From Spirochaetes bacterium ADurb.BinA120 (GTDB taxonomy: Bacteria > Spirochaetota > UBA4802 > UBA5368): a DNA stretch of 41,305 nt. A program made the translations under genes and the position numbers. Positions 1 to 41,305 of the stretch are shown piece after piece. The notes beneath the pieces are model-generated. The model was not told the origin of the DNA and searched no databases. It worked only from the letters and a program-made list of their open reading frames with translations. The stretch spans positions 1 through 41,305 of the forward strand of contig MVZN01000022.1 in the NCBI GenBank assembly GCA_002069125.1. Direction: 5' to 3'. The first letter of the stretch is position 1. Every line of letters begins with the position of its first letter.

Positions 1-1
1 C

Positions 2-32
2 CGGCGGGCGCCCGCGTCGAAGTCGCCCGCCG
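2..32 (-). terminator. possible terminator stem after the 33-1064 gene
   Basis: A perfect 9-bp inverted repeat (CGGCGGGCG at 2-10, its complement at 24-32) lies directly after the stop codon of the leftward gene. The window ends before any T-tract could be seen, so the terminator role is only suggested by position. Confidence 0.3.
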
Positions 33-1064
33 CTACTCCGTCCCGTTCCCGGACGGCATTTCGTCCGGCTGGGCGAGTAGAAAGCACATGAGATAATTCT
101 CGAGAGTCCTTTTCGGGCCGGCAAGGCGCGCGCGCGAACGAAATCGCGCGTTGATCTTTCTGTCTCGAAACGACCGGTACAGTTGCCGGGGATCATCACC
201 CGAGTACCTGTAAAGGGGCCCGGCCCTCCTTCCCCGCGCGGAGGCCTCCTCCCTGGTCAGCGAACTTTTTCCGCGGTCCTCCATCTCCCTGCGAAGCGAG
301 AGTATCTCCTCGTAGCTCATACCGAAGATGAACTCCTCGAGCGAGTGGACCTCGTCCTCCCCTATGTCGTCGCTCTGCAAAAAGTCAAACCATACGGGCT
401 CTATATGCCCTGAAATGACAAAGAGCTCCGAGAAGCCGAGCATGGTGCCGAAATTCGGAATGAGCTTCTCCCGGGCCCTCCATATGCCCTGAAGAATCGG
501 GGCGAACTCCCTTACGCCCGAATCGAGGCGGAATTCCCAGGTCCTCGCCAGGAGGTAGGCCGCCTTCGAGCGAAGCGCCTCCGGGGTCGAGACGTGTTCG
601 ATGATGGAAATGAACACCTCCTCCGCCATGATGGTGAAAACGTTATGCGCGATGAGATGCAACACCCTCGTCTCGAGCGTCATGAGATCGGGTACGTCCT
701 TTAGGATATAACGAAGCATGTTAAGAAAGTTGATTTTCGCGATCGAATAGCTCCGGCCCAGGACCGCCTTGGTCGGAATGTGCAGTATCATGTCGGGAAT
801 ATCGTCACGGCAGAGGGTCTCGACCAGGCTTTCCACCGATCGCGACGATCCCCCCAGGCGGTGCGATTCGAGGATCGAGGGATAGAATGAGATGGACCTT
901 CCCAGTTGTTCGAGCGCCATGCGATTGTTTCCAACGGCCTCGAGCTCGGAGGTTTTTCCCTTCGAGGACAGGCTGTCGGTGACTGCGGCGACTATATCGA
1001 GCTCTTCGGAGCTGAAGAGGACTATATCTTTGGATGCCGTATGTTCCCTGTTCATGGCTTTCAT
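33..1064 (-). CDS. hypothetical protein, third gene of cyclase-like operon
   Basis: A 343-residue protein that I do not recognise. It has no signal peptide or membrane segment and looks cytoplasmic. The N-terminus (KDIVLFSS around residues 12-19) resembles the start of the next gene upstream (EIVLFSDS), so the two may share a receiver-like first strand, but the similarity is short. The middle (about 90-230) is a mostly helical, hydrophobic-rich stretch and the C-terminal 80 residues are rich in arginine and lysine. It lies 82 bases downstream of the degenerate cyclase-like gene on the same strand and is probably the last gene of that operon, so a signalling role is an inference from context only. 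Confidence 0.6.
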   Translation of the reverse strand: MKAMNREHTASKDIVLFSSEELDIVAAVTDSLSSKGKTSELEAVGNNRMALEQLGRSISFYPSILESHRLGGSSRSVESLVETLCRDDIPDMILHIPTKAVLGRSYSIAKINFLNMLRYILKDVPDLMTLETRVLHLIAHNVFTIMAEEVFISIIEHVSTPEALRSKAAYLLARTWEFRLDSGVREFAPILQGIWRAREKLIPNFGTMLGFSELFVISGHIEPVWFDFLQSDDIGEDEVHSLEEFIFGMSYEEILSLRREMEDRGKSSLTREEASARGRRAGPLYRYSGDDPRQLYRSFRDRKINARFRSRARLAGPKRTLENYLMCFLLAQPDEMPSGNGTE

Positions 1065-1146
1065 CCGGACGGCCGCACGAGCTGACGGCCCGGGATGATC
1101 ATATCATCAAGTGGGACGATATACAAGAAAAAACCCCCCGGAAGGC

Positions 1147-2136
1147 TCAGAGCGGAAGGCGCATTCGAAGGATGTCGCGCCCCTCGAACTTTCCTGCGGG
1201 TACGAAGAAATCACGCAGCGGGGCCGGGACAAAGCCGAACACCTCATCCGTAAGATAAAACTGGCCGGGCCGCGCATACTTCTGGCCCAGATGGAATATC
1301 GAGTTCAACGAATCAGACACGAGCGTTCCGGTCTCACCCTTCGAACGGTAGATGGTATTGCCGATATGCAGCACTATCCTGTACGATACCCAGGCGTTGA
1401 AACCGGATTCCTCGATACTGAACAGCTTTCGCCCAAGCATCATCTTGAAACATGTCAGTACCGCGTCGCAGCGCAGGCCGTCGAAGGGGAAAAGGACAAT
1501 CGCCCCGTAATCGGTCCACATCCATACCCGCCCGCCCGCCGGGCTTATTCTCCGCTCGACATGCCGCAGAAACGGCTCTATAGGATTGCTGAGGTTGGCG
1601 TCGCCGAATGTTTTTTTCGATTCCTTCAGGTTGTCGAGCTCTATGAACATGAAGCAGAAGGTGTATTCCTGTCCGGACCGTATTTCCTTCCAGTCCCTTC
1701 CGGAGGGGCGGCAGCCCACCGGCAGCCCGCAATCCCCCGCCTCGGCCGCGGGCCCTTCGGTCTTTCTGAATTCGGCTGCGCGGCGAATACGCTTTTCGGT
1801 AATGCCCCCCCGCAGGGTCTCACGGCCAATATAATCGCAGGCGCCGTCGTGAAAAAGGGCGCCTGCGTCGCGGATCGAGTTTTTCGGGTCGACCACCGCA
1901 TATCGCGCTCCATCCTTTCCCGACAGGAGCCTGAGGGCCTTTTTAAGCGCCGCCTCTCCCATTCCCGAAACATCGAGGTAAACAAGCGTGTCGGCGGCCA
2001 GGGAAGCCATGCCCTTTTTCAAATCTCCGGTCTTCATATAAGAGACGCCGCATTTCCCCCTCCGGGAAAGCCCGGCAAAGGCCTCTCTAACGGCCCTGCT
2101 GTCCGAAAACAGTACGATCTCCACTACTCCTCCCAT
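1147..2136 (-). CDS. degenerate class III cyclase-like protein with receiver-like N-terminus
   Basis: A 329-residue protein. The N-terminal 115 residues look like a degenerate response-regulator fold (IVLFSDS first strand, LVYLDVSG third strand). The C-terminal half (about 150-320) follows the class III nucleotide cyclase pattern of its upstream neighbour: FCFMFIELDN where cyclases have the first metal-binding Asp (Glu here), WMWTDYGAIVLF where they have a GDG metal-binding motif (Tyr in place of Asp), and a final GQKYARPGQFYLTDEV segment like the usual PGQ-I-x-V-S-E motif. Loss of both metal ligands argues against catalysis, so it may be a pseudo-cyclase partner or regulator of the gene upstream. 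It overlaps that gene by 13 bases, implying translational coupling and joint expression. Confidence 0.65.
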   Translation of the reverse strand: MGGVVEIVLFSDSRAVREAFAGLSRRGKCGVSYMKTGDLKKGMASLAADTLVYLDVSGMGEAALKKALRLLSGKDGARYAVVDPKNSIRDAGALFHDGACDYIGRETLRGGITEKRIRRAAEFRKTEGPAAEAGDCGLPVGCRPSGRDWKEIRSGQEYTFCFMFIELDNLKESKKTFGDANLSNPIEPFLRHVERRISPAGGRVWMWTDYGAIVLFPFDGLRCDAVLTCFKMMLGRKLFSIEESGFNAWVSYRIVLHIGNTIYRSKGETGTLVSDSLNSIFHLGQKYARPGQFYLTDEVFGFVPAPLRDFFVPAGKFEGRDILRMRLPL

Positions 2137-3044
2137 CGCAGCTCATATGTGTGCAGTATGTCCGGTTCGGCCGGAGTCACCGGCACGAGCATCTCCTGCA
2201 GCAGGGGATCGAGCGCCAGATATACCACGTTGCTCACGGTCACCGTGTTCGGCCTGGTGTGGACCGCCTCGATCTCGAGGGTGCGGTTAATCGTATCGCT
2301 CGCTATGTCCTCGGTGTTACGCCTGAATTCGCAGGGGCCGCCGTGGACGGCAAGGCGCACGCTGAGAGGGCCTTTCAACCTGCATTCGAGCCGGTTGTAA
2401 AGAAACAGCTCGTGGAGTATGTCGATCGAAGAGAGGACCGCAGCGTTGAATTTTTTCGCGAAATAAAAGGCTGCCAGGCCCCCGTCACCCTCCCAGTTCC
2501 ACAGCCTCCCCTCGCGCTGCTCGATGGAGCGTTGGACTATTCCCCGCAGATCGCCGTAAGTGGCCTGAATGGTTTCCTCGGGGTATTCGCGAACCAGGGC
2601 GGTATTGCCGACGATATCGAGGGACATGAACGAGAAAATATACTCCTGCCCTTCCAGGAGGATACCCCAGTTGCGCGTCTTACGAATGCGGGAGTCCTCG
2701 ACGAAGGTGCCGAACTGGCGGTTGAAAACGAATCCCGAGTCGTGAATCTCGGCGAGAATTTCGCGCATGTGGGGAATGACGTACTTTCTGCCCATCAGAC
2801 CATCGGTATGCATCACCACCAAAAGACCGGCGAACTGTAAAATGAGCCTGCTGTCGCGCATATCGTTTACGATCTGGCGCGCCGCGTCGCGATTTGGGAC
2901 CGACATGTTCTCCGAAAAACCGGTCCTTTCGTGAAGATTGTAATACGGGATGAATCGCTGGGCGAGCGTCACCATCATGTCCACCGACATGGATTCCACC
3001 AGCGCCTTAACGAGGAAATCGCGCAGGCGAACGTTTATCTTCAT
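2124..3044 (-). CDS. class III adenylate/guanylate cyclase-like protein
   Basis: A 306-residue protein with a class III cyclase catalytic fold in residues about 135-290. Visible motifs are FMSLDIVGNT (first metal Asp), GRLWNWEGDGGLAAF (second metal Asp), VRLAVHGG, and SDTINRTLEIEA followed by RPNTVTVSN, matching the usual order. The transition-state Asn is present (TIN), but the Arg normally four residues later is Glu, so activity is uncertain. The N-terminal 130 residues are a separate unassigned domain, with no membrane segments. It is the first gene of a leftward operon, divergent from icmF, and overlaps the degenerate paralogue by 13 bases. A cyclase-like regulator is well supported; which nucleotide, if any, it makes is not. 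Confidence 0.75.
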   Translation of the reverse strand: MKINVRLRDFLVKALVESMSVDMMVTLAQRFIPYYNLHERTGFSENMSVPNRDAARQIVNDMRDSRLILQFAGLLVVMHTDGLMGRKYVIPHMREILAEIHDSGFVFNRQFGTFVEDSRIRKTRNWGILLEGQEYIFSFMSLDIVGNTALVREYPEETIQATYGDLRGIVQRSIEQREGRLWNWEGDGGLAAFYFAKKFNAAVLSSIDILHELFLYNRLECRLKGPLSVRLAVHGGPCEFRRNTEDIASDTINRTLEIEAVHTRPNTVTVSNVVYLALDPLLQEMLVPVTPAEPDILHTYELRWEE

Positions 3045-3212
3045 GGGGCCCTGGGCACGCGGTATTTACGCCGATCGGACCGGGCAGCGCCGCAGTCCGG
3101 ATGAATTCGCCTCAATTAGACCAGACTTTTCACCAAATGCAACAAAAAAGAACACAGGGCGCATTTTTTTACGCTTTCCGCCTTTTACGCCAAAAAACAT
3201 CGGGCTATTTCC

Positions 3213-3241
3213 TTGACATACAACATATGCACATTAATTTA
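3213..3241 (+). promoter_or_regulatory. candidate icmF promoter
   Basis: A perfect TTGACA at 3213-3218 is followed 17 bases later by AATTTA (3236-3241), a poor -10 box, in a locally AT-rich stretch between the divergent cyclase operon and icmF. A Shine-Dalgarno-like AGAGAGG at 3264-3270 precedes the icmF ATG by 9 bases. The -35 element is convincing; the -10 is not. Confidence 0.35.
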
Positions 3242-3279
3242 GATCATATTCTCACCGACGACCAGAGAGGCATTCCAGC

Positions 3280-6200
3280 ATGAGTACATCGACAAAGCTC
3301 CCCACGGCGATCAAACGCCTCCGCTTTGTAACGGCCACCACCCTTTTCGACGGTCACGACGCCTCAATCAACATCTTCCGGCGGCTGCTCCAGTCGGCGG
3401 GCGCCGAGGTGATCCACCTGGCGCACAATCGCTCCGCGGACGAGATCGTACAGACCGCCATCCAGGAGGAGGCTCACGGTATCGCGGCCAGCTCCTATCA
3501 GGGCGGCCACATGGAGTTCTTCAAATACACGCGCGACCTCCTCGTTAAAAGCGGAGCCGGACACGTCGGCCTGTTCGGCGGCGGGGGCGGCGTCATCACC
3601 CCCGAGGAGATCCGCGAGCTCGAAGAATACGGCATCACGCGTATCTATTCGCCCGAAGACGGTCAGAAGATGGGGCTCGAAGGGATAATAGCCGACATGA
3701 TGGAACGGGCCGCCTCGGTCGAGCCGCCGCCGCTCTCCGCGGACTGGAGGGAGCGCCTTAAATCCAACGACAACGGCGTGATCGCGCGCCTCATCTCCCT
3801 TGCGGAAGCGGGAGGCCGGGACGCCCTGCCTAAAGAGCTTTTTACCTTGCCTAAAAACCAGGCGCCGGTCATTGGCGTAACAGGCACCGGAGGCTCCGGC
3901 AAGAGCACGCTCGAGGACGAGTTCATCCGCCGCTTTCTCGAAATCTATCCCGAAAAAAAGGCGGCGCTTCTGGCCGTGGACCCATCCAAAAAGAAGACCG
4001 GAGGGGCGCTCCTCGGCGACCGCATAAGGATGAACTCGCTCCAGAACGACCGGGTATATATGCGCTCCATCGCCACGAGAAAATCCGAGGGGAGCCTCCC
4101 GTCGGGCCTGGACGAGATGATAGCGGTGCTTCGGGCCGCCTCCTTCGACCTCATACTAATCGAGACGCCCGGAATAGGACAGGGGGACGCGGGGATATCC
4201 TCCCACGCCGACCTCTCCATTTACGTCATGACCTCGGACTACGGCGCGCCCTCACAGCTCGAAAAGATCGACATGCTGGATTACGCCGACATCATCGTAC
4301 TTAACAAATTCGACCACCGCAATTCGCCCGACGCGCTCAGGGACGTCCGCAAACAATACAGGCGCGCACACAACGATTTTTCGACGGCCGACGAATCCCT
4401 GCCTGTATACGGCACCATGGCGAGCAACTATTACGACAGCGGCCTCGACGTGTTCTTCGCCGCGGTAATCGACCGTCTCCGCGCAAAGGGCCTTGCCGAC
4501 TGGCCGCGGGCAGAGCTCGAGGAGCGCGGCGGCGAGCCTACCTCGCGCGGAATCATCCCATCCGAGCGCTTCAATTATATGTCCGAGATCTCCTCGGCAG
4601 TCCGCCGCTATCACGACAGGACCGAGGAGTCCGCTGCCATTCTCCGGGAAATGGACGCGGCCGAAACGCTCGCCGCATCGGGCGGCGCGGAAATCTCCAA
4701 AATAGCGGAGAAGCTTCGCGCCTCCGCCGCCGAAAAGCTCGACCCTGAAATTGCAAGCTACCTCGATCGATGGGAGGAAACCCGAAAGACTTACGAGGGC
4801 GAGAGCCTCGACGTAGAGATACGAGGGAAAAAGATCAGCACACCCCTTAAGACCGAGTCCCTTTCCGGCCTCAAGATACCGGTTATGGCCCTTCCGCGCT
4901 ACGAATCGCGTGCCGACCTTCTGCGCTGGATCCGCAAGGAGAACCTCCCTGGCCACTTTCCATATACGGCGGGCGTATTCCCCTTCAGGCGCACCGACGA
5001 GGACCCCAAGCGCCAGTTCGCGGGCGAAGGCTCGCCCGGACGCACCAACAGGCGCTTCCATTATCTTACCCGCAACGACAACGCCAAGCGCCTCAGCACC
5101 GCCTTCGATTCGGTGACCCTCTACGGGCAGGACCCCAGCACCGTTCCGGACGTCTTCGGCAAGATAGGGGAAAGCGGCGTGAGCATCTGCACCCTCGACG
5201 ACATGAAGGAGCTCTATGCCGGCTTCGACCTGTGCGACCCCAACACGAGCGTATCCATGACCATAAACGGGCCTGCGCCCATCATGCTCGCCTTCTTCTT
5301 CAACACGGCGATCGACCGTGCCGCCGAGCGCTTCGTCTCCGAGCACGGCCGCGAGCCCTCCACAGAGGAGCGAGAGAGGATAAAGGCCGAGGTGTTGAAA
5401 ACCGTTCGAGGAACTGTCCAGGCCGACATCTTGAAGGAGGACCAGGGGCAGAACAGCTGCATCTTCTCCACCAACTTCGCCCTCAGGATGATGGGCGACA
5501 TCCAGCAGTACTTCATCGACAAAGCCGTCCGCAATTTTTACTCCGTGTCCATAAGCGGCTATCACATAGCCGAAGCCGGCGCGGCACCGGTAACCCAGCT
5601 CGCCTTCACGCTGGCCAATGCCTTCACCTACGTGGAATACTATCTCTCCCGCGGAATGAAGATAGACGACTTCGCCCCCAACCTCTCCTTCTTCTTCTCA
5701 AGCGGCATGGAGCCGGAATACAATGTGCTGATACGCGTGGCCCGCCGGATATGGGCCGTGGCCATGAAAGAAAAGTACGGGGCCGGGCCGCAGAGCCAGA
5801 GGCTCAAGTGCCACATACAGACCTCCGGCCGCAGCCTCCATGCGCAGGAGATACAGTTTAACGACATCCGGACCACCCTTCAGGCCCTCATGGCATTAAA
5901 CGATAACTGCAACAGCCTGCACACCAACTCCTACGATGAGGCCATAACGACTCCGACGGAGGAATCGGTACGGCGTGCCATGGCCATCCAGCTCATCATA
6001 GGAAAGGAGTACGGCATCTTTAAAAACCAGAACGGCCTGCAGGGAAGCTTCATCATAGAAAGGCTTACGGACATGGTCGAGGAGGCCGTGCTGGATGAGT
6101 TCGACCGGATAAGCCGCCGCGGCGGAGTGCTGGGTGCCATGGAGAGCTATTACCAGCGAGGCCGCATACAGGACGAGTCGCTTGTGTACGAACACAAAAA

Positions 6201-6516
6201 GCATTCGGGCGAGTACCCTATCGTGGGAGTGAACACCTATCTCAATCCGGCCGTCGTCGCCGGGGACTACTCGCGGCCCGAGATACCCCTTACCCGCGCC
6301 TCCTTCGACGAGAAGATGTCGCGTATAGACGCCCTGAAGGAATTCCACAACCGTCACTCTGAAGAAGCCCCCACGGCCCTGGAAAAACTCCGCAGAGCCG
6401 CAGCCTCGGGCGTCAACATCTTCGCCGAGCTAATGGAAACTGCACGCGTAGCGAGCCTCGGCCAGATCACCCGGGCCCTTTACGAATCCGGAGGGAAATA
6501 CAGGCGCACCATGTAG
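3280..6516 (+). CDS. icmF: fused isobutyryl-CoA mutase IcmF
   Basis: A 1078-residue AdoCbl-dependent mutase with its G-protein chaperone fused between the two mutase parts, as in the IcmF family (about 1,090 residues). Residues about 16-145 are the B12-binding domain (LFDGHDAS with the lower-ligand His, SSYQGGH, GGGGG). Residues about 195-420 are the MeaI-type GTPase with P-loop GVTGTGGSGKST (199-210) and NKFD (342-345). The rest is the TIM-barrel substrate domain with catalytic HIAEAG (His about 762). The position equivalent to the substrate-binding Arg of methylmalonyl-CoA mutase is Gln about 724 (GQNSCIF), the IcmF signature, favouring isobutyryl-/n-butyryl-CoA interconversion over methylmalonyl-CoA. 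The cytoplasmic enzyme would act in valine or butyrate carbon metabolism. cobO lies downstream and would supply the cofactor. Confidence 0.96.
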   Translation: MSTSTKLPTAIKRLRFVTATTLFDGHDASINIFRRLLQSAGAEVIHLAHNRSADEIVQTAIQEEAHGIAASSYQGGHMEFFKYTRDLLVKSGAGHVGLFGGGGGVITPEEIRELEEYGITRIYSPEDGQKMGLEGIIADMMERAASVEPPPLSADWRERLKSNDNGVIARLISLAEAGGRDALPKELFTLPKNQAPVIGVTGTGGSGKSTLEDEFIRRFLEIYPEKKAALLAVDPSKKKTGGALLGDRIRMNSLQNDRVYMRSIATRKSEGSLPSGLDEMIAVLRAASFDLILIETPGIGQGDAGISSHADLSIYVMTSDYGAPSQLEKIDMLDYADIIVLNKFDHRNSPDALRDVRKQYRRAHNDFSTADESLPVYGTMASNYYDSGLDVFFAAVIDRLRAKGLADWPRAELEERGGEPTSRGIIPSERFNYMSEISSAVRRYHDRTEESAAILREMDAAETLAASGGAEISKIAEKLRASAAEKLDPEIASYLDRWEETRKTYEGESLDVEIRGKKISTPLKTESLSGLKIPVMALPRYESRADLLRWIRKENLPGHFPYTAGVFPFRRTDEDPKRQFAGEGSPGRTNRRFHYLTRNDNAKRLSTAFDSVTLYGQDPSTVPDVFGKIGESGVSICTLDDMKELYAGFDLCDPNTSVSMTINGPAPIMLAFFFNTAIDRAAERFVSEHGREPSTEERERIKAEVLKTVRGTVQADILKEDQGQNSCIFSTNFALRMMGDIQQYFIDKAVRNFYSVSISGYHIAEAGAAPVTQLAFTLANAFTYVEYYLSRGMKIDDFAPNLSFFFSSGMEPEYNVLIRVARRIWAVAMKEKYGAGPQSQRLKCHIQTSGRSLHAQEIQFNDIRTTLQALMALNDNCNSLHTNSYDEAITTPTEESVRRAMAIQLIIGKEYGIFKNQNGLQGSFIIERLTDMVEEAVLDEFDRISRRGGVLGAMESYYQRGRIQDESLVYEHKKHSGEYPIVGVNTYLNPAVVAGDYSRPEIPLTRASFDEKMSRIDALKEFHNRHSEEAPTALEKLRRAAASGVNIFAELMETARVASLGQITRALYESGGKYRRTM

Positions 6517-6537
6517 GCGGAGACTGCGGCGTAAAAC

Positions 6538-6742
6538 GAACTCACCCCCTAACCCCCTCTCTTTGAACGAAAGAGAGGGGGGATCGCGGCATGATCCATA
6601 AGAAATTACAGAGGCGCATCCGGAACCAATATTATGAGGAGCCGCTACTGTCGACCGGATACCGGATATCTCCAGAAAGCCTCTTATCTTGACTCCCCCT
6701 TCTCTTGCTCGAAGAGAAGGGGGCCGGGGGGATGAGTTAGAA
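6538..6742. repeat. hairpin-paired intergenic repeat element
   Basis: Two near-identical hairpins face each other. CCCCCTCTCTTT (6553-6564) pairs with 6570-6581 across a 5-base loop, and CCCCCTTCTCTT (6695-6706) pairs with 6712-6723 across another 5-base loop. Outer ends are also inverted: AACTCACCCCC from 6539 against GGGGGGATGAGTT at 6726-6738. About 110 bases of unpaired sequence lie between. No open reading frame and no T-tract is present, so this looks like a dispersed palindromic or MITE-like repeat rather than a terminator, although either hairpin might help end icmF transcripts. Confidence 0.6.
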
Positions 6743-6879
6743 GAGTTTTCGGCGGCATAGAGTAATTTTAAATCGCAGCCATCGAGACTCGCAGGAGGCC
6801 GGAAGTGTCGGTTGCGCCAGGGTTGCAGGAAAACTAATTGCCTCTGGAACAATTATATTATATCATCAAATTCAATTAA

Positions 6880-6970
6880 GGGAACCTCTAATAATTAAGG
6901 GCGGTCACAAAAACTATATTTACCCGCCAGCCGAAGGCGGACGGGTAAACCAAATTTCTAGAAGTTGCCT
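6880..6970. repeat. second small inverted-repeat element upstream of cobO
   Basis: Imperfect terminal inverted repeats (GGGAACCTCTA at 6880-6890 and TAGAAGTTGCCT at 6959-6970) enclose a central hairpin, TTTACCCG at 6919-6926 against CGGGTAAA at 6942-6949, with GCCGAAGGC in the loop. The layout is that of a short non-coding miniature repeat. It ends 23 bases before the cobO start and could influence cobO expression. With the 6538-6742 element it fills most of the 477-base gap between icmF and cobO. Confidence 0.5.
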
Positions 6971-6993
6971 AAAATTTCTTACCGGGAGGAAGC

Positions 6994-7521
6994 ATGGATA
7001 AACGCGCCTGCGTACATCTCTACACGGGACACGGCAAGGGGAAGACGACCGCCGCGCTCGGACTAGCCCTTCGGGCCGCAGGGCACGGAATGAAGAGCAT
7101 TTTTATACAATTCATGAAGGGCCAGCATTACGGCGAGCTCGATGCCGCAAGGAGGCTCAACGGTCTTATAACCATCGAACAGCACGGGAGCGCCCAATTC
7201 TGCCGGCCCGATGACGACAATGCCGAGGAGCACCGCCGTTATGCGCGCGGGGCGCTGGAGCGCTCGCGCGAGGTGCTGTACGGCGGAGCGTACCCGCTCG
7301 TAGTTCTCGACGAGATCGTTACGGCCCATCTGTTCAAACTGATACGCCTCGACGAGATACTCGGCCTCCTGAAGGGTAGGCCCGAGGGCGTGGAGCTCGT
7401 CCTTACAGGCCGCGGCGCCCCTAGTGAGCTCATCGATGCGTGCGATCTGGTTACCGAAATGAGGGAGGTAAAGCACTATTATACCGAGGGGGTCCCGGCG
7501 CGGGAGGGCATAGAGTATTGA
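6994..7521 (+). CDS. cobO: cob(I)yrinic acid a,c-diamide adenosyltransferase (CobA/BtuR/CobO family)
   Basis: A 175-residue ATP:corrinoid adenosyltransferase, close to the usual 170-200 residues. It transfers the 5'-deoxyadenosyl group of ATP to cob(I)alamin or its precursors in the cytoplasm. The P-loop is TGHGKGKTT (11-19), the Walker B-like strand is LVVLDEI, and the C-terminal family block reads from LVLTGRG through VKHYYTEGVPAREGIEY. A GGGAGG ribosome site precedes the ATG. Its product, adenosylcobalamin, is the cofactor of IcmF encoded just upstream on the same strand, which suggests functional coupling despite the 477-base gap with repeats. It converges on acs. Confidence 0.95.
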   Translation: MDKRACVHLYTGHGKGKTTAALGLALRAAGHGMKSIFIQFMKGQHYGELDAARRLNGLITIEQHGSAQFCRPDDDNAEEHRRYARGALERSREVLYGGAYPLVVLDEIVTAHLFKLIRLDEILGLLKGRPEGVELVLTGRGAPSELIDACDLVTEMREVKHYYTEGVPAREGIEY

Positions 7522-7550
7522 AAGCATTACGGAGATACCGAAGAAAATAA

Positions 7551-7574
7551 GGGCGGGGATTTAAATCCCCGCCC
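7551..7574 (-). terminator. terminator between cobO and acs
   Basis: A perfect 24-base palindrome (GGGCGGGGATTT and its complement) lies 30 bases after the cobO stop and 25 bases after the acs stop. On the minus strand it is followed by TTATTTTCTT, fitting a rho-independent terminator for acs. The plus-strand side has only a weak T-run. Confidence 0.8.
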
Positions 7575-7599
7575 CTATTGCGTTTAAATAAGGTTCGGC

Positions 7600-9588
7600 T
7601 TACTTGTTGACGATCTTCTTGGCGTCGCCCACCAATATTTCCACAACACTCGGATCCGCGAGCGTCGAGATATCGCCGTAACTGGACACGTTGAAGTCGG
7701 CGGCGGCGATCTTCTTGAGGATACGGCGCATGATCTTTCCGGATCGGGTCTTGGGAAGAGCGTCCGCCCACTGGATGATCTCGGGAGTCGCGATTGGTCC
7801 GATCTCCTTGCGCACGTGGGCTATGAGCTCCTTCTTGAGCTCGTCGCTCTTCTCCACGCCGGTATTAAGCGTAACGAAGGCGTAGATCGACTGGCCCTTG
7901 ATCTCGTGCGGATATCCCACGACTGCCGATTCCGCCACTTTCGGATGCGATACGAGCGCGGACTCCACCTCGGCAGTGCCCATGCGGTGGCCGGAAACGT
8001 TGATAACGTCGTCCACGCGGCCGGTAATCTGGTAGTAACCGTCCTTGTCGCGCCGGCAGCCGTCACCGCTGAAGTACTTGCCGGGGAACTGGGCAAAGTA
8101 GGTGTTGAAGAAGCGCTCCTTCTTGTCGTCACCATAGACGCCGCGCATCATTGCGGGCCATGCCATGTCGATACAGAGATTGCCCTCGCACACGCCCTCG
8201 AGGGGCTTTCCGCTGTCGTCCACGATCGAGGGCTTAACGCCGAAGAAGGGAACGGTCGCCATGGCCGGCTTGATGTCGATGGCGCCGGGGAGCGGGGTGA
8301 TGAGGATCCCGCCGTTTTCGGTCTGCCACCAGGTGTCGACGATCGGGCACTCGCCGCGGCCTATCTTCATGTAGTACCAGTTCCAGGCTTCGGGGTTCAG
8401 CGGCTCGCCGACCGAACCGAGCAGTCGGATGCTGGAGATGTCGTGCTTGTCGACCCACTGGTCGCCCTCCTTCGCGATGGCGCGGATGGCGGTGGGGGCG
8501 GTGTAGAAAATGTTTACCTTGTACTTCTCGACCACCGCCCAGAAACGGCCGAAGTCCGGATAGCTCGGCACGCCCTCGAACATGATGGAAGTGGCGCCGT
8601 TGGCGAGCGGGCCGTATACGATATAGGAGTGCCCGGTCACCCAGCCGATGTCGGCCGTACACCAGTATATGTCGCCGTCGTGGTAGTCGAAAATCATCTT
8701 GTGGGTAAAGGCCACATAGGTGATGTAACCGCCCGTTGTGTGCATGACGCCCTTGGGCTTGCCCGTGGATCCGGAGGTATAGAGGATGAAGAGGGGCGCC
8801 TCGGCGTCCATCTCCTCGGCCGGGCAGTTAGCGTCTACCGACGCCATTTCGGCCTCGTACCATTTGTCTATCTTGTCGTTCCACTTCACCTGTACCTTGT
8901 CGCCCACGCGCTTCACGACGATGTGCAGGCGGACATTCGGGCACTGGGCGATAGCCGCGTCGGCGTTGTCCTTCTGTGGAACGGCCTTCGCGCCGCGGAA
9001 GGTGCCGTCGCAGGAGACAACCACATGGCTGTCGCAGTCGAGGATACGGTCGCGCAGCGCCTCGGCCGAAAACCCGCCGAACACCACCGAGTGGATCGCC
9101 CCGATGCGGGTACTGGCCAGAATGCCGATGGCGAGTTCCGGGATCATCGGGAGAAAGAAGGTAATACGGTCGCCCTTCTTGACGCCGTTCTTCTTGAGAA
9201 CGTTCGCGAACTTGCACACCTCGGCATGCAGTTCCTTGTAGGTGAACTTCCTGCTTTCGTTGGGATCGTTTCCTTCCCAGATAAGCGCGACCTGGTTGCC
9301 CCTCTTGTCGAGGTGCCTGTCGAGGCAGTTGTACGACACGTTGACCTTGGCGCCGGTGTACCAGGCGATCTTGAGATCCTCGGGAGCGTTGCCGAATTTG
9401 CAATCCATAACCTTGTCCCATTTTTTAAACCAGGTTATGTACTCCTCGGCGATCTTCCCCCAGAAGCCATTTGGATCGGAAATGGACTCTTTCCACATCT
9501 TTTCGTAGTCCGCGCGGCTCTTGATATACGCCCTCTCCCTGAATTTTTCCGGTACCGGATAAATCTCCTTAAGGGTAACTTCAGCCAT
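7600..9588 (-). CDS. acs: acetyl-CoA synthetase (AMP-forming)
   Basis: A 662-residue ANL-superfamily adenylating enzyme, the standard length for Acs (about 650). It converts acetate, ATP and CoA to acetyl-CoA, AMP and PPi. The P-loop-like [10 protein letters not shown] lies near residue 272. Motifs typical of Acs include [23 protein letters not shown] (acetyl-pocket Trp) and [21 protein letters not shown]. The C-terminal [11 protein letters not shown] (about 611-621) carries the catalytic Lys that protein acetyltransferases modify in homologues. The ATG at 9588 gives [13 protein letters not shown], and TAGGAGGT-like bases just upstream support it. It is monocistronic, ending at the palindromic terminator shared with cobO. 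Confidence 0.97.
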
Positions 9589-9770
9589 CTAATACCTCCG
9601 AATTTTTTTGGTTGCCGGTGATTTATTTATAGCCGCGCGCCGCCCCCGCCGCTGGCGGCGCGCAAATAAACCCTTCACCAGAAACATTATTAGTTATTCT
9701 TACGGGACGGGCCGGGTTCCCTCGCGCGTATATTCCCGTATCGCTCCGCCCCGAAAACGTGCGAATGGCC

Positions 9771-10370
9771 TTATTCGTTGTGCCGCTTTTCGAGATACGA
9801 CGAAATCATACCGTCGTATTCCGACGTGCTTTTATAGACTTTTACGGCCAGCCTGAAGTTGGTCGCGCGCGACACCTCGCCGCCGCTCTTTCTCATATCA
9901 TCCAGCACCGTTCCGTAATCGGCCGGGTCGCTAATTACCGTAACGCTCTCGAAATTCTTCGCCGCCGAGCGCAGCATCGCGGGGCCGCCGATGTCGATGT
10001 TTTCGATAGCCTCCTCCAGCGTGCATCCCGGCTTCGAGATCGCCTGCCTGAAGGGATAGAGGTTAACCACCACCATGTCGATGGGCTCGATCCCGTGGGC
10101 CTTCATGGTGGCCACGTGCTCCGGGTTCGAACGAAGCCCAAGGAGCCCGCCGTGTATCTTCGGATGGAGGGTCTTCACCCTGCCGTCCAGCATCTCCGGG
10201 AAGCCCGTGTGCTCGGAAACGTCCTTCACTTTAAGCCCCGCGTCGCGCAGTATCTTCGCTGTCCCGCCGGTGGACAATAGCTCCACACCGAAGCCCGCAA
10301 GCTCCCGGGCGAATTCCACGGCGCCTGTTTTATCCGAAAGACTTATTAAAGCCCTGTGTATCCTTGCCAT
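9771..10370 (-). CDS. purH: stand-alone IMP cyclohydrolase (PurH N-terminal domain only)
   Basis: A 199-residue protein matching only the N-terminal IMP cyclohydrolase (MGS-like) half of bifunctional PurH, which closes FAICAR to IMP in the last step of purine synthesis. Recognisable motifs are [10 protein letters not shown] (7-16), LLSTGGTAK (31-39), [14 protein letters not shown] (62-75) and [17 protein letters not shown]. It stops right after the [15 protein letters not shown] helix, where the AICAR formyltransferase domain begins in full PurH. The start is placed at 10370 ([10 protein letters not shown]); an in-frame ATG at 10421 would add an AT-coded 17-residue extension absent from the family. 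The formyltransferase step must be encoded elsewhere. The 182 bases separating it from acs hold nothing recognisable. Confidence 0.9.
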
Positions 10371-10382
10371 GTGATCTCTGCC

Positions 10383-10470
10383 ATTAAATTTGAATATTTT
10401 AATATTTATAAATATTTTCAATAATATTGAATAATTTTTAATACATATTATTCAATTTTTGTATCCATTG
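10383..10470 (-). promoter_or_regulatory. AT-rich purH upstream region with palindrome
   Basis: Directly upstream of the purH-domain gene the sequence becomes strikingly AT-rich within a GC-rich window and contains the perfect palindrome AATATTTATAAATATT plus several TTGAA and TATTAT-like hexamers. A promoter is likely here, but no single -35/-10 pair stands out. The rest of the 488-base gap to 10858 shows no gene; GGGCCC at 10506-10511 and again at 10516-10521 can form a short hairpin. Confidence 0.4.
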
Positions 10471-10858
10471 AACGGGCCGTCGGCAAAATGACAAGCATTT
10501 TTTACGGGCCCTCCGGGGCCCCCAATGAAAAAAATTAACCTGCATATGCTCACTATGTCCGGAAAAGTGCGCAGCTAATATTCATGGAATAGGGCGCGCG
10601 TTCCATTCATACATTCACCTCCACAATACCGGGTTTTGCTGACCATACAAGCTTGACTATGCGTATTATACATATGCCGTTTTGCGCTATTACTTTTCGC
10701 CATACCCGCCCGGTTCGGCGCTTTGTCGTGCGCCTCTCCTCCGATGGAAGCCCGATAATTCAATTAAGGCTTGACGACGCCGACCCCGCTCTGTCAGTAT
10801 CCATGGTCCGCCTGGAGCCATCCGCACGGATATCGAAAGACGGAGAAGGGGCAACAAA

Positions 10859-11419
10859 ATGAAAGACCACGGCTGGCCGGCCGCCATGCGCCATCCATCC
10901 ATAGCGACGATACTCGAGAGCGAGGAGTTCCAACACCTAAGCTCGTTCACCCATCACGGCTCGGTTACGCGCCTCGAACATTGCGTACAGGTGGCGCGAA
11001 TGGCCTATATAATGGCCAGAGGCCGCGGCCTCGACGCCATAAGCGCCGCGCGGGGCGCTCTTCTGCACGACTTCTTTTTTTATAACTGGAGGACCGACGG
11101 GCCCGGCCTCCATGGGTTCAGGCACCCCGCAATAGCCCGCCAAAACGCCGCCTCACGTTTCGCCCTCAACGCCATCGAGGAGGACGCCATTCTCCGCCAC
11201 ATGTGGCCGCTTACCCCGGTTCCGCCCCGTTATGCCGAGTCCGCGCTGGTATGCATGGCCGACAAGCTCGTGGCGGTCGGCGATTTCTCGAAGGCCCTTC
11301 GCGCGGCGCGAAGGCGCCGGCGCGAGCGCAGAAGCCTCCGCCCCCGGGGTGCGCGCTCCCGAATGTTCGCATGGGCACGGCGGCCGGGCAAGCCATTCCA
11401 TGCCTCCGGCGGCCTGTAA
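10859..11419 (+). CDS. HD-domain putative phosphohydrolase
   Basis: A 186-residue cytoplasmic protein of the HD metal-dependent phosphohydrolase superfamily. The metal-ligand pattern is visible: His in RLEHCVQVAR (about 40), the HD doublet in ALLHDFFFYNWR (about 68-79), HPAIARQNA, and a late His/Asp region (RHMWPLTPVPPRY, CMADKLVAV). The order matches small HD proteins of unknown substrate found in many bacteria. From about residue 150 the sequence becomes an arginine-rich tail (AARRRRRERR) with no family counterpart that I know. GGAGAAGGGG 7 bases upstream supports the ATG. The MFS gene follows after 83 bases on the same strand, possibly cotranscribed. The substrate cannot be inferred. Confidence 0.75.
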   Translation: MKDHGWPAAMRHPSIATILESEEFQHLSSFTHHGSVTRLEHCVQVARMAYIMARGRGLDAISAARGALLHDFFFYNWRTDGPGLHGFRHPAIARQNAASRFALNAIEEDAILRHMWPLTPVPPRYAESALVCMADKLVAVGDFSKALRAARRRRRERRSLRPRGARSRMFAWARRPGKPFHASGGL

Positions 11420-11502
11420 AATGGTTGACCTTCACCCCTTTTCGCCGGCATAGTCCCCGAAGCGCAGGAGACGCCCCCTTCTTCCCCGCGAAAGATACTT
11501 GC

Positions 11503-12684
11503 ATGGAAGCACGGCCATTCAACACAAACGAGCGCAGGCTCATCACGGGAATAAGCCTTGTCATGGGCATTCGCATGCTCGGCATATCCATGATCATCCC
11601 GGTTTTCTCGATCTTCGCGACAGAGCTCCCCGGCTCCACCGGGGCGCTCGCCGGCCTGGCTGTAGGGATTTTCGGCATCATACAGATCCTTCTTCAAGTT
11701 CCAATCGGAAAGCTAAGCGACCGCTGGGGCCGCAAGCAGGTGACCCTCGCAGGGCTGGTCGTTTATTTTATCGGCTCGGTGCTGTCCGGCCTCTCGCAGA
11801 ACATCCACCACCTCATAGCGGCGCGCGTGCTCTCCGGGGCGGGGGCCATACAGGGCGTCACCATGGCATGGCTTACAGACGGCATCAGCCTTCAGCGCCG
11901 CAACACGGCCCTCTCGTACGTCGGCTTATCCATGGGGCTTGCGGTCATCTTCGGATTTACGCTGAGCCCCATTATCGCGGCGAAGATAAATATCCCGGTG
12001 CTTTTCTTCCTATGCGCGGCGCTCGTGCTGGTCACAATCGTCTACACGGCCATTTTCATGGACAATCAGTCCATCATCGAGGAGGAACTCCCGGACATCA
12101 AGACCGAACGTATATGGGAGGTGATGAAGAACGCCGACCTCAACCGCCTGAACGTCATAGGCTTCGTGGGCAACCTCAACATCAACGCCGTTTTCTTCGT
12201 GATGCCGCTGCTCTTTAAAAAGGAGCTGGGGATGGAGGCCATGTGGAAGATATTCATCCCCGTCTCCATCATCGGCACCGCGCTCATGTTTGTATTCGCG
12301 CGACAGGCGGACCGGCGCGGGAGCGCCTTGATTACGGCGGTCGGCCTCGCCTTCGAGTTCTCCGGAATCCTCCTCGCCATTTTCGCCGGCGGGCTCGCCG
12401 CCTATATAGTCTCTTTCTTTCTCTTCTACGCCGGACACTGCATCCTCTCGCCGGTGCTGCCGGCCGCGGCATCGCGCTACCCCAACGCCCAGCTAAAGGG
12501 GACGGTGCTTTCGATATTCAATTCGTCGCAGTTTCTGGGTTCGGGGATAGGGGGCCTGCTGAGCGGCCTGATACTGGAGCTTGACTACCGGCACGTCTTC
12601 GTGGCGGCGGCCATATTTACGCTGGCCGCCTTCGTGGCGATCGCGGGATACCGCGACTTCAGGCGCGGCGTCCGCGCTGCCTGA
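11503..12684 (+). CDS. MFS transporter (drug/metabolite efflux type)
   Basis: A 393-residue inner-membrane transporter with about 12 hydrophobic helices. The MFS motif A between helices 2 and 3 is clear (GKLSDRWGRK), and a related loop between helices 8 and 9 reads ARQADRRGS. The sequence resembles the YajR-like H+-coupled efflux group in helices 1-4, but lacks the extra C-terminal domain of YajR. The start at 11503 (MEARPFNTNERRL) is chosen because the reading frame open upstream to 11203 encodes low-complexity, non-membrane sequence overlapping the HD gene. The substrate is unknown. It ends 31 bases from the convergent polysaccharide deacetylase gene. Confidence 0.88.
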   Translation: MEARPFNTNERRLITGISLVMGIRMLGISMIIPVFSIFATELPGSTGALAGLAVGIFGIIQILLQVPIGKLSDRWGRKQVTLAGLVVYFIGSVLSGLSQNIHHLIAARVLSGAGAIQGVTMAWLTDGISLQRRNTALSYVGLSMGLAVIFGFTLSPIIAAKINIPVLFFLCAALVLVTIVYTAIFMDNQSIIEEELPDIKTERIWEVMKNADLNRLNVIGFVGNLNINAVFFVMPLLFKKELGMEAMWKIFIPVSIIGTALMFVFARQADRRGSALITAVGLAFEFSGILLAIFAGGLAAYIVSFFLFYAGHCILSPVLPAAASRYPNAQLKGTVLSIFNSSQFLGSGIGGLLSGLILELDYRHVFVAAAIFTLAAFVAIAGYRDFRRGVRAA

Positions 12685-12715
12685 AAAGGGCCCGGCCGGC
12701 GGCTCGGCGCGCCCG

Positions 12716-13534
12716 TCAGCGGTCCAGCACGAGCTGACGTTTCGAGCTTGCGGAGGGCTTGCCTCCGGGCCTTCCGGCTTTTCTGTCCATAAGGGCGAAG
12801 ACGTTCTTCCAGTTGCCCCTGACCAGCATATAGCGGGGAAGCTCGTAAGGGTTCGCGTTCATCTCGAGCGGCACCTTCAACGTGCCCCAGTTTATGGTAA
12901 AGGCATAGCGGTAGCCGGCCGCGCGTATCTCGCGAATGGCGTGTGCGCACTTTTCGCCGGAGGGGTACACGAACACATTGACGGGCCTTCCCATCCTCTC
13001 CTCCAGCACCCGTTTCGATTTGTGGATCTCGTCCATAAAATAGCGCCTGTTTTGGGCGTACAGCTTTTCGTTTACATGGAGATGGAAGAAGCCGTGAGCC
13101 GCGATCCCGCATCCGTCAGCGGCAAGGGCGCGAAGCTCGTCCCAGTCGAGCGCGTATTTTCTCCGGCCGATAACGTTTGGGTAAATCGCAAGAAGCGGTT
13201 TGATGCCCATGGGGCCAAGCACCTCACGATAGGCCTTCATAACGCTCCTGTTTCCATCGTCTATGCAGATGAGCACGTTCCGCGCGCCCGATACCGCGCC
13301 GCGTTCGATGTCGGCCATGCTTACAAACCTGAAGCCTCCCTCCCTCAGCCCTTCCATGTGTCCGCGCAGCTCTTCCACGCTGAAATCCGTGGAGACGCGC
13401 TCCTTTCCGAGAAATGTATGGTAGATGATGACATGGACGGAGACCTCCCTCGCCGGAGACGCGCCGAGAAGGAGGACGGAAAGCAAGATAGAAACTAACA
13501 GTAGTCGTCGCAAGATGGTGCCCGTACAGTTCAT
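12716..13534 (-). CDS. secreted polysaccharide deacetylase (CE4 family)
   Basis: A 272-residue exported protein with an N-terminal signal segment (LLLVSILLSVLLLGASPA, cleavage near residue 28). The NodB-homology domain follows: CIDDGNRS carries the catalytic base and metal-binding Asp pair, AAHGFFHLH carries the metal-binding His pair, and VYPSG matches motif 3. It would remove acyl groups from an N-acetylated cell-envelope or matrix polysaccharide outside the cytoplasm. The C-terminal 30 residues are basic and probably disordered. It is transcribed alone, divergent from polA and convergent with the MFS gene. The exact substrate cannot be read from the sequence. Confidence 0.87.
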   Translation of the reverse strand: MNCTGTILRRLLLVSILLSVLLLGASPAREVSVHVIIYHTFLGKERVSTDFSVEELRGHMEGLREGGFRFVSMADIERGAVSGARNVLICIDDGNRSVMKAYREVLGPMGIKPLLAIYPNVIGRRKYALDWDELRALAADGCGIAAHGFFHLHVNEKLYAQNRRYFMDEIHKSKRVLEERMGRPVNVFVYPSGEKCAHAIREIRAAGYRYAFTINWGTLKVPLEMNANPYELPRYMLVRGNWKNVFALMDRKAGRPGGKPSASSKRQLVLDR

Positions 13535-13687
13535 TCCGCTAGTCTCCGCAGATAATGTGCGCCCATGCCATCTATGCGTCGCGCCCCGCGCTTTCGCAAG
13601 CCATATTCCTCCACTGCGCGAAAAAACCGGAAAGCCCCGGCCGTGGGATGCCGCCCTTCGGCTTGTCGGCGGAACGCTAATTATTCT

Positions 13688-13717
13688 TGATCTGTTAAGA
13701 CCGATGCCTATACTATC
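13688..13717 (+). promoter_or_regulatory. candidate polA promoter
   Basis: TTGATC (13688-13693) and TACTAT (13712-13717) are separated by 18 bases, each matching 4 of 6 consensus bases. GGAG at 13731-13734 lies 6 bases before the GTG start of polA and supports that start. Confidence 0.35.
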
Positions 13718-13740
13718 GCAAAAGCGATCGGAGCACTCCC

Positions 13741-16440
13741 GTGAAAAAGCGGCTTTTCGTCATCGACGGCCACGCCCTCTGCTACAGGGCCTATTTCGCC
13801 TTCATCAAGAACCCTCTCACCAACTCGAAGGGACAAAACACCTCGGCCATATTCGGTTTCGCGCGCATGCTTCTAAGGCTTCTTGCGGACCAAAAGCCCG
13901 ATTACCTGGCTGTGGCGTTCGACCCGCCGCGAAAATCGTTCCGGTTCGAACTGTACCCGGAGTATAAGGCGAACAGGGAGAAGATGCCGGACGATCTGCG
14001 CTCCCAGATCGAGGAGATAAAGCTGATGGTGGAGACGATGGGCATCCAAAGGATCGAGGAGGCCGATTACGAGGCCGACGACGTACTGGGCTCCATCGCG
14101 CGTTCGCACGCCTCAAAGGAGGTGGAGGTGGTCCTCGTGACCGGCGACAAGGACGCCTATCAGCTCGTCGACGACAACACATCCATTTACGCCAATAAAA
14201 AGGGCATAGCCGAATTCGAGACCTATGACGCGGCGGCGGTACAGGCAAAGCTTGGAATAGGCCCCGAGAAGGTGATCGATTATATGGCGCTGACCGGCGA
14301 CGCCTCGGACAACATCCCCGGAGTGCGCGGCGTGGGCGAGAAGACGGCGCTCAAGCTCATCCAGGAGCACGGCAGCCTCGACGGGATTTATTCGAATTTA
14401 GAAGGCATAAAGGGAAAGCTCCGTGAAACCCTGGAATCAAACCGCGACATGGCCTACCTGAGCCGCGATCTCGTTACAATACGCACGAACCTGCCTTTGG
14501 CCTTCAATATCGAGGAAGCCGCCACGCCGGACGTGCGAAGCGAGGCCGTGCGCTCCTTTTTCCGAACTCACGAGATGGAATCCATCGTAAAGGACCTCGC
14601 CGGCCCAGAGGACGGGGCCGCTGCGGCCGCCCGCTCGGACCGCGATTACCGAATTATTAAAACCGTCAAAGAGCTCGAGGGGGCCCTCGACGCCATCCGT
14701 GCGGCAGGAATTGTGTCGGTGGACACCGAGACCACCAGCACAAGCCCCGTCGCCGCGGAGCTTGTAGGCATCTCCCTCGCGGTGGAGGAAAACGCGGGCT
14801 TTTACGTTCCCATCCAGAGCCGCTCGCTTTTCAGCGAGGACCACGTGGACCAAAGCGAGGCCCTCAAGCTCCTAAAGCCGATGCTCGAGGACGCATCCAT
14901 CAAGAAGATCGGCCAGAACATAAAGTACGATATCGTGGTATTGAAAAACGCGGGCATTGAACTCCGCGGCATCCACTTCGACACCATGATAGCGTCCTAC
15001 CTGCTGGACCCCTCGGAGCGCCGGCACAACATGGACGAGCTGGCCATGAGGTTTCTCGATTACAAGACCACCACCTTCAAGGAGCTGGTCAGCAAGGGCA
15101 GGGACACGCTCTCGATCACCGAGGTGCCCCTCAGGGAGCTTGCCGACTACGCGATCGAGGACGCCGACATCACGCTTCGCCTCCAGCGGATACTTTCGGC
15201 ACGGCTTGAGGGGGAAAGGCTCGGGCCGCTCTTCCACGACGTGGAGATGCCGCTTGCCCGGGTGCTCGCGCTCATGGAGCTATACGGGGTGAAGATCGAC
15301 CTCAAACACTTCGAGAAGCTTGCGAGGGAAAACCAGCGCATGCTCGAAGAGACCGAGGAAAGCATATACAGCGAGGCCGGTTCGCGCTTCAACATCAACT
15401 CCACGCGCGAACTTTCCGCCGTGCTCTTCGACAGGCTGGGCCTCAAGCCCGTCAGGAAGACCAAGACGGGCTTTTCCACCGACATACAGGTGCTCGAAAC
15501 ACTGAGGGGATCGCACCCCATCATCGACGGCCTCATCGCCTACCGCACCCTGGCCAAACTGAAGAGCACATATATCGACAGCCTGCCGCGGCTCGTGCTT
15601 CCCTCGACGGGCAGGATACACACCTCGTTCAACCAGACCGTTGTGGCCACCGGCCGCCTCTCATCGTCCGAACCCAATCTGCAGAACATCCCGATACGCG
15701 ACGAGCTCGGAAAAAAAATCCGGCGCGGGTTCGTGCCCGAAAAGGGGATGCTGCTTCTCTCGGCCGATTATTCGCAAATAGAGCTCCGCCTGGCGGCGCA
15801 TCTCTCCGGCGACGAGAGGATGACCGAGGCGTTTGAAAAGGGCATGGACATCCACGCGCTCACAGCCTCATCGGTCTTCGGCGTGCCCATGGACGACGTG
15901 ACGGGCGACATGCGCAGGCAGGCCAAGGTAATCAATTTCGCCACGATCTACGGCGTTTCCCCCTTCGGGCTCTCGCAACAGGCGGATATCTCGGTGCGCG
16001 ACGCGGCGGAATTCATAAACCGCTACTTCGAGACCTATCCGGGATTCAAACGCTACATAGACGAGACTGTCGCGTTCGCCCGCGAGAAGGGATACGTGCG
16101 GACCATACTCGGCAGAAGGCGCCCAATTCCGGACATCGATTCCACGGCGCAATTCAGGCGCGAGGGAGCGGAGCGCATCGCCATCAACACGCCGATCCAG
16201 GGCGCCGCCGCCGATCTTATCAAGGTGGCCATGATAGACATACAGCGCGAGATAGAGGAAAAAAACTTCGGTGGCAGGATGATCCTCCAGGTGCACGACG
16301 AGCTCGTCTTCGAGGTGCCGGTGGGCGAGAAGGAAGTCTTCGGCGCCATGGTCCGCGAGAAGATGGAAGGGGCGATACGGCTTTCAGTCCCTATCGTCGT
16401 GGATATGGGCTGGGGCGCCGACTGGGGCGAGGCGCACTGA
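13741..16440 (+). CDS. polA: DNA polymerase I
   Basis: An 899-residue full-length Pol I with all three domains, acting in Okazaki fragment maturation and repair. The 5'-3' exonuclease domain occupies about 1-290 (FVIDGHALCYRAYFAF, VTGDKDAYQLV, GDASDNIPGV). The 3'-5' proofreading domain (about 300-490) keeps its ligands: DTE at 328-330, NIKYD, and YAIEDAD. The polymerase domain has motif A DYSQIELR (Asp about 676), motif B with Lys 729 and Tyr 737 (RRQAKVINFATIYG) and motif C VHDE (His 852, Asp 853, Glu 854). Phe about 733 in motif B is the usual residue that favours dideoxy exclusion. The start is GTG with a GGAG site. Proofreading appears intact, unlike in many thermophiles. Confidence 0.98.
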   Translation: MKKRLFVIDGHALCYRAYFAFIKNPLTNSKGQNTSAIFGFARMLLRLLADQKPDYLAVAFDPPRKSFRFELYPEYKANREKMPDDLRSQIEEIKLMVETMGIQRIEEADYEADDVLGSIARSHASKEVEVVLVTGDKDAYQLVDDNTSIYANKKGIAEFETYDAAAVQAKLGIGPEKVIDYMALTGDASDNIPGVRGVGEKTALKLIQEHGSLDGIYSNLEGIKGKLRETLESNRDMAYLSRDLVTIRTNLPLAFNIEEAATPDVRSEAVRSFFRTHEMESIVKDLAGPEDGAAAAARSDRDYRIIKTVKELEGALDAIRAAGIVSVDTETTSTSPVAAELVGISLAVEENAGFYVPIQSRSLFSEDHVDQSEALKLLKPMLEDASIKKIGQNIKYDIVVLKNAGIELRGIHFDTMIASYLLDPSERRHNMDELAMRFLDYKTTTFKELVSKGRDTLSITEVPLRELADYAIEDADITLRLQRILSARLEGERLGPLFHDVEMPLARVLALMELYGVKIDLKHFEKLARENQRMLEETEESIYSEAGSRFNINSTRELSAVLFDRLGLKPVRKTKTGFSTDIQVLETLRGSHPIIDGLIAYRTLAKLKSTYIDSLPRLVLPSTGRIHTSFNQTVVATGRLSSSEPNLQNIPIRDELGKKIRRGFVPEKGMLLLSADYSQIELRLAAHLSGDERMTEAFEKGMDIHALTASSVFGVPMDDVTGDMRRQAKVINFATIYGVSPFGLSQQADISVRDAAEFINRYFETYPGFKRYIDETVAFAREKGYVRTILGRRRPIPDIDSTAQFRREGAERIAINTPIQGAAADLIKVAMIDIQREIEEKNFGGRMILQVHDELVFEVPVGEKEVFGAMVREKMEGAIRLSVPIVVDMGWGADWGEAH

Positions 16441-16680
16441 GCCTGGGCGGAAGGCCGGCTGAACGGCGACGGTCGGGCCCTACGCAGGCGCGCCGGTAAA
16501 GGACGCGGCGATCGTCCCGGCCGGGCGAAGGCCGGCAAAGGATAAAGCAATCCCGCCATGGGCGAAAGCATGGTGAAGCGGCCCGCGTGACGGAGCGATC
16601 CCTCATCCATCATAGCGGGAAAGGCGGGAGACCATGTTTTGGCCGGAGATTCGATCCGCCGCTTGCGATGATGAGCGCGC

Positions 16681-17130
16681 CTAACCGCGGCGTTTGGCCA
16701 TCCAGCTCTCGGCCATGTCGAGATGCGTGGCGATAAATGCGGAGGCGTACAGGGTGATGACGATGCCCAGCACGATGGAAAGCGGGACCTCGAAATCGCC
16801 GCCGAAGGAGCCGCGCAGCCAGGCGAAGGAATCGCTGAACGAGATTAGAACGATGCCCCCGAGAATGGCAAGCCCTCCTCCGATCCAGTTGTACATAGGA
16901 ACATCGCGGCGGTAGGATTCGAGACGTTCTATCCCGGCCATCACCGCGTCGGAGATGTCCATGTCCCGTGGGGAGAGCGCCACGGCCTTGAGCTCCTCCA
17001 GGGCCGCGCGCAGCCGGGCCTCCTCGGCGCGGCAGTGCGCGCACCGGCGAAGATGCAAACGGAGAGGCAAAGGATAGCCGGGCGCATTGTCGTGTTCAAG
17101 GAGCCTTCGCATCGCCTCGTCACATTTCAT
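16681..17130 (-). CDS. zinc-finger anti-sigma factor, membrane-bound
   Basis: A 149-residue protein downstream of, and overlapping by 11 bases, an ECF sigma factor gene. The N-terminus has the ZAS-type zinc motif (Cys3, His26, Cys30, Cys33 in HLRRCAHC), the usual sigma-binding domain of anti-sigma factors. Two hydrophobic segments follow (about 82-100 and 115-135), placing the C-terminus in the inner membrane with almost no periplasmic sensor domain. This fits a regulator that holds the sigma factor inactive at the membrane until a signal arrives. The 240 bases between it and polA hold no gene that I can support. Confidence 0.85.
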   Translation of the reverse strand: MKCDEAMRRLLEHDNAPGYPLPLRLHLRRCAHCRAEEARLRAALEELKAVALSPRDMDISDAVMAGIERLESYRRDVPMYNWIGGGLAILGGIVLISFSDSFAWLRGSFGGDFEVPLSIVLGIVITLYASAFIATHLDMAESWMAKRRG

Positions 17131-17704
17131 GGTACTCCTCCGCGGCCGATCCCCTCAGGGCGTCGCGAAGCATCCCCTTCGCCCTGAAGACATGCGACTT
17201 TATGGTGTTCACCGGAAACCCGGTGATATCGCTTATCTCCCCGTAAGATAATCCCATAAAGAAAAAGAAATCAACGCATATCCTGTATTTCCCCGGGAGG
17301 GAGGCAAGCGCCCTCGAAACAGCTTCGGCCGTCTCGGCCCGCAGGGACAATGCCTCAGGTCCGGGGTAGCGGCTTTCCGGATAATCCTCCTCGACGCCAG
17401 CCGTATCATGGGAGGCCCTTCTCCGATTGGCCGCGTGGTTGAAACCGATACGCAAAAGCCATGTGACGAACCTCGATTCTCCGCGAAAGCTTCCAAGCGC
17501 CGTATAGGCCTTCATGAACACCTCCTGCGCGAAATCCCGCGCGTCGTCATCGTTGCGGAAGAAGCGCATTCCCATATAATGGACCCGGCGCTGGTGCCGC
17601 TTAACGAGCTCCCTGAAAAGGTCCGTCCTGCCCCGAAGCACCAGCGTGACGATCCTCTCATCCGCAAGCGCCTCAGCCCCCTTTTCGCTCATCGGATCGC
17701 GCAC
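17120..17704 (-). CDS. ECF-type RNA polymerase sigma factor
   Basis: A 194-residue (190 if started at the internal ATG, 17692) sigma-70 family protein with only regions 2 and 4. Region 2 is visible in RDFAQEVFMKAYTAL followed by FVTWLLRIGFNHAANRRR. Region 4 is ALASLPGKYRICVDF followed by LSYGEISDITGFPVNTIKSH. The formal start is GTG at 17704, but ATG at 17692 with GGGAG upstream is equally plausible. It lies between a small membrane protein and its overlapping anti-sigma factor, and usually such pairs autoregulate. The regulon cannot be inferred; the upstream radical SAM and membrane protein genes are candidates. Confidence 0.93.
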   Translation of the reverse strand: MRDPMSEKGAEALADERIVTLVLRGRTDLFRELVKRHQRRVHYMGMRFFRNDDDARDFAQEVFMKAYTALGSFRGESRFVTWLLRIGFNHAANRRRASHDTAGVEEDYPESRYPGPEALSLRAETAEAVSRALASLPGKYRICVDFFFFMGLSYGEISDITGFPVNTIKSHVFRAKGMLRDALRGSAAEEYHEM

Positions 17705-18029
17705 TCCCGCTTACGACAAAGAATAGGAGGAGGCTCACCCCTATTCCGAGCGGAATGAGGCCGGAGAGCACACTGTAGGCCAGCCCCTCCTTTAAAAGGA
17801 AAAAAAGCGTAAGGCTCGCGCCGATCCCCATTAGCACCAGCCCCAGAAGCAGGCTGAAAAGCCGGAGGTCGAAGTGCCGACGCGTTAAAAGTCCCTTCTC
17901 TATCATCAACATCCGCTGCCTGTGGCTCCAGAAAAGATAAAAAAATATCACAACGCCCCCCATTACGATGCCGACGATCGGAATGACGGATACGATGATG
18001 TTTACCGCGACCGATGGTGCGTTCTGCAT
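17673..18029 (-). CDS. small membrane protein, operon with ECF sigma factor
   Basis: A 118-residue inner-membrane protein with three predicted hydrophobic helices: about 5-30, 55-78 and 85-107. A charged stretch after the first helix (HRQRMLMIEKGLL) resembles DUF6249-type small membrane proteins, but the match is only suggestive. The start is placed at 18029 (MQNAPSVAV) because GGAGGGGG immediately precedes that ATG; an upstream ATG at 18065 has no such site. It overlaps the sigma factor gene by about 30 bases, so translation is likely coupled. The function is unknown; it may belong to the same envelope-stress module. Confidence 0.7.
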   Translation of the reverse strand: MQNAPSVAVNIIVSVIPIVGIVMGGVVIFFYLFWSHRQRMLMIEKGLLTRRHFDLRLFSLLLGLVLMGIGASLTLFFLLKEGLAYSVLSGLIPLGIGVSLLLFFVVSGSARSDERKGG

Positions 18030-18120
18030 GTCCCCCTCCGCGTTATGTTGTCCGGCGGCGCGCACGACGCCCCGTATATGGGTTCAAGCCTTTGCCCGTT
18101 TGCCGGGACTGTCAAAGCAT

Positions 18121-19782
18121 TTACAGTCCCGTCTCGTGCCGCCGGCCAATAGGCGATGCGTCGGCCTCGGTCCGGTAGGCCAAAGCGATCTTGTCGTCTA
18201 CGATTTTACGGAAACCGTCGAGCTTTCCGCCGGCATCGTCCGAACGCGCCTTGCGGAGCGCATCCGCCAGGATTTCCCCGGTCATAGTCATAAAATGATG
18301 CCCCTCTATAGCCATCCCGACCGCCTGGGGAAAACGGGAAGGATTGATGAAAAGCGATTTGGCCAGGAATCTAAAATACTCCGGCCCGTACCATGAAAGC
18401 CCCTGCCGAAAAAGCGACGCGAAGAGGGCCCTTGCCTCGAGAAACGAAATCAAACGGTTTTTCCCTCTGTATGTGGTCTTTTTTACGTTTACCCTCTTTT
18501 TTTTCGGGAAGCGCCGTAAAAGCTCCAGACAGCGGTCGAAATAGGCCCGCGGGCCGTATATCTCTCGTATAACTCGCCGGTATCCATCGTAAAGCACGCC
18601 CGGCGGGAGCTTGGATTCGAAATTCACCCGGACGTCGTGGGTGTTGTTGCCTGTCGAAAGCCCGGTGATCCTCCCCTCAGCCTCGAGCCTGCGGTAAAGC
18701 CGCGTATTGGGCAGGGCCATAAGAAGCCCCACCATCGCGGTCGGGATGGCGGATTCCCGTACAAATCCTATCTGCCGGTCGAATATGTCCTCCGGGTCCG
18801 TGTCGAAGCCTATTATAAAGCCTCCCGTCACCTCGATTCCGCGTCCCTGGATTTTCCGTATGCTCTCGAGCATGTTTCCCTTAAGATTCTGGGTTTTACC
18901 CGCTAGCGAAAGCGACTCCTCCACCGGAGTCTCGATGCCTACGAATACCATCATAAAACCAGCCTCAGCCATAAGCTCGAGCAGCTCGTCGTCATCGGCC
19001 AAATTGATGCTCGCCTCGGTCGAAAGGCTGAACGGATGACCGTATTTTTTCTGCCAGATGATGATTTCTCTCAAGAGCTCCTTGACCCTGTGTTTGTTGC
19101 CGATGAAGTTGTCGTCTACTATAAACAGCGGCCCACGGAAGCCAGTCGCGTAAAGGGAGTCCATCTCGCGCAGAAACTGGCCAGGAGATTTGACTCGGGG
19201 CACGTGGCCGAACATTTCGATGATATCGCAAAACTCGCAGTTGAAGGGGCATCCCCGCGAAAACTGAAGCGAGGCCGTCGAATAACAATCTATATCGAGC
19301 AGATCGAAGCGCGGCGCCGGAGTCGCGGCGATATCGGGCCTGGTTTCGTCGGAATACACGCGCTTCGGTTTTCCTTTTTCCAGGTCACGCAGAAAAGGCG
19401 CAAGCGTCGCCTCCGCCTCGTTGAGCACGAAGTGGTCCACACCGCCGATATCGCAGTGCATCGCGGTCGGATACGGCCCGCCGGCCACCACACAACGACC
19501 GAGGCGACCGACCCGCGCGACCACCTTTTCGAACGAGGCGCGCTGAACGAGCATTGCCGAGACGAATACCATGTCGGCCCACTCTATCGCCTCGTCTTCG
19601 AGCGGCTCCACGTTCATGTCCACAAGCCTGCATTCCCATTCCTCCGGAAGCATGGCGGCGACCGTTATAAGGCCCAGCGGCGGCAGTACCGCTTTCTTTC
19701 CAACAAAGTCGAGAGCGTATTTAAAGCTCCAGTAGGTGGCCGGTATCTCCGGATAGACGAGTAAAACCCGTCGCTTTAACAT
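18121..19782 (-). CDS. B12-binding radical SAM protein with DUF4070-type C-terminus
   Basis: A 553-residue class B radical SAM enzyme. Residues about 1-150 form the cobalamin-binding Rossmann domain (LLVYPEIPATYWSFKYAL, VVAGGPYPTAMHCD). The radical SAM core follows, with the iron-sulfur motif CPFNCEFC (Cys 178, 182, 185), DIIEMFGHVPRVKSP and VDDNFIGNKHRVKELL. The C-terminal region beyond about 370 (YRRVIREIYGPRAYFDRCLELL) matches the DUF4070-like domain shared with the hopanoid C-2 methylase HpnP and many relatives. Such enzymes usually methylate an unactivated carbon. No lipid-cyclase genes are nearby, so the substrate is open. A GGGGGG site precedes the ATG. It heads a leftward run into the membrane protein and sigma factor genes. 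Confidence 0.88.
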   Translation of the reverse strand: MLKRRVLLVYPEIPATYWSFKYALDFVGKKAVLPPLGLITVAAMLPEEWECRLVDMNVEPLEDEAIEWADMVFVSAMLVQRASFEKVVARVGRLGRCVVAGGPYPTAMHCDIGGVDHFVLNEAEATLAPFLRDLEKGKPKRVYSDETRPDIAATPAPRFDLLDIDCYSTASLQFSRGCPFNCEFCDIIEMFGHVPRVKSPGQFLREMDSLYATGFRGPLFIVDDNFIGNKHRVKELLREIIIWQKKYGHPFSLSTEASINLADDDELLELMAEAGFMMVFVGIETPVEESLSLAGKTQNLKGNMLESIRKIQGRGIEVTGGFIIGFDTDPEDIFDRQIGFVRESAIPTAMVGLLMALPNTRLYRRLEAEGRITGLSTGNNTHDVRVNFESKLPPGVLYDGYRRVIREIYGPRAYFDRCLELLRRFPKKKRVNVKKTTYRGKNRLISFLEARALFASLFRQGLSWYGPEYFRFLAKSLFINPSRFPQAVGMAIEGHHFMTMTGEILADALRKARSDDAGGKLDGFRKIVDDKIALAYRTEADASPIGRRHETGL

Positions 19783-19877
19783 TTAAAACCCCCCGTGCGG
19801 ATTTCTAAATTTGGTTGTTTACACCCCTACCGACGGAGATTCCGGCCTGAAGGTTGCGAAAAAACGATGGCCCAAAC

Positions 19878-19910
19878 AAAAAGACGGTGATTCTCATCAC
19901 CGTCTTTTTT
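19878..19910 (-). terminator. ilvC terminator (possibly bidirectional)
   Basis: AAAAAGACGGTGAT (19878-19891) pairs with 19896-19909 across a TCTC loop, giving a 14-bp stem with T-rich tails on both strands. It lies 46 bases after the ilvC stop on the minus strand. As there is no converging gene, its job is to end the ilvBNC transcript before the radical SAM gene. Confidence 0.88.
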
Positions 19911-19955
19911 AACTTAACTCGTTCCTCGGCCGGGCGGGCCGCTATTTGGATCCGG

Positions 19956-20951
19956 CTATTTGGCGTCGATCCACTTCATCATCTTGCGAAGCTCAAAGCC
20001 CACCTTTTCGATCTGGTGGTTTCGCTGTTCTTCCTTCACTTTGTTGAAAAAAGGGCGTCCCTCCTCGTTCTCCTTTATCCAGCGGCGGGCGAAGGAGCCG
20101 TCCTGCACCTCGGCGAGTATCTTCTTCATCTCGGCTCGGGTGGCGTCGTTCACGATGCGCGGCCCGCTCACGTAATCGCCGAACTCGGCGGTGTCGGAAA
20201 CCGAATAGCGCATGTAGTTAATGCCGCCCTGGTAGAAGAGGTCCACAATGAGCTTGAGCTCGTGCAGGCATTCAAAGTATGCGATCTCCGGCTGGTAGCC
20301 GGCCGCGACCAGAGTGTCGAAGCCGGCCTTCACCAGCTCCGAGGCCCCGCCGCAGAGAACGGCCTGTTCGCCGAAGAGGTCGGTCTCGGTCTCCTCCTTG
20401 AAAGTCGTCTCGAGCACGCCGGCCCTTGTCGAGCCAATGCCCTTCGCATAGGCGAGCGCCGTGGCCTTCGCCTTCCCGGAGGCGTCGTTGTGTATGGCGA
20501 TGAGCGAAGGCACGCCGCCACCCTTTTCGTATTCGCTTCGCACCAGGTGTCCGGGCCCCTTGGGGGCGACCATGATTACGTCCACATCCTTCGGCGGGAC
20601 GATTTCTCCGAAGTGTATGTTGAAACCGTGCGAAAAGACGAGCGTCTTGCCCGCCTTAAGGCTCCGCTCCACATCGCTTTTAAACAGCTTCGCCTGGATG
20701 TGGTCCTGCGCCAGGATCTGGATTACATCGGCCTTTTCGGCGGCCTCTTTGGCCGATACCGGCTTGAAGTTGTGCGATTCGGCCAGCCTGTAGTTGTCGG
20801 TGCCGGGAAGCTCCGAAACGATGACCTTAAGCCCGCTGTCGCGGAGGTTCTGCGCCTGCGCGTGGCCCTGGCTCCCGTAGCCTATGACCGCAATCAATTT
20901 ATTTCCCAGGACGCCAAGATCCGCCTCGTCGTCGTAATACATCTTCGCCAT
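19956..20951 (-). CDS. ilvC: ketol-acid reductoisomerase, class I
   Basis: A 331-residue class I KARI catalysing the Mg-dependent isomerisation and reduction of acetolactate and acetohydroxybutyrate in valine and isoleucine synthesis. The Rossmann motif is GYGSQGHAQ (24-32). The catalytic metal ligands lie in DLFGEQAVL and ECLHELKLI. The loop after the second beta strand reads [12 protein letters not shown], with Glu47 where the common NADPH-dependent enzymes have neutral residues followed by Arg and Ser. An acidic residue here is the classic sign of NADH preference, so this enzyme may be NADH-dependent. It is the last gene of the ilvB-ilvN-ilvC operon, 122 bases after ilvN, and is followed by a strong terminator. 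Confidence 0.97.
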
Positions 20952-21073
20952 GATTACACTCCTTTAATATAACGCCCCGAGGCCGCGCGTAAACGGCGGC
21001 GCGCGATGCGCCCTCGACGGTTCTCTTCTATTCGGGGGTTCGTCGCCGCGGCGCAGGCGGGGCAAATTATGCG

Positions 21074-21547
21074 CTATTCCTTGCTCATCGAGATTCGGCC
21101 CGTCCGGATGAGCTCCTTTATGGAATACGGCCTTAACAGCTCGATGAAATTGTCGATTCGCTCCGGCTCTCCCGTAAGTTCGAGCGTAACGGTCTTAAGC
21201 GATATGTCAACTATTTCCGCCCTGAATATGCCGGCGATCTGGTATACCTCCGAGCGCTTGGCGGGCTGGGCGTTCACCTTGACAAGCGCAAGCTCCCGCT
21301 GAATCGAGGGGTATTCCGAATGGTCCGAGACCTTTATGACGTCGATGAGTTTGTTGAGCTGCTTTTTGACCTGTTCTATGATGCGGTCGTCGCCCCGCAC
21401 CACGATCGTCATGACCGACACGTCCTCCTGCTCGGTCTGGCTTACCGCCAGCGAGTCGATGTTGTAACCGCGTGCGGAGAAAAGGCCGGCCACGCGCGCG
21501 AGCACGCCCGCCCTGTTCTCCACCTTTACGGATATGACGTGCCTCAT
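21074..21547 (-). CDS. ilvN: acetolactate synthase regulatory (small) subunit
   Basis: A 157-residue regulatory subunit with an N-terminal ACT domain (residues about 3-76, starting [21 protein letters not shown] and containing GYNIDSLAV) that binds valine for feedback control, and a C-terminal ACT-like domain (about 85-157) that stimulates the catalytic subunit. The length is standard for the IlvH/IlvN type. The ATG overlaps the ilvB stop codon (ATGA), so the two subunits are translationally coupled. The ilvN symbol is used generically; ilvH would be equally fair. Confidence 0.96.
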
Positions 21548-23223
21548 AGGAGTTCCCTCGTGATGGTGTCCTTGATAGTCTTGCCCGCCGGGACCATGGG
21601 GTAGACGTTCTCTTCGCGGTCCACCCTGAAGTCTATGATGATGGGCCGGTCCGTAATGGAAAGCGCCCTCTCTATGGCGGCGTCGACCTCCTCCTTCTTC
21701 TCAACGCGTATGCCCTCCGCCCCGTACGCCTCCGCGAGCTTTACGAAATCGGGCTGGAAGTTGATGCACGTGTGGGAGTAGCGCTTGTCGTAAAAAAGCT
21801 GCTGCCACTGGCGCACCATCCCGAGAAAGCCGTTGTTGAGAATCGCTATGATGACCGGGAGGCGGTGCTGTACGGCGACGATAAGCTCCTGGATGTTCAT
21901 TTGGATGGAGCCGTCTCCCGCTATGTCGATGACGCGCCTGTCGGGCCGAGCGATCTGCGCGCCGATCGCCGCCGGAAAGCCGAAGCCCATGGTGCCGAGC
22001 CCCCCGGACGAGATGAAGCTTCGCGGTTCGGAGTATTCAAAGAACTGCGCCGCCCACATCTGGTTCTGCCCCACCTCGGTGCATATTACGGCCTTCCCCC
22101 CGGTGAGCGCATAAATCCTTTCCACTACATGCTGCGGCTTTATCCTCGATCCGCTGTCCTTATAGGTCAGCGGGTTTTCCACCTTGAGCTTTTGTAAATA
22201 ATCTATCCATTCCCCTATGTCGGGCGCCTTGACCATTTTATTTATCTCGGCGAGTATCTGGCGGCAGTCGCCGACGATCGGAATGTCGACCTGCACGTTT
22301 TTACTGACCGACGAAGGGTCTATGTCGATGTGGATCACCCGCGCCTCGGGGATGAATTCGGAGATCTTTCCGGTAACGCGGTCGTCGAAACGCGCGCCGA
22401 TGGCGATCAGCAGGTCGGAATCGTGCACGGCCTGATTGGCGTAGCAGGTGCCGTGCATGCCGAGCATCTTGAGCGATAGCGGGTCGGTCTCCGGATAGGC
22501 CCCCATCCCCATGAGGGTTGTGGTGATGGGAATGCCGGTTTTTTTGACGAACTCCCTAAGCTCCGCCGAGGCGTTCGAGCTTATCACACCTCCCCCCGAA
22601 TATATGACAGGCCGCTTCGATTGCTCTATGAGCTTGCAGGCCTTGCTTATCTGCAGGGGATGCCCCTTGTAAACGGGCTTGTAGCTTCGCAGGTTCACCT
22701 GCTCCGGATAGGCGAATTTGGTCTCCGCCCTGGAGACATCCACGGGAACGTCGACCACAACCGGCCCCGGACGGCCCGTTGAGGCGATATAGAAGGATTC
22801 CTTGATGATTCGCGCAAGATCGTCCACCCTCTGGACGAGATAATTGTGTTTGGATATTGGCCGCGTGATGCCGGTGATATCCGCCTCCTGGAAGGCGTCG
22901 TTACCTATCATCTCTGTCGACACCTGTCCGGTGAAGAGCACCAGCGGGACCGAGTCCATATAGGCTGTCGCTATTCCCGTGACCAGGTTGGTCGCTCCGG
23001 GACCGGAGGTCGCTATGACCACGCCAACCCGGCCCGAGGCGCGCGCGTAGCCGTCGGCCGCGTGCACCGCCCCCTGTTCGTGCCGCGCCAGGTAGAAATT
23101 GAAAGGGGCGTCGAACAGCTGATGGAAGATGGGAATCACCGCGCCGCCCGGATAGCCGAAGATGTGCTCCACCCCCTCCTTTTTAAGGGATTCTATAATG
23201 ATCTCCGCACCCGTCATCTTCAC
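21544..23223 (-). CDS. ilvB: acetolactate synthase catalytic (large) subunit
   Basis: A 559-residue thiamine-diphosphate enzyme that condenses two pyruvates, or pyruvate and 2-oxobutyrate, in the first common step of branched-chain amino acid synthesis. The catalytic Glu lies in [17 protein letters not shown], the FAD region includes [12 protein letters not shown] and [10 protein letters not shown], and the ThDP-binding [12 protein letters not shown] is near residue 440. The start is set at GTG 23223 (VKMTGAEII) because AGGGAG lies 7 bases upstream. The open frame runs to 23304, but the extra 27 residues are unlike the family. It is the first gene of the ilvBNC operon. Confidence 0.96.
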
Positions 23224-23353
23224 GGCCGTTCTCCCTGTACGCCTTTTTTTGTCCAACTCGAGCCGGACTTCCGGAAAAATGAAAAATCCTATCCATTTTA
23301 TCATTCACCCGGCGATAAAAATGGATTCAATGTCAGAATAGCGCCGAATGTCA

Positions 23354-23359
23354 ATTATA
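23354..23359 (-). promoter_or_regulatory. possible -10 box upstream of ilvB
   Basis: A perfect TATAAT on the minus strand in an AT-rich patch between the DUF3943 gene and ilvB. No convincing -35 hexamer sits at the right distance, so this is a weak promoter candidate for the ilv operon. I saw no T-box or leader peptide. Confidence 0.25.
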
Positions 23360-23406
23360 TTTTAATACCACAGGAATGAAGGCGCGTCAAAATTAAACGC
23401 CTGGTC

Positions 23407-24561
23407 TCAGCGCCCCCTTTTGAGCCCCTCGGCTGCCGCCTGTGCGGGGCTTATAAAGCTCACGCTTATCTTATAGGTCGAGGTGCAGGCGCGGTCCAGC
23501 GCGCGGTTGACCACGCGGAAAGGGTCGACTATGAGAACGATCGCGTTTCTAAGCAACCCGGGGGACATGTTTTTCTCCACGAACACCCCAGTCTGGTGGA
23601 GGGCCTCCCCGAAAATCGCCCCGCCTATGCCGGTTGCGAGCAGGTCGTTAAGCGAGACCTCCTCCTTGAACTCGCCTAAGTATTCCCACATGAGGCTTCC
23701 CGCGATGGAAAACATCATCGAGCCGAAGAAGCCGTACTCGTTGCTGCGCGCGGCGTTGTAATAGAGGTTTCCCGAATAGACGTGTCCCACGCAGTTAGTC
23801 GTAAAGTTGTTGGCGTCCAATCTCATTCCATCGGCGACCTTTCGCTTGAAACCCTTCATGGTGAGCGGGTATTTCCAGTCGTCGACATTGGAGTTTATCT
23901 TCATGGCGTAATCGATCTCGCCCAGGGCGTTTACAAGCACAACACCCCCTAACGCCCGCCAGAAGCGCGCCCTGGGCGAGGGGGGCGCACTCACGTCCAC
24001 CGTATAGCCCGTTATGACCGTTTCCCCCTCCTTCTCCGCGTATGCCAGATCGCTTATCCGTCTGTTCCCCGAGGAAAGGGCGTAGGCGACTGTGGATTTC
24101 CCCCGCTTCCCCTTTTCGCCCGTCAGCGTTACGGCAAGCACCCCTTCGAGCGCCTCCGTGCTGTCGCGCTCGAAGTCCCTGCCGTCGGGAATTGCCCATC
24201 GAATGCTCGAAACGAGGCCTCCTTCGTTTCGCGGATAAAGGATAAAGCCCACGCCATAAAGGCCCTCGTATTGAAGACGCCTGCTGACAAGCAAAATGCC
24301 TTCGTCCACCGTCGGCGCCTCCGCCTGCCGCACGTAACGAACCGCGGCGTCATACCGCTTGAAAAAGCCTTTGGCGTAATAGTCCCCCAGCACCGGAAAC
24401 TCGACATCGGTATCAACGAGGTCCATCCTGACGATGGGCTCCTTCGAGGCTGCGGGAAGCGGAGACAGGAAGGCCCACGCCGGCAGGATGAGCGCGGCCA
24501 GGGCAAGCCCCCGGATAAAGCGGCCCAGCAGCCGACTGAATATCGCCATTGTCTTCACCAC
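23407..24561 (-). CDS. exported DUF3943-domain protein
   Basis: A 384-residue protein with an N-terminal signal peptide (LALAALILPAWAFLSPLPAAS). The C-terminal third contains the DUF3943 signature: Asn-rich NNFTTNCVGHVYSGNLYYNAARSN written across about residues 245-270, then GSLMWEYLGEF and LLATGIGGAIFGEALH. DUF3943 proteins are envelope-associated and of unknown function; several predicted membrane-inserting segments occur here. Residues 40-230 form a separate domain, perhaps a beta-rich barrel or accessory domain. The gene begins 3 bases after the upstream beta-barrel candidate ends, so the two probably act together in the outer membrane. Confidence 0.75.
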   Translation of the reverse strand: MVKTMAIFSRLLGRFIRGLALAALILPAWAFLSPLPAASKEPIVRMDLVDTDVEFPVLGDYYAKGFFKRYDAAVRYVRQAEAPTVDEGILLVSRRLQYEGLYGVGFILYPRNEGGLVSSIRWAIPDGRDFERDSTEALEGVLAVTLTGEKGKRGKSTVAYALSSGNRRISDLAYAEKEGETVITGYTVDVSAPPSPRARFWRALGGVVLVNALGEIDYAMKINSNVDDWKYPLTMKGFKRKVADGMRLDANNFTTNCVGHVYSGNLYYNAARSNEYGFFGSMMFSIAGSLMWEYLGEFKEEVSLNDLLATGIGGAIFGEALHQTGVFVEKNMSPGLLRNAIVLIVDPFRVVNRALDRACTSTYKISVSFISPAQAAAEGLKRGR

Positions 24562-24564
24562 GCC

Positions 24565-25881
24565 TCAGCCCCTTTCCGGCGAATGGGCGCCGGAGCCTAT
24601 TTTGCATTCCAGGCCGAAATTGACCCTGTGCCACGAATGGTTTTTGGTCTCCGACCTAAGGCGGCTGTACGCATACCAGTACTCATAGGCCACCGTTGCG
24701 AGCACCCCGTGCGAAAGATAGAAACCGATCGATCCGCCGGGAACATTCAGCACGTCGTACGCCCTCTCATTTTCGACGGGCGAAAAATAGTAAAACCGAT
24801 AATCGGCCCCAAGGCGCAGCGGCCCGAGGCGGTCCGCCGCAAGCGACAGGACAATGGGCACCGACCAGCCGTAATAGAAATTCTGTCTGCGGTCCCCATA
24901 AAACTTCGAACGGAATATGGGGCTCAAGCCGTCCTCCTCCGCCTCGCTTATATTCGTGGCGCAGAGCGAGGAGTTTACGGATACGGCGGCCGAGGCGAAG
25001 GCGGATGCGCTGTATCGGCGCTCAGGGCCCCACTGCCGGACGATGCCCGGCATGAACGGTTTAAGGATCAAGAACTGTACATGTGGATGGTCTTCGTAGA
25101 CATTATCGCTCCACATGAACTCCTTGAAGTTCATGGAAGGACGGAAAAGCTCGAGGCCGGAGAACAATCCAAGGACCGTGCGGGCCGACTGGTCTTCCGG
25201 CGAGATCGTCTGCAAGCCCGCCAGGATCAGCTTGATATCGTACCACACGTCCTTCCATTCCGGGCTGAGGTTCGCGTACGCCTGGATGTGGAAATAGTCG
25301 CCCGTCGACAGGCGCATGTCGCGCTCGCTCACGTGCCGTGCCGGGTCGTGCAGTATGTCGGCCCCCAACTGGAGCGTACCGACGCGCCATCTGGGATAGG
25401 CCTCCGATTCATGGAAACGGTTGTATCCGGCCGAGACGGATGCCCTGTAGGCGCTCCGCCGCCACGGGCCCCGCAGCTCCAGCGATTCCAGAAACCAGGG
25501 AAGCACCACACGGACCGGGTCAGTACCGGTCTCGTCCGTTCCGGATACGCGGATGCGGAAGCTGCGCTTCCGTTCCATGCCGTCGTAGGAAATGCCGGCA
25601 TCGTACACCTCGAACCCGCCATCGGCATTGCCGGAAAGCCGGGCCCTGAGCTCCTCGAAGTCATTACGAAGGCGGTATGCCCTTAGCGATCCGGGCTCGT
25701 CGAGATACACCTTCCAGCCGCGCGCGGTAAGAACGCGCGCGAAATCATCGATCACGCGGCCCGACTGGACAGCCGGGCCCGGGGAGGCGAAGGCGGGGAC
25801 GAGCAATAGGAAAATGGCCGAAACGGCCGCCAATCGCGCGAGCCTGTTTAACAGTATTTTTACCGTGAATGTATTCATCAT
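24565..25881 (-). CDS. putative outer-membrane beta-barrel protein
   Basis: A 438-residue exported protein that I cannot assign to a named family. The signal peptide is LAAVSAIFLLLVPAFA, cleaved near residue 33. A small N-terminal periplasmic domain (about 35-125) is followed by many alternating hydrophobic and aromatic strands ending in a C-terminal Leu/Ile-rich strand (WHRVNFGLECKI), as in outer-membrane barrels. The start is taken at 25881 (MMNTFTVKI); the open frame extends to 25950 but the added residues lack signal-peptide character. It is coupled to the DUF3943 gene downstream with a 3-base gap. Confidence 0.6.
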   Translation of the reverse strand: MMNTFTVKILLNRLARLAAVSAIFLLLVPAFASPGPAVQSGRVIDDFARVLTARGWKVYLDEPGSLRAYRLRNDFEELRARLSGNADGGFEVYDAGISYDGMERKRSFRIRVSGTDETGTDPVRVVLPWFLESLELRGPWRRSAYRASVSAGYNRFHESEAYPRWRVGTLQLGADILHDPARHVSERDMRLSTGDYFHIQAYANLSPEWKDVWYDIKLILAGLQTISPEDQSARTVLGLFSGLELFRPSMNFKEFMWSDNVYEDHPHVQFLILKPFMPGIVRQWGPERRYSASAFASAAVSVNSSLCATNISEAEEDGLSPIFRSKFYGDRRQNFYYGWSVPIVLSLAADRLGPLRLGADYRFYYFSPVENERAYDVLNVPGGSIGFYLSHGVLATVAYEYWYAYSRLRSETKNHSWHRVNFGLECKIGSGAHSPERG

Positions 25882-26148
25882 TCGATTCACTGTTCGCTCT
25901 ATCAGAGAACGGTATGGGCGCGGGTGTCTTGGCGGCCGGAATACGCACAATTATCACCATATGAATACATGTCAATTATTTTCCATCCGGCGCGGCAGCG
26001 TCTCCCATCGGCCCTCGGGCCGTGTTTTCTATCGGTAGAAAACCGACCATACGGGCAACAAAAAATTTGAATTTTCCCATAAATTCTTGATAAAATGACC
26101 TCCCCGTCCAAATGTAGACACGGCGTTTGCACGGATACGCCTCCAGGC

Positions 26149-26176
26149 TTGATTTATACCCCGGTCATGATATATT
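26149..26176 (+). promoter_or_regulatory. candidate def-fmt promoter
   Basis: TTGATT (26149-26154) and TATATT (26171-26176) are spaced by 16 bases, matching consensus at 4 and 5 of 6 positions, about 80 bases before the deformylase start. Upstream, GTTTTCTA-TCGG-TAGAAAAC near 26027-26044 forms an 8-bp hairpin of unknown role. Confidence 0.45.
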
Positions 26177-26255
26177 ATTAATAACGTCGACGCGGGCAAA
26201 CAAACCGGGCCCGCGCAAAACGGAGATGAAAACGACCATTGGAGACGCGCGCACC

Positions 26256-26774
26256 ATGGCTGGATCGAATAACCATCTTGTATATTACGGGAATGAAACC
26301 CTCCGCAAGATAGCGGAGAATATCAAGACCATAGACCAGGGCACCATCGACCTCATCGAGTCGATGTTCAACGTTATGTACGGCGCGCGCGGCATTGGCC
26401 TCGCCGCCCCGCAGGTTGGTGTGTCGCAGCGCCTGCTCATTCTCGACATAGAGTCCTACAAGGGACCCATTCTTACGCTCATCAACCCTGTAATTACGGC
26501 CCGCTCGGAAAATACCGGCCCATACGAGGAGGGTTGCCTGTCGGTGCCGGGGATAAACGCCATAATCTCGAGGCCTCTCGAAATCGCCGTTAGCGCGGTG
26601 ACCCCGGACGGAAAGGAGATGCGCTTCGAGGCGGGAGGCCTCCTTGCGCGCGTACTGCAGCACGAGATAGACCACCTGGACGGCAGGCTGTTTATCGACC
26701 ACCTGGAGGGCCAGGACCGCAAGGAGCTTACCGCCGAGCTCAAAAAAATTAAAAAGCTCAACAGGGGAAAATGA
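26256..26774 (+). CDS. def: peptide deformylase
   Basis: A 172-residue iron or zinc enzyme that removes the formyl group from nascent N-terminal Met. All three family motifs are present: GIGLAAPQ (46-53), EGCLSVP (92-98, with metal ligand Cys94) and HEIDH (136-140, metal ligands His136 and His140, catalytic Glu137). The start is set at 26256 (MAGSNNHLVYYG), the usual distance from the first strand; ATG 26226 would add ten residues. It overlaps fmt by four bases (ATGA), forming the widespread def-fmt pair. Confidence 0.96.
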   Translation: MAGSNNHLVYYGNETLRKIAENIKTIDQGTIDLIESMFNVMYGARGIGLAAPQVGVSQRLLILDIESYKGPILTLINPVITARSENTGPYEEGCLSVPGINAIISRPLEIAVSAVTPDGKEMRFEAGGLLARVLQHEIDHLDGRLFIDHLEGQDRKELTAELKKIKKLNRGK

Positions 26775-27703
26775 GGATAGGCTTTTTCGGAACGCCGCAG
26801 ATCGCCGCTTATTGCCTGGAAACGCTCGCCGACGCGCATGATATCGCCTTTATCGTAACCAACGAAGACAAGCCCTGCGGGCGCAACCTCCACGTTCGGT
26901 GCTGTCCGGCAAAGGAGGTCGCCCTGGAGCGCGGCATACGCTTCCACCATCCGCCAAGCCTCAAGGACCCGGCTTTTTTGGACGCGCTAACGGCCGAGGC
27001 GGCCGAACTCTTCGTTGTGGTGGCCTTCGGACGGCTCATACCGCGCACCGTCTTCGAGATGCCCCGCCTTGGGACCATCAATCTCCATCCATCGCTCTTG
27101 CCGCGCTACCGCGGCGCGGCGCCGATAGAATGGGCCATTATAAACGGCGAGACCGAAACCGGGGTAACGGTGCAGATGATAAACGAGCGCCTCGACGCGG
27201 GCGATATCGTCCTGCAGAAAAAGCTCTCCATATCCCCCGATTACACTGCGGAGGACCTTTACGAGGCCGTGCGACCGCTTGGCGCCGGCCTGCTTCTTGA
27301 GGCCATAGACGCGCTTGCAAGCGGCACGGCGCGGCCCAAGCCCCAGAACGAATCGGAGGCCACCTACTGCGGAAAGATCGACCACGAATTCGCCCGAATT
27401 GACTGGAATGCCGGCGCCCTCGAAATCCACAATCGCGTGCGGGGTCTAAACCCGCGCCCGGGGGCCTGGACGGAATTTCGCGGTGACCATATAAAGATAT
27501 GGAGGACAGCACCGGCCTCCGTGGAGCTTCCCGGCGCGATGGAGCCCGGGCTCCTCGCCGTACAACGTAAAAAACGGCTCCTAATCCATACGGGCGACGG
27601 GGCGCTCGAAATACTCGCGCTCCAGCCCGAGGGTAAAAGGCAAATGGACGGCCTCTCGTTTATCAACGGCCACCGGCCCGCGGAGGGCGAGCGTTTTGCG
27701 TAG
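26771..27703 (+). CDS. fmt: methionyl-tRNA formyltransferase
   Basis: A 310-residue enzyme transferring formyl from 10-formyl-THF to Met-tRNAfMet. The N-terminal domain has GFFGTPQIAAYCL, VVVAFGRLIP, and NLHPSLLPRYRGAAPI carrying catalytic Asn104 and His106, with Asp142 in the DAGDIV loop. The C-terminal OB-like tRNA-binding domain spans about 205-310. The insertion loop near residue 40 (NEDKPCGRNLHVRCCPAK) is present, as expected for Fmt. Translationally coupled to def. Confidence 0.97.
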   Translation: MRIGFFGTPQIAAYCLETLADAHDIAFIVTNEDKPCGRNLHVRCCPAKEVALERGIRFHHPPSLKDPAFLDALTAEAAELFVVVAFGRLIPRTVFEMPRLGTINLHPSLLPRYRGAAPIEWAIINGETETGVTVQMINERLDAGDIVLQKKLSISPDYTAEDLYEAVRPLGAGLLLEAIDALASGTARPKPQNESEATYCGKIDHEFARIDWNAGALEIHNRVRGLNPRPGAWTEFRGDHIKIWRTAPASVELPGAMEPGLLAVQRKKRLLIHTGDGALEILALQPEGKRQMDGLSFINGHRPAEGERFA

Positions 27704-27729
27704 ACGGGCGCGTTACACGAGGAAGGCCG

Positions 27730-28080
27730 ATGTCGCGGCGCGATGACCGGCGAAAGGACTCCCGGCGCCATAGGAAAGGCGGGGCGGACGTTTGCATGGA
27801 CCCGGAAGCGATAGCATCACACGAAAAGCACAGGGCGCGGGAACTACGTTCGACGTCGTGGTGGAGAAAAAAAACGGCCGCCGGAATATGCCATTATTGC
27901 GGCGCAAGCGTACCGCCCTCGGAGCTTACCATGGACCACCTAATACCCATCTCGCGGGGCGGGACCTCCGAACGCTATAATATAGTCGCCGCCTGCAAGG
28001 ACTGCAACAACAGGAAAAAAAATCTCCTGCCGGCGGAATGGGACGAATACCTGAAATCGATAAAAATACGCACTTCCTAA
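27730..28080 (+). CDS. HNH endonuclease-fold protein
   Basis: A 116-residue protein with a complete HNH nuclease core. Cys54-x2-Cys57 and Cys89-x2-Cys92 form a structural zinc site, Asp69-His70 (MDHLIPISRGG) provide the metal and catalytic residues, and Asn84 with NNRKKNLLP completes the fold. The N-terminal 45 residues are very basic (RRDDRRKDSRRHRK) and may bind DNA or RNA. It follows fmt by 26 bases on the same strand, so it is probably cotranscribed. Such small HNH proteins have varied roles in repair, defence or mobility, and this one cannot be placed further. Confidence 0.85.
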   Translation: MSRRDDRRKDSRRHRKGGADVCMDPEAIASHEKHRARELRSTSWWRKKTAAGICHYCGASVPPSELTMDHLIPISRGGTSERYNIVAACKDCNNRKKNLLPAEWDEYLKSIKIRTS

Positions 28081-28129
28081 ATTTATTTATTGAAAATGCC
28101 GTTATTTAATATATCATACCAATTCGACG

Positions 28130-28200
28130 GTTCAGCTTCGACGCGGACATTCCGCCGCGCCCTTGGCCCGCCTGGCGGGACGGGGTGAGCGAATCTGAAC
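28130..28200. repeat. imperfect inverted-repeat structure in intergenic gap
   Basis: GTTCAGCTTCG (28130-28140) pairs with CGAATCTGAAC (28190-28200) with one mismatch, enclosing GCGG/CCGC and CCCGCC-T-GGCGGG inner stems. This may be a dispersed palindromic element or a structured leader of the 816-residue gene that starts 50 bases downstream. Confidence 0.35.
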
Positions 28201-28250
28201 AATAACGATCGAACGCGACCAGGATTTAAAGGAAAATAGAGAAAGACACC

Positions 28251-30701
28251 ATGACCTCCAGTAATGGCAGCTCGAAGGGCGACCTGTTTAAAAAGGGACA
28301 GCTACTGATCCGCCAGGGGGAAGAGCCCCGCTATATGTATTACATGCACAGCGGCGCGCTCGAGATCCTCTCGGCCCCGCCGGAATACGAGGAGCTCCAT
28401 ACCGACATTCTCCTATCGAAGAGTAAAAGGGTCGGGACCATAAAGGAGAGGAACCTCATTTCGGGACTCAGCATACTTTTCGCCGAACCTTATAAAAAAT
28501 CCATAAGGGCCATCGAGGACTCCTACGTCTCCAAATACCCCATAAAAGAGGGCGGCTTCCAGCACATAGTGATCGACAATACCCCCCTCGCGGCGGACGT
28601 GCTTTCCAATCTCTTCCGAAGATTGGAGCTGTCCATTCCCGACGCCTCCCGCTACGCCAACCTCCACCAGAACATCGCGCGCATAAACGACAACCTCTGC
28701 CTCATGCACAAGGAGCTCCGCCAGGGGACGCTTCCGGAAAAGCTCGAACAGAGGGCGAGCGCGCTTCATGACACATACGTGCTGAACGGCGGGAGCTTCC
28801 CCGGCAGTTTCGACGCGAAATTTATTATTGCGGACAACGGAGGCGTGCTTCGCAAGAAATACTCGTTTCCGGGCCTCCCGATGGAGACCATCCTGGACCT
28901 CAAGCAGTGCAATTTTATCAACAAATTCCTTAAACTCGACGTCAACGTGCTCATAGGAATCGTCAAGCGTGACCCGTCCATCGCCACCTACATGTTCGAG
29001 ACTATCTCCGACAACCTCCTTAAAGTCCTCGACCGCATAGAGGCCATTCATACTCTGATAGACGAGGAGCTTTCGGTTCTCTTCGGCCCGGAGGGGAGCT
29101 GGACCAGCGTGCTCGTCGACTCGGGCGCCTTCGCCGCATGGCAGCGAACCGGCAGGCTCTCGGCGGATTTCCTGAAGAATTTCCTCTCGGTCGCGGTGAA
29201 GGTGCACTCCTTCTTCGAGGAGCTGTCCGGCAAAAAACTCTCCGAGGTGTTCCCGGGATTCAAAAAACTCCACGAGCTCTACGTCTCCCGGAAGGACGAA
29301 GCGGGCGCGGGAGACCGCCCCGCCCCGCGCAAGGTGAGCTCCCTCGGCCGGGAGTACAACAACTCCATACAGCAGATATTCGAGTTCTCCCTAATCGACA
29401 AGGAGTTCCAGAACAATTTTCTAAAAGTGCTCAACGACTTTCGGAAAATGCAGAATCCCTTCAATACCGAGCCCGAGGGCCGCAAGATACGGCGCTTCAT
29501 CACCAAGCTATATCTCGATCTTTACAAACAGGTCCTTCTTCGCAGCCATAGCGAGCCGGTCCTCCCGCCGCCCGTGCGCCTGATGCTTAACTTCGGCTTT
29601 CTCGACGAGACCATGCTGGAGCAGGAGCAGATAGAGGAGCTTCACGAGATCGCGGCGCGGCCCGGGGAACCCTCCGGCCTGACCATCTATCACGAACACG
29701 AGTTCCTCAAGCGAATCCACGACGGCAAGGAGAATCCGAGCATCACCGAGATGGGGCTCTCCTACGAGGCGCACCTGCGCGAGGAGGAAAAGCACAAGAA
29801 AAAGGCCAAGGGCGGGAAGGTGGACGCGGACGAGGAAAACATCAACAAGATGATATTCGAGATCGACCACCGCCTGCTGAACACCATCACCGTTTGCTCC
29901 GGTTCCACGGCCACGGCCTTTCCAATCCTGACCTCCATGGTAATGCGGGGCAATCCGGCCAATTTTTATATCTCCAAGAAAAAACTGGAATCGACGGTGC
30001 TTGCACTCAGGGAGATCGACTTCTCGGCCTACTATCGGGAAACGGTTGAAAGGATAGGCGAGGCCCGGGAGATCATCCAGGACGAGGTAATACCGAACTT
30101 TATCCTGCTGCCCTCGTTCGGCACCAAGACCATGCTCTGGCAGGAGCTTGACGGCACAAACCGGAAGACGCGCGGGAGAATCGTCGTGCCCATCCTCTTC
30201 ATGGGGGACATTATGAAGAGCCTGGCGCACACGCTGGCCTGCTTCCGATGGGAGCTCAACCGCTCGCTTAAGGGGGCCATGTGGGCGGACCCAGTGGAGG
30301 GCGGCCTTACCGGAGTCTATTTCGATTATGTGAACTTTTTCAAGAAGAACCCCAAGCTATCCACGGAGGCCAAGGAGAAGATAGCCGAGCGATTCAAGAG
30401 CATTCGAACGAACCGAGACCGCTTTGCCGAAGACTACGTCATGTGGGTGCTCTTCGAGAAGGACGGCATCATGAAGCTGAATACCGTGGTCCGCGAGATG
30501 TTCTATCGCTACATTCCCTTCAGGAAAGAGGTGCGCGAAAAGCTCGAGAACATGCCGGCGTTCAGCGAGATAGCCACCAAGTACAAGAACATACACACCA
30601 GGGACGTAACGGGCTTCCAGCGGCGCTTTAAAAAATACACGGACGAAACCGGCCGGCTTCCCGAGGCCATTCAGCGCTTTATGGATTTTCTTGACATGTG
30701 A
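28251..30701 (+). CDS. large protein with cyclic-nucleotide-binding-like N-terminal domain
   Basis: An 816-residue cytoplasmic protein, unassigned apart from its N-terminus. Residues about 12-120 have the CAP/cNMP-binding beta-roll pattern (LFKKGQLLIRQGEEPRYMYYMHSG). The phosphate-binding cassette, normally with Glu and Arg (GE-x-L and R-S/T-A), reads SGLSILFAEPYKKSIRA, so ligand binding may be altered. The remaining 690 residues are mostly helical with a Lys-rich linker (REEEKHKKKAKGGK, about 515-528) and an unidentified C-terminal domain (about 535-800). AAAGGAAAA upstream is the ribosome site. It stands alone, convergent with the NamZ-like gene. A link to the cyclase-like genes at 1-3 kb is possible but only by theme. 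Confidence 0.7.
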   Translation: MTSSNGSSKGDLFKKGQLLIRQGEEPRYMYYMHSGALEILSAPPEYEELHTDILLSKSKRVGTIKERNLISGLSILFAEPYKKSIRAIEDSYVSKYPIKEGGFQHIVIDNTPLAADVLSNLFRRLELSIPDASRYANLHQNIARINDNLCLMHKELRQGTLPEKLEQRASALHDTYVLNGGSFPGSFDAKFIIADNGGVLRKKYSFPGLPMETILDLKQCNFINKFLKLDVNVLIGIVKRDPSIATYMFETISDNLLKVLDRIEAIHTLIDEELSVLFGPEGSWTSVLVDSGAFAAWQRTGRLSADFLKNFLSVAVKVHSFFEELSGKKLSEVFPGFKKLHELYVSRKDEAGAGDRPAPRKVSSLGREYNNSIQQIFEFSLIDKEFQNNFLKVLNDFRKMQNPFNTEPEGRKIRRFITKLYLDLYKQVLLRSHSEPVLPPPVRLMLNFGFLDETMLEQEQIEELHEIAARPGEPSGLTIYHEHEFLKRIHDGKENPSITEMGLSYEAHLREEEKHKKKAKGGKVDADEENINKMIFEIDHRLLNTITVCSGSTATAFPILTSMVMRGNPANFYISKKKLESTVLALREIDFSAYYRETVERIGEAREIIQDEVIPNFILLPSFGTKTMLWQELDGTNRKTRGRIVVPILFMGDIMKSLAHTLACFRWELNRSLKGAMWADPVEGGLTGVYFDYVNFFKKNPKLSTEAKEKIAERFKSIRTNRDRFAEDYVMWVLFEKDGIMKLNTVVREMFYRYIPFRKEVREKLENMPAFSEIATKYKNIHTRDVTGFQRRFKKYTDETGRLPEAIQRFMDFLDM

Positions 30702-30723
30702 TGCGCCCGCCGCGTCCGGCGAA

Positions 30724-32028
30724 TCAATACAGCAGATGCTTTTTCCGCAGCCGGTCGAACCGCCTTTGGCCTTCGGCTATCCGCGCGGCGAACTCCGAAA
30801 AGGGCCTGCCGGCGTCCATGTTTTCCCTGAAAAGGTCGGTCCCCGCGAGAAAATCGACATGGTAGCGGCCGCCTCTGTAGTCCCAGCGAAACTTGGGATA
30901 GGCGGCCTTAATGGCCGAAATTATTTTATACGAGACCTCCATCGGGCTGAAGGCCCCCCCCATGTAGAAGATATGGACGCCGCCGCAGCGCATACCCGCA
31001 TACTTCGAGAAGGTCGGCGAGAAATATACCGGACGAAACCGGAAATTTGGAAGACCCAGGCCCGAGAGTAGCCGCGCGAGCTCACGCGGCTCTATCCACG
31101 GCGCGCCGATGTATTCGAAAGGCTTGGTCGTTCCACGCCCCACGGAGAGGTTGACCCCTTCGAGCATCACTACGGCCGAGTACACGATTGCCGATTCATA
31201 GGTCGGAAGATTCGGAGACGGCGGCACCCAGGGAAGCATCGTCTCGTTGAATAAAAGGTCACGGCGGTAGTTGGCGAGCGGCACCACTCGAAGCCTCACG
31301 TTACTAACATGCGTGGCCCCGTAATACCTCGCCGCCTCACCCAGGGTGAGGTTGTAAATGAACGTTGACGGGAAGGCGCTGATGTGGCGCGACCAGAAGC
31401 CGTCTTGAAGATAGGCCCCGTCGATGCCGAGAAAGCCGAGCGGGTTGGGCCTGTCGAGCACGATGAGCTCTATTGCGGTCCCCTCGAGCGCGTCCATTAC
31501 CTGCTTGAGCGATGAGACATAGGTGTAGCAGCGCATCCCCATGTCCTGAATGTCGAAGATTACGGCCTCCGAAGGCCCGAGGAGAAATCGCAGCATCTCC
31601 ATGGAGAGATGGTGCAGATTATATACCACCACATTGAGCCGCTCGTCCACCCGGTACAGCCTATTGTCGTAGTCGTTTTCGTGGCCGTACAGGCCGTGTT
31701 CGGGGGCAAAGGCGAGCACAATCTCCATGCCCGCCGCGCGAAGCAGGTCTATGTTCTTACTTAGATTATAGTCGACGCCTGAATGGTTGGTCACCAGCGC
31801 GATTTTTTTGCCCCTATAATTCGCGGCATCCCGCGCCAAAAAGTTCTCGAGCCCCGTAAGTACGCGCTTCTGTCTCCTGACTGGAAGGTTGTAGGCCCCC
31901 TGCGAGGCGCAATCCAAAAACAGGAGCGCAACCAGGAAGATGACTGGCGGAATGGCGATTTTTCTCAACGGCCTGCACCTCGCGCTTTTGTTTATTCCGA
32001 TACCCGGTCCAAGTTTCCGAAGTATCAT
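30724..32028 (-). CDS. NamZ/DUF1343 exo-beta-N-acetylmuramidase-like lipoprotein
   Basis: A 434-residue DUF1343 protein, the family of NamZ, which releases terminal N-acetylmuramate from peptidoglycan fragments. Family blocks are clear: LVTNHSGVD, FAPEHGLYG, IFDIQDMGMRCYTYVSS, LDRPNPLG, PWVPPSPNLPT, LEGVNLSVGRGTTKPFEYIGAPWI and FSKYAGMRCGGVHI, all across about residues 60-370. The N-terminus has a hydrophobic stretch ending in LLFLDC, a permissive lipobox, so it is probably a lipoprotein. The ATG at 32028 lacks a ribosome site; a TTG at 31968, preceded by GAGG, would give a more typical signal peptide. It could serve cell-wall recycling or turnover. Confidence 0.88.
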   Translation of the reverse strand: MILRKLGPGIGINKSARCRPLRKIAIPPVIFLVALLFLDCASQGAYNLPVRRQKRVLTGLENFLARDAANYRGKKIALVTNHSGVDYNLSKNIDLLRAAGMEIVLAFAPEHGLYGHENDYDNRLYRVDERLNVVVYNLHHLSMEMLRFLLGPSEAVIFDIQDMGMRCYTYVSSLKQVMDALEGTAIELIVLDRPNPLGFLGIDGAYLQDGFWSRHISAFPSTFIYNLTLGEAARYYGATHVSNVRLRVVPLANYRRDLLFNETMLPWVPPSPNLPTYESAIVYSAVVMLEGVNLSVGRGTTKPFEYIGAPWIEPRELARLLSGLGLPNFRFRPVYFSPTFSKYAGMRCGGVHIFYMGGAFSPMEVSYKIISAIKAAYPKFRWDYRGGRYHVDFLAGTDLFRENMDAGRPFSEFAARIAEGQRRFDRLRKKHLLY

Positions 32029-32158
32029 TATGTATATCGATCCACGTCAAGGATTTCGGTAGCCTGTTTCGCCCGGGAAAGCCGGCTACCCGATATTTAC
32101 TTGACAGCCCTCCGTGCAGCACTACGCTCTTTCGGGGGAGAGGTTTACTCCGGCGGAC

Positions 32159-32821
32159 ATGAAAAAAATGGTACACGGGCGTCGCCCGGCGGGAACGACA
32201 ATGCTTCTTAACATAGTGGCGGGACTTCTTATACTATCATCGACACAGTGCGGGACGACCAGCGAGAGGGAGAAGAGCATTCTCGATTTTTCCAGAAGCG
32301 AAGCGGGCAGATACCGTCACCTGCTTATAGACCCCGGACAGTACACCACGAACGGCGCCCTCTACCACGAGAGATACCAAAACCACCTGATCGGGATAGC
32401 GCGTTCCCTCTCCTCCGAATACAAATTCACCATACTCAACAACAGCATAGGTTTCTACTTCGATAAAAAACTAAACCAGCGCGACCGGCTCTACCTTGGC
32501 CTCGACATGGAGGTCCCGCTCGACGAGACGGCGCACGCCGGTTCGTCATATCAGCACATAGCGGTGACCGCGCTCGAAACATATCTTAAAGACGTGCTCG
32601 CAGTAATCAATTCGTGCACAAGCATCTTCGGAGAGAGCGAGATAATAGGGATGGTGGTGGGTTTCCACTGGAAGATACGCGAACAGCGCCACTCCATAAC
32701 TATATGGATCGACGAGCGCGACGTGGTCCGCTACGAAAACAAACAGCTCACCATGAAGGAGCTGATAAGCCGAAGCTATATTACGAACACCGAAGGCAAG
32801 CTCATCCGCCTTTTATTATAG
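32159..32821 (+). CDS. putative lipoprotein of unknown function
   Basis: A 220-residue exported lipoprotein candidate. The signal peptide ends LLILSSTQC, with Cys about residue 31 as the lipidation site. The mature part has no family that I recognise; it has conserved-looking secondary structure with three hydrophobic strands (YKFTILNNSIGFYF, IIGMVVGFHWKI, SITIWI). The start is chosen at 32159 (MKKMVHGRR), since the longer frame from 32114 lacks signal character. It diverges from the NamZ-like gene and its 3' end overlaps that of hisC by 20 bases, head-on. Confidence 0.65.
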   Translation: MKKMVHGRRPAGTTMLLNIVAGLLILSSTQCGTTSEREKSILDFSRSEAGRYRHLLIDPGQYTTNGALYHERYQNHLIGIARSLSSEYKFTILNNSIGFYFDKKLNQRDRLYLGLDMEVPLDETAHAGSSYQHIAVTALETYLKDVLAVINSCTSIFGESEIIGMVVGFHWKIREQRHSITIWIDERDVVRYENKQLTMKELISRSYITNTEGKLIRLLL

Positions 32822-33857
32822 ACTCGAGCTCCTTTACCAGGGCCCGCAGCTCCATCATGGAACCAATGCTTATGCGGACGTATTCCGACTGAACCGGGCC
32901 GGTAAAATGGCGTACCAGCACCTTCCGCGTATAGAGCTCCTCGTAGATCTTTTGGGCCGGCACATTCGGGTGCCTTACGAACAGAAAATTCGCCCTCGAA
33001 GGCACGATGAAAAACCCCAGATCCTCCAGGCGCTGCTCGAGAAACTCCTTGTTGTCGCGCACCATGCCGACGTTGTATTTAAACCCCTTCCGGTCCGCAA
33101 GCGCCGCAAGCGCACCCGCCTCGGCGAGGCGGTCCACATTGTACGAGTCCTTGAGCTTTAAAAGCCCGCGGACGATGTCGGCGTGCGCCACAGCGATGCC
33201 CACCCTGAGCCCCGCGAGGGAATAGGACTTGGAGAACGAGCGCGTAACGACGATGTTGTCGAACTCGCGCACCAGCCCGATCGCCGTTTCCCCGTAGAAA
33301 TCCACGTACGCCTCGTCGACCACCAAAAGCCCCTTGAATCTGGAGGCGAAAGCCTCGAGCGCTTTGAGGTCAATGCCCTTTCCGGTGGGGTTGTTCGGAT
33401 TGCACACGATGACCAGCGCGTATTTTTTCTTCAAGAAGTCGGCAAAGTTTAGATCGAGGTTTTGGTCGAGCGGGATTCTTTCATATCGCACTCCGTTGGC
33501 CTCGGCCAGGGTATAATAGAGCGAATAGGACGGATAGGGGAAGGCCGCAAGCGCGTCCGCCTCGATGAACCCGCGGAGGAGCAGGGTGAAGATCTCGTCG
33601 GACCCGTTGGCGACGAACACGTTATCGGCCGAGAGATTGTTCTGTTTCGCGAAGGCCTCGCGCACGGACATGGCCGTTGGGTTCGGGTAACGCCGGAGGG
33701 AGGCGTCGGCCGCCTTCCTGATGGCGTCGAGGACGGAGGCCGGGGGTGAAAACGGGCTCTCGTTGGTATTGAGTTTGATGAACTCGTCGAGGTTCTCCGG
33801 CTGCTCGCCGGGTATGTATTCCGCCATATCCTTAAGGCGCCTGTTCCAGTACTTCAC
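32802..33857 (-). CDS. hisC: histidinol-phosphate aminotransferase
   Basis: A 351-residue fold-type I PLP enzyme that makes histidinol phosphate from imidazole acetol phosphate. Visible are the substrate and PLP elements LNTNESPFSPP, VANGSDEIF, FPYPSYSLY, VCNPNNPTG, VVDEAYVDF and the PLP-binding Lys210 in RSFSKSYSLAGLRVG. The start is GTG with GGAGGGGAG upstream. HisC-type enzymes may also accept aromatic substrates, so a broader aminotransferase role is possible. It lies 76 bases downstream of pyrD on the same strand. Confidence 0.93.
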   Translation of the reverse strand: MKYWNRRLKDMAEYIPGEQPENLDEFIKLNTNESPFSPPASVLDAIRKAADASLRRYPNPTAMSVREAFAKQNNLSADNVFVANGSDEIFTLLLRGFIEADALAAFPYPSYSLYYTLAEANGVRYERIPLDQNLDLNFADFLKKKYALVIVCNPNNPTGKGIDLKALEAFASRFKGLLVVDEAYVDFYGETAIGLVREFDNIVVTRSFSKSYSLAGLRVGIAVAHADIVRGLLKLKDSYNVDRLAEAGALAALADRKGFKYNVGMVRDNKEFLEQRLEDLGFFIVPSRANFLFVRHPNVPAQKIYEELYTRKVLVRHFTGPVQSEYVRISIGSMMELRALVKELESIIKGG

Positions 33858-33933
33858 CCCTTTCTCCCCTCCGCCCGGTTTTCGTTATACGCCGCTCTTT
33901 ATGCGCGGAAAGAGCCCCCGCCCGGCGCCATGC

Positions 33934-34908
33934 TCACGACCTGTGCGCGGCGCCGACTAATTCGGCCGCGGCCGCTATGCCCCGCTCCCTCAGATAGGCC
34001 TCGAAGCCTTCCACGCATTCGATGGCCGCGCGCGGGTTGACCATGCCCATGGTCCCTATCGACACGGCGCTGGCACCGGCCATGAGGAACTCGAGCATGT
34101 CCTCGAGCGAGCCTATGCCCCCAATGCCGATGATGGGTATCTCGACCTTCTCGAAAATCTCGTAGACGATCCTTAGGGCCAGGGGGCGAATGGCCGGGCC
34201 GCTCAAGCCCGCCACGCGGTTCTGGAAATGGGGCCTTCCGGTCGCAGTATCGATCTTCATGCCGAGGAAGGTGTTCACAGCCGAGACCGCATCCGCGCCG
34301 CAGTCCTTGGCCGCACGCGCGAATTCCGCGACATCGGTGACGTTGGGCGAGAGCTTGACGATAAGCGGCGCCAGGGTCGCCTTTCGGACGGCGCTTACAA
34401 GCGCAGAGAAGGTCGAGAGATTGCGCCCGAAGGCCATGCCCCCCTCCTTAACGTTGGGACAGGAGACGTTGAGCTCGAGGGCCGCTATGCCCTCGGTGCC
34501 GCCGAGGACGCGGCAGAGCTCCACGTTTTCATCGACCGAATGCCCCGCTATGTTCGGTATCACAGTTGCGCCCCGCTCTAAGAGAAAAGGGAGCTTCTGT
34601 GCCAGAAAAACATTTAGCCCAACGTTCTCGAGTCCAATGGAGTTAAGCATGCCCGAGGGCGTCTCCAAAACGCGCGGGCCCCTGTTCCCGCGCCTCGGCT
34701 CGATAGAGAGCCCCTTGGTAAAAATTGCCCCCAGGCGCGCTATGTCGTAGTAGCCCGAAAGCTCCTCTCCGTAACCGGCCGTCCCCGAGGCGACGGTCAC
34801 CGGGGTTTTAAGCCTCAAGCCCCCTATTTTTACCGACGTATCGATGCGCCCACCTCCGACCCCCTGTACAGGTCGTGCTATAACAGCGCCGCGCCGCCAT
34901 GCAGTCAA
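33934..34908 (-). CDS. pyrD: dihydroorotate dehydrogenase, class 1B type
   Basis: A flavoenzyme oxidising dihydroorotate to orotate in pyrimidine synthesis. The FMN barrel shows VASGTAGYG, KGLSIEPRRGN, NSIGLENVGL and IPIIGIGGIGSLEDMLEFLMAGASAVSIGT. The base is Cys in NVSCPNVKEGG, the class 1 (1A/1B) signature; the sequence is of the NAD-linked 1B type, which uses a PyrK partner not seen here. The formal start is TTG at 34908, which has no ribosome site. GGAGGT at 34852-34857 points to ATC at 34843-34845, beginning IDTSVKIGGL, exactly where homologues start (MDxSVKIGG). Counted from ATC the protein is 303 residues. A terminator-like structure stands upstream. Confidence 0.93.
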   Translation of the reverse strand: MTAWRRGAVIARPVQGVGGGRIDTSVKIGGLRLKTPVTVASGTAGYGEELSGYYDIARLGAIFTKGLSIEPRRGNRGPRVLETPSGMLNSIGLENVGLNVFLAQKLPFLLERGATVIPNIAGHSVDENVELCRVLGGTEGIAALELNVSCPNVKEGGMAFGRNLSTFSALVSAVRKATLAPLIVKLSPNVTDVAEFARAAKDCGADAVSAVNTFLGMKIDTATGRPHFQNRVAGLSGPAIRPLALRIVYEIFEKVEIPIIGIGGIGSLEDMLEFLMAGASAVSIGTMGMVNPRAAIECVEGFEAYLRERGIAAAAELVGAAHRS

Positions 34909-34910
34909 GG

Positions 34911-34939
34911 AATAAAAAAGGGCACCGCAAGCGATGCCC
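34911..34939 (-). terminator. rho-independent terminator upstream of pyrD
   Basis: A 9-bp stem including one G-T pair (GGGCATCGC against GCGGTGCCC) with an immediate run of six T on the minus strand. No gene on that strand ends here, so it terminates the leader or small RNA described over the same region. Confidence 0.8.
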
Positions 34940-35030
34940 CCAGATGACGTTAAATCGTATGTATAAAAGCCTTTAACCTTCCTCCACGGGAACCAATTCC
35001 CCCGGGCCTCCCGGCACCCATCTTTATTGT
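34911..35030 (-). ncRNA. candidate pyrD attenuator leader or small RNA
   Basis: On the minus strand, a promoter-like pair at 35037-35065 is followed by about 120 bases of structured sequence and a strong rho-independent terminator (stem 34920-34939, CTTG loop, then TTTTTTATT at 34911-34919). It ends 54 bases before the pyrD Shine-Dalgarno. Inner hairpins include GGGAA-TTGG-TTCCC, and CCGGG-AGG-CCCGG. Either this is a pyrD leader that terminates when pyrimidines are plentiful or an independent small RNA. I see no match to a known riboswitch class. Confidence 0.5.
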
Positions 35031-35036
35031 ATGATT

Positions 35037-35065
35037 GTAATATCTCTCCCGCTCGTTTCTGTCAA
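35037..35065 (-). promoter_or_regulatory. promoter for pyrD leader
   Basis: TTGACA (35060-35065, minus strand), a 17-base spacer and TATTAC (35037-35042): perfect -35, four of six at -10. It would start transcription near 35030. Confidence 0.55.
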
Positions 35066-35158
35066 GAAAAATATTTGCGCACGCGGCGATTCGCCGCTAT
35101 ATGGTCCCCATGCGCGCCATTTGGCGGGCCTATTTCCCCCACCCAGGAGACGCCGACG

Positions 35159-36187
35159 ATGCGAACGATTCCACGCCTGGCCTCACTGCTCCCGGCCATA
35201 CTGACTTTAATAGTCACGCCCGCCTGCAACAAAGGCGAACTCTTTACGTTCAGCAGGCCCATGTTGGGGACGATGATAAACATCAGCCTTATCGCGGATA
35301 CACGTGAAACTGGGGTCAGAGCCTCCACTGCGGCGTTTTCCGAGATAGCTCGCATCGAGGCCCTAATGAGCCCGAAACTTGCCGATAGCGACATCGCGCG
35401 CATCAACCGCGAGGCTTCGAGGGTGCCGGTTTCGGTATCCGGCGAGACCTTCGAGCTCATCCGCGCCTCCATAGGGGTGTCCCGGGAGACCGACGGCGCC
35501 TTCGATATAAGCTTTGCCTCGCTTGGCGGACTATGGAGGCTGGGGGACGATAATTTCCAGCCGCCCGAGCCCCGTCTTGTTGCCCGGGCGCTTAGGCTTG
35601 TCGATTACCGAAAGATCGTGCTCGAGGATAAGGCCCGCCGGGTTTTTCTGGCCCTTCCGGGCATGAAGCTCGGGCTTGGTGGAATAGCCAAGGGCTACGC
35701 CCTGGGGTGCGCGGCCCGGGCCCTCGGCCGGGAGGGGGTCAGAGCCTTCATAGTCGACGCGGGAGGCGATATCCTGGTCGGCGGCGACAAGCTCGGCCGA
35801 CCCTGGCGCGTGGGCCTTATGCACCCCCGCGAAAAGGAGATAATCCTCGCCCTTTCGCTTGGCAACGGCGAAGCGGTGGTGACGAGCGGCGATTACGAGC
35901 GCTTCGCCGTTTACCGTGGGGAGCGCTATCACCATATTCTGGACCCCAAAACCGGCTTTCCCGCAAGGGGGCTTTCATCCGTAAGCGTGATAGGCTCTGA
36001 CCCCGTGAGGGCCGATGCCTACGCCACGGCTCTGTTTGTCATGGGAGGGGTCAGAGCCCGCAAGTTCGCGGCCGCGCATCCAGAAATAAAGCTTATTCTT
36101 ATCGACGAGGAGATGCGTATCGCGGCCTCCAGGAGCCTGAAAGGCCGGATTTCGCCGACGGGAAGCGAGGAAATCGAATGGTTTTAG
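35159..36187 (+). CDS. apbE: FAD:protein FMN transferase, lipoprotein
   Basis: A 342-residue ApbE. It attaches FMN through a phosphoester to Thr or Ser of target proteins such as the NqrC and RnfG subunits. The signal peptide ends in VTPAC, so it is a lipoprotein facing the periplasm. Family motifs are SRPMLGTMINI, GGIAKGYALG, DAGGDILVGG and, for the metal site, DPKTGFPARGLSSVSVIGSDPVRADAYATALFVMG. The start is 35159, with CAGGAG upstream. Unusually, the exact 12-mer GGGGTCAGAGCC lies in frame three times (GVRA at 35312, 35735, 36047) and once inverted (GSDP at 35993). Target flavoproteins are not in the window. Confidence 0.95.
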   Translation: MRTIPRLASLLPAILTLIVTPACNKGELFTFSRPMLGTMINISLIADTRETGVRASTAAFSEIARIEALMSPKLADSDIARINREASRVPVSVSGETFELIRASIGVSRETDGAFDISFASLGGLWRLGDDNFQPPEPRLVARALRLVDYRKIVLEDKARRVFLALPGMKLGLGGIAKGYALGCAARALGREGVRAFIVDAGGDILVGGDKLGRPWRVGLMHPREKEIILALSLGNGEAVVTSGDYERFAVYRGERYHHILDPKTGFPARGLSSVSVIGSDPVRADAYATALFVMGGVRARKFAAAHPEIKLILIDEEMRIAASRSLKGRISPTGSEEIEWF

Positions 36188-36399
36188 GGGGGGATGGGGT
36201 CAGAGCCTCGGTAAGACAGTTTTGTCCCGAAATTGGGGTCAGAGCCCTCTCCGAATCGACACCAGCCCCGGGAACCAGGGGGTCAGAGCCTCGAACCCGA
36301 ACCTTCGGGTCATCGACGCGCCTGTCCGCATCGCCTGATTAATATTTGACGTGAATACAGGGAACATATAGGCTCTATGAGTATAAGAAGAACGGCATC

Positions 36400-36627
36400 A
36401 TGAACAAACAGAACAAACAGAACAAAAAGACCCCTTCGGCGACCCGCACCGTGCAAAGAGATATCGGCGCCGCGATGGTTCGCAATCTTGAAAAATGCGC
36501 ATCCCTGACCTCCACCCTTTTCGCCATGAAGACTTCGCTCTATCAAACCCTGTATCCGAACAGCGATAGAGAAGAAATCCGAAGCTTACTGCTCCGCGAT
36601 ATTCTCAGGCGCAAATCAGGAAGGTGA
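36400..36627 (+). CDS. small hypothetical protein paired with nucleotidyltransferase
   Basis: A 75-residue basic protein that I do not recognise. It begins with MNKQNKQNKK, encoded by a 9-base tandem repeat (AACAAACAG twice, then AACAAAAAG), and ends in a helical SDREEIRSLLLRDILRRK segment. It ends 3 bases before the nucleotidyltransferase gene, so the pair is surely coexpressed. The arrangement resembles small two-gene cassettes of the toxin-antitoxin kind, but neither partner has a known toxin motif. A TTGACG at 36346-36351 might be part of its promoter. Confidence 0.6.
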   Translation: MNKQNKQNKKTPSATRTVQRDIGAAMVRNLEKCASLTSTLFAMKTSLYQTLYPNSDREEIRSLLLRDILRRKSGR

Positions 36628-36630
36628 GAA

Positions 36631-37170
36631 GTGCCGCTTTCGGACGATCCGCTGATCAGTGTGTCAGACCTCTTTTTCAAGCACGGAATTAAATTCTGCG
36701 TGGCAGGGGGATGGGCGGTCAGTATATGGGGGGCCGTCCGGGCCACGGAGGATATCGACCTGGTCGTCCTGACCGATCCCGGCGATCATGAGGCAATTAG
36801 ACGGATTCTCGAAATCCGCTACCGCGTCATCAGTCATCCCGCTTTTTTCTTCGCCGGCACCCACACCCCGGTGTGGCGGAATGTCCTTACAGCTCCTGAC
36901 ATAGACGATCACTGTGTGCTCGACATCATCATCGCGACCACAGACTACATGAAAGCGACAGTTGAACGGGCGGTATTCATTGAATATCGTGAGGTTTCCC
37001 TCCCCATTATCGCCCTCGAAGATCTTATCATCCTCAAGGCGATGGCTGGGAGGACCCAGGACAGGGCCGATATAGAAGCGCTCTTGAAGGGGACCATGCC
37101 GCTGGACACTGAATACCTTATAAGAACCGCTCGGGGGCTCGGTGTCGATGTCGGGTTTTTATCAGGGTAA
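36631..37170 (+). CDS. nucleotidyltransferase-fold protein (AbiEii/MNT-like)
   Basis: A 179-residue protein with the minimal nucleotidyltransferase core: CVAGGWAVSIWGAVRATEDIDLVVL (residues about 23-48) gives the GG motif and the Asp-x-Asp metal site (DID), and the third acidic residue is probably Asp in VLDIIIATTDY. The C-terminal part (LEDLIILKAMAGRTQDRADIEALL) matches the helix typical of AbiEii and related MNT proteins. GTG start with AAGGTGAG just upstream. MNT proteins can act as antitoxins or toxins that modify tRNA or proteins. It lies in a repeat-rich insertion-like region behind apbE with its small partner gene. Confidence 0.8.
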   Translation: MPLSDDPLISVSDLFFKHGIKFCVAGGWAVSIWGAVRATEDIDLVVLTDPGDHEAIRRILEIRYRVISHPAFFFAGTHTPVWRNVLTAPDIDDHCVLDIIIATTDYMKATVERAVFIEYREVSLPIIALEDLIILKAMAGRTQDRADIEALLKGTMPLDTEYLIRTARGLGVDVGFLSG

Positions 37171-37223
37171 ATAGTAAACGACTGGATTTCGGGCCCTCTG
37201 CCACAGAAACGCACATTCGGATT

Positions 37224-37315
37224 TTCGACCTGGTAACGACGATAGGCTCTGACCCCGTGAGGGCGGACGCCTACGACACGGCCCTGTTCGTTATGGGAGG
37301 GGTCAGAGCCTCAAG
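37224..37315 (+). pseudogene. remnant of a second apbE 3' segment
   Basis: This stretch repeats about 75 bases of the apbE C-terminal coding region (35987-36060). In frame it reads IGSDPVRADAYDTALFVMG, against the intact IGSDPVRADAYATALFVMG. Most base differences are at third codon positions, so it derives from a diverged, once-coding apbE copy rather than a fresh duplication. No catalytic N-terminal region is present and no start supports expression. It sits just beyond the nucleotidyltransferase cassette and carries the repeat 12-mer in both orientations, with the same 54-base spacing as apbE. Confidence 0.75.
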
Positions 37316-37431
37316 GGAAAATCCCAGTGACATGGCTTTGTACTGGGGATGTGGGGCCAGAGCCCCATTGGAGTCGATTTGCTCCGGAATTGGGGTCAGA
37401 GCCCATATCGCAGGGGAAAAACGCTGCTCCG

Positions 37432-40400
37432 TTACGGGTTGGCTTGAGTGTCGGAATAGATGTCCGCTCGTCCATTTCGATAATCATACCATAGGAAGAG
37501 ACCGCCCCACGGTGCCCCGCCATCATTATAATTCAGCGTTTTTAGCGTAAGCTCAGAGGATGTCCACGTTCCTGGTATTCCGATCGTTACTCCGTCATAA
37601 TCAAACGGCACTCCCACCACACCGTCGGCATCCCAGAGCCGTACACCGGCCCCATCGACCGCCTGGGCCATAAGTACGTAGCCTATATAGGGACCGTAAA
37701 ACCGTTCATCGAACCAGCTTACAATAGCACCCGCCGCGTTATCGGGGGTGATGGATAGGCCCGCCTGGTACGCATAGGTCAGTACCGAAACGATGGGCGT
37801 TTCGCCATATCCCGGAGTATTGTCGCCATCGGCGGAATCGAATTTCTGGATGAAGATTTCACTCCCCCGCGAATACACAACGGTAGGATAATTGCCGGTC
37901 GTCGAAAGGCACATCGCCGCGTCGTCCACATTGGCTATCGACGAGGTCCAGTCTATACCCATAACCGAAGAAATACGCCGGAGGTATAGAGTAGTGCCGT
38001 TTTTATACAGCACATAGAAATCACCATAGTTATCCGAAACCGTGTCAATGAGCGTAGAGGCCGCCGGAGTCAACTGCACCCCGAGACCACCGTTGGCCGC
38101 GTCATCGGCAGCGTTTAGAACGCCATTACCGTCTATCCGTTTCCCATAATACGTATACGTGGGACCCGCTCCGCTCTGATACACGGCGAAAGCACCGCCG
38201 TTAAACGCCGCACCGAGGTACCCGCGGTTCAGCAGTCTGACATTCGCCTGAGTTCCGGCGGCACCGCTGATGGTAAACTCGCTACGGAAAACGCTCCCGT
38301 CGCGAAGCCGGATCACGACACCGTAAATATCCCCGCCGCGCTCATAGGCGAAAAGCATGCGCGGCTGAAGGACCACATAGAGCTGCCCGGCGGCGGTGAT
38401 GAGGTCGGTGTTAAGGGTAAGCTGTGTCGCGGAATTCACCGTCACCACATACGCGTCCTGAGAGGTGGTTATATTGCGGACCATGTCGCCCTCGCGAACA
38501 GGGTAATTCGCCGAGGTGAAGCTCGCGTTGGTGTCGTTGAGCGTATTGACCACGCCGTCGCTGGTTGTCACACCGAGTTCTATGACCCTGTCGGTGCTCG
38601 CGAAAATGATGAAACGATCATCGACGGTGTCGAAGATGTCCCGGTTCAAAGTAAGCTGAGTAGCCGAGTTAACCACAGCAACCGAGGCGTACCGGTTATC
38701 GCTGATGTTGTACACTATGTCGCCCGGCTCGACGCCTTGGTCCCAAAAATTCGCCACCGTTGAGCGGAGCTCGCCCGCGACAACCGAGGTGGCATGGCCG
38801 GATTCAATAACGCTGACAGTCTCGGCCGGGTCGGCGAACCTGAGTATCCAGTAGGTATCCAGGTTGCTGATAACGCCCGCGCTCATCGCGAGCGCCCTTT
38901 CCCCATAACCGGCAGGGCGGGCTCCCACTGTGCTCACCAGCGCCAGGTTCGGCGCGACACCATACGTCGTCAGGTTCACCACCACGTCGTTGACGGCGAC
39001 ACCGTTCGTAACATATGTTGCGACGTTATCATAGAGCGGATTGGCCGGCGGAGCGTCGGCCGTGTACGGAGTTGCCCCCGAAAGAGTCACATCGGGATAC
39101 ATGGTCACGGCAACTCCCGAGCCGATACCGATGTTCCAATCCAAAAGATATCGATAAAAAGGATTGTCCGGAGGCGGCGGATGCGTCGTACACCAGTCGC
39201 TGAAAATGTCGTAGTCTTCGGTTCCGGCCGGGAAAAGGTTGGAGCCGAACTGGAGTATCCGGTTGGACAGAACGGCGCTTACCGTTGCTCTCGTCGTATC
39301 CGTAACGTTGGCTGCAAGATCGCCGGCGTTCACTCCGGCGAACGGAGCGGTAATATCGATAAGAAGATTTGCCCGCGATGCCGTGCCGGCGGCGATCATC
39401 GGGTTTTCCAATACAATGTAATTGTGGCCGAGAGTCGGAAATATATCGAGATTCAAAGATAACACGGTTTCAAGCACCGGATCCGCCGACACGGTCGTAT
39501 TGGTGAACGTGTTTAAATTGACAACATAATCCCCCGTCACTATTCCATTGGCCCTAAATGTCGCGGCCGAATCAACAAGTTCCCCCGCTAAAACCGTCGT
39601 TACCGAACCACTTCCAAGGAGATAGTATACCTCGTAGTTTTCAGCCATGGTCAGGAATATGTCGGCCGACAGGTCGAGTTCGTCGGCATAGACATTGTCA
39701 ACATACGCATAGGTGGAATCATCGGTGTTAACCACCACGTCTCCCACACCGACCGCACCGAAGGCCGCGCTGGTGTCGACGAGGAAACCCGAATAGTTCG
39801 CGGTTCCGGATGCTGCAAGCGTATTGGTATACATTGTTCTTCCGGTCGTCCTGGCATAGCTGCCGCCACTTACCAGAAGCGCATCGATAGAATAGGCGGC
39901 GCCCGGGGCCGCCGCAAGATGCGGCGTAAAGACTCGATTCAGCGCATTAGTGTGGCTGGTGCCACCGTCCATAAGGTGATTTGCGGTGGTGAATGGATAA
40001 TTGGTTGCACTATTAATAATAACGTAGCCGTCTCCGGACGCGATAAGCCCGGCGGCCTGGCCCAGCACGTGACGAAAGTTCTGCCCGGTCTTATTGACTG
40101 TTGTAATTGAGTTTGTGGCCGTTCGGTCGTACACATAATAGCCGGTAACCACGCCGGCGACCGATAAATCTTCATCGAAGTCATAAAACGCATTTGCGGG
40201 TATAAACATCGTCGCGGATCCGGGTGCGGTTCCCGCATTGGGATACATCCGTGTAACAAATCCCGCATACACGTTATTGTTCCCCTGGGTTCCCCAGATA
40301 AGGATTGCCGAAGGATTCGTCCCGTTACCGACCGTCAATCCGTCATCGGCCGCGCTGCCCGAACCGGGAGTGCTCCCCCAGACAGGATCGAATCCCGCGC

Positions 40401-41305
40401 TGCCCGCATTATTGTAAATCCTCTTTGCATAGATAACCGGTGCTCCCTCAAGGGTTATGATCGCGCGACCCAGATAATCACTGAAAATACGCGGATTGGT
40501 CCGATTATTCATCGCCGAATCGATCGGATCGCCATCGGCGCTCCACGAAATCGTTCCGGCTGCATTAAAGTACATTCCATATATATTGCTGTCATTCGGA
40601 TCCTTCCATACGGCAAAGCTATCGCCGGCGGGAACAAGCCGGGTATTGTTCTGCAAAACGACGAGACTGGTCTTAGACGAAGGTGCCGTGTCGCTCACCA
40701 CCTCGTCATCGGTAATCAGGGGATTCGGATTGTTCGCCGTGATGTAATACGTTGACGAAGTAGCGACATCGCTCGTTACCCGGAAATAATACTTCGTCGC
40801 GTTGTTGAGTCCGGCGATATTCATCGAATGGACGGTCTTAAGCGGTGTTGCCGCCTCGTTCGCTGAGGACCCATAAGCGATGGTGGTGCCCCACTGGACG
40901 GTGGATCCTCCGACCGGTTTGTTCGTGACCCAGTTTACGGTAAGTGAATTTTCGGTAACATTGGTGAACCATACCGATGAGATGGTAGTCGCGCCCGCCG
41001 TGTTGGGATCCGCCTCCACCGTAAAGGTCCAGGTATTGTCCGCGCTCACCACAAGGTCGCGCCCACCGAGGTCTTCAATGCCGCCGGGACCGACAGTGTC
41101 ATCCAGATAGACCGTATACACCTGGTCATACGTCAGGGTATTCAGCGAAAGATACCATGTTTTCTCGTCGGGGCTGGAAAAGAGTATATGCGGCGCGGCC
41201 GCCGGCGCAATTGTAAAGGTGGCGGCTGTTACACTCGTCACCGGCTTGTTGAAAGAAACGACGACATAACCCACGCCTCGGCTGAAGGGACCCGGGTCTA
41301 TGGGA
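37432..41305 (-). CDS. large secreted repeat protein, N-terminus outside window
   Basis: At least 1,290 residues; the frame stays open to the window edge, so the true start and any signal peptide lie beyond it. The visible N-terminal part is a Big_5/SbsA-like Ig domain (VVVSFNKPVTSVTAATF, about 41275-41000), followed by a fibronectin type III-like domain (SLTVNWVTNKPVGGSTVQWG, about 41000-40740). A beta-propeller-like region precedes six repeats of about 60-65 residues (nt about 39797-38362) with the pattern F-x-GV-x-GD-x-V-x-N, then LTL-x-x-DIF. A second beta-rich region (about 38300-37450) ends in WYDYRNGRADIYSD. It is probably an extracellular or surface protein. No sorting signal is visible at the C-terminus. 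Confidence 0.75.
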   Translation of the reverse strand, partial: PIDPGPFSRGVGYVVVSFNKPVTSVTAATFTIAPAAAPHILFSSPDEKTWYLSLNTLTYDQVYTVYLDDTVGPGGIEDLGGRDLVVSADNTWTFTVEADPNTAGATTISSVWFTNVTENSLTVNWVTNKPVGGSTVQWGTTIAYGSSANEAATPLKTVHSMNIAGLNNATKYYFRVTSDVATSSTYYITANNPNPLITDDEVVSDTAPSSKTSLVVLQNNTRLVPAGDSFAVWKDPNDSNIYGMYFNAAGTISWSADGDPIDSAMNNRTNPRIFSDYLGRAIITLEGAPVIYAKRIYNNAGSAGFDPVWGSTPGSGSAADDGLTVGNGTNPSAILIWGTQGNNNVYAGFVTRMYPNAGTAPGSATMFIPANAFYDFDEDLSVAGVVTGYYVYDRTATNSITTVNKTGQNFRHVLGQAAGLIASGDGYVIINSATNYPFTTANHLMDGGTSHTNALNRVFTPHLAAAPGAAYSIDALLVSGGSYARTTGRTMYTNTLAASGTANYSGFLVDTSAAFGAVGVGDVVVNTDDSTYAYVDNVYADELDLSADIFLTMAENYEVYYLLGSGSVTTVLAGELVDSAATFRANGIVTGDYVVNLNTFTNTTVSADPVLETVLSLNLDIFPTLGHNYIVLENPMIAAGTASRANLLIDITAPFAGVNAGDLAANVTDTTRATVSAVLSNRILQFGSNLFPAGTEDYDIFSDWCTTHPPPPDNPFYRYLLDWNIGIGSGVAVTMYPDVTLSGATPYTADAPPANPLYDNVATYVTNGVAVNDVVVNLTTYGVAPNLALVSTVGARPAGYGERALAMSAGVISNLDTYWILRFADPAETVSVIESGHATSVVAGELRSTVANFWDQGVEPGDIVYNISDNRYASVAVVNSATQLTLNRDIFDTVDDRFIIFASTDRVIELGVTTSDGVVNTLNDTNASFTSANYPVREGDMVRNITTSQDAYVVTVNSATQLTLNTDLITAAGQLYVVLQPRMLFAYERGGDIYGVVIRLRDGSVFRSEFTISGAAGTQANVRLLNRGYLGAAFNGGAFAVYQSGAGPTYTYYGKRIDGNGVLNAADDAANGGLGVQLTPAASTLIDTVSDNYGDFYVLYKNGTTLYLRRISSVMGIDWTSSIANVDDAAMCLSTTGNYPTVVYSRGSEIFIQKFDSADGDNTPGYGETPIVSVLTYAYQAGLSITPDNAAGAIVSWFDERFYGPYIGYVLMAQAVDGAGVRLWDADGVVGVPFDYDGVTIGIPGTWTSSELTLKTLNYNDGGAPWGGLFLWYDYRNGRADIYSDTQANP
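38362..39797 (-). repeat. six protein-level repeats in the surface protein
   Basis: Six degenerate copies of a 60-65-residue unit, at about 39797-39610, 39590-39400, 39370-39200, 39035-38835, 38778-38600 and 38553-38362. Key residues are a starting Leu/Val-x-Asp-x-x-Ala-x-Phe, Gly-Asp-x-Val-x-Asn in the middle, and Leu-x-x-Asp-Ile/Leu-Phe near the end. The two last copies share the exact phrase VNSATQLTLN. Confidence 0.7.

Follow-up and report, generated by a model that had tools for sequence, protein, structure and literature searches.

A clustered 12-base word linked to RAYT-like transposases lies in conserved codons of apbE and other genes of a spirochaete and its relatives

Introduction

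RAYT-like genes that are flanked by GGGGWSAS repeats instead of REP hairpins have been described as TIRtrons (open-access text of Di Nocera et al. 2013; PMC3733652), and most TIRtrons, or TIRYTs, have been assigned to TnpA-REP subclass 2.1 (open-access text of Quentin et al. 2018; PMC6006769). The mechanisms by which REP and TIR words with domesticated transposases are disseminated are poorly understood (PMC8266576). Here we describe a 12-base word, GGGGTCAGAGCC, which is a repeat of RAYT-like (Y1/HUH) transposases; its clustering is real, linked to RAYT genes and unusual. As far as open-access text shows, the kind of repeat is known, whilst the replacement of codons at constant length and the conservation of the word at the DNA level within genes are new.

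The word shares with TIRtrons and TIRYTs a RAYT-like Y1 gene and repeats of the GGGGWSAS type that are clustered, and partly inverted, around that gene. It differs from them in being 11–12 bp long and repeated over a zone of several kb, and in having copies that take the place of codons in neighbouring genes, where they are conserved; the open-access text of neither paper describes this. REPtrons, with their REPs and REPINs, also combine a RAYT-family tyrosine transposase with short repeats that are dispersed, in arrays or, in some cases, in inverted pairs, but these are GTAG hairpins, whereas the word has no GTAG/GTGG head and generally no hairpin beside it. Intragenic REPs and Rickettsia palindromic elements are likewise mobile repeats that are tolerated in frame inside coding sequence; they are insertions that lengthen the protein, whereas the word replaces bases and leaves the length constant. 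In its style of placement the word also resembles the uptake sequences of Neisseria (DUS) and the Pasteurellaceae (USS), which are words of 10–12 bp in coding DNA that encode tolerated peptides and arise by replacement, apparently not through stepwise mutation.

Sequences and comparisons

The window, meaning the whole stretch of DNA that was analysed, comprises 41,305 nt of contig MVZN01000022.1 (C22) in assembly GCA_002069125.1 of Spirochaetes bacterium ADurb.BinA120, a genome (G000) of 3.5 Mb in 216 contigs. Genome-wide word counts come from pattern searches and extracted stretches, and the controls were the shuffled window, the reversed pattern (for genomes) and permuted words (for the mismatch test). 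Genes other than apbE, the radical-SAM gene and the mqn genes were called by a simple ORF/codon-usage rule that misses some real genes, so that the division into coding and intergenic copies is approximate. For apbE, five species were compared, four from the genus and one from a sister genus, with 59–68% protein identity to the apbE of the window.

The word in the window

A scan of the window found ten exact copies of the 12-mer and one with a single mismatch, all within 35312–37403, and none elsewhere in the window; shuffled windows held a mean of 0.28 copies and a maximum of 2. The initial annotation, which had counted these copies within 2.1 kb and had called four copies in a 1-kb gene far beyond chance, is thus confirmed on both points. 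The gene is apbE (35159–36187, plus strand), which encodes a 342-aa member of the FAD:protein FMN transferase family (PF02424, 266 bits) with a match in 53 of 59 related genomes; by sequence, the nearest solved structure to its product is 1vrm (TM1553). Three of its copies are on the plus strand (35312–35323, 35735–35746 and 36047–36058) and read Gly-Val-Arg-Ala (GVRA) in frame, the first as GGG GTC AGA GCC, and an inverted one (35993–36004, minus strand) reads Gly-Ser-Asp-Pro (GSDP), as had been annotated. All three AGA codons of this apbE fall inside the repeats.

Behind the apbE stop codon stands an array of three copies (36196–36290, plus strand; starting at 36196, 36235 and 36279). It is followed on the same strand by a small ORF of 75 aa without a family match (36400–36627) and by a nucleotidyltransferase of the AbiEii/DUF6036 type (36631–37170), which lies between the two blocks of copies. 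The second block opens with an inverted copy (37245–37256, minus strand) and a plus-strand copy (37299–37310), the left and right bounds of a fragment of apbE itself (37224–37316, plus strand; about aa 272–302; E=1.2e-7, 74% identity). It ends with the one-mismatch copy, GGGGCCAGAGCC (37353–37364), and a final copy (37392–37403), both on the plus strand. The annotated spacings are also found, 39 and 44 bases in the first block and 54, 54 and 39 in the second, where 54 occurs twice.

Distribution of the word

Counted over the whole of G000, the exact 12-mer occurs 18 times and its reversed control pattern 0 times; for the core GGGTCAGAGC and its control the figures are 45 and 2, and GGGGTCAGAG has 38 copies. 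Nearly all copies of the word are on a few contigs. Most genomes of the same order carry many copies of the word, and the other sampled families of the phylum few or none; the papers listed by a literature search for the word itself were all unrelated. That the pattern is due to chance, codon usage or an artefact of assembly is a reading with next to no probability: GVRA, ALTP and GSDP are indeed unremarkable peptides, but the idea is contradicted by near-zero controls (0–4 copies of the reversed word against tens of the word), and the pattern is present in independent genome assemblies of several families. The base that follows the core is homogeneous within clusters, being C in 10 of 10 copies in the window's contig and A in 16 of 16 in contig C31 (permutation within genomes, p=5e-5).

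Linkage to RAYT-like genes

In G000 most copies are found around two RAYT genes of the Y1_Tnp family (C44:22969-23580 and C31:13817-14404), which sit inside two of the main clusters. Both proteins match 'REP-associated tyrosine transposase' best in NCBIfam, with scores a little under the cut-off; matches to PF01797 (50 bits) and NF047646 (76.7 bits against a cut-off of 80) identify a RAYT-related Y1 HUH transposase, and the HUH motif NHIH and a QYIK tyrosine region are present in the translations of the RAYT-like proteins. For the C-terminal helix-turn-helix that is a trait of subclass 2.1, no Pfam HTH was found in either protein at E up to 1, a level at which a remote similarity is possible. 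A third Y1_Tnp gene of this genome (C42:1466-1690, L027) has no word nearby.

The distance to a RAYT gene is at most 7 kb for 23 of 38, 12 of 24 and 23 of 56 copies in three genomes, where 0.2–1 would be expected. Word and RAYT co-occur among 46 genomes of the order (p=0.003): of the word-bearing genomes, 32 have a RAYT and three do not, and of the word-free genomes five have one and six do not. Copies upstream of RAYT mostly share its strand (47/67) and those downstream are more often inverted (32/54), a bias that is clear upstream and weak downstream. A genome of another family (G035) has three clusters of about 10 kb in which a RAYT or a relic of one is found; relics are central in two of its clusters. 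Some clusters speak against the link: no RAYT was detectable in those of the window's own contig, of G006 (C7), of G002, G019 and G036, and in some clusters of G035. Two genomes with several RAYT relatives each and no copy of the word (G013 and G037) count against tying the word to RAYT; they may use another word.

As for the window, G003 and G004 have an orthologue of the C44 RAYT (74–75% identical) at a distance of about 8 kb from apbE, with the same order of genes. Since C22 and C44 each break off between apbE and RAYT, these contigs are probably neighbours in the G000 genome, with the RAYT probably encoded near apbE.

The initial annotation had likened the copies behind apbE to REP arrays and had pointed to Y1 (REP-associated) transposase genes as possible neighbours. 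The link to such genes was found, the clusters lying at RAYT genes; the likeness to canonical REPs did not hold, there being no conserved hairpin and no GTAG/GTGG head in the consensus GGGGTCAGAGC. A hairpin REP model was rejected, since the 30-base flanks had no greater tendency to fold than their shuffles (mean z −0.1 to −0.5). Instead, GGGGTCAG fits the TIRtron motif GGGGWSAS, and its copies flank the C44 and C31 genes. In G003 and G004, the RAYT start is closely preceded by inverted word pairs with an A/T-rich stem (L118 17760–17797; L120 2548–2592).

Coding copies in apbE

The 11-mer core is retained at each of the four apbE sites in five of five species, either as the 12-mer or with a GCA ending. 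The second and fourth sites are exact in all five and the first in four, with GCA in the fifth; the inverted third site reads TGCTCTGACCCC (CSDP), the ..GAGCA form, in the four other species. In the five-species codon alignment, degenerate codons for invariant amino acids are identical in 14 of 15 cases inside the sites and in 17 of 134 outside (p=2e-10), and, of the five longest invariant runs, four are these sites; four-fold sites outside the words show a pairwise difference of 43–63%. Because codons are invariant inside the sites and synonymous positions have diverged outside them, the alignment indicates that the word in apbE is held at the DNA level.

In apbE outgroups (other families and the remaining genus of the family), the word is absent, with 3–11 mismatches at the sites, except that TGCTCTGACCCC stands at the third site of a distant genome (L114). 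Within the sites there is no length difference except for a one-residue gap at site 1 of L111. Since the outgroups are word-free and equal in length at nearly all sites, the word replaced existing codons of apbE. The initial annotation had considered a repeat inside a gene to be unusual, which proves an understatement given codon replacement without indels and conservation at synonymous positions across species. Alignment of the orthologues, which it had proposed, shows the site codons conserved in the five species, and word-free orthologues with the same codons at all four positions, which would have spoken against it, were not found. Its placement of the copies in an essential-motif region has to be corrected: they adjoin conserved ApbE motifs and do not lie within the most conserved residues.

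These alignments bear on the idea that the copies are ordinary, old REP or TIR insertions that happen to be in frame. Intergenic arrays of the word do resemble TIR clusters, and intragenic REPs are known (open-access text of PMC3733652). Published intragenic REPs are, however, insertions, and over half of these encode 20–30 aa, whereas the sites compared here, including those in two mqn genes described below, show no length difference in nearly all cases and keep their synonymous positions. The alignments contradict such insertion, which we consider very improbable.

A serious rival is purifying selection, in which a domesticated RAYT or another DNA-binding protein needs a binding site near the RAYT locus, and the word has been built by point mutation and then kept. 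What makes it serious is that the edges of the conserved unit are sharp, as DNA-level conservation in the five species shows, and that copies persist where no RAYT is found nearby: the word is retained in the apbE of G006, and no RAYT relative was found in the examined parts of that contig. RAYTs are, moreover, considered domesticated (PMC8266576). Against selection, outgroups are 4–8 bases away at most sites and there is no excess of coding intermediates with one or two mismatches; frame, strand and host gene all vary, one site being inverted in place in G004; and the last base follows the cluster. On balance we judge selection unlikely, at something like one chance in a few.

Coding copies in other genes

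A radical-SAM gene adjoins the RAYT. Its site B is GGGGTCAGAGCC in three species and ends in ..GCG in a fourth, and outgroups have codons of the ALRA/ALKA type there with the length unchanged. At its site A, G000 has one extra codon just before the word, which counts against pure replacement in place. The gene is intact in G000, G004 and G006 and in pieces in G003 (L197/L118, G003:C53:87903-88437). In the C31 cluster, copies encoding ALTP, GVRV and GVRA are carried by genes that we take, from reading their sequence, to be aminotransferase-like and oxidoreductase-like, and they recur in G001.

REPs are mainly extragenic; by contrast, 40 of 83 examined copies in G035 lie in predicted genes, in any of five stop-free frames (the gene calls being approximate). 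Around a RAYT relic of this genome lie two genes presumed, again by reading the sequence, to be mqnC-like and mqnA-like. The former carries GVRA where 17 orthologues of equal length have 4–8 mismatches, and the latter ALTP where 15 aligned orthologues have 4–7 mismatches and no length difference. An in-frame insertion that lengthens the protein was thus absent from nearly all apbE sites, radical-SAM site B and both mqn sites. The mqnA-like gene of G016 (L226) has GGCTCTGACCCC (YAGSDPY) at a site other than that of G035, which is likely an independent coding copy.

How the copies may arise

In coding DNA of the pooled loci there are 48 exact 11-mers, 20 copies with one mismatch and 66 with two, against means of 0.2, 10 and 134 for permuted controls. 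Of the 20 with one mismatch, 11 differ at the first base only, so that, this base aside, near-miss intermediates are not in excess at one or two mismatches. Stepwise accumulation should leave such intermediates, and their lack in coding DNA counts against stepwise mutation towards the word, a route that we reject.

Our best reading (probability about 0.55) is a RAYT-dependent local spread of a recognition word by in-place conversion, followed by maintenance at the DNA level. The word and its linkage to RAYT, its replacement of codons without indels at nearly all compared sites, its DNA-level conservation and its homogeneity within clusters are observations; binding and cutting of the word by the RAYT, and its writing by strand copying and not by selection, are what we infer. 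In this model, GGGGTCAGAGC(C/A) would be the putative recognition word, of the terminal-inverted-repeat type, of a RAYT/TIRYT-like Y1 HUH transposase, and most of its spread would be within several kb of the gene that encodes the transposase. The HUH nuclease would nick single-stranded DNA at word copies, and the freed word-bearing strands would anneal at partly similar sites nearby (or at alleles in other cells) and be copied in. Intergenic copies would form arrays, and coding copies would arise by base replacement, without insertion or deletion, where the peptide (GVRA, GSDP/CSDP, ALTP, GSE or GQS) is tolerated; local writing and re-writing would homogenize the copies of a cluster. The lack of intermediates, the homogeneity of the last base and the copy inverted in place all fit local copying in which RAYT products act or serve as template. 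Counting against copying are the sharp edges of the 11–12 bp conserved unit, unlike those of usual homologous conversion tracts; such edges also suit selection for a binding site.

The word could also owe its spread to an uptake-like molecular drive, in which cells would exchange word-bearing fragments in preference to others and incorporate them by recombination, as with Neisseria DUS, the RAYT linkage being secondary. The style of placement is the same, a short word put in place in coding DNA, and Neisseria DUS is a published analogue for such in-place appearance, new copies facing homologous sequences that are too different for point mutation (PMC2397512). Uptake sequences number hundreds to thousands per genome (PMC2346458), however, whereas the 3.5 Mb genome holds merely 45 core copies, strongly clustered at the transposase genes, and few or no copies of the core were found in the other sampled families of the phylum. 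We regard such a drive as improbable, and more so than selection.

Returning to RAYT-dependent spread, a stronger form of it is tentative and somewhat doubtful, namely that a RAYT-family HUH enzyme writes its own word into neighbouring DNA, coding DNA included, by single-step templated replacement. Nearby protein sequences might then carry the word as a conserved imprint of a process distinct from insertion. Coding copies offer a record that intergenic copies cannot give, since orthologues show the states before and after, and in orthologous genes what is seen is replacement at constant length instead of insertion. If RAYT does write words into genes, a selfish or domesticated element would have a new means of altering protein sequences, and the mechanism of spread would be testable in a simple assay.

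Rearrangements around the word

The process proposed above might also move cassettes and gene fragments that lie between copies. The first copy behind the apbE stop has an equivalent place in G002, G003 and G006, and in G004 it is inverted in place. G003, G004 and G006 lack the cassette of the small ORF and the AbiEii/DUF6036-type nucleotidyltransferase in the corresponding stretch, and G002 has a different nucleotidyltransferase at its place (26% identical; L119 about 6674-7075). Beyond the cassette, the same inverted word pair as in apbE bounds the apbE fragment; between the words the fragment differs from apbE by six bases, five of them at third codon positions; as the differences fall mostly at such positions, an origin in a diverged apbE allele is suggested. 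Capture of cargo between words would be the natural reading of cassette and fragment. The small ORF and the nucleotidyltransferase (36400–37170) form a possible toxin-antitoxin-like pair.
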